Of a DNA stretch of 64,000 nt, positions 1 through 64,000 are shown piece after piece (position 1 is the stretch's first letter; each line of letters starts with the position of its first letter). The notes beneath the pieces were generated by a model. That model was not told where the DNA came from, did no database searches, and was given only the letters and a program-made list of their open reading frames with translations. Position numbers and translations under genes: made by a program. The DNA comes from Mesoterricola sediminis (GTDB lineage Bacteria; Acidobacteriota; Holophagae; Holophagales; Holophagaceae): positions 3,269,001 to 3,333,000 of the forward strand of contig NZ_AP027081.1 of NCBI RefSeq assembly GCF_030295425.1, in the 5' to 3' direction.

Positions 1-474
1 GGGGCCTCCGTCCCGCATGCGCTGCGGCAGCAGGGCGCCCCGCGGGTCGCCCTCCATCTGGCGGAAACTCACCGGGAACCCGTCCAGGTAGCGCTGGATC
101 TCCGCGAGGCAGGTCCGGACCTTGGGGCCTTCGTCGGACTCCCAGGGCAGGGTCTCCATGGCCCGCATGGCCCCCTGGAGGCGGCCTTCGCAGCCCTCCA
201 CGTAGACCCGGAAATCGGGCACGAAAACCCTGTTCCCGGCCGCGGCGAGGAGGGCCTGGTGCCCGGCCCGCACATGCTGGAACTGGTAACGGAGCTCGTT
301 CAGGGCCTTCAGCTGCGGGTTGCGCTCCACCATGCGGCGGGCCCCGTCGGAACTGCGGTGGAGGGCGCTCCAGCCGATCCCCGTGAGCGCCACGAGGAAG
401 AGGACCTGGATCAGGGCGAGGCCCGTCACCTTCAGCCGGAGCGATACGTTCGAAACCAGGGTCCTGCGGGACAT
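1..474 (-). CDS. Membrane receptor N-terminus, probably a methyl-accepting chemotaxis protein (partial)
   Basis: The frame is open from an ATG at 474 to the window edge, giving the first 158 residues. A good ribosome site (GGAGG, 4-nt gap) supports this start. A basic N-terminus is followed by one hydrophobic segment at about residues 17-37, then a soluble, helix-rich stretch with many Arg and Glu. That is the layout of the periplasmic sensor part of four-helix-bundle chemoreceptors or membrane histidine kinases. The signalling domain lies outside the window, so the class is inferred from this layout and from the nearby cheB and cheR. It sits downstream of the pseudouridine synthase gene on the same strand, separated by 113 bp. 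Confidence 0.55.
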   Translation of the reverse strand, partial: MSRRTLVSNVSLRLKVTGLALIQVLFLVALTGIGWSALHRSSDGARRMVERNPQLKALNELRYQFQHVRAGHQALLAAAGNRVFVPDFRVYVEGCEGRLQGAMRAMETLPWESDEGPKVRTCLAEIQRYLDGFPVSFRQMEGDPRGALLPQRMRDGGP

Positions 475-587
475 CGGGCCTCCACGACCCGGAGGCCTCG
501 GGGGCCGCCGGGGCGACTTGTTTGATGAATTCAAATGATAGCCGGACACCGGGCCCCTGCCGCCGCCCCGGTCCCCTGCGGCGGGCG

Positions 588-1595
588 TCAGGAAAGGGGA
601 GCGGGGGCCGCCAGGCCCAGGCCCGCCAGGACCTCCCGGAAGGCCTCCGGAAGGGGGGCCTCGCAGGAGAGGCGGCGGCCGTCCCCGGGGTGATCCAGGG
701 CCAGGCGCCAGGCGTGGAGCATGGGGGTGGGGCAGGCGTGGCTGCGGCGGTCGGCGTCCATCCAGGCCCCGGCGCCCCCGTACAGGGGGTCGCCCAGGAT
801 GGGGGCGCCCAGGTGGGCCAGGTGGACCCGGATCTGGTGGGTCCGGCCCGTGAGCAGTTCGCATTCCACCAGGGCGAGGCCCGCGGCCCGGCCGAGGACC
901 CGGACCCGGGTCTGGGAGGGCCGGCCCTGGGGGACCACGGCCATCTTGAGGCGGTCCGAGCGCTGGCGGCCGATGGGGGCGTCCACCAGCAGAGAGCCGG
1001 CCTCGGGCAACCGCCGGCTCATGCGCGCGATCGCCAGGTAGCGCTTGTCCACCGACCGGGCCTTGAACTGGGCCTGGAGGGCGGTCTGGGCCCCCTGGTC
1101 CTTGGCCATGGCCAGGCAGCCGGTGGTGAAGCGGTCCAGGCGGTGGACCAGGCCCGGCCACCGGGGAGCGTCCGCCTCCTCGTCCTCCTCCGCCGGATCC
1201 TCCCCCTCGGCCAGGGGCGCCGGGGCGGCGTGGAGACGGCCCAGGAGGGCGTTGAGCACGGTGCCGGAGGGATGCCCGGGACCGGGATGCACGACGAGGC
1301 CCGCGGGCTTGTCCACGATCCACAGGCGGTTGTCCTCGAAGAGGGTGGGCAGGTCGAAGGCCTCCGGCTCGAGGAAATGGGCCGGGGGCGCGGGATCCGG
1401 CAGGGTGGTGGCGACCTGGGCGCCGGCGCGCAGGCGGGTGCCCGGCTTGGTGGCCGCGACCCCGTCCACCAGGACCTGGCCCGACCGGATCCAGGCCTCC
1501 CAGCGGGAGCGGGCGATGTCGGGGTGGGCCTCGGCGAGGAACCGGTCCAGGCGCGGCGCGCCCTCGGGCAGGTGATGGATCGTGGGTTCGCTCAC
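588..1595 (-). CDS. RluA/RluD-family 23S rRNA pseudouridine synthase
   Basis: Converts specific uridines in large-subunit rRNA (or tRNA) to pseudouridine in the cytoplasm. The 335-aa product has an S4-type RNA-binding region at about residues 10-60, then the catalytic domain. The family's motif II reads HRLDRFTTGCLA and carries the catalytic Asp; the family usually has HRLDKDTSG, so the residues after the Asp are unusual. A second conserved block, TGRTHQIRVHLAHLG, is intact. An acidic insert (about residues 125-140) precedes the motif. The GTG at 1595 overlaps the lgt stop codon (GTGA), so the two genes are translationally coupled; this start also removes an upstream extension that merely shadows lgt. 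The target position (RluD, RluC or RluA type) cannot be read from the sequence. Confidence 0.85.
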   Translation of the reverse strand: MSEPTIHHLPEGAPRLDRFLAEAHPDIARSRWEAWIRSGQVLVDGVAATKPGTRLRAGAQVATTLPDPAPPAHFLEPEAFDLPTLFEDNRLWIVDKPAGLVVHPGPGHPSGTVLNALLGRLHAAPAPLAEGEDPAEEDEEADAPRWPGLVHRLDRFTTGCLAMAKDQGAQTALQAQFKARSVDKRYLAIARMSRRLPEAGSLLVDAPIGRQRSDRLKMAVVPQGRPSQTRVRVLGRAAGLALVECELLTGRTHQIRVHLAHLGAPILGDPLYGGAGAWMDADRRSHACPTPMLHAWRLALDHPGDGRRLSCEAPLPEAFREVLAGLGLAAPAPLS

Positions 1596-2389
1596 GCGGC
1601 CGCCTCGGCGGCGTGCCGCCGGCGGAAGAGGACCCACAGGATGAGGCCGAAGGCGATGAAGGCCAGGGCCGTCGCCCGGCCCGTGGACAGCCACGGAATG
1701 TTCAGCAGGAACCCGCGGTCCAGGTCCGCGCGCCAGGTCTCGGTGACGATCCGCCCCACCCCCTCCAGGACGAAGTAGAGGGCGCCCACCTGGCCCGCGA
1801 ACCGGCGGCGGCCCCGGGTGGCCAGGAGCAGGGCCATGACGAGGGCGTTGGCCAGGAGGGTGTAGAGCTGGACCGGGTGGATGGGCAGGTTGAGGGGCGT
1901 GCCCGACAGCCAGTGGGCATCCGGATTGGTGAAGGTCACCGCCCAGGGCAGGTGGCATTCGGTGCCGTAGCAGCACCCCGCGGAAAAGCAGCCCAGGCGG
2001 CCGATGGCCTGGCCCAGGGCCACGGCGGGGGTGAGGGCGTCCAGGGTGGGACCCAGGGGCAGCTTGAGCTTGCGCATGCGCCAGAAGAAGGCCACGACCC
2101 CCCCGATGACGCCCCCGTGGATGGCGCCGCCCGCGCGCAGGTAGGCGGGATCCAGGATCTGGCGCACCGGCGTTCCGCTCGACAGGTCCACGACGATCAT
2201 GAGGAGCTTGGCCCCCAGGATGCCGGCCAGCAGGAGGGTGATGGCCAGGTCGGACACGGCCTCCGCCGAGATCCCGTCCCGCTTCGCCAGCGCCTGGGCC
2301 AGGTAGAGGGCCAGGAAGAACCCCACCGTGAGGATCAGGCCGTACGTGCCCACGGGGAAGGTGCCGAGCTTGAAGAGGATGGGATGCAT
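1592..2389 (-). CDS. lgt: Prolipoprotein diacylglyceryl transferase
   Basis: Inner-membrane enzyme that moves the diacylglyceryl group of phosphatidylglycerol onto the lipobox cysteine of prolipoproteins. The 265-aa product is of normal length with about seven hydrophobic segments. Family signatures are visible: GGAIHGGVIGG near residue 96, the Lgt signature GRLGCFSAGCCYG near residue 130, and IHPVQLYT near residue 170. It ends in a 4-bp overlap with the pseudouridine synthase gene and starts 1 bp after the small membrane protein gene. Several predicted lipoproteins elsewhere in this window would be its substrates. Confidence 0.95.
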   Translation of the reverse strand: MHPILFKLGTFPVGTYGLILTVGFFLALYLAQALAKRDGISAEAVSDLAITLLLAGILGAKLLMIVVDLSSGTPVRQILDPAYLRAGGAIHGGVIGGVVAFFWRMRKLKLPLGPTLDALTPAVALGQAIGRLGCFSAGCCYGTECHLPWAVTFTNPDAHWLSGTPLNLPIHPVQLYTLLANALVMALLLATRGRRRFAGQVGALYFVLEGVGRIVTETWRADLDRGFLLNIPWLSTGRATALAFIAFGLILWVLFRRRHAAEAAA

Positions 2390-2390
2390 G

Positions 2391-2831
2391 TCACTCCTTG
2401 GGGAGGGGGCGGAGCCGCGCCGGAGGCAGGTCCAGGCTCGCGATGTCGAAGCTGATCATCTCACCGTAGGGACGCAGCAGGGGCATGAGCTGGCCGGAAA
2501 CGGCGGGGCGGAAGGCCTTGTTGAAATCCTGGGCCAGGGGCGCGCGGGCCCGGCCGCGGATGTGGAACTCCCGCACCCCGTCCCGGCGGACCTCCTCCAG
2601 GACCGCCCCCTCCAGGTGGGTGTCCAGGATCGCCTGCACCTGGGCCCGGACGGCGGATGGCAGGGGGCCCCCCCCGTCCACGGGCGCCGGCAGGGCCTGC
2701 CGCTTGGCCAGGTGGCGGACCACAGGGATGAGGGACAGGAGGACGAGGGCAGCCAGCACCACCGCCCCCCGGGCCCAGCGGCGCTCCGCGCGGGCATCTT
2801 CGGGGGTGGGCTGGGCTTCCAGGTCGGCCAT
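2391..2831 (-). CDS. Small single-pass membrane protein, unknown function
   Basis: 146 aa. An acidic, charged N-terminus (about residues 1-22) is followed by one hydrophobic helix (about 24-41). A soluble domain of about 100 residues then ends in a proline/leucine-rich tail. I do not recognise the family. The topology suggests a bitopic protein with the C-terminal domain outside the cytoplasm. It lies between the FliK-like gene (25-bp gap) and lgt (1-bp gap) on the same strand, so it is probably co-transcribed with both. Confidence 0.6.
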   Translation of the reverse strand: MADLEAQPTPEDARAERRWARGAVVLAALVLLSLIPVVRHLAKRQALPAPVDGGGPLPSAVRAQVQAILDTHLEGAVLEEVRRDGVREFHIRGRARAPLAQDFNKAFRPAVSGQLMPLLRPYGEMISFDIASLDLPPARLRPLPKE

Positions 2832-2856
2832 GGCTCCAGCATGCCACGGCCGGGGT

Positions 2857-4731
2857 TCAGCCGAGGACCTGGAAGGTGGAACCCACCGCCAGGGACCGCA
2901 CCGACGGCACGGGGGTCCCGGGGTCCAGGGGGAGGATCTTCACGTCCACGGGCAGGCCCAGGGCCGCCAGTTCCTGCTCCATGCCGGGCCGGGCCGCCTC
3001 GAGGGGCCCGGGCCGCTGCGCCCAGACCCGGACGCGCAGGCCGTCGGATCCCTTGGCGATGCCCAGACGGGTCTCCCCCAGGCGGCTGAAGGCCAGACCG
3101 AGCAGGACGCGGGCCTCCCCCCGCCCCCCTTCCCCCTGTCCGCGTCCCGGCCGGTCCCGCTCCGCCCACAGCTGCAGGGGCGTCTGGGGAGACCAGGGGA
3201 GGGGCAGTTCGAAATAGGCCGTCCCCTCCCGGGCCTGGGCGGCGTGGAAGGGCGCCTCCCGGGGGCTGGCGGCGGGGTCGGACAGGGTCCGCGTCCCCGC
3301 CCGGATCCAGCTCTCCCAGGATTCGGGCGCCGCGGCCGGGGAGGACGTGGCCTGGGCGGCCGCGAGCCCCGTCGCCGTGGCGCGGGCCTGGGGGGCCGCC
3401 CCCTCCGGGGCGTGGACCAGGGCCTTCAGGACCTGGGCCACCGCCTCCGCGGCGGGTGGGGCCGCCTGGGGGGCCGGGCTGCCGGAGGCCAGGCCGCCCG
3501 TGTCCGACCGGCGAACCAACAGGGCCTGCAGGCGGCCGATGGCGTCCTGGACCGGCGCCTCGTCCGGGGACCGTCCGGCCTGGAGGAGCCGGAGGAGAGT
3601 CCGGGCCTCGGGCTGGGGCAGGTCCTGGAGGAGGGAGGCCAGGCGCTGGAGGGACTCAGCTGTCGAACCGACGGGTGAGGGGTCGATGGTAGGCGTACCG
3701 GCGGCCGACCCCTGGGCCGCGGCGGGCGCTCCGGATGCCGTCGCCAGCCCGGAGGCCTGGGTCGCGCCGGCGGGGGCCTCGCCGGCCGTGGGCGCCAGGG
3801 TCGCAGGCGCGGCCGCGGCGGGCGGGGCACTGGCGGGCGGGGCCGCACCAGGCTGGTTGGAGGCGGGTGGAGCTGTCGCGACCTGGGTTGACGCGGGCGT
3901 GGGCAGGGCGGCGGCGGGCGTTGCAGCTGGCGCGGCCTGGCCGGGGGCCGTTGGTGCCGGCGCGGGCGGGGCGGCGTCGGGCGTGGGCGCGGCCGTCCCG
4001 GGCTGGGCGGAGGCGGGCACCGCCGTTCCGGGTTGGGGGGTGGCGGGCGTAGCCGTCCCGGGCTGGGCGGAGGCGGGCGCGGGCGTCCCGGGCTGGGCGG
4101 AGGCGGGCGCGGCCGTCCCGGGCTGGGCGGGGGCGGGCGTAGCCGCCCCGGGCTGGGCGGGGGCGGGCGTAGCCGCCCCGGGCTGGGCGGTGGCGGGCGC
4201 GGCCGTCCCGGGTGGGGGGGTGGCGGGCGTAGCCGTCCCGGGCGAGGGGGTGGCGGGCGCGGCCGTCCCGGGCGGGGTGGGGGCCGCCGCTTGGCCTTCC
4301 GGAGGCGCGGGCTGGGCGAGTTGCCGGAAGAGCTGGGCCAGGGGCGCCAGGTCCGGGGGCACGTCGGGGGAGGTCAACCGCGCCAGGAGCACCTGGGCCT
4401 CGCCCTGGGTCAGGGGGGCCAGGATGGCCGGGACGGCCGGGGGCTGGGCCTGGAGGGTCTGGAGGCGCAGGCCGCCGTCGGCTCCGGGGGCCACCCGGAC
4501 CATGAGCCGGGTGCCTTCGGGGTAGGCCAGGTCCCCCTGGGCGGTGAAGGTCTGGCCCGTCGGCAGCGTGAAGACCAGGCCCCCATCCGTGGTGCCCTGG
4601 AAGAGGAGGGTGATGTCCTTGCCCACCAGCGAGGCGAGCACCGCCGCGGGGGTGGTCCCCCCTTCCCCGCCGCCCTGAGCCGCCTGGACGGCGTTGAGGA
4701 AGGCGGTGACGGCGGCCTGGACCGGGTCCAT
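2857..4731 (-). CDS. FliK-like flagellar hook-length control protein with a repetitive Ala/Pro linker
   Basis: 624 aa in three parts. The N-terminal part (about 1-140) is soluble. A long Pro/Ala/Thr-rich linker (about 140-350) contains a decapeptide PGTAxPAxxQ repeat. The C-terminal part (about 480-624) has alternating strands and helices like the FliK hook domain (for example LAFSRLGETRLG and WAQRPGPLEAARPG). Known FliK proteins measure hook length and switch the export gate, and they too have long disordered Pro/Ala-rich middles. The assignment rests on architecture and a weak C-terminal resemblance; no other flagellar structural gene is in view. It starts 3 bp after cheB, consistent with a motility/chemotaxis operon. 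An alternative is an unrelated secreted low-complexity protein. Confidence 0.5.
   Translation of the reverse strand: MDPVQAAVTAFLNAVQAAQGGGEGGTTPAAVLASLVGKDITLLFQGTTDGGLVFTLPTGQTFTAQGDLAYPEGTRLMVRVAPGADGGLRLQTLQAQPPAVPAILAPLTQGEAQVLLARLTSPDVPPDLAPLAQLFRQLAQPAPPEGQAAAPTPPGTAAPATPSPGTATPATPPPGTAAPATAQPGAATPAPAQPGAATPAPAQPGTAAPASAQPGTPAPASAQPGTATPATPQPGTAVPASAQPGTAAPTPDAAPPAPAPTAPGQAAPAATPAAALPTPASTQVATAPPASNQPGAAPPASAPPAAAAPATLAPTAGEAPAGATQASGLATASGAPAAAQGSAAGTPTIDPSPVGSTAESLQRLASLLQDLPQPEARTLLRLLQAGRSPDEAPVQDAIGRLQALLVRRSDTGGLASGSPAPQAAPPAAEAVAQVLKALVHAPEGAAPQARATATGLAAAQATSSPAAAPESWESWIRAGTRTLSDPAASPREAPFHAAQAREGTAYFELPLPWSPQTPLQLWAERDRPGRGQGEGGRGEARVLLGLAFSRLGETRLGIAKGSDGLRVRVWAQRPGPLEAARPGMEQELAALGLPVDVKILPLDPGTPVPSVRSLAVGSTFQVLG
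3987..4286 (-). repeat. 30-bp tandem repeat inside the FliK-like gene, about 10 copies
   Basis: About ten imperfect 30-bp units lie head to tail, built around the core tcccgggctgggcgg. Because 30 is a multiple of three, copy-number change would lengthen or shorten the linker by ten residues without a frameshift. The units differ at a few positions, encoding alternation between TA/AP and TP/AP residues. Confidence 0.85.
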
Positions 4732-4734
4732 GGC

Positions 4735-5820
4735 TCAGACGCCGAAGTGCTTCCGGAGGATCCCGGCCATGTCCTGGAGGGGCGCGACCTGGTCCACGCA
4801 GCCCTTCTCGAAGGCGGCCCGCGGCATGCCGTAGACCACGCAGGACTCCTCGGCCTCGGCGAGGGTGTGCGCCCCGCGGGCCTTGAGGCTGACCATGCCC
4901 CGGGCGCCGTCGGAGCCCATGCCGGTGAGGATCATGGCCAGCACCTGGCGGCTGCAGTTCTCCGCGAGGCTCTGGAACAGGACGTCCACGCTGGGCCGGT
5001 GGAGGCTGGCGGAGGGCTCCATGCTCAGCTCGATCACGCCCGCGAGGCCCCGCTGGCGGTAGAGCATGTGCTGGCCGCCGGGGGCGATGTAGACGACGCC
5101 GGGACGGGCCGTCTCGCCGTGCTCGGCCTCCTTGACCTCCACCTGGCAGAGGCCGTTGAGGCGCTCCGCGAAGGGGCGCGTGAAGGTGCCCGGCATGTGC
5201 TGCACCACGAGGCAGGGCACGGGCAGGGTGCGCGGCAGCGCGGGCAGGAGGTCCTGCAGGGCCTTGGGTCCGCCGGTGGAGCATCCGATGGCCAGGAGCT
5301 CGGCGGTGGGGCCCGAGAGGGTCCCGACCCGCCCGATGTGCGGGGCCGGCGCGGGGGGCGCGGGCAGCCCGGGCCTCGGCGCGGGCGCGGCCGGGGCCGC
5401 GGGACGGATCGACTTGAACTTGGGGCTCCGGGCCAGCTTGCGGACCTTCTCCTGCAGGTCCTGCTGGATCTGGAGGATGCTGTTGCTGGCGAGGCTGCTC
5501 TCCTTGGGGATGAAGTCCAGGGCGCCGAAGGCCAGGGCCTCCAGGGTGGCGGCGGCGCCCTCCTGGGTGAGGCTGGAGACCATGAGCACGGCCCGGGGCA
5601 TCTCGGCCATGATGCGCTTGAGGGCGCCCAGCCCGTCCAGGCGGGGCATCTCCACGTCCAGGGTGACGATGTCGGGATTGAGCTGGGGGATCTTCTCGAG
5701 GGCGTCGAGGCCGTCGCGCGCGGCCCCCACCACCTGGATGTCGGGGGCCTGGAGCATGCGCTCGAGGGCTTTGCGCATGAACGGGCTGTCGTCCACGATC
5801 AGGACGCGAATGGGGTCCAT
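4735..5820 (-). CDS. cheB: Chemotaxis response regulator / protein-glutamate methylesterase CheB
   Basis: Removes methyl groups from chemoreceptors (and deamidates glutamines) when phosphorylated by CheA, resetting the sensory baseline. The 361-aa product has a receiver domain at residues 4-120 with phospho-acceptor D55 (TLDVEMPRLDG). A Pro/Ala linker follows (about 145-170), then the methylesterase domain. The catalytic serine is S181 in IGCSTGG, with the histidine in VQHMPG and the aspartate in GMGSDGARG. It lies 3 bp after an HDOD gene, in one strand-consistent run with cheR. No cheA or cheW is in the window. Confidence 0.96.
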   Translation of the reverse strand: MDPIRVLIVDDSPFMRKALERMLQAPDIQVVGAARDGLDALEKIPQLNPDIVTLDVEMPRLDGLGALKRIMAEMPRAVLMVSSLTQEGAAATLEALAFGALDFIPKESSLASNSILQIQQDLQEKVRKLARSPKFKSIRPAAPAAPAPRPGLPAPPAPAPHIGRVGTLSGPTAELLAIGCSTGGPKALQDLLPALPRTLPVPCLVVQHMPGTFTRPFAERLNGLCQVEVKEAEHGETARPGVVYIAPGGQHMLYRQRGLAGVIELSMEPSASLHRPSVDVLFQSLAENCSRQVLAMILTGMGSDGARGMVSLKARGAHTLAEAEESCVVYGMPRAAFEKGCVDQVAPLQDMAGILRKHFGV

Positions 5821-5823
5821 GGG

Positions 5824-6672
5824 TCAGTCCTGGAAAGCGAGTTTCACGAAGGTCACGGCGTGCTCCAGCTCGTCGTCGATGCTGAAGGTGAGGCGCTCGG
5901 CGTCGATGTCCGCGTCCCCGAAGACCACCTGGTAGGCGGGCTGTTCTTCCAGGGCGAACATCAGGTGCTCATCGGCGGGCCCATTGGGGATGCGGGTCCG
6001 GACGAGGAGATCGGCGATCTGGACGAGGGCGGGCAGGAAGTGGACCAGGCCGTCCTCGTGGTGATCCCGGATGGCGATGACCAGGGCCTCGGGGAAGGCC
6101 CAGTGCTCGGCCACCATGGCCCCCACCTCCGCATGGGTGAGGCCCAGCTGGCCGAATTCGGCGTCCAGCCAGGGATCCCCGCGATCGATGGCCTGGATCA
6201 CGGGGCCATAGGCGTCGGAGAAGCAGCGGTCGAGGGCGATCTTGCCGATGTCGTGGAGGAGGCCCGCCAGGTAGGCGGTCTCGTCCAGGTGATTGCGCCG
6301 GATGAGCCGGCAGATGCCCTTGGACACGAGGGCCACGGCCACGCTGTGCTGCCAGAGCCGGAACACGTCCAGGTGATCGGCGCCCCGGAAGGAGCGGATG
6401 ATGGCCGCGGTCCGGCCCAGGCTGAGGACGGCCTCGAAGCCCAGCCGCATGACGGCGGTGCGCAGGTCCAGGACCCGCTGGTCGCCCGCGTAGGCCACCG
6501 AATTGGCCAGGCGGAGCATGGAAGCGGACAAGGGCGGATCCTTGGCCAGGATCCCCAGCACCCGGTCCACGCTGCACCGGTCGTCCGCGATGGCCTGGCC
6601 CAGCGAGACCACCGTGGTGGGCAGGCTGGGGAGGGTTCGCACCCGCTGGCGGACGACGTCGGAGGTGATCAT
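5824..6672 (-). CDS. HDOD-domain signalling protein (first of two paralogs)
   Basis: 282 aa made almost wholly of one HDOD domain (about residues 8-205), with signatures LRLANSVAY and GLLHDIGKIALD. HDOD proteins are relatives of HD phosphohydrolases that mostly act as non-catalytic signalling scaffolds. They are often linked to chemotaxis, twitching motility or cyclic-di-GMP circuits. The ATG at 6672 lies 2 bp after the stop of the neighbouring HDOD gene and gives the same length as that paralog; a longer upstream reading frame is only a shadow of that gene and of cheR. The target protein is unknown. Confidence 0.88.
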   Translation of the reverse strand: MITSDVVRQRVRTLPSLPTTVVSLGQAIADDRCSVDRVLGILAKDPPLSASMLRLANSVAYAGDQRVLDLRTAVMRLGFEAVLSLGRTAAIIRSFRGADHLDVFRLWQHSVAVALVSKGICRLIRRNHLDETAYLAGLLHDIGKIALDRCFSDAYGPVIQAIDRGDPWLDAEFGQLGLTHAEVGAMVAEHWAFPEALVIAIRDHHEDGLVHFLPALVQIADLLVRTRIPNGPADEHLMFALEEQPAYQVVFGDADIDAERLTFSIDDELEHAVTFVKLAFQD

Positions 6673-6674
6673 GG

Positions 6675-7523
6675 TCAGAAGTCCCGAATGAGCGTCTTGT
6701 CGTTTTCCAAGGCTTCCACCACCTGGAGCTGGGTGCTCTCCAGGACCTCGGGGGTGATGCCGAGGACGGCGCAGGCCTGCTGGGTGCAAGCGGCCAGCGA
6801 CTCCGGCCGCCCCAGGCCCACCTTGCGGTCGAGGGCCATCTGGTTGCCCAGGGACACGAAGGCGGTCAAGGCCTGGTCGTCCGCGGGGGCGTGGGCGGGA
6901 TCGTGGTGCCAGCGGACGGCGTGAACCATGCTGGCGGGCAGGTTCCAGGCCTGGAGCAGGGCCTCGCCTACCATCGTGTGATCGAAGCCGAAGGTCTCCA
7001 GTTCGGCCTCCAGGCCGTCGGCCTCGCCGTTGTAGATGGCCCGGACGAGGGCGCCGTAGCGGTCGGGGTACTTGACGCCCATGACCGACTTGCCGATGTC
7101 GTGCATCAGGCCGCCCAGGAAGGCCTCCTCCACCCGGGGGCTGCGGAAGGCCCGCGCGTAGGCGCGGCCCGCGAGGGCCGTCACCAGGGCGTGCTCCCAG
7201 AGCACGCGTTCCTGGAGCCCGGTGCCGCCGCGGCTGTAGAGGTTCTTGGCGCTGGAGGCGATGACGACGCTCTTGATGGTGGAGAAGCCCAGGGTCATGA
7301 TCGCCTGGGTCAGGGTCTTGACCTCGCGCACCATGCCGAACATGGCCGAGTTGGCGATCTTGAGGATCTGGCTCGTGAGGGCCTGGTCCGTGGAGATGAT
7401 CCGCCGGAGGTCGTCGGTGGTCGAGTCGGGGTCCGCCGCCAGCCGCAGGACCTGGGCGGCCACCTGCGGCAGGGGCGGGAGGTCGCCGAGGTTGGTGATG
7501 AGTTCCTGGGGTGTGATCGGCAT
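6675..7523 (-). CDS. HDOD-domain signalling protein (second paralog)
   Basis: 282 aa, the same length as its neighbour, with the same fold signatures: LKIANSAMFG near residue 56 and GGLMHDIGKSVMG near residue 137. The two are clearly paralogs but well diverged, so the duplication is old. It lies between cheR (18-bp gap) and the other HDOD gene (2-bp gap). The family suggests a regulatory scaffold rather than an enzyme. Its placement inside a cheR-cheB cluster points to modulation of receptor signalling or motility, which is inference. Confidence 0.88.
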   Translation of the reverse strand: MPITPQELITNLGDLPPLPQVAAQVLRLAADPDSTTDDLRRIISTDQALTSQILKIANSAMFGMVREVKTLTQAIMTLGFSTIKSVVIASSAKNLYSRGGTGLQERVLWEHALVTALAGRAYARAFRSPRVEEAFLGGLMHDIGKSVMGVKYPDRYGALVRAIYNGEADGLEAELETFGFDHTMVGEALLQAWNLPASMVHAVRWHHDPAHAPADDQALTAFVSLGNQMALDRKVGLGRPESLAACTQQACAVLGITPEVLESTQLQVVEALENDKTLIRDF

Positions 7524-7541
7524 CTTGCGGTCCCTCCCTGC

Positions 7542-8396
7542 TCAACGTTTGCGGTAGCCCATGGCCTTGCTGAAGTGCAAGAGCTCGAAGCCGACATTGA
7601 AGGAATGGATCGACTCGCTGTGCCCGACCAGGAGGAAGGCCTTCGGCTGGAGGGACTCGTGGAAGCCCTTGATGACCTTTATCTTGACCGCCTCGTCGAA
7701 ATAGATGAGCACATTCCGGCAAAAGATCACGTCGAAACTGCCCAGCATCCGGTAGCCGGGGTAGTCCACCAGGTTGAAGTTGCGGAAGGAGACCATCTGC
7801 TGGAGCTCCGGCCGGACCTTGAACGCGTCGGGCCCCTGCTGGATGAAGTGGCCCTTGACCTGGGCGGGCGTCAGGTTCCGGAGGGTGTAGCTCCCGTAGA
7901 CGCCCTCGCGGGCCAGGGCCAGGACGCGCTCGCTGATGTCGGTGGCGACGATCTCGGCCTGCATGCCGCGCATGAGGCCGTCCCGGGCCTCGGCGCAGAT
8001 CATGGCCAGCGTGTAGGGCTCCTCCCCGCTGGAGCAGGCCGCGGACCAGATGCGGAGCCGGCTGGAGCCGCGGGCCTTCGCGAGGGCCACCGCCTCGTGC
8101 AGGATGTTCTTCTGGAAGGCCTCGATCTGGGGCGGGTTCCGCCAGAAGCTGGTCTCGTTCGTCGTGATCTCGTTGAAGAGCTGGGTGAGCTCGTCCTTCC
8201 CGCCGAGGCCCTGCAGATGGGCCAGGTACTCCCGGTAGGAGGAGAGGTTGAGGTCCTGGATGCGCCGGTTCAGGCGGTTCTCCAGGAAGTACTGCTTGGA
8301 CTCGTTGAAGAAGATGCCGGTGCGCCCGTAGATGAAGTCCCTCACGGCCAGGAAGTCCTGGAGGCTCATCTGGGTGTTGGCGGGGAGGGCGGTCAT
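7542..8396 (-). CDS. cheR: Chemotaxis protein methyltransferase CheR
   Basis: Transfers methyl groups from S-adenosylmethionine to receptor glutamates, opposing CheB. The 284-aa product has the N-terminal helical CheR domain (about 10-75) and the SAM-binding domain. Visible motifs are NETSFWRNPPQ, WSAACSSGEEPYTLAM (SAM site) and FCRNVLIYFD, all standard for the family. It is the promoter-proximal chemotaxis gene of the run cheR-HDOD-HDOD-cheB. The start at 8396 sits behind a GGAACGAG ribosome site, 42 bp after acpS. Confidence 0.96.
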   Translation of the reverse strand: MTALPANTQMSLQDFLAVRDFIYGRTGIFFNESKQYFLENRLNRRIQDLNLSSYREYLAHLQGLGGKDELTQLFNEITTNETSFWRNPPQIEAFQKNILHEAVALAKARGSSRLRIWSAACSSGEEPYTLAMICAEARDGLMRGMQAEIVATDISERVLALAREGVYGSYTLRNLTPAQVKGHFIQQGPDAFKVRPELQQMVSFRNFNLVDYPGYRMLGSFDVIFCRNVLIYFDEAVKIKVIKGFHESLQPKAFLLVGHSESIHSFNVGFELLHFSKAMGYRKR

Positions 8397-8438
8397 CTCG
8401 TTCCAGGGTCCTTGGGATCGGAATCGGCCTGCGGGCCG

Positions 8439-8837
8439 TCAATCATTAATCGGTACACGCGCCTGGCTGTCCAGGCCTTCCAGGATGACCACCGCGATGG
8501 CCGTCCCCCCGTCATGGGTGACGCTCCCGTGAATCCTCTGGATCCCCCGCGCCTGGATCATCACCGCCAATTCTCCCTCAGCCCACAGCTTCCCGTCCAG
8601 ATAACGAAGCTGCTTCCAGGACCATCCGTCCAGCCCGACCCCCAGGGCCTTCCCGAAGGCCTCCCGGAGGGCCCAGCGGCCCGCGGCCCGTTCCGGGAGC
8701 CGCATCCGGTTGCCCCGCAGGAGGTAGTCCGCCTCCTCGGAGGCCAGGACCCGCCGGAGGGCCTTTTCCCCGAACCGCTCCAGCAGATGCTGCCAGCGAG
8801 CTGCCGGGCAGACGTCTGTCCCCAGCCCCAGGATCAT
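8439..8837 (-). CDS. acpS: Holo-[acyl-carrier-protein] synthase
   Basis: Transfers 4'-phosphopantetheine from CoA to the serine of acyl carrier protein, a step needed for fatty acid synthesis. The 132-aa product has the two family metal/CoA motifs: GLGTDVCPAARW at the N-terminus (the Asp binds magnesium) and RWALREAFGKALGVG near residue 62 (the Glu of REAF). A C-terminal block, SVTHDGGTAIAVVI, also fits. The ATG at 8837 overlaps the stop of the GNAT gene by 4 bp (ATGA); a slightly longer frame exists but lacks this coupling. Confidence 0.88.
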   Translation of the reverse strand: MILGLGTDVCPAARWQHLLERFGEKALRRVLASEEADYLLRGNRMRLPERAAGRWALREAFGKALGVGLDGWSWKQLRYLDGKLWAEGELAVMIQARGIQRIHGSVTHDGGTAIAVVILEGLDSQARVPIND

Positions 8838-9331
8838 GGCGCCTCCCCCAGCTCCTTGATGAACCATTTGTCACACCCGTGGTGGCCCGTGGCGCCCAGG
8901 GGGGCGCAGATGGGCCGGAACCCCGTCCGCAGGTAGAGGCGCTGGGCGCCCTCCATGCCGGTGAGGGTCTCCAGGTAGCAGGCCCGGTAGCCCAGCTCCC
9001 GGGCCCGGGCCAGGCAGGTGCGCATCATGACCTCTCCCAGCCCCCGGCCCCGGGCGCGGGGCAGGAAGTACATCTTCCGCAGTTCGCAGGTCCCTTCCAC
9101 GCCGTCGAGGGGGGCCACGCCGCCTCCGCCGATCACCTCGCCCTCCTCCTCCACGACGAAGTAGGCCGCGCCGGGGCGCTGGTAGGCCTCCCACATGTGG
9201 TCGACCTCCGGATCGTGGAGTGCGAAGCCCGGGCCGTCCGCGCCGAACTCCGGCATCACCGCGCGGATGATGGCCGCCACCGAAGGCTCGTCGGCGGGTG
9301 TGACTGGGCGCACAACTGGGTCGGAATTCAC
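8834..9331 (-). CDS. GNAT-family N-acetyltransferase
   Basis: 165 aa. The acetyl-CoA pyrophosphate loop appears as LPRARGRGLGEVMM (R/Q-x-x-G-x-G/A type), preceded by the typical strand ELRKMYF and followed by YLETLTGMEGAQRLYLRTGF. This matches stand-alone GNATs of the amino-acid or small-molecule type; the substrate cannot be told. It is the first gene of the minus-strand run, diverging from the oxidoreductase genes across a 138-bp gap, and overlaps acpS by 4 bp. Confidence 0.85.
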   Translation of the reverse strand: MNSDPVVRPVTPADEPSVAAIIRAVMPEFGADGPGFALHDPEVDHMWEAYQRPGAAYFVVEEEGEVIGGGGVAPLDGVEGTCELRKMYFLPRARGRGLGEVMMRTCLARARELGYRACYLETLTGMEGAQRLYLRTGFRPICAPLGATGHHGCDKWFIKELGEAP

Positions 9332-9469
9332 GGTATCACCTGCGTCACATCATGCCCTGGATGCCTCCACTTGTGACCCCCTGCACTTCCGAGCGGCTCG
9401 ATACTGCCCCGGACGGATTGCCTATTTCCTTTCTTTATCGCCACGTGCACCCATCCCAGGAGCGTGAGA

Positions 9470-10873
9470 ATGGCCCAGCTCAAAGAAAGACCCAAACCCT
9501 TCCTGCTGCCGGACTACTGCAAAGGCTGCGGCCGCTGCATCAGTGCCTGCGCCAAGGGCTGCATCACCTTCGACAAGGAGATCGACGCGGCCACGGGCTA
9601 TGTCCCGGTCGTGATCGACCTGGAGGCCTGCAACGCCTGCGGCCTGTGCATGGACGCCTGCCCCGAGCCCTACGGCCTGCGCGAGACCCCCGCCGACGTG
9701 GACTTCGAGCTCCAGGACCCCGCCAAGCTCTTCGGCGGCAAGAAGTCCACCGCCCCGACGCCGGTCGACATCCCCAACCAGCGGATCCCCCTGCCCAAGA
9801 GCGAGCCCCTGGTCATCAAGGGCAACTACGCCTCGGCCATCGGGGCCCTCCTCGCCGGCTGCCGGCACGTCTTCGGCTACCCCATCACCCCCTCCACCGA
9901 GGGCGCCGAGCTCATGGCCAAGCTGCTGCCCAAGCTGGACGGCACCTTCCTGCAGGCCGTGTCCGAAGTGGCGACCGTGAACCACATGTACGGCTCCGGC
10001 GGCGCCGGCTACCCCTGCATGACCTTCACCTCCAGCCCGGGCTTCAGCCTGATGCTCGAGGGCGTCAGCTACATGGTGGGCGCCGAGATCCCCGGCGTCT
10101 TCGTGAACGTCATGCGCGGCGGCCCCGGCCTGGGCAACATCGCCCCCGAGCAGTCCGACGTCAAGCTGGCCTGCCGCGGCCTCGGCCACGGCAACACCCA
10201 CGCCATCACCCTGATGCCCAGCACGCCCCAGGAGATGCTCGACCTGACCATGCTGGCCTTCGAGCTCACCTTCAAGTACCGCAACCCCGTCGTCATCCTC
10301 GGCGACGGCTACCTGGGCCAGATGACCGGCAAGGTCACCCTGCCCGACTTCATGATCAAGCCCGGCATCCCCACGTGGGCCGTCAACGGCGACGCCATGC
10401 ACCGGGGCAACCTCATCAGCTCCATCTACCTGAGCGAGCAGGACCTCGAGGCCCACAACGTCTACCTCAACGACAAGTACCGCCGCATGATCGAGGCGGA
10501 GAGCCGCTGCGAGACGTTCATGGCCGATGACGCGGAGATCCTCATCATCGCCGCCAACACCCCCGCCCGCGCCTCCAAGGGCGCCGTCCAGGACCTGCGC
10601 CAGAAGGGCATCAAGGCCGGCCTGTTCCGCCCCATCACCGTGTGGCCCTTCCCGGTCAAGCAGCTCGCGAAGGAGCTGGCCCACGTCAAGCAGGTCGTGG
10701 TGGTCGAGGCCTCCAACGGCCAGCTCGAGGACGAGGTCCGCCTGGCCCTGAGCAACCACGGCGTCACCCAGCTTCCCGCGTTCAGCCACGTTCGGCACTT
10801 CGGCGGCATGCTGCCCCAGCAGACGGAAGTGCTCGCCCACATCCAAGCGCTTCTCGCGAAGGAGGCCAAGTAA
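9470..10873 (+). CDS. 2-oxoacid:ferredoxin oxidoreductase, fused ferredoxin (delta) and alpha subunits
   Basis: Part of an enzyme that oxidatively decarboxylates a 2-oxoacid to an acyl-CoA and reduces ferredoxin. The 467-aa product starts with a two-cluster [4Fe-4S] domain (YCKGCGRCISACAKGC and ACNACGLCMDACPEP). The alpha (pyrimidine-binding) domain follows from about residue 115 (GYPITPSTEGAE, VSEVATVNHMYGSGGAG). The ATG at 9470 has AGGAG seven bases upstream; a GTG two codons earlier lies too close to that site. The next gene starts in a TAATG overlap. The sequence looks closest to 2-ketoisovalerate/2-oxoglutarate ferredoxin oxidoreductases (Vor/Kor) rather than pyruvate enzymes, but the substrate is inferred. 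Confidence 0.85.
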   Translation: MAQLKERPKPFLLPDYCKGCGRCISACAKGCITFDKEIDAATGYVPVVIDLEACNACGLCMDACPEPYGLRETPADVDFELQDPAKLFGGKKSTAPTPVDIPNQRIPLPKSEPLVIKGNYASAIGALLAGCRHVFGYPITPSTEGAELMAKLLPKLDGTFLQAVSEVATVNHMYGSGGAGYPCMTFTSSPGFSLMLEGVSYMVGAEIPGVFVNVMRGGPGLGNIAPEQSDVKLACRGLGHGNTHAITLMPSTPQEMLDLTMLAFELTFKYRNPVVILGDGYLGQMTGKVTLPDFMIKPGIPTWAVNGDAMHRGNLISSIYLSEQDLEAHNVYLNDKYRRMIEAESRCETFMADDAEILIIAANTPARASKGAVQDLRQKGIKAGLFRPITVWPFPVKQLAKELAHVKQVVVVEASNGQLEDEVRLALSNHGVTQLPAFSHVRHFGGMLPQQTEVLAHIQALLAKEAK

Positions 10874-12297
10874 TGTCCGTCTTCTACGACAAGTTCAACC
10901 GCCACGCCGAAGGCGCCGGCCTCAAGGGCAATTCCACCCACTACTGCCCCGGCTGCGGCCATGGGCTGGCCCACAAGTACCTGGCCGAGGCCATCGAGGA
11001 GCTCGGCATCCAGGACAGCACCGTCCTGGTGAGCCCCGTGGGCTGTTCCGTGTTCGCCTACTACTACTTCGATGTGGGCAACACCCAGGCCGCCCACGGC
11101 CGCGCCCCCGCGGTGGCGCTGGGCCACAAGCTCAGCAACCCCGAGGCGACCGTCATCAGCTACCAGGGCGACGGTGACCTGGCCTCCATCGGCCTGGCCG
11201 AGACCGTGTCCGCCGCGCAGCTGGGCGCCCCCATCACCGTCATCTTCATCAACAACGCCATCTACGGCATGACGGGCGGCCAGATGGCCCCCACCACCCT
11301 GATGGGCCAGCAGACCGCGACGAGCCCCGACGGCCGCTCCATGTTCAACGGCCAGCCCATGCGCATGGCCGAGCTCATCGCCGGCCTCGAGGGTCCCGTC
11401 TACGTGGACCGGGTCGCCCTCTTCGACGCCAAGAACCGGCGCCTGGCCAAGAAGGCCATCAAGAAGGCCGTCCAGATGCAGGTCGAGGGCCGCGGCTACG
11501 CCTTCGTCGAAGTGCTGGCCGAGTGCCCCACCCACCTGCGGATGGAGCCCGCGGACGCCGAGAAGTGGGTCAAGGAGAACATGACGCCGATCTTCCCGCT
11601 GGGCGTCAAGAAGGACCTCACGGTCGAGCCCTGGTGGAAGCGGCCCGCCCCCGACTTCGAGCCCGCCCACATGCTGAAGGCCGTGGGCGCCTCCCAGGAG
11701 GCCACCAACCGCCACGCCGAGGCGTTCCCCACCCACATCAACCCGCTCGACATCAGCCTGAAGCTGGCCGGTTCCGGCGGCGACGGCGCCCAGACCGCGG
11801 CCATGCTCATCGCCCGGGCCGCCATCAACGAGGGCTTCGACGCCACCCACATCCCCAGCTACGGCCCTGAGAGCCGCGGCGGCACGAGCTACGCCGACGT
11901 GCACGTGGCCAAGGACGAGGTCCTGAACCCCGCCAGCCCCCACCCCGACATCCTCATCGCCTTCAACGCCCCCAGCCTGGCCAAGTTCGGCCCGACCGTG
12001 GTCAAGGGCGGGACGATCGTCTACGACTCCTCCATCGTCAAGGAGGTCCCCGCCGGCATCGATCCCTCGGTGAAGGTCGTGGGCGTGCCCTTCACGGAGA
12101 TCGCCGTCGACCTGGGCAAGGCCGTCGTGAAGAACATCGTGGCCCTCGGCGCCCTCCAGGCCGCCACGCAGTTGTTCCCCAAGGACACCCTCCTGGCCGC
12201 CGTTCGCCAGGCCCTGAAGGACAAGTGCGCGCTCATCCCCCTCAACGAGGAAGCCTTCGCCTGGGGCGTGAAGGCCGTGGAAGCGCTCGGCAAGTAA
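10873..12297 (+). CDS. 2-oxoacid:ferredoxin oxidoreductase, fused beta and gamma subunits
   Basis: 474 aa. The N-terminal beta domain (about 1-270) binds thiamine diphosphate: YCPGCGHG supplies the first cysteines, and SYQGDGDLASIGLAE followed by IFINNAIYGMTGGQ is the TPP/magnesium motif. The C-terminal gamma domain (about 295-474) has GSGGDGAQTAAML and PSYGPESRGGTSYADV. In most organisms these are separate genes. With the upstream delta-alpha fusion, two genes encode a complete four-domain enzyme. The start ATG overlaps the upstream stop (TAATG) and a strong terminator follows, so this is a two-gene operon. Confidence 0.88.
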   Translation: MSVFYDKFNRHAEGAGLKGNSTHYCPGCGHGLAHKYLAEAIEELGIQDSTVLVSPVGCSVFAYYYFDVGNTQAAHGRAPAVALGHKLSNPEATVISYQGDGDLASIGLAETVSAAQLGAPITVIFINNAIYGMTGGQMAPTTLMGQQTATSPDGRSMFNGQPMRMAELIAGLEGPVYVDRVALFDAKNRRLAKKAIKKAVQMQVEGRGYAFVEVLAECPTHLRMEPADAEKWVKENMTPIFPLGVKKDLTVEPWWKRPAPDFEPAHMLKAVGASQEATNRHAEAFPTHINPLDISLKLAGSGGDGAQTAAMLIARAAINEGFDATHIPSYGPESRGGTSYADVHVAKDEVLNPASPHPDILIAFNAPSLAKFGPTVVKGGTIVYDSSIVKEVPAGIDPSVKVVGVPFTEIAVDLGKAVVKNIVALGALQAATQLFPKDTLLAAVRQALKDKCALIPLNEEAFAWGVKAVEALGK

Positions 12298-12318
12298 GGC
12301 TGCCCCCCGGCAGACGAA

Positions 12319-12349
12319 AGGCGGACGGGCCATGCCCGTCCGCCTTTTT
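12319..12349 (+). terminator. Rho-independent terminator after the 2-oxoacid oxidoreductase operon
   Basis: A 12-bp perfect stem (aggcggacgggc and its complement) with a 3-nt loop is followed by five T residues. It starts about 20 bp after the stop codon. Confidence 0.9.
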
Positions 12350-12465
12350 CTTGGTTGGGCCTGCGGGGCGGGCCCCAAGGGCGCGCCCGTGACGAACGGC
12401 AAGGCACGGGGCCCCGCGCCCGGCTACACTGCCCTCCGGGGCCCCGGGCCCCTCCCGGAGACGCC

Positions 12466-12717
12466 ATGCAGGAACCCCTCACCCTCAGCGACGCCGAGCG
12501 CCGGATGATCCTCACCCTGCGGAACATGCCGGACAGCCCCCTGCGGGACCGGGTCCTGCGCCTCGTGGAGGACGTCCTGGCCTTCGCCCGGAATCCCCGC
12601 TGCCATGAGATGCAGGCGGACGGAGTGCCATGCGAGCGGCCCGAGGCGGACTGCGACCAGTGCCAGGTGGTGACCGCCCTGCTGGCCACCCTGGAAGGGC
12701 GGGTCCCCCGCGGCTGA
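12466..12717 (+). CDS. Small Cys-containing protein, unknown function
   Basis: 83 aa, soluble. The N-terminal half looks helical (DAERRMILTLRNMPDSPLRD). The C-terminal half has four cysteines spread as C-x9-C-x6-C-x2-C (RCHEM...PCERP...DCDQC), which could bind a metal. The start at 12466 has GGAG five bases upstream; a longer in-frame extension has no ribosome site and reads into the preceding terminator region. No family is recognised. It lies alone between the oxidoreductase operon and the histidine kinase gene. Confidence 0.6.
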   Translation: MQEPLTLSDAERRMILTLRNMPDSPLRDRVLRLVEDVLAFARNPRCHEMQADGVPCERPEADCDQCQVVTALLATLEGRVPRG

Positions 12718-12803
12718 GGGGGGCGCCCGGCCATTCACCCCCAGGGCGGGCGGCTGGCCCCCGGCCCCCTTCCCCTTTGGCCCGGGGAGTGGATGATGGG
12801 GGC

Positions 12804-13868
12804 ATGTGGACGAAGCGCGCGCACTGGCTCCTGTACGGGGCGGCCTGGGGCCTGATGGGCCTCTACTACGCCACCTGGGACGCGGTGGCCTACAACCTGG
12901 CCTTCCTGGGCGTGCTGCCCATGAACCTCTGCCAGAACGCCATCTGGGGCCTGGAGGGCCTCCTGCTCATGGCGGTGGCCCGGCGCTTCCCCATCACCGC
13001 CTTCGACCGGCGGAGCCTGCCGGCCTGGATCATCAACCTGGGCGCCAGCCTGCTCCTCACCTGCGTGGGGCTGGCCTCGGCCTGGCTCCTGTCCGTGGCC
13101 TTCATGGAGCCCTCGAGCCGGGCCTGGATCTTCCGGAACCTGGGCTCGAGCCTCCGCAAGTTCACCCTCATGTACTTCCACTCCACCCTGCTCCTGATGT
13201 GGGCGGTCCAGGGGGCCTACCACGGCTTCCGCCTCTACCGGGAGATGCGCCGGCAGGAGCTGGAGAAGGCCCAGCTGGAATCCCGCCTGGCCGAGGCGCG
13301 GAACCAGAACCTCGTGGCCCAGTTCCAGCCCCATTTCCTGTTCAACGCCCTCAATTCGATCTCCTCCCTGGTCCACGCGGACCCGGAGGCCGCGGACCGG
13401 ATGATCGCGAGGCTGGGGGACCTGCTGCGCATCAGCCTCGAGACCGGGCCCGGCCAGGAGGTGAGCCTGGAACGGGAGCTGGCCCTGGTGGATTCGTACC
13501 TGGCCATCGAGAAGGTGCGCTTCCAGGACCGCCTCGAGGTCCAGGTGGAGGTCCCCGCCGCCCTCGCCCGGGCCCGGGTCCCCCGGTTCGTGCTGCAGCC
13601 CCTGGTGGAGAACGCCATCCGGCACGGCATCGCGCCCCGGGCGCGGAGCGGCCGGATCAACATACGTGCGGCCGCAGCGGGGGACCAGCTCGCCCTGGAG
13701 GTCCGGGACGACGGGGCCGGCTTCGACGGGACCCGCGAAGGCATCGGCCTCCGGAACACCCGCGAGCGCCTGCGCATGCTCTACCACGACCAGCAGTCGT
13801 TCGAGATTTTCAGCTTGCCGGATAAGGGCACCGTGATCATCCTCCGTATACCTCTCCGCACAAGCTGA
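12804..13868 (+). CDS. LytS/AlgZ-type membrane histidine kinase
   Basis: 354 aa. The N-terminal part has four hydrophobic segments (about residues 8-28, 35-58, 75-98, 115-135), then a coiled-coil region. The His_kinase (LytS/YehU) domain follows, with H177 in QFQPHFLFNALNSI as the likely phosphorylated histidine. The ATPase domain shows the N box (PLVENAIRHGI) and a glycine box (VRDDGAGFDG...GIGLRNTRERL). No PAS or GAF domain is present, so signals are probably sensed in the membrane. It is separated by 11 bp from a LytTR response regulator, its obvious partner. A GTG at 12789 is an alternative start. Confidence 0.9.
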   Translation: MWTKRAHWLLYGAAWGLMGLYYATWDAVAYNLAFLGVLPMNLCQNAIWGLEGLLLMAVARRFPITAFDRRSLPAWIINLGASLLLTCVGLASAWLLSVAFMEPSSRAWIFRNLGSSLRKFTLMYFHSTLLLMWAVQGAYHGFRLYREMRRQELEKAQLESRLAEARNQNLVAQFQPHFLFNALNSISSLVHADPEAADRMIARLGDLLRISLETGPGQEVSLERELALVDSYLAIEKVRFQDRLEVQVEVPAALARARVPRFVLQPLVENAIRHGIAPRARSGRINIRAAAAGDQLALEVRDDGAGFDGTREGIGLRNTRERLRMLYHDQQSFEIFSLPDKGTVIILRIPLRTS

Positions 13869-13879
13869 ACGGAGCCCCG

Positions 13880-14629
13880 ATGATCCGGATCCTCCTCGCC
13901 GACGACGAGCCGCTGGCGCGACAGCGGCTGCGGCGGCTCCTGGAGGCCCATCCGGACATCACGATCGCCGCCGAGGCCTCCAACGGCCTGGAGGCGGTGG
14001 CGGCCATCGAGGCCGAGGCGCCGGACCTGGTGCTCCTGGACATCCAGATGCCGGAGCTCGACGGATTCGGCGTGATCGAGGCCATCGGGCCGGAGCGCAT
14101 GCCCCCCACCCTCTTCGTGACGGCCTACGACCAGTTCGCCCTGCGGGCCTTCGAGGCCCACGCCCTGGACTACCTCCTCAAGCCCTTCGACCCCGAGCGC
14201 TTCGCCGCGGCCCTGGCCCGGGCCCGGACCTGGCTCCAGGGCGCCCGGGAGGCCCAGCCCTCCCTGGCGCCCCTCCTCCGGGAGGTGCAGGCCGCCCGCC
14301 AGCCTTCCGACCGCCTGCTCGTGAAGGAGGGGGGCCGGTACGTCTTCCTTCGGCCCGCCGCGGTCCAGTGGGTGGAGGCCGAGGACAACTACGTGCGGCT
14401 CCATGTGGAGGGCACGAGCCACCTGGTCCGCCAGACCATGACGGGGATCCTGGCCCGGCTCGGCACCTCCCGGTTCCGCCGCATCCACCGCTCCGCCATC
14501 GTGAACCTGGATTTCGTGCGCCACCTGGAGCCGTGGACCGGGGGCGACTACCAGGTGACCATGAAGGACGGCAGCCGCCTCACCCTCAGCCGCACCTACC
14601 GGGACCAGCTCGGGGAGTGGCTCTGCTGA
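13880..14629 (+). CDS. LytTR-family response regulator
   Basis: 249 aa. The receiver domain (3-120) has acidic residues D8-D9, phospho-acceptor D54 (LVLLDIQMPELDG) and the conserved lysine in DYLLKPFD. The LytTR DNA-binding domain (about 147-247) shows VEAEDNYVRLHVEG and RFRRIHRSAIVNL, typical of AgrA/LytR/AlgR regulators that bind promoter-proximal direct repeats. It is the partner of the LytS-type kinase just upstream. Its target genes are not evident from the sequence. Confidence 0.93.
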   Translation: MIRILLADDEPLARQRLRRLLEAHPDITIAAEASNGLEAVAAIEAEAPDLVLLDIQMPELDGFGVIEAIGPERMPPTLFVTAYDQFALRAFEAHALDYLLKPFDPERFAAALARARTWLQGAREAQPSLAPLLREVQAARQPSDRLLVKEGGRYVFLRPAAVQWVEAEDNYVRLHVEGTSHLVRQTMTGILARLGTSRFRRIHRSAIVNLDFVRHLEPWTGGDYQVTMKDGSRLTLSRTYRDQLGEWLC

Positions 14630-14637
14630 CGCACGCG

Positions 14638-14679
14638 CCCCGGCCCGCCGGCGCACCTGGGTGCGCCGGCGGGCCGGGG
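14638..14679. terminator. Strong hairpin between two convergent genes
   Basis: A perfect 19-bp inverted repeat (arms 14638-14656 and 14661-14679, 4-nt loop) lies between the stop codons of the response regulator and the convergent periplasmic protein gene. It has no T-run on either strand, so it is a likely bidirectional transcription barrier rather than a textbook terminator. Confidence 0.65.
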
Positions 14680-14697
14680 AAGCGATCGCAGGCTCGG

Positions 14698-15267
14698 TCA
14701 GAAGGCGCCGACCACGCTGATCGCGGCCATGCCCAGGGGGGCGGAGGCCGCCGTGCCGGCGGTGCGCAGGTTCCGGGGCAGGATGACTTCGACGGTGCCG
14801 ATCATCCGCTCCGTCACCAGCACCTCCAGGCGGGTCTCGGGGCCGCAGGCGAAGACGGCGCCCTGGCGGATGGCCATGGGCGTGGTGCCGATGACGGGCA
14901 CCCCGTGGAAGGCCAGCTGGCGGATGGCGCGGGTGGCGTTGGGAGAGCCTTCCCACACCCGGGGATCCCGGGGCAGGAGGACCAGGAAGTCCGGCTTGAT
15001 GGCGCAGGCCATCTGGTTGCCCGCCACGGGGACGCCGGACGGCTGCTTCACGTCCAGCACCGTGATGCGGCAGCGGGACCCGGCGCTCCGGGCCAGGTCG
15101 AGGATGTCCTCGCGGGACTGGCGGTAGTCGGCGATGACGCCGATGTGCGTCTTCTCCGGCCAGGTGGTCTCGGCGACATCCATCATGGGCTTGAAGTCCG
15201 AAGCCTGGGCGGCGGAGCCGGCCAGGGCCAGGATCATGAAACCAGCGGTCGTGACCAGCGTGTTCAT
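14698..15267 (-). CDS. Secreted periplasmic protein, possibly substrate-binding-like
   Basis: 189 aa with a signal peptide (about 1-22, cleavage near AQA-S). The mature part has alternating strand/helix segments (HIGVIADYRQSREDILDLAR; PDFLVLLPRDPRVWE) reminiscent of a half Rossmann-like or ABC-type substrate-binding fold, but no family motif is certain. The ATG at 15267 follows a GGAGG ribosome site. A longer frame upstream lacks a signal peptide and is rejected. It stands alone, converging on the LytTR regulator. Function unknown. Confidence 0.65.
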   Translation of the reverse strand: MNTLVTTAGFMILALAGSAAQASDFKPMMDVAETTWPEKTHIGVIADYRQSREDILDLARSAGSRCRITVLDVKQPSGVPVAGNQMACAIKPDFLVLLPRDPRVWEGSPNATRAIRQLAFHGVPVIGTTPMAIRQGAVFACGPETRLEVLVTERMIGTVEVILPRNLRTAGTAASAPLGMAAISVVGAF

Positions 15268-15481
15268 GGTGCCTCCTCCGAGGTGGGGGCGGGATCGCCC
15301 GCTCGCAACAAACGTCGGCCTGGCGGGGCTCCGCCCCACCCTTCTGGGGCCAGCCGTCCCCGGCGGGGATGAAGCGTGCATCCCACGCCGCGGACCGGTG
15401 GCCCATTCTTGCCACCGTCCTTCCAGGGGGGGTATCCTTGGGGGTCTTTCCCGCAGCAGACGTCCTACCTAGGAGAAAAAT

Positions 15482-16621
15482 ATGAAAATCTCGCGAATCG
15501 CTAGATACCTCTTCGGAGCGTTCGTCGTGGGTCTGCTGGCCTTCAGCCCCGCCTGCAAGCGCCAGGGCCAGGACAAGGAGATCACGAACCTGCAGGAGAA
15601 GGCCGCCGAGCTCGACAAGATGAGCCAGAAGGCCAACGTGGCCGGCGCCGACCAGAGCCGCAAGCTCAAGGAGGCGGGGGTCAATGACATCCGGCCCAAC
15701 GCCGAGACCCTCCAGCTCACCCCCGAGCAGAAGGCCGCCCTCGAGGAGCGGATCAAGGCCGAGAAGAACAGCTCGTACCAGGCCCTCCTCCAGGAAGTCC
15801 TGGACAAGGACAAGGAGATCAAGGAGCTCAACGAGAAGATCTCCAAGCTCCGCGCCGTCCTGCCCAAGCCCGACCTGGCCAAGGAGAACGACAGCCACTA
15901 CGGCATGGCCATGCGCTTCCTGAAGCGGAAGGGCGTCTCCGAGGCCAAGGCCAAGCAGCTGATCAGCCGAGTCCTCATCATGGACAAGCTGGCCCCCGGC
16001 TTCGAGGTCTACCACTTCTACAACAACGGCGTCTACGGCACCTGGGTCTCCCAGGGCAAGGCCACCATCACCCCCACCGAACTCCAGGCGGAGGAGAAGG
16101 CCAAGATCGAAGGCGAGCGTGACAGCGCCCAGGCCGAAGTGACGAAGAAGAGCGAGGAGCTGACCGACCTCAGCGCCCAGAAGGCCAAGCTGATCGCCGA
16201 CATCGAGGCCCTGCAGGGCGAGAAGACCAAGATGATCAAGGAGATGGAAGCCCTGAACGCCAGCAACGAGGCGGCCAAGGCCAAGCTCAACTCCCTCCAC
16301 TACGTCGTGGGCGAGCGCAAGGCCCTCGAGAAGGACGGCGTCATCATCGTTCCGATCTTCGCCAAGGACCGGGCCGGCTCCAACTGGAGCGACGGCGTCT
16401 TCACCAAGGCCATGGACCTGCGCAGCCAGGACACCATCACCATCACCGCCGGCGAAGTGGGCCTGAAGAAGATCGGCAAGATCAGCGTCGTCCCCGGCTC
16501 CATCGAGAAGGACAAGCACTACAGCCTGACCATCAGCGAGGACCGCGCCACCGCCGTCATCAAGATCCTGGTCAAGGACCGCTTCAAGAACGAGAAGGTC
16601 GTCTTCGCCGTCACCGACTAG
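15482..16621 (+). CDS. Coiled-coil envelope lipoprotein, unknown function
   Basis: 379 aa. A signal sequence ends in FSPAC, a loose lipobox (Cys about residue 25), so the protein is probably lipid-anchored. Long charged, helical stretches (about 30-125 and 210-275, rich in Lys, Glu and Ala) predict coiled coils. A globular segment (about 130-205) separates them. The C-terminal domain (about 285-379) is strand-rich (DTITITAGEVGLKKIG). A clear ribosome site (AGGAG) precedes the ATG and a terminator follows the stop, so it is transcribed alone. No family is recognised; a structural or tethering role in the periplasm is inference. Confidence 0.75.
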   Translation: MKISRIARYLFGAFVVGLLAFSPACKRQGQDKEITNLQEKAAELDKMSQKANVAGADQSRKLKEAGVNDIRPNAETLQLTPEQKAALEERIKAEKNSSYQALLQEVLDKDKEIKELNEKISKLRAVLPKPDLAKENDSHYGMAMRFLKRKGVSEAKAKQLISRVLIMDKLAPGFEVYHFYNNGVYGTWVSQGKATITPTELQAEEKAKIEGERDSAQAEVTKKSEELTDLSAQKAKLIADIEALQGEKTKMIKEMEALNASNEAAKAKLNSLHYVVGERKALEKDGVIIVPIFAKDRAGSNWSDGVFTKAMDLRSQDTITITAGEVGLKKIGKISVVPGSIEKDKHYSLTISEDRATAVIKILVKDRFKNEKVVFAVTD

Positions 16622-16638
16622 GACCTCCCTTCCGCGAA

Positions 16639-16667
16639 AGGCCCCCGGCGACGGGGGCCTTTTTTTT
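16639..16667 (+). terminator. Rho-independent terminator after the coiled-coil lipoprotein gene
   Basis: A 9-bp G+C-rich stem (aggcccccg and its complement) with a 4-nt loop is followed by eight T residues. Confidence 0.92.
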
Positions 16668-16680
16668 GCCAGCCCGTGGA

Positions 16681-16707
16681 TTGATTTTCAACGGGGTGGG
16701 CTATAAT
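16681..16707 (+). promoter_or_regulatory. Probable sigma-70 promoter for the CsgG-like gene
   Basis: A perfect -10 hexamer, TATAAT, lies at 16702-16707, with TTGATT at 16681-16686 as the -35 (15-bp spacer, slightly short). It sits 32 bp upstream of the GTG start and just after a terminator, so position and composition agree. Confidence 0.6.
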
Positions 16708-16738
16708 CAATCCACCAAACCGGTAGACGGAGGACCCC

Positions 16739-17485
16739 GTGGTCAAAGCCCGACTTCTCGCACTGGCTGTGCCCTTCTTGTTCTCGCTGGTCCCCGCGGG
16801 CGCCGTGGTGCCCAAGGCCGAGCGCCCCCGCGTCATCGTCGCGCCCTTCCCCGTCGCCAAGGGGGCCTACGAGGGCTGGGGGGGCTGGGGCTACGGCTAC
16901 GTGGGCGGCGAGACCCGCATCAGCGACGTCCTGCAGGACCTCTGCGTCACCACCCTCATCGAGGAGGGCAGCGGCAAGATCCGGGTGATGGACCGCCAGC
17001 GCCTGGACGAGATGCTGGCGGAGCAGAAGCTGAACGCCAGCGGCCTCGTGGACGAGGAGGACGACGCCAAGCTCCGGGCCAAGATGGGCAAGCTCAAGGG
17101 CGTCCGCTGGATGGTCACCGGCAAGGTCACGCGGTTCGGCTACAAGAAGAGCGGCTTCAGCGGCGGCTGGGGCGCAGGCGCCCTGGTGGGCAAGCTGACT
17201 GGCAATTCCATGGCCGGGGCCGTGGCGGGCGACGTGCACGTGCAGAAGGCCACCCTGAGCGGCCGCCTGGACATGAAGCTGATCGACATCCAGACGGGCG
17301 AGATCGTCGCCGTGGCCCACGACGAGACCGAGGTGAAGGACATGGGCGTGAAGGTGGCTGGCACCGGCAGCAACCTCCAGTTCGACCAGCAGATGGTCAA
17401 CAAGCTCTTCGAACCCATCATCCAGAAGCTGGCCAAGCAGATGATCCGCAAGATCGTCGTGGCCGCGGACGACGCCGAGGACTAG
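16739..17485 (+). CDS. CsgG/HfaB-like secreted protein
   Basis: 248 aa with a signal peptide (about 1-22, no clear lipobox). The mature part follows the CsgG-type order. First comes a strand (RVIVAPFPV), then a Gly/Trp/Tyr-rich stretch (about 42-56), then VLQDLCVTTLIEEG, a RVMDRQRLDEMLAEQ segment typical of the family, and WMVTGKVTRFGY; the last strands read KLIDIQTGEIVAV. CsgG forms the curli export pore, but many relatives without curli genes have other envelope roles; no curli genes are here. GTG start with GGAGG five bases upstream. Its TAG stop codon forms part of the CTAG target duplication of the adjacent insertion sequence, which left the gene intact. Confidence 0.75.
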   Translation: MVKARLLALAVPFLFSLVPAGAVVPKAERPRVIVAPFPVAKGAYEGWGGWGYGYVGGETRISDVLQDLCVTTLIEEGSGKIRVMDRQRLDEMLAEQKLNASGLVDEEDDAKLRAKMGKLKGVRWMVTGKVTRFGYKKSGFSGGWGAGALVGKLTGNSMAGAVAGDVHVQKATLSGRLDMKLIDIQTGEIVAVAHDETEVKDMGVKVAGTGSNLQFDQQMVNKLFEPIIQKLAKQMIRKIVVAADDAED

Positions 17486-17598
17486 GGTGTGTTCGTAATC
17501 CAGGATAGTAATGGCTAATACCCATCCGTGCCGGAGCATGGAGGAGCTGGAATAGTGAGTCTGTGCTGCAGTGCCTGATGGCGCCGCGCATTCGCAGC

Positions 17599-17651
17599 AT
17601 CCTATTGGAACGCGGAGGCGCGGAGGATCTCGCTGAGGCTCGCGGAGAAAG
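17599..17651. repeat. Long inverted repeat, left copy, bracketing the GxxExxY fragment
   Basis: 53 bp centred on gcggaggcgcggaggatctc. It is nearly identical to the reverse complement of 17924-17976, with only a handful of mismatches. The composition (short CGGAGG-type steps) resembles dispersed intergenic repeats often seen beside GxxExxY genes. Confidence 0.8.
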
Positions 17652-17876
17652 GATCAAGCCCACAAGCCCCCTCCACTCGATATCCAGGAAAACCTCCCGC
17701 TTCACCTTATGGCCGGCCAGCCTCAGGGAGTGCGCCAGACAGACCTTGTAGGGATCTTCCAGGAGTCCGTGCCCCAGAGCCTTCTGGATCTCGATGGCCT
17801 CCCCGATGATGGCCTGGGTGATCTCCTTGTGCGGATGATCCTCCCCGTCGACCTCTCCCCAATGCCTTCCCATCAC
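17652..17876 (-). pseudogene. GxxExxY-family (PD-(D/E)XK-like) gene, truncated
   Basis: From the ATG at 17876 the reading frame gives a typical GxxExxY N-terminus: IIGEAIEIQKALGHGLLED, with the name-giving G-x-x-E-x-x-Y as GLLEDPY, then KVCLAHSLRLAGHKV. Homology stops after about 65 residues at DIEWRG, exactly where the bracketing repeat begins. Full-length members are about 120-130 aa and carry nuclease-like motifs in the missing half. The frame stays open through the repeat and into the CsgG-like gene, so a chimeric 152-aa product is possible but unlikely to be functional. GxxExxY function is unknown. Confidence 0.75.
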
Positions 17877-17923
17877 GCCTCCCGTTGGGACGTGTCATTG
17901 GGAGGTGGCAGGTTCCAGGAGCG

Positions 17924-17976
17924 CTTTCCTCCGCGACCCTCTGCGAGATCCTCCGCGCCTCCGCGTTTCATAGGAT
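17924..17976. repeat. Long inverted repeat, right copy, bracketing the GxxExxY fragment
   Basis: Partner of 17599-17651 in opposite orientation, 272 bp away. Together they enclose the GxxExxY fragment and nothing else. Confidence 0.8.
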
Positions 17977-18009
17977 CAATGAGGATCCGGAACGCTTGTC
18001 ACCCTCCGC

Positions 18010-18764
18010 TCATAGCCTCAGCCAGATCACGATGCAGGCCAAAGCCACCTGGGCTGAGAAACTTCGCGCCGTTTTGTCGAACCTGGTGGCCAGCGCCCTG
18101 AACTGTTTGAGCCTGGCGAACCCATGCTCGATGGCATGGCGGGCCTTGTATAGGTGTGAGTCCCAGGCCGCCGGATTCTTGCGCCGGGGATGAGGTGGGA
18201 TGACGGCTGTCGCACCCATGGCCTCGATCGCCTTCCATACCGGGTTCCCATCGTAGGCCCGATCTCCGAACACGTACTCTGCCTGCCAACCGCACAGCAA
18301 TCCTTCAGCAGACCGGCTTTCATGGGCTTGCCCCGGAGTGACCAGGAAATCCAAAGGATTACCGTGGGCATCGCAGATCAAATGGATCTTGGTCGAGCAT
18401 CCACCCCGAGATCGTCCGAGCGCCTGGTTCCAGAGCCCCCCCTTTTGCCTGCTGAATATTGATGAGCGCGAAGGATGGTGCCATCCAGCATGACCCACTC
18501 CAGGTCGGCTTCCTTGCGCAGGAACTCCAGGATCCTTTGCCACACGCCGCGCTTGGTCCAGGCCTCAAATCGCGTGTACACGCTTGTCCAAGGTCCAAAT
18601 TCCTCCGGCAGGTCCCTCCACGGCGCCCCAGTCCTGTGCCTCCACAGGATCGCCTCCACCATGGGACGGTTGGGGTGACGGGATCGCCCCATCCCTCCAC
18701 GCTCTGGCGGAAGGAGCGGTTCAAGCTTTGCCCACATGGCATCGGTCAGGAAACTTCTCGGCAT
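18010..18764 (-). CDS. IS5-family transposase in two overlapping frames (probable -1 frameshift)
   Basis: The first frame (18764-18378) carries the N-terminal helix-turn-helix part and the first catalytic Asp (EWVMLDGTILRAH). The second frame (open 18543-18010) carries the second Asp (VFGDRAYDGN) and the Glu (HAIEHGFARLKQFR), so the DDE triad is complete across the two. They join at a run of four A then seven G (18446-18436 on this strand). A -1 slip there gives the normal family sequence GNQALGRSRGG with a product of about 250 aa. Paired frames with slippery runs are usual in this IS5 subgroup. The element may still be active; a plain frameshift mutation cannot be excluded. Confidence 0.85.
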
Positions 18765-18856
18765 CGTTACCCCAGGAAAATTCGTGGTGTACGAGCCTTT
18801 ACGTATGAGTACAAGTTAACTATTTATCCAATCTATAGATTCCGAACACAGCCTAG

Positions 18857-19264
18857 CTATTCGTTGATGATCTTGATGCGCCGGGGGGCCGCCTCCCGGC
18901 GCGTTTTTTGTTCCTTCCCGATGAAGATCCATTCCAGGAGGGTGGCCACCAGGCTGGAGACCAGCGCGCCGAAGACCCCCGCCCAGAAGCCTGAGACGCC
19001 GAAGGCCAGGCCCAGGCGTCCCGCGAGCCAACCAGCAAGCCAAAAGACCAAGCCGTTGATGAACAGGCTCAGGCAGCCGAAGCTGCACACCATCGGCACG
19101 AGGGCCACGAAGCGCAGCAGGCCGCCCAGGGTCGCGTTCAGGGCGCCGAGGAGGACGGCCACCGCCACGAGATCCAGGAAGGCGCCGTGGGTGATGCCGC
19201 GCACGAGATAGGACGCCACCAGCAGTCCGATGGCGGAGAACAGGAACCTGAGGATGGTGCGCAC
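18857..19264 (-). CDS. Holin-like (phage holin family 4 type) small membrane protein
   Basis: 135 aa, almost entirely membrane, with four hydrophobic segments (about residues 4-22, 28-50, 55-80, 92-115) and a basic C-terminal tail. It resembles the chromosomal 'phage holin family' proteins (PF04020 type), which are common in bacteria without a proven lytic role. The GTG at 19264 sits behind a GGAGG site with a 5-nt gap; an ATG six codons upstream would bury that site inside the gene. Its TAG stop abuts the CTAG duplication of the insertion sequence. Function unknown. Confidence 0.7.
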   Translation of the reverse strand: MRTILRFLFSAIGLLVASYLVRGITHGAFLDLVAVAVLLGALNATLGGLLRFVALVPMVCSFGCLSLFINGLVFWLAGWLAGRLGLAFGVSGFWAGVFGALVSSLVATLLEWIFIGKEQKTRREAAPRRIKIINE

Positions 19265-19307
19265 GGGGGCCTCCCCCTTCATTGTACGGGGCATCGCGCC
19301 CGGCGGG

Positions 19308-20330
19308 TCACCACTGGTAGGCCAGGCCCGCCAGGAGGACGTCCGTGTCCCGGTGGTACCGGGTGACCGTCCGGTTCCACTGGAGCCGCGCCCCCCAGTG
19401 CCCGCCCAGGTCCCGGCCCAGGAGCAGGGCGTACCGGACGCTGGTGCGCACCGTCACGTGGTCCTTGTCCTCCCCCTCCCCGGGGAAGACCCGGGTCAGG
19501 TAGGGCCCCGCGCCGAGGCCCAGGAGCCAGGTGCCGCGGCTGGAGCGGGTGGTGAGCCAGGCCAGGGCCGAGACCCCGTCCCGCTTGGCCGACTCCAGCC
19601 CGCCTTCGTCGGTGTAGGCCACGGACCAGGCCAGGTGGGCCCCCACCTGCCGCCGGTATTCCAGGGCGAAGGGTTCCAGGAACCGGGTGGTCTCGCTTTC
19701 GAAGCTGTTGAGGATGGTCCGGCCGAACAGGAAGGAGATCTCCTGGGTCGGGGCCTCGGCGGGCGGCCGTGGCCTGCCCTCCGCGTCCCGCTCCCGCCGG
19801 CCGAAGCGCCCCGTGATGCCCACCAGGGCGGCCTGGGTCTGCTGCCCTTCGGGACCCAGGGTCCGGAAGACCTGGGCGAAGGCCCCCCAGCGCCCGAGCG
19901 TGATGGGATAGTCCGCCCGGAGGCTCAGCAGGGGCCGCACCCCATGGTCATTGTGGTAGGCCGGATCCGGGCCGGCGGCCGTCGTGTCGAAGACGCGGTA
20001 CGCGCCCACCCCCGCCCCCAGCCGGAGGTGGTTGCTGGCCATGCGATGGAAGCGCCAGACCTGCACATGGGGGCCGTCCCGGTGATGGTTCTCCAGGTGG
20101 CCCTCGTTGAGCCAGCCCAGGCTCACGGCCCAGCCCGGCTTGAAATACTGGAAATACTGGAGGGACCAGGCGTATGTGGCATCCCGGTGGCCGACGCCGT
20201 GGAGGCGTCCCAGGCCCACGGCGGCCTCCTGGGCGCCCAGCCCGCTGGCCAGCCCCCAGGCCAGGGCCAAGCGGCCCAGCGCCAGCAGGGCGACAGGGCG
20301 GGTGCGGGTGCCGGGAACAGGGGCGCGCAG
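19308..20330 (-). CDS. Outer-membrane beta-barrel-like protein, apparent CTG start
   Basis: The frame holds a signal peptide (basic start, LLALGRLALAWGL core, cleavage near LGA-Q) and about 300 residues of alternating, Trp/Tyr/Arg-rich strands. It ends in LLAGLAYQW, a terminal aromatic as in outer-membrane barrels. No ATG or GTG precedes the signal peptide. The only well-placed ribosome site (GGAGGT, 5-nt gap) precedes a CTG at 20330, giving 340 aa; a TTG at 20270 would cut the signal peptide and has no ribosome site. It faces away from the IS and is followed by the holin-like gene. Function unknown. Confidence 0.6.
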   Translation of the reverse strand: MRAPVPGTRTRPVALLALGRLALAWGLASGLGAQEAAVGLGRLHGVGHRDATYAWSLQYFQYFKPGWAVSLGWLNEGHLENHHRDGPHVQVWRFHRMASNHLRLGAGVGAYRVFDTTAAGPDPAYHNDHGVRPLLSLRADYPITLGRWGAFAQVFRTLGPEGQQTQAALVGITGRFGRRERDAEGRPRPPAEAPTQEISFLFGRTILNSFESETTRFLEPFALEYRRQVGAHLAWSVAYTDEGGLESAKRDGVSALAWLTTRSSRGTWLLGLGAGPYLTRVFPGEGEDKDHVTVRTSVRYALLLGRDLGGHWGARLQWNRTVTRYHRDTDVLLAGLAYQW

Positions 20331-20333
20331 GGG

Positions 20334-20362
20334 GGACCTCCAGGTCCGAGGACCGGAGGTCC
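20334..20362 (-). promoter_or_regulatory. Hairpin masking the ribosome site of the barrel gene
   Basis: On the minus strand GGACCTCCGGTC and GACCTGGAGGTCC pair around a CTCG loop (12 bp with one bulged T). The 3' arm contains the GGAGGT ribosome site, and the CTG start lies a few bases downstream. Such a fold would block initiation unless opened. Confidence 0.55.
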
Positions 20363-20364
20363 AG

Positions 20365-20393
20365 GGTTATAGATCGAATGATCGATCTAAACC
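20365..20393. other. A+T-rich palindrome upstream of the barrel gene
   Basis: Arms TAGATCG/CGATCTA around AATGAT, extended by GGTT/AACC with one bulged base. It is a possible operator in the leader region, about 40 bp upstream of the apparent start. The rest of the gap 20394-20488 shows nothing recognisable. Confidence 0.4.
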
Positions 20394-20488
20394 CAGTGTG
20401 AACCGATCCACCCTCCAAGGGAAGGGCCGACCCGCCCTTCCCGCCCGCGCAGAAGGTCCAGCCAAGCGATTCGACAGGCCGGGGCGCT

Positions 20489-21100
20489 CTAGTTGGCGGA
20501 GCGTTCGCTGGCCGCGATGGCGGCGTCCAGCTTGTCCAGGGCCTTGTCCAGGCTCTGCTCGCCCTGGGCGATCTCCCGGCGGATCTGGGTCTGGGCGGCC
20601 CCCGCCAGGGCGCGGTCCAGGCTGTCCCGGGTCATCACCACGAAGGCGTAGAGGCTGCCGTCGGCGGGATCGGTCCAGTAGGCGCGCACGGTGGTCCCGG
20701 CCAGCTCCTGGTCCACCAGCTGGCGGGTGACGTTCTCCACGACCCGGTTCATCACCTCCGACCGGATGGGCTTGCCCTTCTTCTCCGGGGTGCCGGCGGT
20801 GGCCACCTGCTGGTTGAGCTGGCTGAACATGTTCTGCACGCGGACCTTGAGCTTCCCGGCCAGCCGGGTGCGTCCGTCGGCGACGGCGACGGACCGCTGC
20901 AGGGCCTTGTCCCCCATGAGGTTCGCCTGGGAGATGCCCACCGCAGCCAGGCCGTCGGGGATGTCCTCGTTGTCGATCCAGGCGGGGGCGTTCCGGGTGG
21001 GGGTGGTGGTCACGGGCGCGGCGGCCGGGGTCTTGGGGGCGCCGCAGGCCACCAGCCCGAGGATGGCGGCGCCGAGGAGGACGGGGGTGAAGGTGCGCAT
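20489..21100 (-). CDS. LPP20-family lipoprotein
   Basis: 203 aa. A signal peptide ends in a good lipobox, LVAC (Cys about residue 19), so the protein is lipid-anchored. After a Pro/Thr-rich linker comes the LPP20 pattern: PDGLAAVGISQANLMGDKAL, then helix AVADGRTRLAGKLKV and ENVTRQLVDQELAGTTVRAYW followed by SLYAFVVMTRDSL. LPP20-type lipoproteins are common, poorly characterised outer-membrane or periplasmic proteins. The start has AGGAG upstream. It is transcribed divergently from a second LPP20-like gene, 136 bp away. Confidence 0.8.
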   Translation of the reverse strand: MRTFTPVLLGAAILGLVACGAPKTPAAAPVTTTPTRNAPAWIDNEDIPDGLAAVGISQANLMGDKALQRSVAVADGRTRLAGKLKVRVQNMFSQLNQQVATAGTPEKKGKPIRSEVMNRVVENVTRQLVDQELAGTTVRAYWTDPADGSLYAFVVMTRDSLDRALAGAAQTQIRREIAQGEQSLDKALDKLDAAIAASERSAN

Positions 21101-21236
21101 GGCGACTCCTGGGTTGGGCGCGGACGGCGAAGGGGGGGGGTCCCCGCATTGTCTCGCCTCCGCAATGCTGGCATAGTGTCGGGAACCAGCCTAGTCTCTT
21201 TCCTCCGAGAACGCCCATGCTCCCCGGAGTCCGACC

Positions 21237-22334
21237 ATGAAAAAAACAACGATCGCCGCCTGCATCCTCTTCTGTGCGACCGCCTGGGCGCAGCCCCTCC
21301 GCCAGGGCCGGGTGAAGCCCCTCTGGGTGGCCGCCCTGCCCAGCCAGGCCGGCCGCGTCTACGCGGTGGGCCTGGCGCGGGTGGACGGGGGCGAGGCCGA
21401 CGCCATCCGCCAGGCGGGCCAGAACGCCCGGGGCGAGGTGCTGGGGCGCCTCCGGGCCGAGGTGAAGGCGGAGTTGAACGTGGCCACCCGGGCCACCACG
21501 ACCCGGGAATCCGGCGGTCAGGCCTCCGGCACCTCGGAGCAGCGCGTGGACCAGAGCACCCGCATCCGGGCCTCCGCCGTCGACCTGCCCGGCCTGACCG
21601 TGGAAGAGGTCTGGGTGGACAAGGCGGAAGCCACGGCCTACGCCCTGGCCTACCTGGACGTCCCGGTGGCGGAACAGGAGGTCCGGGCCCGGTTCCGGGC
21701 CCTGAAGGACGACCTCTTCAAGGAGGACGACACCCCGGCGGAGCCCCGGGCCCGGCTGCGCATGCTGGGGCGCCTGAAGGCCGCTCAGGCGGAGCTGGGC
21801 AGGCTGGACGACACGGCCGCCCTGCTCGCCGCGGGCGGCGGCGACGCCGCCCTCCGCCGGCAGGTGCGGGACGGGAAGCTCGCGGTGGACCGCCAGATGG
21901 AGGCCCTCCGCGCCTCCCTCACCCTCTCCCTGGAGGGGGCCCGGGGCGCCACCCAGCTCACGGCGGTGATCCGCAACGCGGCGCTGAAGGCCGGCCTCGG
22001 CTGGAAGGACACCGGCGGCGACTTCCAGCTCGTGATGGACCTGAAGACCGACGCCAGGTCGGCCCGCTTCGACAAGGCGGCCCCGGCGACCAACGGCTGG
22101 TGGCGGGACGGCTGGGTCAGCCACACCGCGTCCCGGGACACGGGCATCCTCGTCGCCCGGGGCGTCCTCACCCTCACGCTCCAGGACCGCGCCGGCACCC
22201 CCTACGAATCGGTGGACATCGAGGCCAAGGGCCTCGGGGTCAGCGAGCTCCAGGCCGAGAACAAGCTGAAGGAGGACTTCCGGGCCAAGGTGGAGAAGAC
22301 CTTCTCCCGCTGGCTGGAGGGGCTCGTCAAGTAG
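21237..22334 (+). CDS. Secreted LPP20-like protein with a C-terminal extension
   Basis: 365 aa with a cleavable signal peptide (about 1-19, AWA-Q) and no lipobox. Residues about 28-150 follow the LPP20 pattern (GRVYAVGLARVDGGEADAIR, helix GEVLGRLRAEVKAEL, VEEVWVDKAEATAYALAYLDV). The remaining 200 residues hold a helical region and a strand-rich domain (GDFQLVMDLKTDAR, GVLTLTLQDRAGTPYES). It is divergent from the LPP20 lipoprotein gene and convergent with the kinase gene, ending 3 bp before it. GGAG lies upstream of the ATG. Function unknown; a shared envelope process with the neighbouring LPP20 and CsgG-like proteins is inference. Confidence 0.7.
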   Translation: MKKTTIAACILFCATAWAQPLRQGRVKPLWVAALPSQAGRVYAVGLARVDGGEADAIRQAGQNARGEVLGRLRAEVKAELNVATRATTTRESGGQASGTSEQRVDQSTRIRASAVDLPGLTVEEVWVDKAEATAYALAYLDVPVAEQEVRARFRALKDDLFKEDDTPAEPRARLRMLGRLKAAQAELGRLDDTAALLAAGGGDAALRRQVRDGKLAVDRQMEALRASLTLSLEGARGATQLTAVIRNAALKAGLGWKDTGGDFQLVMDLKTDARSARFDKAAPATNGWWRDGWVSHTASRDTGILVARGVLTLTLQDRAGTPYESVDIEAKGLGVSELQAENKLKEDFRAKVEKTFSRWLEGLVK

Positions 22335-22337
22335 CCC

Positions 22338-23966
22338 TCAGAGCGCGTCCAGCACCTTGCGCAGGACCTCCTCGGGCAGGACCGCCGCGCCGGGGTTGGT
22401 CTTCTGGAGGCGGCTCTCCTCGGCCATGGCGGCCTTGAAGGGGGCCGAGGCGGAGATCATGCGGGCGACGGTGACGCCCGCGCCCTGGGCGCGGACCAGC
22501 GCCTTCTCGAAATCCCAGGCGTTGCGTCCCCGGTAGAGCGCCGCCAGGTAGAGGCCCTGGAGTTCCGCGTTGCCCGGATCCTGCGCCACGGCGGCCTTGG
22601 CCTCGGCCGCGGCCTGGCGGGGATCGGCGGCCAGGAGCCCGGTGATCCTCCGGGCGGGGGATTCGGCGGGCCGCGGGGCCTCGGCCCGGGCGGGTTCCGG
22701 CGGGACGGCCCTGGCGGGGGCCGGCGGCGGCGCCGGGGCGGCCTCGGCCTTGGCGGACGGGGCGGGGCCGGCGGGCTCCGGCCCCGGGCGGGCCGCGGGC
22801 GCCGCCCCGGCCGGGGCCAGGGCGGCGGGGGCCGGCGGTGTCGCGGGCGCCGCGGCGGGCCTCAGGGTGAACCAGGCGATGCCCCCGGCCGCGGCGAGGC
22901 CGAGGGCGCCGAGGACGGCGTTGCGGCCGGCGTGGCCCTCCGGGGAGGCCGGGGCCGGGAGGGCGGCCACCTGCGCCGTGGGTCCGGCCGGGGCGGGCGC
23001 GGCCACGGTGGCCGGGGCCGCGGGGGGCGGCGCCATGCGCACCGTGCCGTCGTCCTGGGCCAGGGCGGCCTGGTGGCGGCTGATCAGGGCGGTGGCCTCA
23101 TCCAGGGTGCCGGTCCAGCTGGGATCCTTGCAGGCGCGCAGGGCCTTCGCCAGCTCATCGGCGGTCTGGAAGCGCGCCGCGGGATCCTTGGCCAGGACCC
23201 GGTCCAGCACCGCGCGGATGCGGGGGCTGATGCCGCGCAGCTCCCCGAGGTCGATGGGCGGAGGGGGCTCGCTGACGATCTTGAAGAGGATCGTGGTGGT
23301 GTTGTCGCCCGCGAAGGGCTTCCGGCCCGTGAGGCACTCGTACAGCATCACGCCCACCGCGAAGAGGTCGGACTGGGCGGTGGCGTGGCCCCCCCGGATG
23401 TACTCCGGCGCCATGTAGCTCACGGTGCCCATGACGATGCCGGTGGCGGTCAGGCTGCTGTCCTCCACGCGGGCGATGCCGAAGTCCATCACCTTCGCGA
23501 GGATGCGCTGGCCGTCCCGGAGCACCCTCACGTTGGCGGGCTTGATGTCCCGGTGGATGATGCCGTTGCGGTGGGCGTGCTCCAGCCCGTCGCACACCTG
23601 GGCCAGGACCTCCAGGAACTGGGCGTGGGCGAGGGCGCGGGTGCGGACCAGGGCCTCCAGGTCGTCGCCCTTCACGTACTCCATCACGAGGAAGAGGGTG
23701 TCCCCGTCCTTGTCGAAATCGAAGACGGTGACCAGGTTCGGATGGCTCAGCCGGCCCGCGGCGGCGGCCTCCCGCCGGAACCGCCCCTCGGCCTCCTCGC
23801 CCCGGGCCACGGTGGGGAGGATCGTCTTGATGGCCACCTCCCGGCCGATGGCGGCCTGGTGGGCCAGGAAGACCTCGCCCATGGCGCCCGCGCCGAGGGA
23901 ACGGATGACTTCGTACTTCCCGATCATGGTGGGCATGGGCGTCCGGGGGGTGGTTTTCCCCATCAT
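22338..23966 (-). CDS. Membrane-anchored Ser/Thr protein kinase (PknB/Hanks type)
   Basis: 542 aa. The kinase domain (about 15-275) has the P-loop (SLGAGAMGEVFLA), the lysine of VAIKT, the catalytic loop (HRDIKPANV) and DFG, all intact. A Pro/Ala linker follows, one membrane helix (about 350-370), a long low-complexity Ala/Pro segment outside the membrane, and a small C-terminal helical domain with TPR-like character (EAKAAVAQDPGNAELQ). No PASTA repeats are present. The ATG at 23966 has AGGA nearby; a GTG seven codons upstream lacks a ribosome site. Substrates are unknown. Confidence 0.9.
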   Translation of the reverse strand: MMGKTTPRTPMPTMIGKYEVIRSLGAGAMGEVFLAHQAAIGREVAIKTILPTVARGEEAEGRFRREAAAAGRLSHPNLVTVFDFDKDGDTLFLVMEYVKGDDLEALVRTRALAHAQFLEVLAQVCDGLEHAHRNGIIHRDIKPANVRVLRDGQRILAKVMDFGIARVEDSSLTATGIVMGTVSYMAPEYIRGGHATAQSDLFAVGVMLYECLTGRKPFAGDNTTTILFKIVSEPPPPIDLGELRGISPRIRAVLDRVLAKDPAARFQTADELAKALRACKDPSWTGTLDEATALISRHQAALAQDDGTVRMAPPPAAPATVAAPAPAGPTAQVAALPAPASPEGHAGRNAVLGALGLAAAGGIAWFTLRPAAAPATPPAPAALAPAGAAPAARPGPEPAGPAPSAKAEAAPAPPPAPARAVPPEPARAEAPRPAESPARRITGLLAADPRQAAAEAKAAVAQDPGNAELQGLYLAALYRGRNAWDFEKALVRAQGAGVTVARMISASAPFKAAMAEESRLQKTNPGAAVLPEEVLRKVLDAL

Positions 23967-24029
23967 ACCGTCCTGAAGATCTGACACGGGATGGGATGAC
24001 TATGGGACAATGCGGCCCAGAGGAAAAAA

Positions 24030-24491
24030 ATGCCCCACTTCGACACCTTCACCCTGATCCGCTGGCTCCATGTGGCCAGCATGGCCCTCGCCGGCGGCGC
24101 CGCCGGGATCATCCTGATCCTGGTGGGCTTCGAGGAGAGCCGCGAGGACCTCCACGGCCTCACCAGCGTCCTCTGGAAGCGCTCCGCGGCCTGGGGCTTC
24201 CGGCTGGCCTTCATCCTCGGCATCGTCCTCCTCGTGATGCTCCAGCGCGCCGGCGCGCAGCCCTTCCAGGCCCTCTGGCTCCACTGGAAGCTGCCCCTCG
24301 TCGTGCTCCTCCTGGCCTTCAGCGAGATGGCCCCCAAGGCCCTCGCGGCCCGCAAGCGCGGAGCCCCGCTCCTGGCCTTCCTCCTGTTCCTCCTGGTCTC
24401 CTTCGTGAGCGTGAACAGCACCGCGTTCGGCACCCGCGCGCCGAAGCCCGGCCTCGGCTCCTACACGGGCACGGTCGAAGGCGCCAGGTAG
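24030..24491 (+). CDS. Small integral membrane protein, unknown function
   Basis: 153 aa with four hydrophobic segments (about 10-32, 55-76, 85-105, 112-130). The first holds RWLHVASMALAGG, reminiscent of DUF2269/CopD-like heme or copper membrane proteins, with a histidine near residue 14. The similarity is weak. AGAGGA ribosome site upstream. It is divergent from the Ser/Thr kinase gene (63-bp gap) and convergent with the transglutaminase genes. Confidence 0.6.
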   Translation: MPHFDTFTLIRWLHVASMALAGGAAGIILILVGFEESREDLHGLTSVLWKRSAAWGFRLAFILGIVLLVMLQRAGAQPFQALWLHWKLPLVVLLLAFSEMAPKALAARKRGAPLLAFLLFLLVSFVSVNSTAFGTRAPKPGLGSYTGTVEGAR

Positions 24492-24497
24492 CCCGCG

Positions 24498-26492
24498 TCA
24501 GGGCCGCAGGGCCAGGCCGTCCTCGCGCAGGGCGCGCACGAGGGCGCGGTCCCGCTTCCAGGCCTCCGCGGCCTCGGCGAGGGCCGTCACGGGGAAGTCG
24601 GCGTCGCGCCCCTGGTGCTCCACCTGGACCTCGAGGCGCGGCGCGCCGCCCTCGTCCCGGGTGGACACCCGCCAGGAGAGGCTCCGGAAGGGGGTCTCGG
24701 CGGACCGCTGGGGGTCCAGGGGCCTGAGGGCCATGGGCAGGGCCAGGGAGGCCTCCAGGCGCACCCGCCCCCCGCCCCGCACGTGCACCGGGAGCTGGCG
24801 CTTCCGGCCGGGGGCGGTGAAGGGCGCCGGCGTCCCGGGCAGCCCCAGGCAGGGCAGGAACACGAAATCGCCGCCCAGCCGGATCAGGGCCTTGGGACTG
24901 ACGATCCGCAGGTCCACGGTGAAGGGGCGCGCCAGGTCCAGCGGGTCGCCCTTCGCCACCACCTCGATGCGCCCGTTCAGGGCCTGGTCCAGGCACTCGG
25001 CCTCCAGGTAGGCGCGGAAGGCTTCGGCCGTGGCCGACCTCGCCGTGGCGCGGAGGCCCCAGGCATTGGCGGTCTCCTCCAGGCGCACGTCGGCGGTGAG
25101 GCGGCCGTCCGCCCCCAGGGTCCCCTTCATGCGGATGGTCGTGCCGCCTTCCGGGGCGGCGGAGGCCGGAACGGCCGCCCAGACGCCGTCGCCGGGCAGG
25201 CAGATCAGGAGCTGGCCCCCCCGGTGTCCCGCGGGCAGCTGGCCGAAGGCCGTGAGGGGCGCGGTGGGATCCAGGAGGAGGAAGCGGCCCTTCGGGGTCT
25301 CCACCTCGGCCGGGAGCCCCAGGGGCTTGTCCAGGCGCAGGGCCACGATGACGTGGTCGAAGAGGTCCTGGACGGGCCCCTGGACCTCGTCCGCCCGGAC
25401 GGGCCCGCCCTGGATCCGGGCCAGCACGGGGAAGCCCTGGAAGCCCGAGCGGGCCGCCATGGACACGAAGAGGCACGCCAGGTCCTTGCAGTCGCCGTAG
25501 CGCTTGCGGGCCACCTCGGCGGCCGCTTCCGGAACATCGCCCCGGTCGGCGGTGAGGTAGATCTGCTTGTAGACCAGCGCCTCCCCGAACCAGCGCCAGA
25601 GCGCCTTCAGGCCCTCGAGGCCGGCGCCGGCCGCGGGCGCCTCCGGACCCACCGGTCCGGTGCGGGGGGCGAAGACGCCGTGGTACCAGCCGCCGAAGGC
25701 CTCCCAGGCGTCCAGCATCCGGGTGCCGGCCCAGGCGGGATCCTGGAACCGCACGGACACGCTGGGCAGGTCCCGGCCGGGGAAGGGGCAGGCCCCCTCC
25801 GGCTTCGGCATGGCGGGGAGGCGATCCAGGGCCAGATGCGTGCCGGGCGTGAGGGTCGCCGGCAGCCAGGGCGCGAGGTGGGCGAACCGCACCGTGGCCT
25901 TCACGTCCTTGATGTCGGCGAAGAGGCCCGAGCGGGTGCCCGCCTCCAACTCCCACCGGCGGATGGGGTGGGTGTCCAGGATCGGCAGGGTGAGGGCGCC
26001 GGAGGTGCGGGGATAGTCCACCTCGGATTCAAAGGCGACCAGGCTGCCCTCCGCGACCCGGGGCAGCAGGGCGACGGCCATCTGCCGCCGATCGAACTGG
26101 GTGCCGCCCAAGCCGCCGAAGGTCGCCTTGTCGGCGCTGCCCAGCTTCACCAGTTCGCCGTCCGGGCGGAGGTTCCAGCCCCGGATCTCCCGGACCTTGG
26201 CGCCCCCGTCCTGGAGGCCGTCGATGCCCAGGTAGGCCTCCTCCAGCCCCCGGCCCCCCAGCACGCGCACGAGGCGGAGGCGGCGGAGGGCGACCTTGCC
26301 GGCGCCCGCGTAGGCCACTTCCCAGTGGTCCAGGAGGACCCAGGCCTCGGCCTCGGCGGGGGGCGTCTCCAGGAGGCTCGCCCGCGCCGCGGCCTGGGCC
26401 CAGGCCGGGAGCTTGCCCAGGTCCACCCCCGCCGCGGCGGCGGGGAGGGCCAGAAGGGCCCCGGCCAGGAGGGCGGTGACCGGGCGCCTCAC
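24498..26492 (-). CDS. DUF3857/transglutaminase-like secreted protein, triad intact
   Basis: 664 aa with a signal peptide (about 1-20). The N-terminal half is the DUF3857 beta-rich domain. The transglutaminase core (about 270-420) has a full triad: C335 in RYGDCKDLACLF, H380 in FDHVIVAL and D408 in LLLDPTAP. A C-terminal strand-rich DUF2569/DUF3858-like segment ends the protein. It may act as a periplasmic protease, transglutaminase or peptide-processing enzyme; substrates of this family are unknown. The GTG at 26492 overlaps the stop of its paralog by 4 bp, so the two are translated together. Confidence 0.85.
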   Translation of the reverse strand: MRRPVTALLAGALLALPAAAAGVDLGKLPAWAQAAARASLLETPPAEAEAWVLLDHWEVAYAGAGKVALRRLRLVRVLGGRGLEEAYLGIDGLQDGGAKVREIRGWNLRPDGELVKLGSADKATFGGLGGTQFDRRQMAVALLPRVAEGSLVAFESEVDYPRTSGALTLPILDTHPIRRWELEAGTRSGLFADIKDVKATVRFAHLAPWLPATLTPGTHLALDRLPAMPKPEGACPFPGRDLPSVSVRFQDPAWAGTRMLDAWEAFGGWYHGVFAPRTGPVGPEAPAAGAGLEGLKALWRWFGEALVYKQIYLTADRGDVPEAAAEVARKRYGDCKDLACLFVSMAARSGFQGFPVLARIQGGPVRADEVQGPVQDLFDHVIVALRLDKPLGLPAEVETPKGRFLLLDPTAPLTAFGQLPAGHRGGQLLICLPGDGVWAAVPASAAPEGGTTIRMKGTLGADGRLTADVRLEETANAWGLRATARSATAEAFRAYLEAECLDQALNGRIEVVAKGDPLDLARPFTVDLRIVSPKALIRLGGDFVFLPCLGLPGTPAPFTAPGRKRQLPVHVRGGGRVRLEASLALPMALRPLDPQRSAETPFRSLSWRVSTRDEGGAPRLEVQVEHQGRDADFPVTALAEAAEAWKRDRALVRALREDGLALRP

Positions 26493-28483
26493 GGCTTCGC
26501 GTCCGCGGCGCGCTCGAGGGTGATCTCGGGGTACGAGACCGCGCGGACCCACTGGAGGTATTCCTTGAGCGGCACGTACCCGTCGCTCATCTCGAGGAAG
26601 CCGGAGGTGGACCGGCGCATGTCCACGCGCACGTCGCCCGAATCGGGGTCCTGCACCGCCCGCAGGAGCACGGAGCCCCAGCGGTTGGAGTGGTTCACCC
26701 GGATGGGTTCCCGCAGCACGTAGCCCTTGGGCACCTTGATGATGCTCATGGCCTCCTGGACCCCCAGGTAGGGCATCAGGATCGGGTCCAGGCGCTGCTC
26801 GGGCAGGGTCTCCGGCAGGTAGAGGCCGGCGTCCATCCCCGGGAAGGGCCGCAGCTTGAGGGTCCGGCCCGGCTCCAGGGCGATGGCCCCGGCGGCCGTG
26901 AACCCCAGGGGCTGGGTGATCTCCAGGGCGTTGGCCACCTGCACCTGGTTGACCGTGATTCCGTTGCGCTCGAGGCGGCCCTTGAACCAGGCCTCCCGGG
27001 CGCTCGGGGACTTGGTGGAGAGCTCCTTCCGGGCGAGGAGGGCCGGGGCGCCGGTGAGGGTCCCCTTCACCTTGACGTCGGCGGCCTCGCCGGTGGCGTC
27101 GATCTCGTAGGTGAAGGCCCGCGTGTTGGTCCTGGGCTGGGCCACCGCGATGGTGCGGAACTCCGCCTGCCACGTGGCGCTGTCCATGAGCACGGCCCGG
27201 GTGCCTTCGTAGCGGTAGGGCATCTGGCCCGGCTGCACCATCCGTTCGGTCGGATCCAGCCAGATGCTCCCCTGCCCGGGTTCATCCACCACGAACAGGA
27301 TGCGGGAGAACTGGAAGGGGGTGCGGGTCTCCGGGCTGGCCGTCCAGTAGCCTCGGTCGGCCACCAGGGCCACCTTCGGCTTGAGGCCCTCGTCCACCAG
27401 CAGGTGGAAGAGCAGCTTGTTCATGCCCCAGTCGTCCGTGAAGCCCGTGCGGGCCGTGTAGTCCAGGTCCCAGACGCCGGACCCGTTGTTGACCTGGTGC
27501 CGGGCCAGCGTGGGGGGCTTCTCGTCGAACAGCGGCTCATCCAGGTTCTTCACCCGGGCCAGCATGCGCTCGGCGATCGTCCGGGCCCGCTCGAGGGGGC
27601 CGCCCTTCAGGTCCTTGCGCAGCTCCTGGGAGAAGGGGGCGTAATTGACGCCCTTGTGCACGAACTTGTTGAAGTAGTCCTTGTAGTAGAGGTCGGCGGT
27701 CTTCTGCCAGAAGGTGGCGGCGGGCACCTTGTCCAGGTGCTCGAGGGTCTCGATGGGCCGGTAGAAGAGCACCTTGGGGCAGGGACGGTTGATCTCGATG
27801 GAGTAGGGGGCCGCCGGGAGCGCCGGGAGGTTCCGGAAGGTGTACGTGGTGCCCTGGCTGTTGGAGCCCTGCTGCGGGGAGAAGCCGCTGGTGCCGATGA
27901 GCGCCATGGGCCAGAACACCTCCTGCCCCTTCTGGACGACCACCGTCTGGGTGGGGAAGGCGCTGGCCAGGGAGACGTACCAGAAATTCCCGCACCGCTC
28001 CGGCAGGGTGCCGAGGTCGAGCAGGGGCATGCGGGCCTGGTTGGCCTTGCCCCGCGCCGTAAGCTCCCGCCACCACAGGTCCACGACGCAGTCCTGGGTC
28101 AGGCCCGGCGGCACCAGCACGCCTTCCTTCAGGGAGCCGTCCCGGGTGGACACGACGGTGCGCACGAGGAAATCGTCCCGCTTGGTGATGGGCTGGACCC
28201 GGCCGTCCGGGAAGGTCACCTGGCCTTCCAGGTACATGAGGTTGGCGGGCATGTCCGGGAACTCCGCGGCGGCCTGGCCGGCCTGGCTCAGGATGCGGAT
28301 CCGCACGGTCTGGTCGATGTGGAAGGGCTGGAAGTCCAGCTTCCGCTCCAGGATGACGGCGCCCTTGGCCACGAGGCCGGCGTCGTCCCGCATGGCCCAG
28401 ACCTCCTTGGGCACCGCCGGGAACCGGGCCCCCCACACCGGGGCGGACACGAGCAGAAGGCTGACGCAGGCCAAGGGCTTCAC
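26489..28483 (-). CDS. DUF3857/transglutaminase-like secreted protein, triad lost
   Basis: 664 aa, exactly the length of its downstream paralog, with a signal peptide (about 1-19) and the same domain order. In the transglutaminase core the cysteine position reads DDWGMNKLL (W352), and the histidine position reads FSRILFVV (Ser). Only the aspartate (WLDPTERM) remains. It is therefore probably a catalytically dead partner. It is the upstream gene of the pair and overlaps the active paralog by 4 bp. A separate peptide-binding or scaffold role is inference. Confidence 0.82.
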   Translation of the reverse strand: MKPLACVSLLLVSAPVWGARFPAVPKEVWAMRDDAGLVAKGAVILERKLDFQPFHIDQTVRIRILSQAGQAAAEFPDMPANLMYLEGQVTFPDGRVQPITKRDDFLVRTVVSTRDGSLKEGVLVPPGLTQDCVVDLWWRELTARGKANQARMPLLDLGTLPERCGNFWYVSLASAFPTQTVVVQKGQEVFWPMALIGTSGFSPQQGSNSQGTTYTFRNLPALPAAPYSIEINRPCPKVLFYRPIETLEHLDKVPAATFWQKTADLYYKDYFNKFVHKGVNYAPFSQELRKDLKGGPLERARTIAERMLARVKNLDEPLFDEKPPTLARHQVNNGSGVWDLDYTARTGFTDDWGMNKLLFHLLVDEGLKPKVALVADRGYWTASPETRTPFQFSRILFVVDEPGQGSIWLDPTERMVQPGQMPYRYEGTRAVLMDSATWQAEFRTIAVAQPRTNTRAFTYEIDATGEAADVKVKGTLTGAPALLARKELSTKSPSAREAWFKGRLERNGITVNQVQVANALEITQPLGFTAAGAIALEPGRTLKLRPFPGMDAGLYLPETLPEQRLDPILMPYLGVQEAMSIIKVPKGYVLREPIRVNHSNRWGSVLLRAVQDPDSGDVRVDMRRSTSGFLEMSDGYVPLKEYLQWVRAVSYPEITLERAADAKP

Positions 28484-28559
28484 GGGGGACTCCAGGATGA
28501 AGGGTTACCCCCATTCTGCACCCGGCCCCCCGGGTTGCCCAGCCGCTTCCTGGAACCGA

Positions 28560-29519
28560 TCAGTGTTCCATGGCCTCCAAGGCCTCGCGCGTTCGTCGGG
28601 CCAGGCAGCGGATGTAGGCGGGGGCCACGGCGGGCGCGGGGAGGCGCCGGTAGCTTCGGACGCCGGCTGCCTGCGCCACCTCCCGGAACTGGATATCCAG
28701 CTCATGAAGGGTCTCGATGTGCTCGGTGACGAAGCTGACGGGGAGGACGATCACGTCCTTCCCCCCCAGGGTCCGGAGCACGGAGCCCAGCTCCGGTTCC
28801 AGCCACTGGATGGGCCCCACCTTGCTCTGGTAGGCCAGCCGGTAGCCGCCCGGCGCCTCTCCCACCCGGGCCTTCACGGCCGCGAAGGTGGCCTCGATCT
28901 CCCGCTCGTAGGGGTCGCCCTGCTCGATCTGTTTGCGCGGCAGGCTGTGGGCGCTGAAGACCACGACGGCCTCCGGCAGCGCCCGCAGGGCCTCCGCCAG
29001 GGGGGCCGCGAGGGCCTCGACGTAGTCGGGGTCCGTGGCGTAGTGGAGGACGCCCGGGAGCACCTCCAGGCCCAGGGCCTTGGCTTCCCGCTCCAGCTCG
29101 ACGAGGCTCGAGCCCGTCGTCGCGCGGCAGTCGTGGGGGTAGAGGGTGACCGGCAGCAGGCGCCGGATCCCCTGCCCCTTGAGCGCGCGCAGCTCGCCCG
29201 CGGCCCGGGGGGAGGTGTACCGGAAGATGATCTTGACGGGGACGGCGCAGCCCATGCCATGCAGGGCGGCCCGCAGCGCCGAGGCCTGGGCCGCGGTCTC
29301 CCGCAGGATGGGGCTGCCGCCCCCGATCTCCTCGTAGCGGGCCTCCACCTCGCGGCGCCGGGCCTTGCTGATCAGCGTGGCGAAGAGGGGCTGGAGGAAG
29401 GCGGGGCCGGGGAACTTGATGATGTCCCGGTCGGAGAAGAGCCGGTAGAGGAAGCCCTCGACGTTCCGCGAACGGAGGGGTCCCCCCAGGTTCAGCAGGA
29501 CGACGGCGGTGTCCCTCAC
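28560..29519 (-). CDS. hemH: Ferrochelatase
   Basis: Inserts ferrous iron into protoporphyrin IX, the last step of protoheme synthesis. The 319-aa product is of usual length. Signatures: VFSAHSLPRKQ (catalytic His region), YQSKVGPIQWLEP, and VSFVTEHIETLHELD (catalytic Glu/His region). The GTG at 29519 overlaps the hemN stop. As the last gene of the heme run it implies protoheme, not only coproheme, as product. The preceding protoporphyrinogen oxidation enzyme is not in this cluster. Confidence 0.95.
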   Translation of the reverse strand: MRDTAVVLLNLGGPLRSRNVEGFLYRLFSDRDIIKFPGPAFLQPLFATLISKARRREVEARYEEIGGGSPILRETAAQASALRAALHGMGCAVPVKIIFRYTSPRAAGELRALKGQGIRRLLPVTLYPHDCRATTGSSLVELEREAKALGLEVLPGVLHYATDPDYVEALAAPLAEALRALPEAVVVFSAHSLPRKQIEQGDPYEREIEATFAAVKARVGEAPGGYRLAYQSKVGPIQWLEPELGSVLRTLGGKDVIVLPVSFVTEHIETLHELDIQFREVAQAAGVRSYRRLPAPAVAPAYIRCLARRTREALEAMEH

Positions 29520-30886
29520 ACGGTCCTCGAGAACGGGGTGCTGGCGGCGAGCTTCTTCAGGTAGGCGTCGAAGGGCTGGACCAGGTTGCGCACGAAGCGG
29601 CGGCCCAGGGGGGTGATGAAGATCCCCTCGTCCTCCACGCGCACGGTGCCGAAGGGCACCTCGGCGCGGAGCTCCTCGATGGCGTCGGCGAAGTGGGTCC
29701 GGCCGTCGATGCCGTACTTGGCCCGCACGGCCTCCCAGCGCAGCTCGAAGGTGCCCATGAGCTCGTGGATGAGCCAGCGGCGCATCAGGTCCTCGTCGTT
29801 GAGGCGGTAGCCCTTGTGGACGGAGAAGCGCCCGTTCTCCACGTCCCGCTCCCACTTGGTGAGGATCTTCTCGTTCTGGCTGTAGACGCCGGCCACGTTG
29901 GAGATCGCCGAGGGGCCGAAGCCGAGGAGGTCGGAGCCGGCGGCCACGGCGTAGCCCATGAAGTTGCGGATGAGGCGGCCCTCCTTGACGGCCTTGGCCA
30001 TCTCGTCGTCGGGGCGCGCGAAGTGGTCCATGCCGATGGCCACGTAGCCGTGCTTCTCCAGGATGTCCACGGCCAGGAGCAGGAGCTCCAGCCGCAGCTC
30101 GGGCTTCGGCAGGGTCTCGACGGGGATGGTGCGCTGGTGGGCCAGCACCTTGGGGAGGTAGGCGAAGCCGTAGATGGCCATGCGGTCCGGAGCGAGCTCC
30201 AGGGTGCTCTCCAGGGTCCGGCGGAAGGTCTCCAGGGTCTGGCCCGGGAGGCCGTAGACGAGGTCCAGGTTGATGCCGGGGAAGCCCAGACTCCTCGCCT
30301 GGCGGACCGTGTCCAGGGTGTGCTGCCAGGTCTGGCCCCGGGTGATGAGGGCCTGGACGCCCTCGTCCAGGTCCTGCACGCCGAAGGAGACGCGGTTGAA
30401 GCCCATCTCCCGCAGGGCGGGGAGCTGGTCGGGGCGCAGGAAGGTGGGGTCCACCTCGATGGAGACCTCGGCGTGGGGCAGCAGCTCGAAGCGGCGGGTG
30501 ATCAGCTCGAAGGTGCGGCGCAGGTCCGGCACGTCCAGGTAGGTGGGGGTGCCCCCGCCCCAGTGGAGCTGCACGGCCTTGCGGCGGCCGGGGAGGTGCT
30601 TGGCCCAGAGCTCCACCTCGGCGTCCAGGGCCCGCAGGAAGCCCTCGACCGGGGTGTACTTGGGGCTCACCACGACGTTGCAGCCGCAGTAGGAGCAGCG
30701 CCGCCCGCAGAAGGGGAGGTGCGCGTAGAGGGAGAGGGGCTGGGGGTCCAGGTCGGCCCGGCCCAGGGCCTGGACGACCTCCTCCTGCGGGAAGCCCTCG
30801 GACCACACCGGGGGCATGGGGTAGCCGGTGTAGCGGGGACCGGGGCGGTCGTAGTGCTTGATGAGCTCGGATAGGGCCAGGGCCAT
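29516..30886 (-). CDS. hemN: Oxygen-independent coproporphyrinogen III oxidase (radical SAM)
   Basis: Converts coproporphyrinogen III to protoporphyrinogen IX without oxygen, using S-adenosylmethionine and a [4Fe-4S] cluster. The 456-aa length and features match true HemN rather than HemW: the YTGYPMPP start region, the cluster motif CGRRCSYCGCNV (C-x3-C-x2-C-x-C), WGGGTPTYL, and the C-terminal HemN domain (about 340-440). It ends in an overlap with hemH. No oxygen-dependent HemF is seen nearby, consistent with anaerobic heme synthesis. Confidence 0.95.
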   Translation of the reverse strand: MALALSELIKHYDRPGPRYTGYPMPPVWSEGFPQEEVVQALGRADLDPQPLSLYAHLPFCGRRCSYCGCNVVVSPKYTPVEGFLRALDAEVELWAKHLPGRRKAVQLHWGGGTPTYLDVPDLRRTFELITRRFELLPHAEVSIEVDPTFLRPDQLPALREMGFNRVSFGVQDLDEGVQALITRGQTWQHTLDTVRQARSLGFPGINLDLVYGLPGQTLETFRRTLESTLELAPDRMAIYGFAYLPKVLAHQRTIPVETLPKPELRLELLLLAVDILEKHGYVAIGMDHFARPDDEMAKAVKEGRLIRNFMGYAVAAGSDLLGFGPSAISNVAGVYSQNEKILTKWERDVENGRFSVHKGYRLNDEDLMRRWLIHELMGTFELRWEAVRAKYGIDGRTHFADAIEELRAEVPFGTVRVEDEGIFITPLGRRFVRNLVQPFDAYLKKLAASTPFSRTV

Positions 30887-30941
30887 GGGAGGCGCCTCCA
30901 GGTTCGATTCTCTCAGATGTCGGCGACCGGAAGGGTCACAT

Positions 30942-31928
30942 TCACCCTTTGACGGCGTCGATGACGGCGCCGACCACGTCCGGGTCGGTCTCCGGCAGGA
31001 GGCCGTGGCCCAGGTTGAACACGTGGGGCCGGCCCTTCATCGTCTCCACGATGGCCCGGGCCTTGCGCACGGCCGTTTCCTTGCCCGCGAGCAGGGCCGT
31101 GGGGTCCAGGTTGCCCTGGAGGACCTTGCCGGGGAACAGGTCCCGGGCCTCGGCCATGGGCACCTGCCAGCTCACCGCGAAGCCCTCGCAGGGCAGGCGG
31201 TTCAGGCTGGCGGGGAGGATGCCGCGGGGGAAGTAGAGGCGGGGAGCGCCGGTGACCTGGGCGAGGGCGCGTTCGGCGGCGGGCAGGGCGTAGGCCTCGA
31301 AGTCCTCCCGGTCCAGTTCGCCGGCCCAGGTGTCGAAGAGCTGCACGCCCTGGGCGCCGGCCCCGATGTGGAGGTTGAGGAGGCGGGCGCTGGCGTCCGC
31401 CAGCTTGTCCAGCCACTGGCGGGCCTTCACGGGTTCCTGGTGGAGGAAGGCCTTGGCCCGGGCCCAGGTCTTGCTGCCCTTGCCCTCCAGGCCGTAGGCC
31501 AGCAGGGTCCAGGGGGCGCCGGCGAAGCCCAGGAGGGCCTTCTCGGGCGGCAGTTCGGCCCGCACCTTGCGCAGGGCGGCCTGGACGGATTCGTAGACCC
31601 GCTCGTCGGGGACGGTGGCCGGGTCCACCTGGTCCAGGGTCCGGGTGAGGCGGGGGCCGCCCTCCGGAATGACCACGCCGCAGCCGAGGGCCTCCAGGAT
31701 GACGAGGATGTCCGAGAAGATGATCGCCCCGTCCAGCTTGGGGAAGCGGCGGGTGGGCTGGAGGGTCACCTCGGCGGCCAGGTCGGCGTCGTAGAGGAGG
31801 TCCTCGAAGGAGGCCTTGGCCCGGATGGCCCGGTACTCGGGCAGGAAGCGCCCGGCCTGGCGCATGAACCAGACGGGGGGCACGGGGAGGACTTCACCTT
31901 GGAGGGCACGGACGAGCGGAGCGGTCAT
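30942..31928 (-). CDS. hemE: Uroporphyrinogen decarboxylase
   Basis: Removes four carboxyl groups from uroporphyrinogen III to give coproporphyrinogen III. The 328-aa product has the N-terminal signature WFMRQAGRFLPEYR, the catalytic Asp region AIIFSDIL, and the C-terminal VFNLGHGLLPETDP. The ATG at 31928 is chosen because it gives the family's normal N-terminus; an upstream ATG would run through an intergenic hairpin. It lies 92 bp after hemL and 55 bp before hemN. Confidence 0.95.
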   Translation of the reverse strand: MTAPLVRALQGEVLPVPPVWFMRQAGRFLPEYRAIRAKASFEDLLYDADLAAEVTLQPTRRFPKLDGAIIFSDILVILEALGCGVVIPEGGPRLTRTLDQVDPATVPDERVYESVQAALRKVRAELPPEKALLGFAGAPWTLLAYGLEGKGSKTWARAKAFLHQEPVKARQWLDKLADASARLLNLHIGAGAQGVQLFDTWAGELDREDFEAYALPAAERALAQVTGAPRLYFPRGILPASLNRLPCEGFAVSWQVPMAEARDLFPGKVLQGNLDPTALLAGKETAVRKARAIVETMKGRPHVFNLGHGLLPETDPDVVGAVIDAVKG

Positions 31929-31948
31929 GGCCGTTCTTTCAAGGAAGG

Positions 31949-31976
31949 CGCGTGCCGGGTGGAAGCCCGGCACGCG
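31949..31976 (-). other. Hairpin between hemL and hemE
   Basis: A perfect 11-bp inverted repeat (arms 31949-31959 and 31966-31976, 6-nt loop) lies in the 92-bp gap, the longest inside the heme run. No T-run follows. It could protect mRNA ends or partly reduce downstream transcription. Confidence 0.55.
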
Positions 31977-32020
31977 AGGGGTCGAAGGAATGGGGCGGGG
32001 ACGGGGGGCGGCCCCCTCCC

Positions 32021-33277
32021 CTACTTGAGGGCCGCGGCGACGACGCCGATGGCCCGCTCCACGTGCGCCAGCTCATCGTCGCCGTGGGCGGCGGAGAGGA
32101 AGGCGACCTCGTAGCCGGAGGGCGGCAGGTAGACGCCCTCCTTCAGGAGGAGTCCGTGCATGGTGTTGAACTTGGCGATGGCGCCCGATTCCACGCGGTC
32201 GGCGCGCTTGACGCCGGGCTGGAAGAGCGGCCACAGGAGGCTGCCCACGCGGGGGACGTGGAGGCCGGGGATCTTCTCGAAGGCGGCGGCCCACTGGGCG
32301 CCCTTCTGTTCCAGGTCCCGGTAGAGGTTGGGGGTCAGGCGCTCCAGGGTGGCCAGGCCGGCGGCCATGGCCACGGGGTTGCCGCTGAGGGTGCCGGCCT
32401 GGTAGACCGGGCCATCGGGCGAGATGACGCCCATGATGTCCTTGCGGCCGCCGTAGAGGCCAACGGGCATGCCGCCGCCGATGATCTTGCCGTAGGTGAC
32501 CAGGTCCGGGGTGATGCCCAGGTACTCCGCCGCGCCGCCGGGGGCGACGCGGAAGCCGCTGATGACCTCGTCGAAGATCAGCACGGTCCCGTGCTGGGTG
32601 CAGAGCTCGCGCAGGCGGGTGAGGAAGCTCGAATCCTGGAGCAGCAGGCCGTTGTTGGCGGGGATGGGCTCGATGATGGCCGCCGCCAGCTCGTGGCCGA
32701 TCTCGCGGAAGGTGCGCTCGAGGGCTTCGGCGTCATCCAGGCTGATGACGGTGGTGAGGTCCGCGAAGCCCTTGGGCACGCCGGCGGAGCTGGGCTCGCC
32801 GAAGGTGACCAGGCCGGAGCCGGCCTTCACCAGCATGGCGTCGCTGTGCCCGTGGTAGCAGCCGTCGAACTTGAGGATCCGCTCCCGCTTCGTGAAGCCG
32901 CGGGCGGCGCGCAGGGCGGACATGACCGCCTCGGTGCCCGAGGACACGAACCGCATCTTCTCGACGAAGGGCACCATCTGCTTGATGCGCCGGGCGAGGG
33001 CGATCTCGCGGCGGCTGGGCGCCCCGAAGGTGAGCCCCTCCTCCATGGCCTCCCGGGCCGCGTCGATGACGGAGGGGTGGGCGTGGCCGAGGATCAGGGG
33101 GCCCCAGGACATGCAGAGGTCCACGTACCGGCGGCCCTCCTCGTCCTCGAACCGGCTGCCCCAGGCCTTGCGGAAGAACTTGGGCGTGCCGCCCACGGCG
33201 CGGAAGGCGCGCACGGGGCTGGAGACGCCGCCGGGGAAATGGGTGATGGCTTCCTGGAACAGGGTTTCGTTGGTCAT
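32021..33277 (-). CDS. hemL: Glutamate-1-semialdehyde 2,1-aminomutase
   Basis: PLP enzyme of the C5 pathway that turns glutamate-1-semialdehyde into 5-aminolevulinate. The 418-aa product shows the PLP region (VSSGTEAVMSALRAAR), LIFDEVISGFRV, and the active-site lysine in TYGKIIGGGMPVG, all canonical. It is separated by 1 bp from hemB. With hemA in the same run it completes the tRNA-dependent route to 5-aminolevulinate. Confidence 0.96.
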   Translation of the reverse strand: MTNETLFQEAITHFPGGVSSPVRAFRAVGGTPKFFRKAWGSRFEDEEGRRYVDLCMSWGPLILGHAHPSVIDAAREAMEEGLTFGAPSRREIALARRIKQMVPFVEKMRFVSSGTEAVMSALRAARGFTKRERILKFDGCYHGHSDAMLVKAGSGLVTFGEPSSAGVPKGFADLTTVISLDDAEALERTFREIGHELAAAIIEPIPANNGLLLQDSSFLTRLRELCTQHGTVLIFDEVISGFRVAPGGAAEYLGITPDLVTYGKIIGGGMPVGLYGGRKDIMGVISPDGPVYQAGTLSGNPVAMAAGLATLERLTPNLYRDLEQKGAQWAAAFEKIPGLHVPRVGSLLWPLFQPGVKRADRVESGAIAKFNTMHGLLLKEGVYLPPSGYEVAFLSAAHGDDELAHVERAIGVVAAALK

Positions 33278-33278
33278 G

Positions 33279-34250
33279 TCAGAACCACTTCTTGGTCAGG
33301 GCCTCGCGGGCCACGTAGGTCACGATCCAGTCGGCGCCGGCGCGGCGGATCGCCGTCAGGTGCTCGCGGAACAGGTTGGCCTCGTCGATCCAGCCCATGC
33401 GGGCGCCGGCCTTGACGCTGCTGTATTCGGAGGAGACGTGGTAGGCCGCGATGGGGCACAGGGCCTTCTCGCGCAGGCGCCAGATCAGGTCGAGGTTGGG
33501 CATGGCGGGCTTGACCAAGAGGGCGTCCGCGCCCTCCTCGAGGTCCAGCAGGCCGTCCCGCAGGCCCTCCCGGGCGTTCCGGGGGTCCATCTGGTAGCTG
33601 CGGCGGTCGCCGAACTTGGGGCTGGAGTCCGCGGCGTCGCGGAAGGGGCCGTAGTAGGCGCCGGCGTGCTTGATCGCGTAGCTCATGATCATGGTCTGGA
33701 TGAAGCCCGCGTCGTCGAGGGCCTCGCGCATGGCGCGGATGCGGCCGTCCATCATGTCGGAGGGGGCCACGACGTCGGCGCCCGCCTCGGCGTGGGCCAC
33801 GGCCATCTTCGCCAGGATCTTCACGCTCTCGTCGTTGCGGATGACGGGGCCGTCGTTGATGCCGCAGTGGCCGGTGTCGGTGTAGGCGCAGAGGCAGACG
33901 TCGGTCATCACGATGACGTCGTTTCCGAAGGCCTTCTTGAGGGCGCGGACCGTCTGCGGCACGACGCCGTCGTGGTCGTGGGCGGCGTGGGCGTCGGGGG
34001 CCTTGTCCTTGGGATCGGGCACGCCGAAGATCAGGTGGCTGCGGAGGCCCAGCTTCAGGTCGCTCTCCACCTGGCGGACGGTGGCTTCCACGCTGTTCCG
34101 GCTGATGCCGGGGAGGCTCGCGATCTCGGTGGAGCCCGCCTGGGGCTGGACGAAGTGGCCCTGGATCAGGTGGCGGGGCAGGAGCTCCGTCTCCGCGACG
34201 AGGTCGCGGATGGCGTTCGTGGTTCGCAGGCGTCGGGATCGGATCAGCAT
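33279..34250 (-). CDS. hemB: Porphobilinogen synthase (delta-aminolevulinate dehydratase)
   Basis: Condenses two 5-aminolevulinate molecules to porphobilinogen. The 323-aa product has both Schiff-base lysine regions (YAIKHAGAYYGPFRDAA and ALLVKPAMPNLD). The metal loop DVCLCAYTDTGHCG has the three cysteines of zinc-dependent enzymes. The ATG at 34250 is preferred over one 20 codons upstream: it restores the family N-terminus and abuts the hemD stop (1-bp gap). Confidence 0.95.
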   Translation of the reverse strand: MLIRSRRLRTTNAIRDLVAETELLPRHLIQGHFVQPQAGSTEIASLPGISRNSVEATVRQVESDLKLGLRSHLIFGVPDPKDKAPDAHAAHDHDGVVPQTVRALKKAFGNDVIVMTDVCLCAYTDTGHCGINDGPVIRNDESVKILAKMAVAHAEAGADVVAPSDMMDGRIRAMREALDDAGFIQTMIMSYAIKHAGAYYGPFRDAADSSPKFGDRRSYQMDPRNAREGLRDGLLDLEEGADALLVKPAMPNLDLIWRLREKALCPIAAYHVSSEYSSVKAGARMGWIDEANLFREHLTAIRRAGADWIVTYVAREALTKKWF

Positions 34251-34251
34251 G

Positions 34252-34887
34252 TCAACCTCTCTCCAGAAGCATTCGTTGCAGCGCTGGGATCTGGGGTTCG
34301 CACCAGCCATGGGAAGGATAGCCTGAGTCGGCGAAGGCCCGGGCGGTCCGTTCGCCCCAGGCGAAGCGGAGCCGGTCCCCCGAGCACGGGCCGAGCACCT
34401 CGGCCTGGAGGGGGCTCAGGGCCAGCAGGGCGTCCAGGCCCTCCGGGTCCGGCAGGGGGGCCAGGGGGGACTCGCGGTGGGTGATCCAGGGGTGCAGGAA
34501 CCAGGGCGTGCCCTGGGCGGCGGCCTCCAGGTGCTCCCGGCTCCGCTCGGCCCGGGCCAGCAGGAACTGGCCCCCGGCGGGGAACCGCTCCTTCAGGAGC
34601 TGGAAGAGTCCCTCGGCCTGCGGCAGGGCGCTGGTGAGCACCTCGCGCCCCTCCAGGGCCCGGGCGGTGGCCGCCCCCTGGGCGAGGCAGAGGGCCCCCG
34701 CGGGGATCCTCGCCAGCCGCGCGGCGGCGGGGCTCAGGACGATGACGGCGTCGGGGCGCGCCAGGGGGGGCTCCGCCCCCGTGGCCTCCATGGCCGTGAC
34801 GTGGAAGGGGACGGGCTCCCAGCCCGCGGCCAGGACGGCCCGGCTCATCGCGTCGTCGCTGGCGCGGGCCAGGCCGAGGCGCCTCAC
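34252..34887 (-). CDS. hemD: Uroporphyrinogen-III synthase
   Basis: Closes and inverts ring D of hydroxymethylbilane to form uroporphyrinogen III. The 211-aa product is poorly conserved, as is usual for HemD, and a little short (families are mostly about 240-260 aa). It has alternating strand/helix segments (DAVIVLSPAAARL, ARALEGREVLTSALPQAEG). Assignment rests mainly on position: the GTG overlaps the hemC stop by 4 bp and hemB follows by 1 bp. The common alternative HemC-HemD-HemB order in other bacteria supports it. Confidence 0.8.
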   Translation of the reverse strand: MRRLGLARASDDAMSRAVLAAGWEPVPFHVTAMEATGAEPPLARPDAVIVLSPAAARLARIPAGALCLAQGAATARALEGREVLTSALPQAEGLFQLLKERFPAGGQFLLARAERSREHLEAAAQGTPWFLHPWITHRESPLAPLPDPEGLDALLALSPLQAEVLGPCSGDRLRFAWGERTARAFADSGYPSHGWCEPQIPALQRMLLERG

Positions 34888-35753
34888 AGGCCCAGCCCCC
34901 GCAGGACCTCCGCCACGAGCGCAGCGTCGTCCGTGCCGGCGGCCTGAGCCCAGGCGATGCCGTCCGGGCCGGCGTAGGCGGCCCGGAGCCGGAAGCCGTC
35001 GCCCTCGGGCGAGGCCAGGGCCCCCAGCGGCTGCTGGCAGCCGCCGCCGATGCCGCGGAGCACGGCCCTTTCCAGGGCCACGCAGTGGGCGGTGAGGGGA
35101 TGGTGGAAGCCGGCCAGGGCCTCCTGGAGGGCCGTGTCCCCTTCCCGGCACTCGGCCAGGAGGGCGCCCTGGGCCGGGGCGGGCAGCAGTTCGTCGGGGC
35201 GGAGGGGCCGCACGTCCAGGCCGGACAGGTCCAGCCCCAGGCGCCGGAGGCCGGCGGCGGCCAGCACGGTCCCGTGGAGGGGCTCGCCGCGCAGCTCGCC
35301 GTCCCGGACCCGCTGGAGGCGGGTAGGGACATTGCCGCGGATCCAGGTGAAGGACGCGTGGGGAAGGGCCTGGCGCAGGAATTTCAAGCGCCGCTCGGAA
35401 CTCGTGCCGATCACCGGGTTGGCCGGCGCGTCGGGGCGCAGGACCAGCCAGTCCGCGCTGTCCTCCCGCTGGGGGACGCAGGCGGTGGTGATGCCCGCGG
35501 GCCGGTCCAGGGACACGTCCTTGAAGGAATGGATGAGCAGGTCCACGTCCTGGGCCAGGAGGGCGTCCTCCAGCTCCTTGGTGAAGAAGCCGGTGCCCGT
35601 CTCCTTGCCGAGGGGGCCGGCCAGCCACTGGTCCCCATGGGTGGTGAAGCGCTTCCAGGCCACCTCGTGGCCGCGGGCGCGCAGGTACGCGACGAGGTCT
35701 TCCGATTGCTGCACCGCGAGGAGGGATCCGCGCGTGCCGAGAACGATCTTCAT
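34884..35753 (-). CDS. hemC: Hydroxymethylbilane synthase (porphobilinogen deaminase)
   Basis: Polymerises four porphobilinogens into hydroxymethylbilane on a dipyrromethane cofactor. The 289-aa product has the N-terminal GTRGSLLAVQQSE, the IHSFKDVSLDRP block, and the cofactor-attachment cysteine in GIGGGCQQPLGA. It overlaps hemA by 4 bp upstream and hemD by 4 bp downstream, so expression of the three is coupled. Confidence 0.96.
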   Translation of the reverse strand: MKIVLGTRGSLLAVQQSEDLVAYLRARGHEVAWKRFTTHGDQWLAGPLGKETGTGFFTKELEDALLAQDVDLLIHSFKDVSLDRPAGITTACVPQREDSADWLVLRPDAPANPVIGTSSERRLKFLRQALPHASFTWIRGNVPTRLQRVRDGELRGEPLHGTVLAAAGLRRLGLDLSGLDVRPLRPDELLPAPAQGALLAECREGDTALQEALAGFHHPLTAHCVALERAVLRGIGGGCQQPLGALASPEGDGFRLRAAYAGPDGIAWAQAAGTDDAALVAEVLRGLGL

Positions 35754-36886
35754 CTGGTTTCCAGGGCGGCTTCGCTGTGGTGGGTCAGGGCCCTGAATGC
35801 GAGGGTGCGGCCGCGCTTCAACAGGTTCGCCAGGGCCTCCATCTGCTCCGCCGTGAGACCGGCGAGGGCGCTACCGGGCGCAAGGGCCTCGGCTTCCAGG
35901 GCCTCCCAGGCCTCCTTGAGGCGGTCCTGGGCGGTGCGGTTGGCGTGCTTCTGGATGCGCTGATCGGCCCTGCGGCGCAGCCGGTCCACGGCGCCGACGA
36001 TGAAGGGCTCGGCGTTGACGGCGGCCTCCCGGCGCTTCTGCCGGCCGGCCTCGGTCTCCGCGAGGAAGGTGTTCAGGTCCACCCGGGTCACCCAGGGGAT
36101 CTCGCCCATGTCGGGCTCGGAATCGTAGGGGAGGGCCAGGTCGACCAGGCGAACCGGAGGCCGCGACAGGCGCTCCCAGTTGCCCTTCGTGAAGATCGGC
36201 AGGTGGCTGGCCGTGGCCGAGACGATGCAGTCGAAGCCCTCGGGATCCATCTGGAGCTGGGCCAGGGGCACCATCGGCAGCCCGAAGGCCTCCGCCTTGG
36301 AGAGGGTCCGGTTGCTCATGGTGATCTGGAAGCCCCGCTCGGGCAGGCGCTGGGCCAGGTAGCGGCTCATGGGGCCCACGCCCACGATGGCCACCCGGGC
36401 TCCGGCGGGCAGCGAGGTCTCCAGGTGCCGGAGGGCGGCGGTGGCCACGCTGGCGCTGCCGTCGTCCAGACCGATGCGGGTGCGCAGGCGCTGGGCCTCG
36501 CGCAGGATGTCCTCGAAGGCGGCCATCGCCTCGGGCCCGGCGGTGCGGACCTCCCGGGCGGTGTCCAGGGCCTGCTTCATCTGGCCCACGATCTCGCGGT
36601 CCCCGAGGTTGGCGCTGTTGAGGCCCGTGGCCACCTCCAGGAGGTGGCGCCAGGCGGCTTCGCCCTCGAACACGTCGATGTCCGGATCGAACCCCAGGGT
36701 CGTCCCGTCCCCGCCCCAGAACATGAAGATCACACGTTGGCAGGTGGACAGGTAAACCAGCTCCGAGGCGTCCGAAATCCGCTTCCACATGAGCAGGTGG
36801 TCTGCCAGATGGGCGCGCACGACGTTCCGGGCCACGACCTCGGGGTCATGGCGCGGAATGTAGTAGGAATAAAGGACAGGATCCAT
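35750..36886 (-). CDS. hemA: Glutamyl-tRNA reductase
   Basis: Reduces Glu-tRNA to glutamate-1-semialdehyde, the first committed step of C5 heme synthesis. The 378-aa product has the catalytic cysteine C49 in LSTCQRV (most homologs have STCNR), GLNSANLGDREIVGQMKQA, the NADPH-binding GVGPMSRYLAQRL, and the C-terminal dimerisation domain. It is the first gene of the heme run and overlaps hemC by 4 bp, so its promoter likely drives the whole pathway. Confidence 0.94.
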   Translation of the reverse strand: MDPVLYSYYIPRHDPEVVARNVVRAHLADHLLMWKRISDASELVYLSTCQRVIFMFWGGDGTTLGFDPDIDVFEGEAAWRHLLEVATGLNSANLGDREIVGQMKQALDTAREVRTAGPEAMAAFEDILREAQRLRTRIGLDDGSASVATAALRHLETSLPAGARVAIVGVGPMSRYLAQRLPERGFQITMSNRTLSKAEAFGLPMVPLAQLQMDPEGFDCIVSATASHLPIFTKGNWERLSRPPVRLVDLALPYDSEPDMGEIPWVTRVDLNTFLAETEAGRQKRREAAVNAEPFIVGAVDRLRRRADQRIQKHANRTAQDRLKEAWEALEAEALAPGSALAGLTAEQMEALANLLKRGRTLAFRALTHHSEAALETR

Positions 36887-37072
36887 GGGCCGCCAGGGGG
36901 TTCGTCTAAGGGATCAGAGTATCTTAAATAGGTGGGGGGGCCGAACCGGAAAGTTGCCCGGGCGGAAGGCCCGGATCAGGCGGGAAGCCTGGAAAATGCT
37001 TTCAATTCGCATGTTTTACCATCGACGCCCCCCCTTGTCGCCATAAGCGAAAGAAAAAGAAATTGATGGGGG
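36887..37072 (-). promoter_or_regulatory. Leader region of the heme operon
   Basis: 186 bp without a gene, locally A+T-rich at its two ends. A possible -10 (TAAGAT or GATACT, 36919-36927) lies about 35 bp upstream of hemA, with no convincing -35. A 6-bp G+C-rich hairpin at 36958-36974 is a weak terminator candidate for the upstream peptidase gene. No riboswitch was recognised. Confidence 0.35.
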
Positions 37073-38458
37073 TCACAGCCCCGTGAGCGTGCCGGGCATG
37101 TCGGCCAGGGCGTAGACCGCCACGGCCAGGATGGCGCCGTTCCTGGCCAGGTCCCCCTTGTCGACCTTGTCGAAGGTATCGGCCTTGGAATGATGAACTT
37201 CCCAATACTTCGCCGTATCGTGGTTCATGCCCAGGCCAGGGACCCCGGCCAGGACGGAGGGGCCGATGTCCACCCCCCCGTGCCCCTCCCCGAGCCGGCC
37301 CGCCCCGAGGGGCTCGAGCATGGGCTTGAGGAGCTGCAGGACCGCCAGGGCCTTGGCCGGGTCCGGCGCGGGCTGGCCCGGACGGGGGTGGAGCTCCAGC
37401 CCGAAGCCCCGGGCCAGGCCGCTCCCGGAATCCGATTCCAGGGCGGCCACGTGCCGCGCCAGCTCCCCCTCGTGGCGCTTGAGGTAGCCCTCCCCGCCCC
37501 GGGTGCCGTTCTCCTCGTTGGCGAAGAAGACGACGCGCACGGTGCGCGCGGGCCGGAGCCCGGCCTCCTTGATCATGCGGGCGGCCTGCAGGCTGAGGAC
37601 GCAGCCGACGCCGTCGTCCTGGGCCCCCTGCCCCACGTCCCAGCTGTCCAGGTGGCCGCCCACGAGGACGACCTGGTCCGGCCGGGAGGCCCCGGGCAGG
37701 TCCCCCACCACGTTGGCGGCGGGCGCGTCCGGGAGGGTGCGGCAGTTCATCTCCAGGTGCACCTGCATGCGCAGGCCCCGGTTCCACATGCGGCGCATCA
37801 TGAGCGCGTTCTCCACCGACACCGCGGCGGCCGGGATGGGGGGGACGCCCTCCTCGTAGTGGAGCGTGCCCGTGTGGGGCGTATCGAAGCTGAGGGAGGC
37901 CACGGAGCGCAGGAGCATGGCCACCGCCCCCTTGCGGGAGGCGGCCGTCGCCCCGGAGAAGCGCATGCGGGCACCGTGGCCGTAGCCCTTCCAGCCGTCC
38001 TCGAAGAGGACGATGCGGCCCTTCACCTTCTCGGCGGGCATCGCCTCCAGCTCGGCGAGGGAGGCCACCACCACCACGTCGGCGGTGATCCCCCCCGGCG
38101 GGGTGGGCACGCTCATGCCCAGGCCCAGGATGGAGAGGTCGTGGGGCGCCGGCAGCGTCATGCGGGCGGACTCGGCGTTGCGGACCCAGTGGGGCACCAG
38201 GACGGGCTCGGTGTGGACGTTCTCCAGGCCCGCGGCCTTCATGGCCTTCACGGCCCAGGCCACGGCCCGGTCGTAGCCCTCCGAGCCGCTGAGGCGGTGG
38301 CCCACCTCGTCGCAGAGGACCTCCAGGTCGCGGTACGCCCCGTCGTGGGCCACGGCCCGGGTCGCGAGGGCGGCCGCGTGGGACCGCACCCGCTCCATGG
38401 GATCGGGGCTCCCCGCCATCAACAGGGTCCCCAGCCAGAACAGGGCGAGCCGCTTCAT
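37073..38458 (-). CDS. Secreted M28-family zinc aminopeptidase/carboxypeptidase
   Basis: 461 aa with a signal peptide (about 1-16). A PA-like insert (about 120-250) interrupts the catalytic domain, as in carboxypeptidase Q and related M28 enzymes. The di-zinc ligands and catalytic residues are visible: GGHLDSWDVGQGAQDDG (His, bridging Asp), FFANEENGTRGG (catalytic Glu and zinc Glu), ALESDSGSG (Asp) and EVHHSKADT (His). Ribosome site AGGAGG, 4-nt gap. It likely releases amino acids from peptides in the periplasm or outside. It is divergent from the PAS histidine kinase. Confidence 0.88.
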   Translation of the reverse strand: MKRLALFWLGTLLMAGSPDPMERVRSHAAALATRAVAHDGAYRDLEVLCDEVGHRLSGSEGYDRAVAWAVKAMKAAGLENVHTEPVLVPHWVRNAESARMTLPAPHDLSILGLGMSVPTPPGGITADVVVVASLAELEAMPAEKVKGRIVLFEDGWKGYGHGARMRFSGATAASRKGAVAMLLRSVASLSFDTPHTGTLHYEEGVPPIPAAAVSVENALMMRRMWNRGLRMQVHLEMNCRTLPDAPAANVVGDLPGASRPDQVVLVGGHLDSWDVGQGAQDDGVGCVLSLQAARMIKEAGLRPARTVRVVFFANEENGTRGGEGYLKRHEGELARHVAALESDSGSGLARGFGLELHPRPGQPAPDPAKALAVLQLLKPMLEPLGAGRLGEGHGGVDIGPSVLAGVPGLGMNHDTAKYWEVHHSKADTFDKVDKGDLARNGAILAVAVYALADMPGTLTGL

Positions 38459-38585
38459 CGTGCCTCCTGATGCATCACGTAATGCGGTATCTTAGCGCAG
38501 CGGGACGTCCACGGTAACCTTGCCGTGCCCATCGCCGCCCTTCCGCGCCCCACCCACGAACCCGCCGGGCGCCACCCGGGAGCCC

Positions 38586-39677
38586 ATGACCCCCCTTCCC
38601 CCCGAATCCGCCCTCGACCTCGAGACCCTCGAACTCCTGCCCTACGGCGTCATCGTGCTCGACGCCCGGGGCGCCGTCCTCTTCTACAACAAGCGGGAGG
38701 AGGAGATCTCGGGCCTGGCCCGGCGGCAGGTGCTCGGGCGGGACTTCTTCCGGGAGGTGGCCCCCTGCGCCCAGGTGCGGGATTTCCAGGGCCGGTTCCG
38801 GGAGCTCATGGAGGCGGGCCGGGGCCGGGTGGACTTCGACTTCACGTTCCCCTTCGTGCTGGGCCCCCGCCGGGTGCGGATCACCCTCCAGGCCTTCCAG
38901 AAGGACGCGGAGGCCTGCTGCATCGTCTTCGTGGCCGACATCACGGGCCGGGAGGCGCTGCGGGACCAGCTCCTCCAGGCCCAGCGCTTCAGCGAGCTGG
39001 GGGAGGTCACCGCCGAGGTGGCCCACAACTTCAACAACATCCTCCAGACCATCCGCCTCTCCGTGGAGCTGGCCTCGGCCTCCGCCGGCCCCCAGGCCAG
39101 GGCCCGCCTGGACCGCGCCCTCGCCGCGGCCGAGGACGGGTCGGCCCTGGTGAAGCGCTGCCTGGACATCGCGCGCAAGGAGCCCCGCAGCCCCCTGGAG
39201 CCCGTGGACCTGAACGCCGTGGCCGAGGCCACCGCCGAATTCTCCGAGCCCTTCCTGCGCACGGCCCGCGCGGAGGGCCGGGAGGTCACCCTGCGCCTCA
39301 ACCTCGCCCCGGGCCCCCTCACCGTCCTGGGCGACGCGGTCGAACTCCGGGAGGCCGTGCTCAACCTCCTCCGCAACGCCATCGAGGCCATTCCCGGGCG
39401 CGGCACCGTCCGCCTCCTCACCGAGGGCTCCGGCGAGGCGCACCGCCTCCACGTCCTCGACGACGGGCCCGGCATGGGGCCGGAGGTCCTGGAGAAGGTC
39501 TTCACGCCCCTGTTCACCACCAAGGGCGAGCGGGGCACGGGCCTGGGCCTGGCCAGCGTCCACGCCATCGCCCGGCGCCACGCCGGCGCCGTCGAAATGA
39601 CCTCGAGCCCCGGCAAGGGCACCCACGTCCTCCTCACCTTCCCCCAGGCCGCCCCCGACGGCGGCGTCCGGCCGTAA
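38586..39677 (+). CDS. Histidine kinase with a photoactive-yellow-protein-like PAS sensor
   Basis: 363 aa, soluble. Residues 10-120 align without gaps to photoactive yellow protein (PYP). They retain Y34, E38 and S42 (PYP Tyr42, Glu46, Thr50) and C61 in REVAPC (PYP Cys69, the p-coumarate attachment site); PYP Arg52 is Leu. The kinase follows with H147 in AEVAHNFNNILQ, the N box LLRNAIEAIP, DDGPGMGPE and GTGLGLASV. The start at 38586 has GGGAG upstream; a longer frame adds a low-complexity tail. No response regulator adjoins; 46 bp downstream is a cytochrome b/molybdopterin fusion gene. Light, redox or ligand sensing are all possible. Confidence 0.85.
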   Translation: MTPLPPESALDLETLELLPYGVIVLDARGAVLFYNKREEEISGLARRQVLGRDFFREVAPCAQVRDFQGRFRELMEAGRGRVDFDFTFPFVLGPRRVRITLQAFQKDAEACCIVFVADITGREALRDQLLQAQRFSELGEVTAEVAHNFNNILQTIRLSVELASASAGPQARARLDRALAAAEDGSALVKRCLDIARKEPRSPLEPVDLNAVAEATAEFSEPFLRTARAEGREVTLRLNLAPGPLTVLGDAVELREAVLNLLRNAIEAIPGRGTVRLLTEGSGEAHRLHVLDDGPGMGPEVLEKVFTPLFTTKGERGTGLGLASVHAIARRHAGAVEMTSSPGKGTHVLLTFPQAAPDGGVRP

Positions 39678-39723
39678 CGCGGGCGGCTGCGCGGCGTCTG
39701 ATGGGGCAGAAGGATCCGGCCCC

Positions 39724-41217
39724 ATGTCCGTCGAACACCTGACCTACCCGCTTTGGCTGCGGACGGCCCACTGGCTGAACGTGCTTTTCCTCTCCCTCCT
39801 CGCCCGGAGCGGGCTGGAGATCCTCAGCGCCCATCCGAAGCTGTACTGGAACGACGACTGCCGGCTCGGCAGCGAGTGGCTGGCCATCCGTCCCCGCCCC
39901 ACCCCCCCGGGGGAGCTCTTCACCGCCGACGACCAGGAGCAGGACTGGCATTCCCTGGTCGCCCTGCCGGGCCACCGGCATTGGGACCTGGGCCGCCACT
40001 GGCACTTCGCCGCCGTCCCCCTCTGGATCCTCACGGGGGCGGCCTACCTGGCCCTGCTCTTCGGCACCGGCGAATGGCGGCGCCTCGTGCCCACCTCCTG
40101 GGACGTGCTCCCCGGCGCCTGGCACACCCTGGTCGCCTACCTGCACTTCCGGATCCCCGACCCGGCCGGGACCCACAACCCCCTCCAGCAGCTCACCTAC
40201 TTCGCCGTCGTCTTCGGCCTGGCCCCCCTCTCCATCGCCACGGGCGCGGCCATGTCCCCGGCGGTGGCCGCCCGCTTCCCGGGCTACCTCCGGCTGTTCG
40301 GGGGGCGCCAGGCGGCCAGGAGCCTGCACTTCCTCTCCCTCCTCGCCTTCACCGCCTTCTCCCTCGTCCACGTGGCCATGGTGGCCGCGCACGGCCTGGG
40401 CCGGGAGCTGGCCCTCATGGTGCTCGGCCAGGTCCGGGAGCCGGACCTGGCCCGGGCCCTGGCCCTGGGCGGGGCGCTGATCGGCGGGATCGTCCTCGTC
40501 CACGTGGCCGCCACCCGCTTCACCTTGCGCCGCCCGGACCTCGTCCAGGACGCCGCCGAGCGGTTCGTGGACCCGGTCCGGCGGGCCCTCCTCGGCCGCC
40601 TCAAGTCCGTCCAGGCCTACGACCCGGGCCGGATCTCCCCCTACCTGTGGGTGAACGGCCGCCCCCCGGCGGAGCCCGACTGGCTGGCCCTCGCCGAGGG
40701 GGGGTTCCAGGACTACGTCCTCGAGGTGGGGGGCCTGGTGGAACGGCCCCTGCGCCTGAGCCTGGCCGACCTGCGGGCCCTGCCGGCCCGCACCCAGGTC
40801 ACCCTGCACGTGTGCATCCAGGGATGGTCCGGCTTCGCGGCCTGGACCGGCGTGGGCCTGGACACCCTCATGGACCTGTGCCGCCCCCTGCCCGGGGCCC
40901 GGGACGTGGTCTTCCGGGCCTTCGACGACAAGGGGCGCTCGGAGCCCCGCCCCAAGGCCTCCGGCTTCTACTACGGCACCGTGCCGATGGAGATGGCCCG
41001 CCACCCCCAGACCCTCCTCGCCTACGACCTGAACGGGGCGCCCCTCCCCCGGGAGCACGGGGCGCCCCTGCGGCTGCGCCTCGAGACCCAGTACGGCTTC
41101 ACCATGGTGAAGTACATCCGGGCCATCGAGTTCGTGGCGTCCTTCCGGGAGGTGGGGAAGGGCCGGGGCGGCTGGCCCGAGGACAACCTCTACCGGAGCC
41201 GGGAGGCCTCCCTCTGA
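39724..41217 (+). CDS. Cytochrome b-type membrane domain fused to a sulfite-oxidase-like molybdopterin domain
   Basis: 497 aa. The N-terminal half (about 1-270) resembles Ni/Fe-hydrogenase or formate-dehydrogenase cytochrome b subunits. It has four or five membrane helices with heme-ligand histidines (LRTAHWLNVLF, GRHWHFAAVPL, HTLVAYLHFRI, HFLSLLAFTAF, SLVHVAMVAAHG). The C-terminal half (about 320-490) is an oxidoreductase molybdopterin-binding domain like MsrP/YedY, with the likely molybdenum-binding C364 in HVCIQGWSGFAAWTG. In MsrPQ these are two proteins; here one chain would pass quinone electrons to the active site. Without a Tat or other signal peptide the location of the catalytic domain is unclear. 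It follows the PYP-like kinase. Confidence 0.8.
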   Translation: MSVEHLTYPLWLRTAHWLNVLFLSLLARSGLEILSAHPKLYWNDDCRLGSEWLAIRPRPTPPGELFTADDQEQDWHSLVALPGHRHWDLGRHWHFAAVPLWILTGAAYLALLFGTGEWRRLVPTSWDVLPGAWHTLVAYLHFRIPDPAGTHNPLQQLTYFAVVFGLAPLSIATGAAMSPAVAARFPGYLRLFGGRQAARSLHFLSLLAFTAFSLVHVAMVAAHGLGRELALMVLGQVREPDLARALALGGALIGGIVLVHVAATRFTLRRPDLVQDAAERFVDPVRRALLGRLKSVQAYDPGRISPYLWVNGRPPAEPDWLALAEGGFQDYVLEVGGLVERPLRLSLADLRALPARTQVTLHVCIQGWSGFAAWTGVGLDTLMDLCRPLPGARDVVFRAFDDKGRSEPRPKASGFYYGTVPMEMARHPQTLLAYDLNGAPLPREHGAPLRLRLETQYGFTMVKYIRAIEFVASFREVGKGRGGWPEDNLYRSREASL

Positions 41218-41259
41218 GCCCCTCGGGGCATCCTCGCCCTTTCCCGCGACGCGGAGCGT

Positions 41260-42729
41260 TCAGCGCTTCAGGCGGACGCGGATCCGCATGCGGCCGGCGG
41301 GGTCCACGGCGAGGACCTCCCAGGCCAGGGGCCCGTCCTGGCCCCGGCTCCGCTCGCCGGGTCCCAGGTTGAAGGCGGCGTCGTCCAGCTGCCAGCGGCC
41401 GCCGGGGTACCGGGGCCGGGCCGGCTCCGGGGTGCCGGGGTGGGCGTCGATGACCCGCACGGGCCCCCGGGGTTCCCCCCGGGACAGGAGGCCGGGATCC
41501 ACCCGCGCCACGACGAGGCCCTCGTACCCCGCCCCCCAGCGGCCGGCGACCCGGCCCCGGTCGAAGCCCAGGGGCCGGCGCACATTGAACTCCCAGAACC
41601 GGCCCCGGCGGCGGGGGTCCGGCACCACCAGGCGCTGGGGATGGGCCCCGGGGGCCCGCGCCAGGGGATCCAGCCACCCCTCCCAGGCGCGCTCGACCCG
41701 GAGGGTGGGGACCGTGTCCTTGAAGGCCCCGTGGTACCAGAGGTCCGTGCGCACCCACCCCATGGGGTGGGCGGGGCTGTACGCCGTGTCCTCCTGCCAG
41801 GGACCCTCGCCCGGGTGGAAGGCGTCCCAGCCCTGGAACATCCCCGCGTCCATCACGTCCCAGCGGCCGGCCGTCCGCACCCGGCGGTCCGCCACATAGA
41901 AGTCGTCGACCCGGTTCTCGCCCATGGCGTGCAGGGCCTCGTGGACGATGAAGCCCAGCGGGGTCTCGTCCGGGAAGAGGACCATGGGCCACTGGACCGT
42001 CCGGTTCCAGGGAAGGGGCTCCAGGATGCAGATGGCGGACAGCTCCTCCACCGTGTCCGTCACGGTCCCGGGCCGTCCCGGGGCCACCACCCACAGGTGG
42101 TCCGGCCTGCCGTCGGGACCCGGGGCGCCGGTGCGGTTGTCCACGGCGTCCCAGGGGCCCGGCTCCAGGTCCCTCAGCCGCGTCACGGCCCGGGCCAGGA
42201 TCGCCCGGGCCTGGACGTCGTCCCGGGGATGGGGCGGCGTCTCGTCGTCCATGGGCAGGAACCGCCCCAGCTCCAGCTCCAGGCTGCCCTTGGAGATCTC
42301 ATAGAAGTAGTTGGCCGCGCTGGCCGCCCCGGGTTCCCGGGAGAACAGGAGGGCCCGGAGCTCGTCGTCGGTGCGCAGGGGCGCCTCCCCGGGCCAGCGG
42401 AGGCGGATCACGACGACCTTCTCCTTCCGGTAGGCCGGGGCCGGGGGCAGGACCACGTCCCGGCCCAGGTCCGCCAGGGGCACGATGTCCCGGACCCGCC
42501 CCGGCGATTCGACCACCACGGCGGTGTCCGCGGGCTCCAGGTCGAGGGTGAAGCGGCCCTCGGCGTCGGTCAGCGCGGAGGGAAGGGCCCGGGTGGGCCG
42601 GACCCGGGGCGTCCGGTCCGGATGCACCCGCACCCCGGCCAGGGGACGGAGGCCGTCCGTCACCCGCCCCGAGACCGGGGCCCCGGCGAGGGGAAGGCAC
42701 AGGATGAAGGCCCAGGGAAGACGGATCAT
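41260..42729 (-). CDS. Secreted M6-like metalloprotease with a carboxypeptidase-regulatory-like N-domain
   Basis: 489 aa with a signal peptide (about 1-19). Residues about 20-90 form a carboxypeptidase-regulatory-like beta sandwich ([15 protein letters not shown]...[11 protein letters not shown]). The catalytic region resembles M6 (immune inhibitor A-like) peptidases: [15 protein letters not shown] upstream, then H263-E264-H267 in [15 protein letters not shown], a zinc site of HExxHxxG type. The C-terminal 190 residues are strand-rich. The ATG at 42729 starts the signal peptide directly. It converges on the molybdopterin fusion gene and diverges from lepA. Confidence 0.75.
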
Positions 42730-42791
42730 GGTTCCAACTGTACAATGGAAGGTTCCGTGCACTCCCCCGCCGGCGTCTCAAAAGGAAAGGT

Positions 42792-44609
42792 GTGACCGAC
42801 CCCAGCCTGATCCGCAACTTCTCCATCATCGCCCACATCGACCACGGCAAGTCCACCCTTGCCGACCGCCTCCTTGAGCTCACGGAAACCGTGGCCAAGC
42901 GGGACATGCAGGCCCAGCTCCTGGACGACATGGACCTGGAGCGGGAGCGGGGCATCACCATCAAGGCCCACGCCGTGACCCTCAAGTACCTGGCGGAGGA
43001 CGGCAGGACCTACACCCTGAACCTCATCGACACCCCCGGCCACGTGGATTTCACCTACGAGGTGAGCCGCAGCCTCGCCGCCTGCGAGGGGGCCATCCTG
43101 GTCGTGGACTCCACCCAGGGCGTGGAGGCCCAGACCCTGGCCAACACCTACCTGGCCCTGGAGAACGACCTGGAGGTCTTCCCGGTCCTCAACAAGACCG
43201 ACCTGCCCAGCTCCGAACCGGAGCGGGTGCTCGAGGAGATCAACACCGTCATCGGGCTGGTGGACACGGCCCACGCCGTCAACGTCTCCGCCAAGACGGG
43301 CGAGAACTGCCTGCAGGTCCTCGAGCAGGTGGTGCGCTCCGTCCCGCCCCCCAAGGGGGACCCCACCGCCCTGCTCCAGGCCCTCGTCTTCGACTGCTAC
43401 TACGACCAGTACCGGGGCGTCGTCTGCCTCGTCCGGATCGTCAACGGCACCCTCAAGGCCGGCGAGACCATGCGGTTCATGTCCACCGGCAGCGAGCACC
43501 GGGTGGACGAGGTGGGCGTCTTCAATCCCAAGATGAGCCGGGTGGATGAGCTCTCCGTCGGCGAGGTGGGCTACGTCACCGGCAGCATCAAGACCCTGGC
43601 CGACGTGAAGGTGGGCGACACCCTCACCCACGCCGTCTCCAACACCACCAAGCCCTCCCAGGAGATGCTCAAGGGGTTCAAGGAGATGCAGCCCGTGGTC
43701 TTCGCGGGCATCTTCCCCACCAACAGCGAGGACTTCGAGGACCTGCGCGACGCCATGGACAAGCTCCGGCTCAACGACAGCTCCTTCACCTTCGACCCCG
43801 AGACGAGCCAGGCCCTGGGCTTCGGCTTCCGCTGCGGGTTCCTGGGGCTCCTCCACATGGAGATCGTCCAGGAGCGGCTCGAGCGCGAGTTCGACCTGGA
43901 CCTCATCACCACCGCCCCCTCCGTGCGCTACCACGTGTTCCTCACCGACGAGACCGAGGAGGACGTGGACAACCCCTCGAAGCTCCCCGCCCTGCAGCGC
44001 ATCGCCCGGATCGAGGAGCCGATCATCGAGGCCACCATCCTCACCCGCCCCGACTTCGTGGGCGGCCTCCTCAAGCTCTGCGAGGAGCGCCGCGGCATCC
44101 AGCAGCGCCTCGAGTACGTGGGCAAGGACCGCGTCATGCTCGTCTACGAGCTCCCCCTCAACGAGGTCGTCCTGGACTTCTACGACAAGCTCAAGTCCAT
44201 CTCCAAGGGCTACGCCAGCTTCGACTACCACATGAAGGGCTACCGGGAGTCCGACCTCGTCAAGATGGACATCCTGGTCAACGGCGAGCCCGTGGACGCC
44301 CTCTCCGTCCTGGTCCACCGCTCCAAGAGCCAGACCATGGGCCACGGCCTGACGGTGCGGATGAAGGAAGTGATCCCCCAGCAGCTCTTCGATGTGGCCA
44401 TCCAGGCCGCCATCGGGAGCAAGATCATCGCCCGGACCAACGTGAAGGCCCGGCGCAAGGACGTGCTGGCCAAGTGCTACGGCGGCGACATCAGCCGCAA
44501 GAAGAAGCTCCTGGCCAAGCAGAAGGAAGGCAAGAAGCGGATGAAGTCCATCGGCAGCGTGGACATCCCCCAGGAAGCCTTCCTCGCCATCCTGAAGGTG
44601 GAGAACTGA
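42792..44609 (+). CDS. lepA: Elongation factor 4 (LepA)
   Basis: Ribosome-bound GTPase that remodels stalled or mis-translocated ribosomes. The 605-aa product has the G1 motif [13 protein letters not shown]3 DTPGHVDF and G4 NKTDLP, plus the LepA-specific C-terminal domain ([37 protein letters not shown]). GTG start with AGGAAAGG just upstream. The next gene begins 1 bp after its stop. Confidence 0.97.
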
Positions 44610-44610
44610 C

Positions 44611-44853
44611 ATGGCCCAGCCGTCCATGGAGATCAGCCAGCAGCCCAGTCACAGGGATGCCCGGAGCCCCACGGGCTTCGTCCTGACCGGCTACGAGAAG
44701 GGCATCCTGCTCTGCCTCCTCCTGGGCGTCCTCTACCTGCGGCTCTACAAGCGGAAGCGGAAGCAGGACAAGATCTGCTCCCACTGCGGGGAGCGGAATC
44801 CCCCCCACCAGACCAACTGCAAGAAGTGTTCCGCCCCCTTGTTCCATAAATAA
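44611..44853 (+). CDS. Small membrane protein with a C-terminal zinc ribbon
   Basis: 80 aa. One hydrophobic helix (about 30-45, ILLCLLLGVLYL) is followed by a basic stretch (KRKRKQ) and a zinc-ribbon motif with two CxxC pairs (CSHCGERN and CKKC). The positive-inside rule places the ribbon in the cytoplasm. It begins 1 bp after lepA, so it is probably co-transcribed with it. Function unknown; small bitopic zinc-ribbon proteins often act as adaptors. Confidence 0.7.
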   Translation: MAQPSMEISQQPSHRDARSPTGFVLTGYEKGILLCLLLGVLYLRLYKRKRKQDKICSHCGERNPPHQTNCKKCSAPLFHK

Positions 44854-44880
44854 CGGCTATTATCGGACCCGGGTATCTCC

Positions 44881-45804
44881 ATGAGCACGATCCGGGTCCT
44901 TGCCGCAGACGACGATCCAGCCACACTCACCTTCCTCGTGAGGGCGCTGACCCGTGCGGGCATGGAGACCGTGGCCGCCGGGGACGGGGCGGAGGCCCTG
45001 GCCCACCTGCGGAAGAACCCCGAGTCCTTCGACGTCCTCCTGCTGGACCTGGCCATGCCCCGCATGGACGGCTGGCAAGTCCTCCGGAAAGTGAAGGCCA
45101 GCCCGCGCCTGCGCCAGATCCCCGTGGTCCTCCAGACCGTCTCCGACCGGCCCGAGGACATGAAGCGGGGCCTGGAGGGCGGCGCCTACTACTACCTCAC
45201 CAAGCCCTTCACCCAGCGGGTGCTCCTGCGCATCGTCCGGGCCGCGGCCCACGACGTGGCCACCTACCGGGTGCTCCACGCCGAGGTCGCCCGGGCCACC
45301 TCCCCCCTGGCCATGCTCACCCGGGGCACCTTCCGCTACCGCACCCTGCCGGAGTGCCACGAGCTCACCCACCTGCTGGCCCGGGCCTGCCCCGACCCCG
45401 CCCGCATCGTCACCGGCCTTTCCGAACTCCTCATCAACGCCCTGGAGCACGGCAACCTGGGCATCTCGTACAAGGAGAAGGGGGACCTATTGGAGCGGAA
45501 TGTCTGGAAGGCCGAGGTGGCCCGCCGCCAGGCCCTGCCCGAGCACCGCGACAAGTGGGTGGAGGTGTCCGTGGAGCGCCTGGAGGACCGGATCCGGTTC
45601 GAGGTGAAGGACATGGGCGAAGGCTTCGACTGGCGGGCCTTCCTCGTCCCCGACGCCGCGCGCCTCTTCGACAACCACGGCCGGGGCATCTTCATGGCGA
45701 AGATGGACAGCTTCGATCACCTGGAATACCGCGGCAACGGCAACCACGCCATCGCCGAGGTCCATTTCCAGGCCGGGTCCGGAATCCACAGGAAGGATGA
45801 ATAG
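44881..45804 (+). CDS. Response regulator fused to an RsbW/SpoIIAB-like ATPase domain
   Basis: 307 aa. The receiver domain (4-122) has D10-D12, phospho-acceptor D56 (LLLDLAMPRMDGW) and the lysine of YYLTKPF. After a short linker comes an ATPase domain (about 150-300) of the anti-sigma type: N box ELLINALEHGNLG, glycine box KDMGEGFD and HGRGIFMAK. It has no kinase histidine and no DNA-binding domain. A stand-alone histidine-kinase-like output would suit phosphorylation-controlled anti-sigma or partner-switching activity; this is inference. It lies 27 bp after the zinc-ribbon gene. Confidence 0.82.
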   Translation: MSTIRVLAADDDPATLTFLVRALTRAGMETVAAGDGAEALAHLRKNPESFDVLLLDLAMPRMDGWQVLRKVKASPRLRQIPVVLQTVSDRPEDMKRGLEGGAYYYLTKPFTQRVLLRIVRAAAHDVATYRVLHAEVARATSPLAMLTRGTFRYRTLPECHELTHLLARACPDPARIVTGLSELLINALEHGNLGISYKEKGDLLERNVWKAEVARRQALPEHRDKWVEVSVERLEDRIRFEVKDMGEGFDWRAFLVPDAARLFDNHGRGIFMAKMDSFDHLEYRGNGNHAIAEVHFQAGSGIHRKDE

Positions 45805-45855
45805 CCGGGCCCGGAGGGGCGCCCTCCGGGCCCGTGCGGTGCCTGGTTCAGGCGC

Positions 45856-47988
45856 TCAAAGGAGCCTGTCCAGGAGCTTGTTGGCCGTGTGCTCGACCTT
45901 CACCTGGCCGCCCCGCTTGTCCAGGCCTCCCCGGATCTGCATGACGCAGCCCGGGCAGTCCATGGCCACCGAGGAGGCGCCGGTCCGCTCGATGTTGTCC
46001 AGCTTCCGCTCCAGCATGGGGGCGGAGATCTCGGGCATCTTGAGGGAATAGCTCCCCCCCATCCCGCAGCAGATGTCCTGCTCGAACATCCCCTCCAGCT
46101 GGAAGCCGGCCTGGCCGAGCAGGTCCCGGGGCGGCTGGTTGGCCCGGAGGGTCCGCTTGAGGTGGCAGGAGTCGTGGTACGTCACCTTCTCCAGCTGCTC
46201 GCCCTCCTTGAAGGTGAGCCGGCCCGCGTCCACGAGCTGCTTCACGAGGGTGGAGAAATCGATCACCTTGGCGGCGAGGCGGTGGGCGCCCTCCAGGTCC
46301 GCCTCCAGGCCCAGGCTGGTGAAGGTGGAGGCGAAGTCCTCCTTGAGGGCCACGGTGCAGGTGGGGCAGGCGGAGACCACCCAGGTGGGATCGGCTTCCA
46401 GCAGGGCCTGGATGTTGTCCCGGGCGTTGCCGGCGGCGGTCTCGTAGGCGCCGCTGTAGCGCGCGGGGGCGCCGCAGCAGGTCTGGCCCTCGGGGAAGAG
46501 GACCTGGATCCCCGCCTTGTTCAGGACCTTGACCACCGCCTCTCCCATCTCGGGGTAGGCGAAGTCGATGAGGCAGCCCGCGTAGAAGGCGGCCTTCTCG
46601 GCGGATTCGGGCTGGGCGATCCGCCGGATCGTGTCGCGGAGGGGCTTCTCGGCGATGGCCGGGAGGCTCCGGAATTTCGTCATCTCCCCCAGGAAGAAGG
46701 GCAGGTGGCGGATGAAGCCCCCCTTGGCGAAGGGCTTCTGGGCCAGGGAGGCGGCCCGGAGCATGCTGTGGAAGACGCGCCGGTTGTTGACCACCTTGAA
46801 GATGGCCTTGGCGGCCACGCCCTGCCCCTGCTCCTTCACCAGGCGGCGGCGGATCTCGAGGATCAGGTCGGAGATGGGGACCTTGCCCGGGCACACGTCG
46901 TTGCAGGCGCCGCACTGGATGCAGAGCCCCTGGATCTCGTCGGACTTCTTCAGCTCGTCGAACCAGGCGGTGAGGATGGTGCCGATGCCGCCGGTGTAGA
47001 CCTTCCCGAAGACGTGGCCGCCCACGAGGCGGTAGACGGGGCAGACGTTGAGGCAGGAGGCGCAGCGGATGCACTGCAGCGCCTCCTTGAACTTGGGATC
47101 GGCGGCCATCTCGGAGCGCTTGTTGTCCATGAGGACGATGTGCAGCTCCTTCTCCTGGCCGTCGGGGGCCGGGGTCCGGCCGGTGATGATGGAGACGTAG
47201 CTGGTGAGGAGCTGGGCCGTGGCGTTGCGGGGCAGCGCCGTCAGGATGGGCTCCACGTCCCGGAAGTTCTCCACGAGCTTCTCGATGCCGACGAGGGCCA
47301 CGTGGATGCGGGGCAGGGTCGAGACGAGGCGGGCGTTGCCCTCGTTGGTGACGATGACCAGGCTGCCCGTCTCGGCCACGGCGATGTTGGCCCCGGAGAT
47401 GCCCATGTCGGCCTCCAGGAACCGGCCCCGCAGCTTCTCGCGGGCGAACTTGACGAGGCGCGGGATGTCCGGGGTCTGCCCGGGCTCGACCTCCTCGTTG
47501 AAGATCTCCGCGACCTCCTCCTTGGTCAGGTGGATGGCGGGCATGACCATGTGGCTGGGCGTCTGGTGGGCGAGCTGGATGATCCATTCCCCGAGGTCCG
47601 TCTCGAAGACCTGGATCCCCTCCGCCTCCAGGTGGCGGTTGAGATGGATCTCCTCGGACGCCATGGACTTGGACTTCACGATGGACCGAACGCCCCGCTC
47701 CTTGGCCAGGGCCAGGATGTAGGCCTTGACCTCGGCGGGGGAGGAGAGGCGGACCACCGTGGCCCCCTGGGCCTCCGCGGCGGCCTGGAAGCGGGCCGCC
47801 AGCTCATCGAGCTTGCCTGCCGCCTGGGCCTTCACCGTCTTCACCCGTTCCCGGATCGCCTCGAAGTCCAGGCCCGCGTAGGCCTTCTCGCGGCTGATCC
47901 GGTAGGCCTCCGAGAACCGCCCCAGCGCGCCGCGCAGGTTGGGGTTGGCCAGGGCCTCGTGGATGGAGTCCTTGAAGTCGACGGTCAT
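45856..47988 (-). CDS. L-lactate utilisation protein, fused LutB-LutA
   Basis: 710 aa. Residues about 1-460 are LutB/LldF: a LUD domain and two ferredoxin-type cysteine sets (CIRCASCLNVCPVY and CIQCGACNDVCPGK). Residues about 480-710 are LutA/LldE: two CCG cysteine-rich domains (TCCGAPARYSG and ICCGMGGSYS, with ACPTC and DCPGC). In Bacillus and Shewanella these are separate proteins of the iron-sulfur L-lactate dehydrogenase; here one chain carries both. The ATG overlaps the lutC stop by 4 bp and has AGGAGG upstream. It probably feeds electrons from L-lactate to the quinone pool. Confidence 0.9.
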   Translation of the reverse strand: MTVDFKDSIHEALANPNLRGALGRFSEAYRISREKAYAGLDFEAIRERVKTVKAQAAGKLDELAARFQAAAEAQGATVVRLSSPAEVKAYILALAKERGVRSIVKSKSMASEEIHLNRHLEAEGIQVFETDLGEWIIQLAHQTPSHMVMPAIHLTKEEVAEIFNEEVEPGQTPDIPRLVKFAREKLRGRFLEADMGISGANIAVAETGSLVIVTNEGNARLVSTLPRIHVALVGIEKLVENFRDVEPILTALPRNATAQLLTSYVSIITGRTPAPDGQEKELHIVLMDNKRSEMAADPKFKEALQCIRCASCLNVCPVYRLVGGHVFGKVYTGGIGTILTAWFDELKKSDEIQGLCIQCGACNDVCPGKVPISDLILEIRRRLVKEQGQGVAAKAIFKVVNNRRVFHSMLRAASLAQKPFAKGGFIRHLPFFLGEMTKFRSLPAIAEKPLRDTIRRIAQPESAEKAAFYAGCLIDFAYPEMGEAVVKVLNKAGIQVLFPEGQTCCGAPARYSGAYETAAGNARDNIQALLEADPTWVVSACPTCTVALKEDFASTFTSLGLEADLEGAHRLAAKVIDFSTLVKQLVDAGRLTFKEGEQLEKVTYHDSCHLKRTLRANQPPRDLLGQAGFQLEGMFEQDICCGMGGSYSLKMPEISAPMLERKLDNIERTGASSVAMDCPGCVMQIRGGLDKRGGQVKVEHTANKLLDRLL

Positions 47989-48512
47989 GCGCGGCCTCCT
48001 TCCAGGTAGACGATGACGAGGCGCCCGGGGCCGTGGACGCCGATGGTGAGCACGCGCTCGATGTCCGCGGTGCGGCTGGGGCCCGTCACGAAGGCCAGGT
48101 ACGAGGCCTTCTCGGGCTTCACCCGGTCCAGGAGGGCCCCCAGCCCGGGCAGCAGGTTCGCGCCGCGCACGATGGCGACGTGGACGGGGGGGAGGGTCGA
48201 GACGAGGCGCTGCTCGGGGGCGCTGGCGTCCTGCACCAGGGTCCCCGTGTCGGCCAGGGCCCAGTCGAACTCGCTGACGCCCACGGCCGCCGCGGCGGCG
48301 GAGGCCTGCGTCACCTCGAAGGTGGAGGCGGGGAGCGGGGGGCGCCCGTTGGCCTCGAGGAAGGGCCCGGGGGCCCAGACCGCGGGCCCTCCGGCCTCGC
48401 CGAGGAAGCCCAGGATGAAGTCCATGGCCTCGGCGTCGCCGCCGAAGCTGCGCACCTCGGCGCTGACGGCCTCCGCGCGCGCCTTGAAGGTCTCGAAAGC
48501 GGCTTCAGGCAT
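47985..48512 (-). CDS. lutC: L-lactate utilisation protein LutC/LldG
   Basis: 175 aa with a single LUD domain, the third component of the LutABC L-lactate dehydrogenase. Typical blocks are DWALADTGTLVQDASAPEQR, LVSTLPPVHVAIVRG and AFVTGPSRTADIERVL followed by GVHGPG. It overlaps the upstream dehydrogenase gene by 8 bp and the LutB-LutA gene by 4 bp. Confidence 0.92.
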   Translation of the reverse strand: MPEAAFETFKARAEAVSAEVRSFGGDAEAMDFILGFLGEAGGPAVWAPGPFLEANGRPPLPASTFEVTQASAAAAAVGVSEFDWALADTGTLVQDASAPEQRLVSTLPPVHVAIVRGANLLPGLGALLDRVKPEKASYLAFVTGPSRTADIERVLTIGVHGPGRLVIVYLEGGRA

Positions 48513-51351
48513 GGTTCCCTCCGCGGGTGACCGCCTCCATGAGGTAGACGAAGCTCCGGTAGATCCTGCCGGTGGAGCGGGTCATCCCCACCTCGCAGGT
48601 GCGGCTGCTGGAATAGTGCTCGGCCGGGGCGGCGGCCTTCACCTCCGCGGCCTCGCGCCGGGTCGCCGAGGCGGTCAGCTCCGGGTGCATGAAGCCGCGG
48701 TCGCCCGCGAAGCCGCAGCAGCCCGCGTCCCGGGGGATCAGCACCTGCTCCGCGCAGGCCTTGGCGACGGCCTCGAGCTTGCCCACCAGGTTCATCTTGG
48801 TGACCGAGCACACCGGGTGCAGGGCCACGGACGGCACCTTGCCGGTGATCTTCAGCCGCGGCAGGAGCACGTCGTGGGCGAAGGCCACCCCGTCCAGGAT
48901 CCGGAGCTTGTCGAACCGGGCCTGGTTCTCGGAGGTGAGGTAGGGCCGGCACGTGGTCAGGCCGTAGGTGCAGGGCGAGGTGTCCACCACCACGGCCAGC
49001 CGGCCTTCCTGGCTCCAGGTCCAGAACTTCTCGATGGCCTGATTGACGCTGAAGCGGTGGGCCTGGTCGAAGCCCTTGGAGGAGAAGGGCACGCCGCAGC
49101 AGGTCCCGGCCACGTCGGTGGGGATGTGGAGCTGGACACCCGCCCGGCGGGAGACCTCCAGCACCGCCTCCACCAGGCTCAGCTCCGTGGCTTCGCCGGG
49201 CAGATGGCCCATCATGCGGGAGATGCAGGCCGGGAAGTAGATGGCGTCGGCGCCCTCGGGGCGGGTGACCGGCAGGGGGGCCTTGGCCGGGCGGGGCATC
49301 TCGGGGCTCCACTGGTGGGACCAGCCCGCCAGCTTCAGGGTGCGGGTGATGAAGGGCATGGCCTTCTGCCCGAAGAGGCTCTGCACCACGTGGCCGCTCC
49401 ACAGGCCCACCCGGACCAGGGGCTCCAGGGTGGCGAAGTTCCGCGCCGCGGCGAGGGCGAGCTTCTGGGCCCGGGGGGAGTGGCTGGCCCGGCGGAACCG
49501 CTTGGTGAGCTGGCCCGTGTCGATGCTGACGGGGCAGGCGGTGGCGCAGAGGCCGTCCACGGCGCAGGTCTTGAGGGCCATGTAGGGGAAGGCCTCGTCC
49601 AGGGCCGCGAGGCGCTCCGGGTTCTCGCCGGTGGTCTGGAGGCGGGCCATCTCGCGGCGCACGACGATGCGCTGGCGGGGCGAGAGCGTGAGCTCGCGGC
49701 TGGGGCACTTGGGCTCGCAGTACCCGCACTCGATGCACTTGTCGACCTCCTCCTCCACGCCGGGCATGGGCTTGAGGTCGGCGATGTGGCCCCTGGGGTC
49801 GGAGTTGATGATCACGCCGGGGTTCAGGAGGCCCCTGGGGTCGGAGAGGGCCTTGAGCCGCGCCATGACCGCGCGGGCCTCCGGGCCCCACTCGGCCTCC
49901 ACGAAGGGCGCCATGTTGCGGCCCGTGCCGTGCTCGGCCTTCAGGGCCCCGTCGTACTTGTGGACCACCAGGTCCACCACGTCGTCGATGAACCGGGCGT
50001 ACCGGTCCACCTCGGCCTGGTCGTTGAAGGACTGCGTGATGACGAAGTGGAGGTTCCCGTCCTTGGCGTGGCCGAAGAGGATGGCCTCCCGGTAGCCGTG
50101 CTTCTCGAAGAGGGCGATGAGGTCCACCGCGGCGTCGGCCAGCTTCTCGATGGGGAAGGCCACGTCCTCGATGAGGACCGTGGTGCCGCGCTTGCGCACC
50201 GCGCCGACGGAGGGGAACGTGCCGGAGCGGATCTTCCAGAAGGCCGCCTGCTCCGCGGCGTCGTGGGTGAAGCGGGCCGGCTCGAGCAGGGTGAGGCCTG
50301 CGCAGGCCGCGAGGGCCGCGGCCTCCAGTTCGGCCCGGGCCGCTTCCTGGGCGCCCTGGAACTCGACCAGGAGGGCCGCGGCGCCGTCGGGAAGGCCCTT
50401 GAAGGAAGGCGGCGTCCCGGGCTGGTTCTCCACGGAGCGCAGGCTGGCCCGGTCCAGGAGCTCCAGCGCGGCCGCCCCGGCCTCCCGCAGCGGCACGATG
50501 GCGGCGCAGGCGGCGTGGATGGTCGGGAAGACGAGGAATCCCGTGACCTTCACGGGCAGGTCCGGCACCGTGCGCAGGACCGCCTCGGCGATGAAGGCCA
50601 GGGTGCCCTCGGAGCCGATCAGCAGGTTGCGGAAGATGTCGACGGGCCGGCTGAAGTCGAGGAAGGCGTTGAGGCCGTAACCCGTGGTGTTCTTCTGCAG
50701 GTACTTGGCCCGGATGCGGGTGGCCAGGGGCGCGTTCGCCTCCAGGTCCCGCTTCATGTCCAGGAGCCCCTGCCAGAGGGCGGGCTCCGCGGCGCGGAAG
50801 GCCTCGTCCGCGTCGGGGCGGGCGGTGTCGATGACCGTGCCCGAGGGCAGGACGAAGGTGAGGGACTCCAGCGTATGGTAGGCGTTCTGGGCGACGCCGC
50901 AGCACATGCCCGAGGAGTTGTTGGACAGGATCCCGCCCACGGTGCAGGTGTTGATGCTCGCCGGGTCCGGCCCCATCTTGGCGCGGTGCAGGCGCAGGGC
51001 GTGGTTCACGTGGGCGCCGATCACCCCGGGCTGGACCCGCACGCGGGCGCCGCCGTCCAGCACCTGGATGTCGCGCCAGTGGCGGGCCACCTCCACGAGG
51101 ATCCCGTCCGTCACCGCCTGGCCCGAGAGGCTCGTCCCCGCCGCCCGGAACGTGAGGGGCAGGCCCAGGTCGTGGCTGGTCCGGAAGAGCCCCTTGACCT
51201 CGTCGACGCTCCCGGCGAAGACGACGGCCTTGGGGATGAGCCGGTAGAAGCTGGCGTCCGACGCGAAGGCGATCAGCTCGATGGGGCGGTCCAGGACGCG
51301 GTCCTGGCCCACGATGGCAGCAAGGGTGTCCCTGAGGGGGAGGGTGCTCAT
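48505..51351 (-). CDS. FAD-linked D-lactate dehydrogenase with iron-sulfur and CCG domains (Dld-II type)
   Basis: 948 aa. The N-terminal part (about 35-470) is an FAD-binding PCMH/GlcD-like dehydrogenase (TFRAAGTSLSGQAV, GGILSNNSSGMCCG). A middle ferredoxin domain (about 530-620) has CIECGYCEPKCPSR and CAVDGLCATACPV. The C-terminal CCG domains (about 700-910) include TCCGVPFSSKG and GCCGFAGDRG. Full-length fusions of this kind are known as Dld-II respiratory D-lactate dehydrogenases. With LutABC and LldP next to it the cell can use both lactate isomers. 8-bp overlap with lutC; the start is ATG 51351. Confidence 0.88.
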   Translation of the reverse strand: MSTLPLRDTLAAIVGQDRVLDRPIELIAFASDASFYRLIPKAVVFAGSVDEVKGLFRTSHDLGLPLTFRAAGTSLSGQAVTDGILVEVARHWRDIQVLDGGARVRVQPGVIGAHVNHALRLHRAKMGPDPASINTCTVGGILSNNSSGMCCGVAQNAYHTLESLTFVLPSGTVIDTARPDADEAFRAAEPALWQGLLDMKRDLEANAPLATRIRAKYLQKNTTGYGLNAFLDFSRPVDIFRNLLIGSEGTLAFIAEAVLRTVPDLPVKVTGFLVFPTIHAACAAIVPLREAGAAALELLDRASLRSVENQPGTPPSFKGLPDGAAALLVEFQGAQEAARAELEAAALAACAGLTLLEPARFTHDAAEQAAFWKIRSGTFPSVGAVRKRGTTVLIEDVAFPIEKLADAAVDLIALFEKHGYREAILFGHAKDGNLHFVITQSFNDQAEVDRYARFIDDVVDLVVHKYDGALKAEHGTGRNMAPFVEAEWGPEARAVMARLKALSDPRGLLNPGVIINSDPRGHIADLKPMPGVEEEVDKCIECGYCEPKCPSRELTLSPRQRIVVRREMARLQTTGENPERLAALDEAFPYMALKTCAVDGLCATACPVSIDTGQLTKRFRRASHSPRAQKLALAAARNFATLEPLVRVGLWSGHVVQSLFGQKAMPFITRTLKLAGWSHQWSPEMPRPAKAPLPVTRPEGADAIYFPACISRMMGHLPGEATELSLVEAVLEVSRRAGVQLHIPTDVAGTCCGVPFSSKGFDQAHRFSVNQAIEKFWTWSQEGRLAVVVDTSPCTYGLTTCRPYLTSENQARFDKLRILDGVAFAHDVLLPRLKITGKVPSVALHPVCSVTKMNLVGKLEAVAKACAEQVLIPRDAGCCGFAGDRGFMHPELTASATRREAAEVKAAAPAEHYSSSRTCEVGMTRSTGRIYRSFVYLMEAVTRGGNHA

Positions 51352-51433
51352 GGCTTCGTTATCCTCGGGCGCTCCGGCCCGGCAAGGACCCCGCCCGCCC
51401 CGGAGGGGCCGGCGGGATCACGGTCAAGCAAAC

Positions 51434-51462
51434 GGGATGGCCGGGCGCGGCCCGGCCATCCC
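51434..51462 (-). terminator. Hairpin between lldP and the lactate dehydrogenase genes
   Basis: A perfect 13-bp inverted repeat with a 3-nt loop lies 77 bp after the lldP stop and 82 bp before the dehydrogenase start. It has no strong T-run (GTTTGC follows), so it may be a partial terminator or an mRNA-stabilising element that sets different levels of permease and enzymes. Confidence 0.6.
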
Positions 51463-51538
51463 GCCAAGGCAAAGGGGGAACCGGAGGCCCCTGGGGGCTG
51501 CCGGGAATTCCACCTTCCAGGACATCGTTCCGTTCCGC

Positions 51539-53284
51539 CTACTTGGCGGGGGTGAGGACGGGCGCCGGGACCGCGGCGGCCGGGGCCGCGACGGGGGCCG
51601 GGGCGGCGGCGGGCAGCTGGGGCATCCAGTGGGCCGGCAGGACCTTGGCGTAGAAGAAGACGACGATGCCCACGAGCGCGGCCAGCACGATGGAGTGCAG
51701 GAACACGTAGCGGAGGATGGTGCCTTCCTCGCCTTCCTGGCCCGTGGCCACGGAGGCCACCACGAGGCTCTGGGCGTCGATCATCTTGCCCATGACGCCG
51801 CCGGTGGTGTTGGCCGCGGCGGTGATGATCGGGTTCAGGCCCAGCTGCTGGGCCGTGATCTTCTGCAGGCCGCCGAAGAGCACGTTGGAGGAGGTGTCGG
51901 ACCCGGTGAGGGCGACGCCCAACCAGCCCAGCATCGCGCTGAAGAAGGGGAACAGGGCGCCGGTGGCCGCGAAGGCCAGGCCCATGGTGGCGTCCAGACC
52001 GGCGGACTTGGTGGTGAAGCCCAGGGCCAGCATGGCGGCGATGGTGAGGAGGGAGATCTTCACGCGCTTGATGGTCTTGCCGAAGATCTTGAGAAGTTCA
52101 AGCGGGCCGAAGCCGAGGAAGAGGCCGCCCACGATGCCCGCCAGCAGCAGGCTGGTGCCCGTGGCGGAAAGCCAGTTGAAGGTGAAGACGGCGGGCTCGG
52201 CCGAAGGCTTGGCGACGACGGGGGGCGCCTTCACGATGGCCTTGTGGAGCTTGGGGATCTCGAAGTCCTTCTTGGAGATGCCCATCAGGAAGTTGGGCTT
52301 GTCCTTGGTGCCGCCGTTGAGGAAGGTCTTGACCTGCGGGGTGCCCCAGGCGAAGACGAAGATGCTCAGGAAGACCCAGGGCATCCAGGCCTTGGCGATG
52401 CGGCCGGCGGAGTGATCGGGAGCCTTTTCGGCCTCGGTGTGCTTCTCGTGGTCGTAGCGCCAGATGTTCTTGGGCTGCCAGAACTTGAGCAGGACGATGG
52501 TGGCGACCATGGAGATGATGGCGCCCGCGATGTCCACCAGCCAGGGGCCGTGGTAGTTGGAGACCAGGAACTGGCAGATGGCGAAGGAGCCGCCGGCGGT
52601 GAGGCAGGCCGGCCAGACCTCGAGCATGGCCTTGCGCCCGGCCATGGTCCAGATGATCCAGAAGGGCACCATGAGGCTGAACAGGGGCAGGATGCGGCCG
52701 GCGGCGGCGCTCAGCATCTCCAGGGGGAGGCCGGTGACGCCCGCCAGGGCGATCAGGGGGGAACCCAGGGCGCCGTAGGCCACCGGGGCGGTGTTGCCGA
52801 TGAGGGCCAGGCCGGCGGCCTCCAGGGGCTTGAAGCCCAGGCCGATCAGCATGGCGGCCGAGATGGCCACGGGGGTGCCGAAGCCGGCCGCGCCCTCGAT
52901 GAAGGCGCCGAAGCTGTAGGCGATCAGGAGGGCCTGGATGCGCCGGTCCGCCGCGAGGCCCGCGATGGAGTGCTTGACCACTTCGAAATCCCCGGACTTC
53001 ACGGAGATGTCATAGATGAAAATGGCGTTCAGCACGATCCAGCCGATGGGCAGGAGGCCGTAGAGGGCGCCGTTGACCGCCGCCATGCCCGCGAGCTGGG
53101 CCGGCATCCGGTAGACCAGGATGGACACCAGGAGGGCGGTGACCAGGCCCAGGAGGGCCGAGATGTGGGCCTTGACGTGCCAGAAGGCCAGGAGGCCCAA
53201 GAGCACGAACACGGGCAGGGCGGCCACGAGGGCCGACAGGAAGAGGTTCCCCGCGACGGGCGAGTACACCTGGGTCCAGATCAT
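51539..53284 (-). CDS. lldP: L-lactate permease
   Basis: 581 aa, a polytopic membrane protein of the lactate permease family (proton-coupled uptake of lactate and glycolate). Signatures: AGFGTPVAISAAMLIGLGF, GNTAPVAYGALGSPLIAL, LTGSDTSSNVLFGGLQ and NTTGGVMGKMIDAQSLVVA. It ends in an Ala/Pro-rich tail. GGAGG ribosome site. It is divergent from the FadR-type regulator with a palindromic operator between, and head of the lactate gene run. Confidence 0.96.
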   Translation of the reverse strand: MIWTQVYSPVAGNLFLSALVAALPVFVLLGLLAFWHVKAHISALLGLVTALLVSILVYRMPAQLAGMAAVNGALYGLLPIGWIVLNAIFIYDISVKSGDFEVVKHSIAGLAADRRIQALLIAYSFGAFIEGAAGFGTPVAISAAMLIGLGFKPLEAAGLALIGNTAPVAYGALGSPLIALAGVTGLPLEMLSAAAGRILPLFSLMVPFWIIWTMAGRKAMLEVWPACLTAGGSFAICQFLVSNYHGPWLVDIAGAIISMVATIVLLKFWQPKNIWRYDHEKHTEAEKAPDHSAGRIAKAWMPWVFLSIFVFAWGTPQVKTFLNGGTKDKPNFLMGISKKDFEIPKLHKAIVKAPPVVAKPSAEPAVFTFNWLSATGTSLLLAGIVGGLFLGFGPLELLKIFGKTIKRVKISLLTIAAMLALGFTTKSAGLDATMGLAFAATGALFPFFSAMLGWLGVALTGSDTSSNVLFGGLQKITAQQLGLNPIITAAANTTGGVMGKMIDAQSLVVASVATGQEGEEGTILRYVFLHSIVLAALVGIVVFFYAKVLPAHWMPQLPAAAPAPVAAPAAAVPAPVLTPAK

Positions 53285-53363
53285 GGAGCCTCCAAGAAGG
53301 GTGAAACGGGTGGGTGATGGAATTAAAGATCTACGGGATCGGAAAAGGCTACCCCAGGTCTAG

Positions 53364-53374
53364 TGGTCTAACCA
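53364..53374. promoter_or_regulatory. Probable operator of the FadR/LldR-type regulator
   Basis: TGGTCTAACCA, a palindrome of the TGGT-N3-ACCA type bound by FadR/LldR-family repressors, lies 80 bp upstream of lldP and 117 bp upstream of the regulator. Flanking bases extend the symmetry (AGGTCTAG to CCAGATCT). The stretch 53381-53430 is very A+T-rich and likely holds the divergent promoters. Confidence 0.7.
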
Positions 53375-53490
53375 CCAGATCTTTGAAAAAATTTGATAAA
53401 TTTTTTAAACATTCAAAACAAATGACTTAAAATTCATGAATGGGTCCTGGCTGTTCAACCCCCTGCTAGCATGAGCCCGAGGAAGCATTC

Positions 53491-54213
53491 GTGGGCATTC
53501 ATCTCACCCCTGTAAAATCCAAGCGCCTGTTCGAGGAGATCGCCGAGCAGATCCAGCAGCTCATCTCCGGCGGGGAGCTGAAGCCGGGCGACAAGCTCCT
53601 GTCCGAACGGGAGCTGGCGGACCGGCTCCAGGTGAGCCGCGTCTCCGTGCGAGAGGCCATCCGGTCCTTGGAAATGCTGGGATTCATCGAGATCCGCCAC
53701 GGCGAAGGCACGTTCATCCGGGATACCGCCGCCAACGAGGTGATCCGGCCCCTGGCGGTCTTCCTGGCCATGGAGCGCAACTCCCTCCTGGACATGTTCG
53801 AGGTGCGGCGCATCTTCGAAACGGCCACCTCCGCCCTGGCCGCGGAACGGGCCACGGACGACGAGATCGACCAGATCGGCATGCTCCTGGAGAAGATGAA
53901 GGACCGCATCCGCCAGGGCGATTCCGAGGGCGGCGAGACCTACGACGCGGCCTACCATTACGCCGTCGCCGAGGCCACCCACAACAGCCTCCTCATCAAG
54001 CTCCTGCGCACGGTCCACGAGGAATGGAGCAAGGCCGTCTCCGCCGGCTCCCAGCAGCTGCTGGGCGACAGCGAGATGAACGCCCAGAAGATCATCAACC
54101 AGCACACCCAGGTCTACGAGGCGATCAAGGCCCACGATCCGGACACCGCCAGCCGGGCCATGCTGGAGCACGTCACCTTCGCCGAGCGCGAGATCCGGAA
54201 GCGCCTGGGCTAG
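53491..54213 (+). CDS. GntR-family regulator, FadR/LldR type
   Basis: 240 aa. The N-terminal winged helix (about 5-75) reads LLSERELADRLQVSRVSVRE, the classic GntR recognition region. The FCD ligand domain (about 90-230) has DMFEVRRIFET, and histidines in AAYHYAVAEATHN and MLEHVTFAE that bind a metal in FCD proteins. FCD regulators of lldP usually bind lactate and derepress transport and oxidation. GTG start with GAGG upstream. It is divergent from lldP, with an FCD-type operator between. Confidence 0.92.
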   Translation: MGIHLTPVKSKRLFEEIAEQIQQLISGGELKPGDKLLSERELADRLQVSRVSVREAIRSLEMLGFIEIRHGEGTFIRDTAANEVIRPLAVFLAMERNSLLDMFEVRRIFETATSALAAERATDDEIDQIGMLLEKMKDRIRQGDSEGGETYDAAYHYAVAEATHNSLLIKLLRTVHEEWSKAVSAGSQQLLGDSEMNAQKIINQHTQVYEAIKAHDPDTASRAMLEHVTFAEREIRKRLG

Positions 54214-54232
54214 TCCAGCCTCCGCAAAGCAG

Positions 54233-54365
54233 CCTGGATCATCCGAGGGGGGCGGCCGCTGCACGTCCATCGGGGGCATAGGTCCCCATGGCGTCGGGAA
54301 GGCAGCGCCTTCCCGGCTGTCGCCCCCCGGCAAGTGCCGCTCCCATGGGGTCCGGATCATCCAGG
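54233..54365. repeat. Nested palindromic element between two convergent genes
   Basis: Three nested inverted repeats share one centre: outer arms 54233-54245 and 54353-54365 (12 of 13 match), middle arms 54281-54291 and 54343-54353 (10 of 11), and a perfect inner hairpin 54295-54303/54307-54315. It sits between convergent stop codons. It may be a two-way terminator, a REP-like mobile repeat or a structured RNA. Confidence 0.55.
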
Positions 54366-54388
54366 AGACTTGGCGGACCCGGCACGGG

Positions 54389-55555
54389 TCAGCGCCGGCC
54401 CAGGGGGCCCTGGGCGCGCAGTTCGTCCAGGATGGCGGGGAGCGTCTCGAGGACGCGCGCGATCTCGGCGTCGGTGGTGTACCGGCTGAGGGAGAACCGG
54501 ACGGAGCCCATCGCCTCCGCGGGCGGCACGCCCATGGCGCGCAGGACGTGGCTGGGCTCGCGCTGGCCCGTGGTGCACGCGCTGCCCGTGGAGACGCAGA
54601 TCCCGGCCTGGTCGAGGCGCAGCAGCACCGCTTCGCCCTCCACGTCCCGGAAGCTGACCATGGAGGTGTTGGGAACCCTGGGGGCGCCGGCGCCGTTCAC
54701 GCGGGTGCCGGGGATGCCGCCCAGGACGGCGGCCTCCAGGCGGTCCCGGCGGGCCGCGACCTCGGCCATGGCGGGGAGGTGGGCCAGGGCGAGTTCGGCG
54801 GCCTTCCCCAGGCCCACGATGCCGGGCACGTTGAGGGTGCCGCCCCGGCGGCCCCGCTCCTGGCCCCCGCCCGTCATGAAGGGACGGAGGCGCAGGCCCC
54901 GGCGGATGAAGAGCCCGCCCACGCCCTTCGGGCCGTGGAACTTGTGGGCGCTGAAGCTGGCCAGGTCCGCACCCAGGCGCCCGGCGTCGAAGGGGACCTT
55001 GCCCAGGGCCTGGGTCGCGTCCACATGCAGGAGGACCCCCCTGCCCTTCACGAGGCGCGCGGCCTCCTCCAGGGGGAAGATGACGCCGGTCTCGTTGTTG
55101 GCGGCCATCAGGGAGACCAGGGCCGTGTCCGGGCGGAGCGCTGCCTCCAGCCCGGCCAGGTCCAGGCGGCCTTCGCCGTCCACGCCCAGCACGGTCACCT
55201 CGGCGCCCCGGCGGCGGAGGTCGTCGGCCACGGCCAGGACGGCGCTGTGCTCCACGGCCGTGGTGACGAAGTGGCGCTTCGCCGGGAAGGCCTCGAAGAC
55301 CCCCCGGAAGGCGTGGTTGATGCCTTCGGTGCCCCCCCCGTTGAAGACCAGCTCCGCCGGGGCGCAACCCAGGAGGGCCGAGGCGCGCTCCCGGGCCACG
55401 ACCACGGCGCCCTCGGCGAGGCGGCCCAGGGCGTGGGCGCTGCCGGCGTTGCCGAACTGGTCCCCGAGCCAGGGGAGCATCTCCGCCAGCGCCTCGGGGG
55501 CGAGGCGCGTGGTGGCGTTGTTGTCCAGGTAGATGGGGTCCGTCATGCCGGACAT
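54389..55555 (-). CDS. Cysteine desulfurase (NifS/IscS family)
   Basis: 388 aa, a PLP enzyme that takes sulfur from cysteine for iron-sulfur clusters or thio-modified tRNA. It has YLDNNATT, NNETGVIFPLEE, the PLP lysine in SAHKFHGPKG, and the active-site cysteine in STGSACTTGQ. It lacks the extra loop of IscS and could be a NifS- or IscS-like housekeeping enzyme. ATGs at 55555 and 55546 are both possible; the latter gives the more usual MTDPIYLDNN start. The arnT-like gene ends 1 bp upstream, so it may be co-transcribed. Confidence 0.9.
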   Translation of the reverse strand: MSGMTDPIYLDNNATTRLAPEALAEMLPWLGDQFGNAGSAHALGRLAEGAVVVARERASALLGCAPAELVFNGGGTEGINHAFRGVFEAFPAKRHFVTTAVEHSAVLAVADDLRRRGAEVTVLGVDGEGRLDLAGLEAALRPDTALVSLMAANNETGVIFPLEEAARLVKGRGVLLHVDATQALGKVPFDAGRLGADLASFSAHKFHGPKGVGGLFIRRGLRLRPFMTGGGQERGRRGGTLNVPGIVGLGKAAELALAHLPAMAEVAARRDRLEAAVLGGIPGTRVNGAGAPRVPNTSMVSFRDVEGEAVLLRLDQAGICVSTGSACTTGQREPSHVLRAMGVPPAEAMGSVRFSLSRYTTDAEIARVLETLPAILDELRAQGPLGRR

Positions 55556-55556
55556 G

Positions 55557-57233
55557 CTACCGCAGCTTCACCAGCAGGCAGCCCTCGTTGCCGGCCACCA
55601 CGTCGAAGGCGGACCGGTCCTCGGCGGACAGGTGGCGCCAGGCCCACTTGATGTCCACCAGGGCCCACACCGGGCGGGAGGGATCCTCCCGGCGGAGGCG
55701 GAGGGCGGTGGGGAGCAGGTCCTTGGGTTCCTCCTGGAACCAGCGGTCCCGCTCCGCCGGGCTCAGGTGGTCCCGGCCGTACTCCAGTTCCCCGGTGCCC
55801 GCCACCACGACCACCCGTTCGCCTGTGACGAAGGGGAGGGCCTGATGGTAGCCGCCGCAGCTGATCCACTGGACGCCCTTGGGCGCCAGCTTCGCCAGGG
55901 CCCCCACGTCCTTGGAGCGCCCGGCGACCTTCTCGGCCGTGAACGTCAGCAGGAGCAGCAGGGCCCCCAGGGCCGCCATGAAGCGCGGACCCGTGAGGCC
56001 CCGGGGCCGCAGGGCCCAGAGGCCGAGGCCGATGTAGGCCGCGCCGAGGGCGAGGACCCACGGGAGGGGCTCCCGGCTCTTGAGGACGAAGGGCACGCCC
56101 ACCGCGAAGAGGACGCCCAGGAACAGCAGTTCCCGGCCCGAGCGGGCCAGGGAGGCCCAGGCTTCCTCGTCCTTCTCGAAGGCGCAGGCCAGGGCGAGCA
56201 GGGGCGGCACGGACGGCAGGATGTAGGGGGGCAGCTTGGAGCCGGAGAGGCTGTAGAAGACCAGCGGCACCGCCACGCCCAGGAGGGCCGCCGCCACCGT
56301 CCACCGGTGGAGGGGGGCGCGCTCGGACACGGGGCCCCGGGCCCGCAGGAAGCCGAAGGCCCGGCGGATCCCCGTCACGCTGGCGCTGAGCCAGGGCAGG
56401 ACGCCCACCGCGAGGAAGGCGGTGAAGTAGAACTTGTCCAGGAACGGGTTCTTGGAGCCCTGCCGGTTGTGCACATGGGACGTGTACCGGGCGAAGTGCT
56501 CATGGACGAAGAAGAACCACGCGTGGCCGGGGTTGGCCCGGTCCACGAGGATGAACCAGGGGGCGGCCACCGCCGCGAAGACCAGCCAGCCCAGGGGATC
56601 GAACAGGGTGCGGAGCACCGCCTTCCGCAGCTGCGGGGAGGACCAGGCGAAGGGGAGGGTGGCCAGGAGCCCGACCCCCACCAGCACCGGCGCCGCCAGC
56701 CCCTTGGTGAGCATGGCCAGGGCCAGGGCCCCGAAGGCGAGCAGGGTCCAGGTCCAGGCCCGGCGCCCCTCGTAGCGGGCCGCCACCGCCTCGATGCCGG
56801 CCACGAGGGCCAGCACCTGGAAGGCGGAGAAGAGGGCGTCCAGGGTGAGGATCTGCCCGCACACGTAGGCCAGCAGGGCCGTCCCCGCCATGAAGGCCGC
56901 CCAGAAGCCCTGGCGGGCCCCAAGCCGGGTGGCCAGCTTCCAGGCGCACCCCAGCGTGATGAGGGTGGCCAGGGCCAAGGGCAGACGGGCGGCAAAGGGA
57001 TGCAGCCCGAAGAGTTTGAGGGAGATGGCCGACAGCCAGTACTGGAAGGGGGGCTTCTCGAAGTAGAGGACGTGGTTGAGGCGCGGCGTCAGCCAGTCGG
57101 CTGCCGCCAGCATTTCCCGGGGGATCTCGGCGTACCGCCCTTCGTCGGGCTCCCACAGGCCCCGCATGAAGAGGGGGACCAGGCCCAGGAAGAGCCAGGT
57201 CCAGAGCAGGACGGCGCGGTCGCGCTTCGTCAA
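55557..57233 (-). CDS. ArnT-like lipid glycosyltransferase (GT-83/PMT_2 membrane enzyme)
   Basis: 558 aa with about a dozen hydrophobic segments. Near the N-terminus is the GT-C motif WEPDEGRYAEIPREM and EKPPFQYWL, as in ArnT and dolichyl-P-mannose-type transferases. It moves a sugar from undecaprenyl phosphate onto an acceptor, in ArnT the L-Ara4N onto lipid A. A 4-bp overlap with the ArnA-type decarboxylase gene links it to a pentose sugar. The sugar actually transferred is inference; arnB, arnC and arnD are not here. Confidence 0.82.
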   Translation of the reverse strand: MTKRDRAVLLWTWLFLGLVPLFMRGLWEPDEGRYAEIPREMLAAADWLTPRLNHVLYFEKPPFQYWLSAISLKLFGLHPFAARLPLALATLITLGCAWKLATRLGARQGFWAAFMAGTALLAYVCGQILTLDALFSAFQVLALVAGIEAVAARYEGRRAWTWTLLAFGALALAMLTKGLAAPVLVGVGLLATLPFAWSSPQLRKAVLRTLFDPLGWLVFAAVAAPWFILVDRANPGHAWFFFVHEHFARYTSHVHNRQGSKNPFLDKFYFTAFLAVGVLPWLSASVTGIRRAFGFLRARGPVSERAPLHRWTVAAALLGVAVPLVFYSLSGSKLPPYILPSVPPLLALACAFEKDEEAWASLARSGRELLFLGVLFAVGVPFVLKSREPLPWVLALGAAYIGLGLWALRPRGLTGPRFMAALGALLLLLTFTAEKVAGRSKDVGALAKLAPKGVQWISCGGYHQALPFVTGERVVVVAGTGELEYGRDHLSPAERDRWFQEEPKDLLPTALRLRREDPSRPVWALVDIKWAWRHLSAEDRSAFDVVAGNEGCLLVKLR

Positions 57234-58282
57234 GCTTCGGTCTCCACCACCTTCTCCATGGCCTTGTGCTCTTCCACGAAGAAGTCGAGGGCCTTCCGGA
57301 GGGCCTCGCGGATGCCGATCTTGGGCTCGTAGCCGAAGGTCTCCTGCATGCGGCGGATGCTGGGCGTGCGCACCAGGACGTCCTGGTAGCCCTTGCCGTA
57401 GAAGGCGCCGCTGGTCTCCTGGACGATGGGGGAGAGGGGGATGCCCCGCTCCAGGCGGAAGGGATGGTCCTTCCAGATCTCGAGCATCATCTCGGCGATG
57501 GCCTGGACGCTGTGGTCCTCCTTGGGGTTGCCGATGTTGAAGATGCGGCCGTCGGCCTTGCCCCCCTCGTTGCGCAGGATGGCCATCAGGCCGTCCATGG
57601 CGTCCTCGACGTCGCAGAAGCAGCGGCGCTGGGTGCCGCCGTCAACCAGCTTGAGGGGCTCGCCGTTGAAGAGGTTCCAGGCGAACTGGGTCACCAGGCG
57701 GCTGGAGCCCTCCTTGGCGGTGTTGAGGCTGTCGAGCTTGGGGCCCATCCAGTTGAAGGGGCGGAAGAGGGTGAACTGGAGGTTGTCCCGGAAGCCGTAG
57801 CCCCAGATGACCCGGTCCATGAGCTGCTTGGAGGTGCTGTAGATCCAGCGGTTCATGGGGATGGGCCCGGTGACCAGGGAGGAGGTCTCCTCGTCGAACT
57901 CCGCGTCGGGGCACATGCCGTAGACCTCGGAGGTGCTGGGGAACACGACCCGCTTCTTGTACTTCACGCACTGGCGGACGATGCGGAGGTTCTCCTCGAA
58001 GTCCAGCTCGAACACGCGCAGGGGATCGGTGACGTAGACCTTGGGGGTGGCGATGGCCACCAGGGGCAGGACCACGTCGCAGTTCTTCACGTGGTACTCG
58101 ATCCACTCCTTGCTGATGCTGATGTCGCCCTCGCGGAAGTGGAAGCGGGGGTTCCCCAGGAACTCGGTGACCTTGTGGTTCCCGAGGTCCATGCCATAGA
58201 CTTCCCAGTTGGTGTCGCGAAGAATGCGGCCCACCAGGTGGGAGCCGATGAAGCCGTTGACGCCGAGGATGAGGATTTTCAC
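57230..58282 (-). CDS. UDP-glucuronic acid oxidative decarboxylase, ArnA C-terminal-domain type
   Basis: 350 aa, an NAD-dependent extended short-chain dehydrogenase that aligns along its whole length with the decarboxylase half of ArnA. Motifs include LILGVNGFIGSHLVG (NAD site), LPLVAIATPKVY, STSEVYGM with the Ser and Glu of the active site, YSTSKQLMDRVIW, and VRTPSIRR with the arginine equivalent to ArnA R619. The formyltransferase half of ArnA is absent. The product would be UDP-4-keto-pentose. GTG start with GGAG upstream; it overlaps the ArnT-like gene by 4 bp. Confidence 0.88.
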   Translation of the reverse strand: MKILILGVNGFIGSHLVGRILRDTNWEVYGMDLGNHKVTEFLGNPRFHFREGDISISKEWIEYHVKNCDVVLPLVAIATPKVYVTDPLRVFELDFEENLRIVRQCVKYKKRVVFPSTSEVYGMCPDAEFDEETSSLVTGPIPMNRWIYSTSKQLMDRVIWGYGFRDNLQFTLFRPFNWMGPKLDSLNTAKEGSSRLVTQFAWNLFNGEPLKLVDGGTQRRCFCDVEDAMDGLMAILRNEGGKADGRIFNIGNPKEDHSVQAIAEMMLEIWKDHPFRLERGIPLSPIVQETSGAFYGKGYQDVLVRTPSIRRMQETFGYEPKIGIREALRKALDFFVEEHKAMEKVVETEA

Positions 58283-58357
58283 GGATACTCCAGTTCAAGG
58301 TAACGTTCCATCCTATCAGAACGGCCTGGAGGCGGCCATGCACGGGGAGGAACGGGC

Positions 58358-59062
58358 ATGAACCTGCTTCTGCTGGAGGATAAGGACTTCGTCTCCCCGA
58401 CCCGGGTCCGCCTGGAGGGCCGGCGCCTGCGCCATGTGCAGGAGGTCCACCGGGCGGCCGTCGGGGACGACCTGGTGGTGGGCCGCCTCGGGGGGAACCT
58501 GGGCCGGGGCCGGGTCCTCGCCCTGGACGACGCCCTGGAGCTGGAGGTGACCCTGGACCAGGCGCCGCCCCCCAAGCTCCCCCTCACCCTCGTCCTCGCC
58601 CTGCCCCGCCCCAAGGTCCTCAACCGGGTCCTGGCCGCCGCCGCCAGCCTCGGCGTCGCCCGGATCCACCTGGTGAACGCCTGGAAGGTCGAGAAGAGCT
58701 ACTGGAAGAGCCCCCGGATGGCGGAGGAGAACCTCCTCCTGCAGCGGGTCCTCGGCCTGGAGCAGGCCCGGGACACCGTGCTGCCCTCCCTCGAGCTGCA
58801 CCGCCTCCTGCGCCCCTTCGCCGAGGAGGTCCTGCCGTCCCTCGCGGCGGGGACCACGGCCCTGGTCGCCCACCCCGGCGTTCCGGTCCCCTGCCCCCGG
58901 GACCTCACGGGGCCGGTGACCCTGGCCATCGGCCCCGAGGGCGGCTTCCTGCCCCAGGAGGTGGAGCTGCTGGGCCGGGCCGGGCTGACGCCGGTCAACC
59001 TGGGCTCCCGGATCCTCCGGGTGGAGACGGCCGTGGCCGCCCTGGTGGGCCGCCTTTTCTGA
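58358..59062 (+). CDS. rsmE: 16S rRNA m3U1498 methyltransferase RsmE
   Basis: 234 aa. An N-terminal PUA-like domain (about 1-70, RRLRHVQEVHRAAVGDDL) is followed by the SPOUT fold with its knot: LALPRPKVLNRVL near residue 85, then AIGPEGGFLPQEVELL and LGSRILRVETAVAAL. These are the family's SAM-binding signatures. It is divergent from the ArnA-type gene and 70 bp upstream of the uracil permease gene. Confidence 0.92.
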   Translation: MNLLLLEDKDFVSPTRVRLEGRRLRHVQEVHRAAVGDDLVVGRLGGNLGRGRVLALDDALELEVTLDQAPPPKLPLTLVLALPRPKVLNRVLAAAASLGVARIHLVNAWKVEKSYWKSPRMAEENLLLQRVLGLEQARDTVLPSLELHRLLRPFAEEVLPSLAAGTTALVAHPGVPVPCPRDLTGPVTLAIGPEGGFLPQEVELLGRAGLTPVNLGSRILRVETAVAALVGRLF

Positions 59063-59132
59063 GGGCCGGGCGCATTCCGCGGGGAAGGCCGCTAAGATCT
59101 TCTCAAACCTCCATACCTTCCCAGGAGTCGCC

Positions 59133-60413
59133 ATGGCGAACGGCAGCGGTCCGCGCATCATCCAGGTCGAGGAGCGGCTCCCCGCCCTAGAGACGATCCC
59201 CCTCAGCCTCCAGCACCTGTTCGCCATGTTCGGGGCCACCGTCCTGGTGCCCTTCCTCTTCAAGGTCGATCCCTCCGTCTCCCTCCTCCTGAACGGCATC
59301 GGGACCCTGGTCTACCTCATCGTCTCCCGGGGCCGCATCCCGGCCTACCTGGGCTCCAGCTTCGCCTTCATCGCCCCCGTATTCGCGGTCATGGCGGCCT
59401 TCCCCGGCCCCATGGGCTACCGCGCGGCCCAGGGCGGGTTCATCTGCTTCGGCCTCTTCTTCATCCTGGTCTCCCTGCTGGTGAGGCAGATCGGCACCCG
59501 CTGGCTGGATGTGGTCTTCCCGCCGGCGGCCATGGGCGCGGTGGTCGCCGTCATCGGCCTGGAACTGGCCCCCGTGGCGGCCCAGATGGCCGGCCTAGTC
59601 ACCACCGGACCGGTGGGCCCCCACCACGCCCAGGAGCTGATCGTCTCCGTCTCCACACTCGGCGTCGTGATCCTCGTCTCCCTCTTCGCGCGCGGGTTCC
59701 TCTCCATCATCCCGGTCCTCGTGGGCGTGGTGTTCGGGTACGGGCTGAGCGCCTTCCTCGGCCTGGTGGACCTCAAGCCCATCCATGACGCCGCCTGGTT
59801 CGCCCTGCCCTCCTTCTCCGCCCCGGTCTTCAACGCCCAGGCCGTCATGATGATCTTCCCGGCCTTCCTCGTGGTGCTCGCCGAGCACATCGGGCACCTG
59901 GTGGTCACCGGCAACATCGTGGGCCGCGACCTCATGAAGGACCCCGGCCTCCACCGGTCCCTGCTGGGCGACGGCCTCTCCAACATCCTCTCCGGCCTCG
60001 CGGGCGCCACGCCCAACACCACGTACGGCGAGAACATCGGCGTCATGGCCATCACCCGCGTGTTCAGCGTCTGGGTCATCGGCGGCGCGGCCACCATCGC
60101 GATCGTCATCTCCTTCGTCGGCAAGATCGGCGCGGCCATCCGCTCCATCCCCGTGCCCGTCATGGGCGGCGTCTGCCTCCTCCTCTTCGGCGTCATCGCC
60201 GCGGCCGGCATCCGCATGATCATGGAGAAGAAGGTGGACTACACCCGGCCCTCCAACCTGATCCTCAGCGCCGTCACCTTCGTCATCGGCGTCAGCGGCG
60301 CCAAGGTCACCCTGGGCCACGTCGAACTCAAGGGCATGGCCCTGGCGACCGTCGTGGCCATCCTGCTCGGCATCGTCGTCTGGGCCGGGGAGAAGGTGGC
60401 GCCCCAGGCCTGA
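59133..60413 (+). CDS. Uracil permease (NCS2 family)
   Basis: 426 aa with about 14 membrane segments. The nucleobase transporter features are clear: SLQHLFAMFGATVLVPFLF near the start, AYLGSSFAFIAPVF, and LVVLAEHIGHLVVTGNI with the substrate/proton Glu and His of UraA. GLAGATPNTTYGENIG matches the NCS2 QNxGxxxxT-equivalent of uracil-type members. AGGAG ribosome site. It ends 4 bp before the convergent beta-helix lipoprotein gene. Confidence 0.92.
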   Translation: MANGSGPRIIQVEERLPALETIPLSLQHLFAMFGATVLVPFLFKVDPSVSLLLNGIGTLVYLIVSRGRIPAYLGSSFAFIAPVFAVMAAFPGPMGYRAAQGGFICFGLFFILVSLLVRQIGTRWLDVVFPPAAMGAVVAVIGLELAPVAAQMAGLVTTGPVGPHHAQELIVSVSTLGVVILVSLFARGFLSIIPVLVGVVFGYGLSAFLGLVDLKPIHDAAWFALPSFSAPVFNAQAVMMIFPAFLVVLAEHIGHLVVTGNIVGRDLMKDPGLHRSLLGDGLSNILSGLAGATPNTTYGENIGVMAITRVFSVWVIGGAATIAIVISFVGKIGAAIRSIPVPVMGGVCLLLFGVIAAAGIRMIMEKKVDYTRPSNLILSAVTFVIGVSGAKVTLGHVELKGMALATVVAILLGIVVWAGEKVAPQA

Positions 60414-60417
60414 CCCC

Positions 60418-62019
60418 TCAGGGCGTTCCCCGCGGGGGGATCCCCATCCGGAGCGCGAGCCGGTACCGCCGGTACAGGTCCCGGAAGGCGGGGTCCACCC
60501 GCTTGGCCAGCAGCGTCTGCGCGACGTAGAAATTCGCGTTATCGAAGGACGGATCCTCCACAAGATCGGTGGCCACATTGCCGGCGTAGCGCTGCTTGCC
60601 GAGCATGGCCATGTAGGCGGCCGCTTCGGACGCGCCGTTTTCGTCATCGTAGATGAAGACCGCCCCGCCCTTGCCCAGCCCTCGTTCGGCCCCATCGCCC
60701 CCTTCGGCCCGGTTGAGGGAGAAGTTGCAGCCGTCCGCCTTCAGGCTTCCGTGGCGGAGGAAGATGGCGCCGCCCATGCCACCGCCCCCTCCGCCGCGGC
60801 CACCTTGGATCCCGTCCCCGAGTCCGCCGTCGCCGCCGAAGGTACCGCCCTCGCCCGCCGCCGCGCCCGGGAAGGCGAAGGCCATGGCGAAGTGGGCGGA
60901 GACGCCGCCACTCCCACCGCCTCCGCTGCCGAAGGAGCCATCGCCACCCCCGCCCAGGGGCCCCACACTGAAGCCGCCGCCCCCTCCGAAGTCGCCTCCC
61001 GAGCCCCCTTCCAGATTGGCGGCCCACTGGGCCAGCGGCGTGGACAGCAGGCCGCCGCGGGCCGCGCCCCCTCCGGCCCCGTCGCCATCCCCATCCCCGC
61101 CATCCCCGTCGCTCGTGTCCAGCCCGTCCAGCGTCCCGAAGCCGCCGGTTCCTCCCAGGAGCCCCCCCGGGGCCCCGGTGCCGCCCTGGGATGCGCTGTC
61201 GCCGCCAAATCCGCCGCCACCGCCATTCTCTCCGTCGGTACCGGGGCTGCTCGCGCCTCCAAGCGCACGGTTTTTCACGAACAGCATGTCCCTCAAGGCG
61301 ACAGCCCCTCCGTTGATGAACATCGCTCCGCCCATTCCGCCCGCGGCTCCACCCCCGCCGAGGCCATCACCTCCCTTGGCCAGTCCTCCGGTCACGGTGA
61401 AGTTCGTCAGTGCGAGAGAGGCGCCCTTGGGCACGAAGAAGGGGCGGCACGCATCCGCTCCGTCCACGACCACGGAGGTCCAGGAAGGCGCGAGGAGCAC
61501 GGCCCGCCCCACCGGGGCGATCAGGGTGGATGCCAGCTGGATGTGGTCCTGGCCCGTGGGCAGGTCCAGAAGGATGCCATGCAGTTGGTCGCCCCTCACT
61601 TGGCTAAGACGCTCGCGGAGACTGCCCGGTCCATGGTCAGCCGGGGTCGTCACCACGAGCACGACATCCACCGGCTCCACATAATAGGGTTCCGTCGTGG
61701 TGTCCTGGCCGTCCACCTTCACGTGAACGGCGTACCCGCCGGCCATTTCCCGGGTGAGGGAGGCCAAGGTCAGGGTCCGCTGGTTGGCCCCGGGAATCGG
61801 GCTTCCGTTGAAGATCCATTGGTACGAACCCGCAGGCGGATTGGCCAGATCATCCCCCTTCCGCACCACGGCCTCCAGTTCCAGGGTGCTCCCGAGGGGC
61901 GGCAAGGGGAGGGAAGGGCCCAGGACCCGGACATGCACGGCCCCCGAATTCCGGGAACCCCCGCATGCCAGGAGCACCAGAAGCAGCCAAGGGGCGAGGG
62001 CCCGGAACAGGTCAGTCAT
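60418..62019 (-). CDS. Glycine-rich beta-helix lipoprotein with an Ig-like domain
   Basis: 533 aa. The signal peptide has a lipobox LLAC (Cys near residue 19). Residues about 28-115 form an Ig-like domain (YQWIFNGSPIPGANQ, YAVHVKVDG). From about 120, VTTPADHGPGSLRERLSQ is the lead-in typical of CSLREA-type parallel beta-helix adhesins. A long Gly-rich tract (about 215-430, over half Gly in places) includes GGAMFINGGAVALRDMLFV steps. The last 70 residues are globular and charged. It probably sits on the cell surface. Its partner or ligand is unknown. Confidence 0.72.
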   Translation of the reverse strand: MTDLFRALAPWLLLVLLACGGSRNSGAVHVRVLGPSLPLPPLGSTLELEAVVRKGDDLANPPAGSYQWIFNGSPIPGANQRTLTLASLTREMAGGYAVHVKVDGQDTTTEPYYVEPVDVVLVVTTPADHGPGSLRERLSQVRGDQLHGILLDLPTGQDHIQLASTLIAPVGRAVLLAPSWTSVVVDGADACRPFFVPKGASLALTNFTVTGGLAKGGDGLGGGGAAGGMGGAMFINGGAVALRDMLFVKNRALGGASSPGTDGENGGGGGFGGDSASQGGTGAPGGLLGGTGGFGTLDGLDTSDGDGGDGDGDGAGGGAARGGLLSTPLAQWAANLEGGSGGDFGGGGGFSVGPLGGGGDGSFGSGGGGSGGVSAHFAMAFAFPGAAAGEGGTFGGDGGLGDGIQGGRGGGGGGMGGAIFLRHGSLKADGCNFSLNRAEGGDGAERGLGKGGAVFIYDDENGASEAAAYMAMLGKQRYAGNVATDLVEDPSFDNANFYVAQTLLAKRVDPAFRDLYRRYRLALRMGIPPRGTP

Positions 62020-62223
62020 GAGGATCCTCTCTGCGCGTCAGATATATAATTAAATCATGTTTGAAGACAGGCAACCCCCCTTTTGATCCCGTTTTCAGGG
62101 CTTTTGCAATTCACATTTAATAATATTTCATTGACATGCCCAGGGAGGCCCCTAAGTTTCTGAACAAGAAAGCACCCCGGCGCTCCGTCCGGTCCATCCC
62201 CAACCCCCCTTCGAGGCTCCCTC
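62020..62223. promoter_or_regulatory. A+T-rich divergent promoter region
   Basis: 204 bp between divergently transcribed surface-protein genes, far richer in A+T than the rest of the window (TATATAATTAAAT at 62043-62055; TTTAATAATATTTCATTGAC at 62116-62135). It probably carries both promoters; exact -35 and -10 boxes are not clear. Confidence 0.5.
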
Positions 62224-63570
62224 GTGAAAAACCCCCTTCATCTCCCTCTCTGTCTCCTCCTGCTGGCTGGCGCCTCCTCCCTCACGCCTCTGGCCGCGGA
62301 CGTCCCCTCCATCGACGACCAGATGGGCCAGCTCCATGCCGTGATCAGCAAGGCGGTGCTCAATGGCATGACTGGAAACAATTTCCTCTTCGAATTCGCC
62401 CTGCCTGGCCTGCCCGTGGGCGGGGACGGCTGGGATCCCACCTCCGACGACTCCCAGCGGGCCGCCTTCGACCTTGCGGACGCCATCTACAAGGCCAAGC
62501 CCGTGATGGTCAAGAACGGCAATTTCACGTTCTCGTCCATCTACGACGCGATCGTCAACAATGCCCAGTCGGTGACGCCCAACCAGCTTTCGCCGAAGGA
62601 CCAGAAGAGGCTGAGCGATCTCCAGGCCGAATGGGGCGATGGCAGCGAGAAGTACGCTATCTATCACAAGTATCGCGATGCCTATTACGAGGCCGAGGAC
62701 ACCCACAGCAGAGAGCGGATCCAGGGGGCCCTCCAGGACTGGATTGGCAGTGGCAACAAGTTCGCCTACGAGGGGGCCGTCCACCAGATCCAGCAGCTCC
62801 AGACCAAGACCGGCGATGCCTGGTGGTCGAGCCTCTCCGGCAAGTTCAACACGGCCGTTGCCATGAATCCCAATGGTTATCCCAAAGTGACCTTCTTCCC
62901 GGGCATTGGCAGCTGGACCGCCGACGACGGCTGGATGACTGTGACCTACAACAAGAGCAAGACGGTCAAGAACTCCAAGCTGGCAGACCAGGCCATCGCG
63001 GCTGGTCTCAAGGGCCGGGTCGGCTGGTTCAAGATCAATGCCGAGGTGGCGAAGCACGACATGTCCCTGAGCAAGCACCTCATGGACTCGAACAGTTCCA
63101 TCACCTTCAAGCTCAAGCGGGTGGACATCGAGCGGGACTGGGCCAACGACCTGCTCTTCCTCAACCCCAACTGGAAGCTCCCCAGCAATGTGTTCAATGG
63201 CATGCTGGCCGTGGGATCCCTGAACGACCCCAGAATTGACCAGATGCCCCTCCAGACCTATGCGGTCAGCCTCATCCTCGCCAAGGACATCCATATCGGA
63301 GCCCAGGTCACCGACGAGGACATCAAGAACGTCGAGCACAGCCTCAAGGCCAGCGTGAGCGTGGGCATCGGGCCCTTCCGGATCCACGGCAGCTACAGCA
63401 AGGACAACAAGACCATGGATCTGTCCAAGATCTTCAACAAGTCCGGCATCGACCTGGATGGCGTCCAGGTCATCGGCGCGATCTGCGTCGTTCCGCCCAA
63501 GGACCTCCCCGCGGCCCTTGACCCCGCGAAGCCGAATGTCACCCGGAAACTCGCCGGCCGGACCCGGTGA
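62224..63570 (+). CDS. Secreted protein, unknown family
   Basis: 448 aa with a signal peptide (about 1-25, LAA-D). The GTG at 62224 has GAGG eight bases upstream. The mature part begins with a helical stretch and NNFLFEFALPGLPVG. It then has many Tyr, Asn, Lys and Ser residues (HKYRDAYYEAEDTHSRER), a central region with aromatic strands (DGWMTVTYNKSK), and a C-terminal beta-rich part ending in GVQVIGAICVV. Codon use is visibly less G+C-biased than that of neighbours. No family is recognised. A small secreted protein gene overlaps or abuts its stop, so they form an operon. Confidence 0.65.
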   Translation: MKNPLHLPLCLLLLAGASSLTPLAADVPSIDDQMGQLHAVISKAVLNGMTGNNFLFEFALPGLPVGGDGWDPTSDDSQRAAFDLADAIYKAKPVMVKNGNFTFSSIYDAIVNNAQSVTPNQLSPKDQKRLSDLQAEWGDGSEKYAIYHKYRDAYYEAEDTHSRERIQGALQDWIGSGNKFAYEGAVHQIQQLQTKTGDAWWSSLSGKFNTAVAMNPNGYPKVTFFPGIGSWTADDGWMTVTYNKSKTVKNSKLADQAIAAGLKGRVGWFKINAEVAKHDMSLSKHLMDSNSSITFKLKRVDIERDWANDLLFLNPNWKLPSNVFNGMLAVGSLNDPRIDQMPLQTYAVSLILAKDIHIGAQVTDEDIKNVEHSLKASVSVGIGPFRIHGSYSKDNKTMDLSKIFNKSGIDLDGVQVIGAICVVPPKDLPAALDPAKPNVTRKLAGRTR

Positions 63571-63572
63571 GT

Positions 63573-64000
63573 ATGCGGAGGTCACTCGGGGTCGCCCTGA
63601 TGCTGCCGGCGACCATCATCCTTCAGGCGGGACCCGACGAGGACCTGGCGGCGCGGATCCATGCCAAGCTCACCCAGATCCTCGTCAATCCCGGCCTGAC
63701 GGCCGCCGGTGAACACCTGGTCATCGTGCGTCCCGGATTCGGGATCGACCCGGAGGTCTCCGACCCGGACAATGCCCAGGATGTCCTGGAGGCCTACTCC
63801 ATGCTCGTCGACGAGGTTCCCGGTCCCTACCTGGACTATGTCGAGACGGGAAGAAACCTGAGCACCGTCTACGGGAGCCTCCTGGACCGGATGGATGTGA
63901 CGATCCTCAAGAACGAGCGGGACCGGAACGCCGCCAGGAAAGCCAGGGAACGTCTGTATCCGCGCAATCGGCCTGGGACGCGATCCCCGCAGTTCAACCA
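63573..64000 (+). CDS. Secreted protein, unknown family (partial, runs off the window)
   Basis: The first 142 residues are visible: a short signal peptide (about 1-19), then a charged helix-rich part (DEDLAARIHAKLTQILV; a DVLEAYSMLVDEV segment; an Arg-rich stretch near 120-135). The ATG at 63573 lies 2 bp after the stop of the upstream secreted protein; a GTG at 63567 overlaps that stop and is an alternative. Probably part of the same two-gene operon. No family recognised. Confidence 0.6.
   Translation, partial: MRRSLGVALMLPATIILQAGPDEDLAARIHAKLTQILVNPGLTAAGEHLVIVRPGFGIDPEVSDPDNAQDVLEAYSMLVDEVPGPYLDYVETGRNLSTVYGSLLDRMDVTILKNERDRNAARKARERLYPRNRPGTRSPQFN

Follow-up and report, generated by a model that had tools for sequence, protein, structure and literature searches.

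The fusion of a photoactive yellow protein (PYP) to a histidine kinase is an already known type. It is represented by Ppr of Rhodospirillum centenum, a PYP-phytochrome-histidine kinase, and by 15 short PYP-histidine kinases (PYP-HKs) reported in a 2025 survey (Dohmen et al. 2025, PMC12826048), none of which is described as characterised in the text of that survey. PYP itself is known from Acidobacteriota (PMC9664959, PMC12826048). Apo-PYP requires p-coumaroyl-CoA, and tyrosine ammonia-lyase (TAL) was found in 5% of the pyp operons surveyed, with uptake suggested (PMC12826048). p-Coumarate and 4-coumaroyl-CoA are also made in flexirubin biosynthesis, as shown for FlxA and FlxY of Chitinophaga pinensis, FlxA having a HAL-like motif 1 and a TAL-like motif 2 (PMC3992019). 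The dye source of PYPs without a neighbouring TAL and their signalling targets are questions in the field. Here we describe a PYP-HK encoded in a 64,000-nucleotide stretch of the genome of Mesoterricola sediminis (contig NZ_AP027081.1), hereafter the window.

The PYP-HK gene of the window has GGGAG just 5' of its ATG and a third-position G+C of 0.97, and its product (P0001) is laid out as a PYP domain, a DIT linker, HisKA and HATPase (Table 1). Pfam placed PAS at residues 15-109, HisKA at 138-199 and HATPase_c at 249-355. Its sequence shows no apparent membrane segment, which points to a soluble protein. The same architecture was found in two further proteins, one at the same locus in a genome of the same genus (G004; 54% identity) and one in a distant Acidobacteriota MAG (L069; 39% identity).

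Table 1. Features of the PYP-histidine kinase gene and nearby genes, in window coordinates
Feature	Position	Strand	Basis and remarks
PYP-histidine kinase gene (P0001)	38586..39677	+	ORF; ATG at 38586, stop ending 39677, 363 aa
PYP domain, residues 1-~119	38586..38942	+	phmmer, AlphaFold model, VIA
Tyr34 codon (= PYP Tyr42)	38685..38687	+	alignment
Glu38 codon (= PYP Glu46)	38697..38699	+	alignment
Cys61 codon (= PYP chromophore Cys69)	38766..38768	+	alignment
DIT-type signalling linker, Asp118 to phospho-acceptor His147	38937..39026	+	gapless alignments
HisKA dimerisation/phospho-acceptor domain; H-box AHNFNN, His147	38997..39182	+	Pfam HisKA 27.3 bits, cut-off 26.9
HATPase_c; N (NLLRNA), G1 (DDGPGM), F (FTPLFTTK) and G2 (GTGLGL) boxes	39330..39650	+	Pfam 82.9 bits
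Cytochrome b561-molybdopterin oxidoreductase fusion	39724..41217	+	Pfam; 46 bp downstream of the kinase gene
Nearest response regulator, beyond lepA; receiver + RsbW-like ATPase tail (by reading)	44881..45804	+	synteny

In a phmmer search against all PDB sequences, the PYP of Ppr (1mzu) was the top match of the window domain (E 7e-18), and PYPs alone filled the ranking down to 1.6e-13; the best non-PYP matches were encapsulins (E 0.0055), and the best true PAS domain was that of RpfR (E 0.027). Residues 15-102 aligned without a gap to residues 28-115 of Ppr-PYP, and residues 11-102 aligned to the PYP of Halorhodospira halophila, a protein approximately 36% identical. Against TIGR02373, the photo_yellow equivalog model, P0001 scored 87.6 bits, below the cut-off of 143.05 bits, which was reached by none of the 396 acidobacterial genomes. 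This model is reported to match just 20% of PYPs (PMC9664959).

A tree was built from a thinned set of 66 PYP domains, and four ordinary PAS domains from the M. sediminis genome served as the outgroup. The window domain and those of the two other PYP-HKs formed one clade (89/99) inside the PYP ingroup (87/87), both supports being moderate; with just 130 columns and very long branches for the four outgroup domains, the tree does not fix the exact placement inside PYP. The branch to the PYP-HK clade is fairly long, at 1.1 changes per column. For the AlphaFold model of the PYP domain (pLDDT 83.9), Foldseek ranks 1-40 were all PYP or PYP-derived. The VIA Z scores of the model were 16.6 to PYP 1gsv (2.4 A, 117 residues) and 16.4 to 1mzu_B, compared with 12.6 to the best other PAS domain, a result biased somewhat towards PYP by the input alignment of the model, which consisted of PYP relatives. 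Of the features given for PYPs by Xing et al. 2022, the window domain shows Cys69, Tyr42, Glu46, the nine-residue p-coumarate pocket and a closer relation to PYPs than to other PAS domains. Together, these data indicate that the window domain belongs to the PYP family by sequence, tree and fold, and the same comparisons rule out a chance similarity or an ordinary PAS domain. The original prediction had claimed a gapless alignment to PYP, which held over residues 15-102, and had named a profile search placing the domain nearer to ordinary PAS families as grounds for refutation; the search placed it nearest to PYPs.

The nine pocket residues known from the literature (Ile31, Tyr42, Glu46, Phe62, Val66, Ala67, Pro68, Cys69 and Phe96) are all present in the window domain and in the domains of the other two PYP-HKs, which are just 58% and 45% identical to it. 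Every one of 105 aligned PYP domains had cysteine in the column of Cys61, in a collection chosen by a pattern adjoining that cysteine. A position of Cys61 inside the pocket, the lack of which had been the other ground for refutation named in the original prediction, is suggested by the gapless alignment and the fold match. The residue assignments made beforehand, Y34 as Tyr42, E38 as Glu46, S42 as Thr50 and C61 as Cys69, were correct by alignment, and Arg52 is indeed lost, as had been stated, its place being taken by L44. However, the consensus of 984 PYPs has Leu at position 52 and Ala at position 50 (PMC12826048). The loss of Arg52 therefore carries little weight, and it was dropped as an argument against photochemistry. 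Position 47 (Glu) and position 88 are altered, and Trp119 is not conserved. A second cysteine, Cys112 (codon 38919-38921), stands in the same column in all three PYP-HKs (P0001, P0002 and P0004) and equals PYP residue 118 or 120 depending on the alignment.

The sensor-kinase part of P0001 is complete, with the phospho-acceptor His and the N, G1, F and G2 boxes all intact. Its nearest solved kinase core is that of ZraS (E 7.6e-28) and its nearest kinase models are AtoS/ZraS, which assign it by sequence to the NtrB-like class, in agreement with the soluble NtrB-like kinase originally proposed. The linker from Asp118 to His147 showed no gap among the three PYP-HKs, nor against 9p6i or ThkA (3a0r), a PAS kinase of known structure in which the spacing to the phospho-acceptor His is identical. 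Thus, the PYP core is joined to the kinase like an ordinary PAS domain and lacks the phytochrome module found in Ppr. Neither a PHY domain nor a Photo_RC match was found in the complete genome, and both a phytochrome partner and photosynthesis were therefore ruled out for M. sediminis, which fits the non-phototrophic host presumed at the outset.

No TAL or ligase gene was found beside the kinase gene. The original prediction had said as much for the window and had offered as one alternative that the cofactor genes lie elsewhere, for which a genome search now supplies a concrete candidate. Two MIO-family lyases are encoded in the complete 4.52-Mb genome. The first is HutH, scoring 626 bits, over the cut-off, and bearing the Glu motif KEDHVSMG. 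The second (L045 8122-9657, minus strand) has the TAL/PAL Gln at motif 2 (NQDKVSMG) and the MIO triad ASGDL; it scored best to the BagA/FevW TAL model (387 bits, cut-off 1000), with 294 bits to FlxA (cut-off 700), and stayed below the HutH cut-off. Its motif 1 is Tyr-His by alignment, without His at the first position, and because of this and the scores against the curated FlxA and BagA/FevW models we call it TAL-like. Its best PDB match was 2o78/2o6y, which we take to be the TAL of R. sphaeroides. For the AMP ligase directly upstream of this lyase, the best NCBIfam model by far was TIGR02372 (133 bits, cut-off 335), which describes the 4-coumarate ligase of the PYP pathway, and neither enzyme passes a curated cut-off. 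The pair lies at 770000-789000 of the genome (L045), 2.5 Mb from the kinase gene, among genes for an acyl carrier protein, a ketosynthase, a LolA-like protein and an MMPL-type exporter, a make-up that we presume to be that of an aryl-polyene/flexirubin-type cluster.

A pigment cluster of this kind, with an adjoining TAL-like lyase and coumarate-ligase-like enzyme, is kept in at least four of the six genomes of the genus; an internal stop that appeared to interrupt the lyase of G004 sits upstream of the lyase start. The enzyme pair occurs in the kinase-bearing members and also in G001 and G003, which have no kinase. Co-occurrence is thus not supported as proof of supply, and the link between this pair and the kinase is no more than plausible. 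The MAG with the third PYP-HK has a HAL-type lyase only.

From these comparisons, a light-sensing p-coumarate chromophore in the kinase is plausible though unproven, and we regard it as rather probable that P0001 is a soluble blue-light-sensing histidine kinase carrying p-coumarate on Cys61, with the dye coming from enzymes of the pigment cluster. The dye would be attached to Cys61 by a thioester and held by Tyr34 and Glu38, its source being the p-coumaroyl thioester formed by the TAL-like lyase and the adjoining ligase of the aryl-polyene cluster. On illumination, the dye would isomerise and the PYP domain loosen; the DIT linker, which has the usual length for a PAS kinase, would relay this change and so alter autophosphorylation at His147. 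By analogy with established PAS-kinase work, we infer that the signal would be transferred by helix movement. More tentatively, and with some doubt, the chromophore may be borrowed from the aryl-polyene pathway as such, the same TAL and ligase supplying a blue-light sensor as well as a light-absorbing pigment in a bacterium of a non-phototrophic and facultatively anaerobic type, where the kinase might control pigment production. Within one open-access library, no paper mentions PYP in combination with aryl polyenes, with Geothrix or with zinc ribbons.

Within its own genus, the kinase gene is present in two of six genomes, that of the window (G000) and G004, in both of which the locus reads response regulator, lepA, peptidase, kinase and M28 peptidase. 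G001 has the equivalent locus without the kinase, everything else being retained. The gene is therefore vertically kept but losable (or gained), and the comparison of the three loci gave no sign of recent mobility. The response regulator nearest to the kinase was rejected as its cognate partner, because it is also present in relatives without the kinase. In G004 (L047 8945-9502 and 10318-11835), an ECF sigma gene is divergent from the kinase gene, and the kinase is separated from the M28 peptidase by an ORF that resembles reverse transcriptases of the group II intron type; the ECF sigma was rejected as a specific partner, being present in G001. The gene downstream of the kinase in the window encodes a b561 membrane domain and a sulfite-oxidase-type molybdopterin domain in one protein.

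This downstream gene bears on a different reading, in which the PYP fold is kept and the thiol redox state or an electrophile is sensed through Cys61, possibly with Cys112, making P0001 a redox kinase of a facultative anaerobe. A cytochrome b561/molybdoenzyme neighbour would suit such a role but is missing by synteny from the sister locus in G004, and while redox sensing has been proposed for methylobacterial Ppr-PYPs (PMC9664959), those proteins lost Cys69 and Tyr42, whereas the window domain keeps Tyr42, Glu46 and the whole pocket, which redox sensing would not need. Even with Cys112 common to the three PYP-HKs and seldom matched elsewhere among PYPs (4 of 54 rows), we consider redox sensing unlikely.

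PYPs are found in other Acidobacteriota as well. Of the 80 closest loci in the genome collection, the short form joining PYP to HisKA was seen in L069 only. Most of the rest were single-domain PYPs, and the long ones that were examined included forms linked to phytochrome, V4R or EAL. Further fusions (L174 and L182; L073, L059, L134 and L180) were EAL-PYP, a c-di-GMP phosphodiesterase form, and PYP-V4R, with V4R recognised by Pfam in L073 and L180 and by similarity in L059 and L134. In genus g4 (Holophagaceae, probably Geothrix), part of the genomes encode short PYPs. Proteins of approximately 150 aa (L051-L058, L060-L065, L067, L095, L106 and L116) consist there of an N-terminal zinc-ribbon-like motif, CxWC...HSHGICxxC, and, after it, a PYP domain in which Tyr42, Glu46 and Cys69 are intact. 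The 2025 survey of PYPs does not list such an arrangement and makes no mention of zinc.

The sole MIO-family lyase in the genomes of these g4 proteins is of the HutH type. Intact PYPs in genomes with HutH-type lyases only, like the uptake suggested in the 2025 survey, would fit a photoreceptor that obtains its dye or precursor from outside, such as plant-derived p-coumarate in soil, and has it activated by a general CoA ligase, with the pigment-cluster enzymes uninvolved; the M. sediminis genome, however, holds its own TAL-like lyase and ligase pair, and we find this origin of the dye unlikely for P0001. A derived apo-domain that binds no covalent dye, and acts as a relay like an ordinary PAS domain or as a sensor of a small ligand, would accord with the long PYP-HK branch, the changes at 47 and 88 and the lack of Trp119, but is very improbable given that the three members, at 45-58% identity, each keep the full set of nine pocket residues.

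If P0001 is indeed a blue-light-sensing kinase, blue-light sensing would be extended to soil and sediment Acidobacteriota, and a small one-piece light-switchable kinase would be at hand. Sensor and output are here one soluble protein for which the likely dye enzymes have been identified, and a comparison is possible, within one genus, between orthologous loci that have the kinase and those that lack it. The PYP of H. halophila shares with the window domain the fold, the nine-residue pocket and Tyr42, Glu46 and Cys69; different from P0001, it is a single domain whose operon includes a TAL and a ligase of its own. The L045 pair resembles FlxA and FlxY of C. pinensis in joining a TAL to a 4-coumarate-CoA ligase in an aryl-polyene-type cluster, and we treat the lyase as a relative of FlxA rather than an assigned member because of its score against that model. 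Ppr contains the nearest solved PYP, likewise has Ser at position 50 and likewise drives a histidine kinase, but it belongs to a phototroph and its PYP and kinase are separated by a bacteriophytochrome module, whereas P0001 joins the two directly. The short PYP-HKs of the 2025 survey are like P0001 in having the N-terminal PYP directly before HisKA/HATPase and in keeping Cys69. Their members are unnamed in its text, and P0001, a new uncharacterised member of the PYP-kinase fusion type, may be among them.
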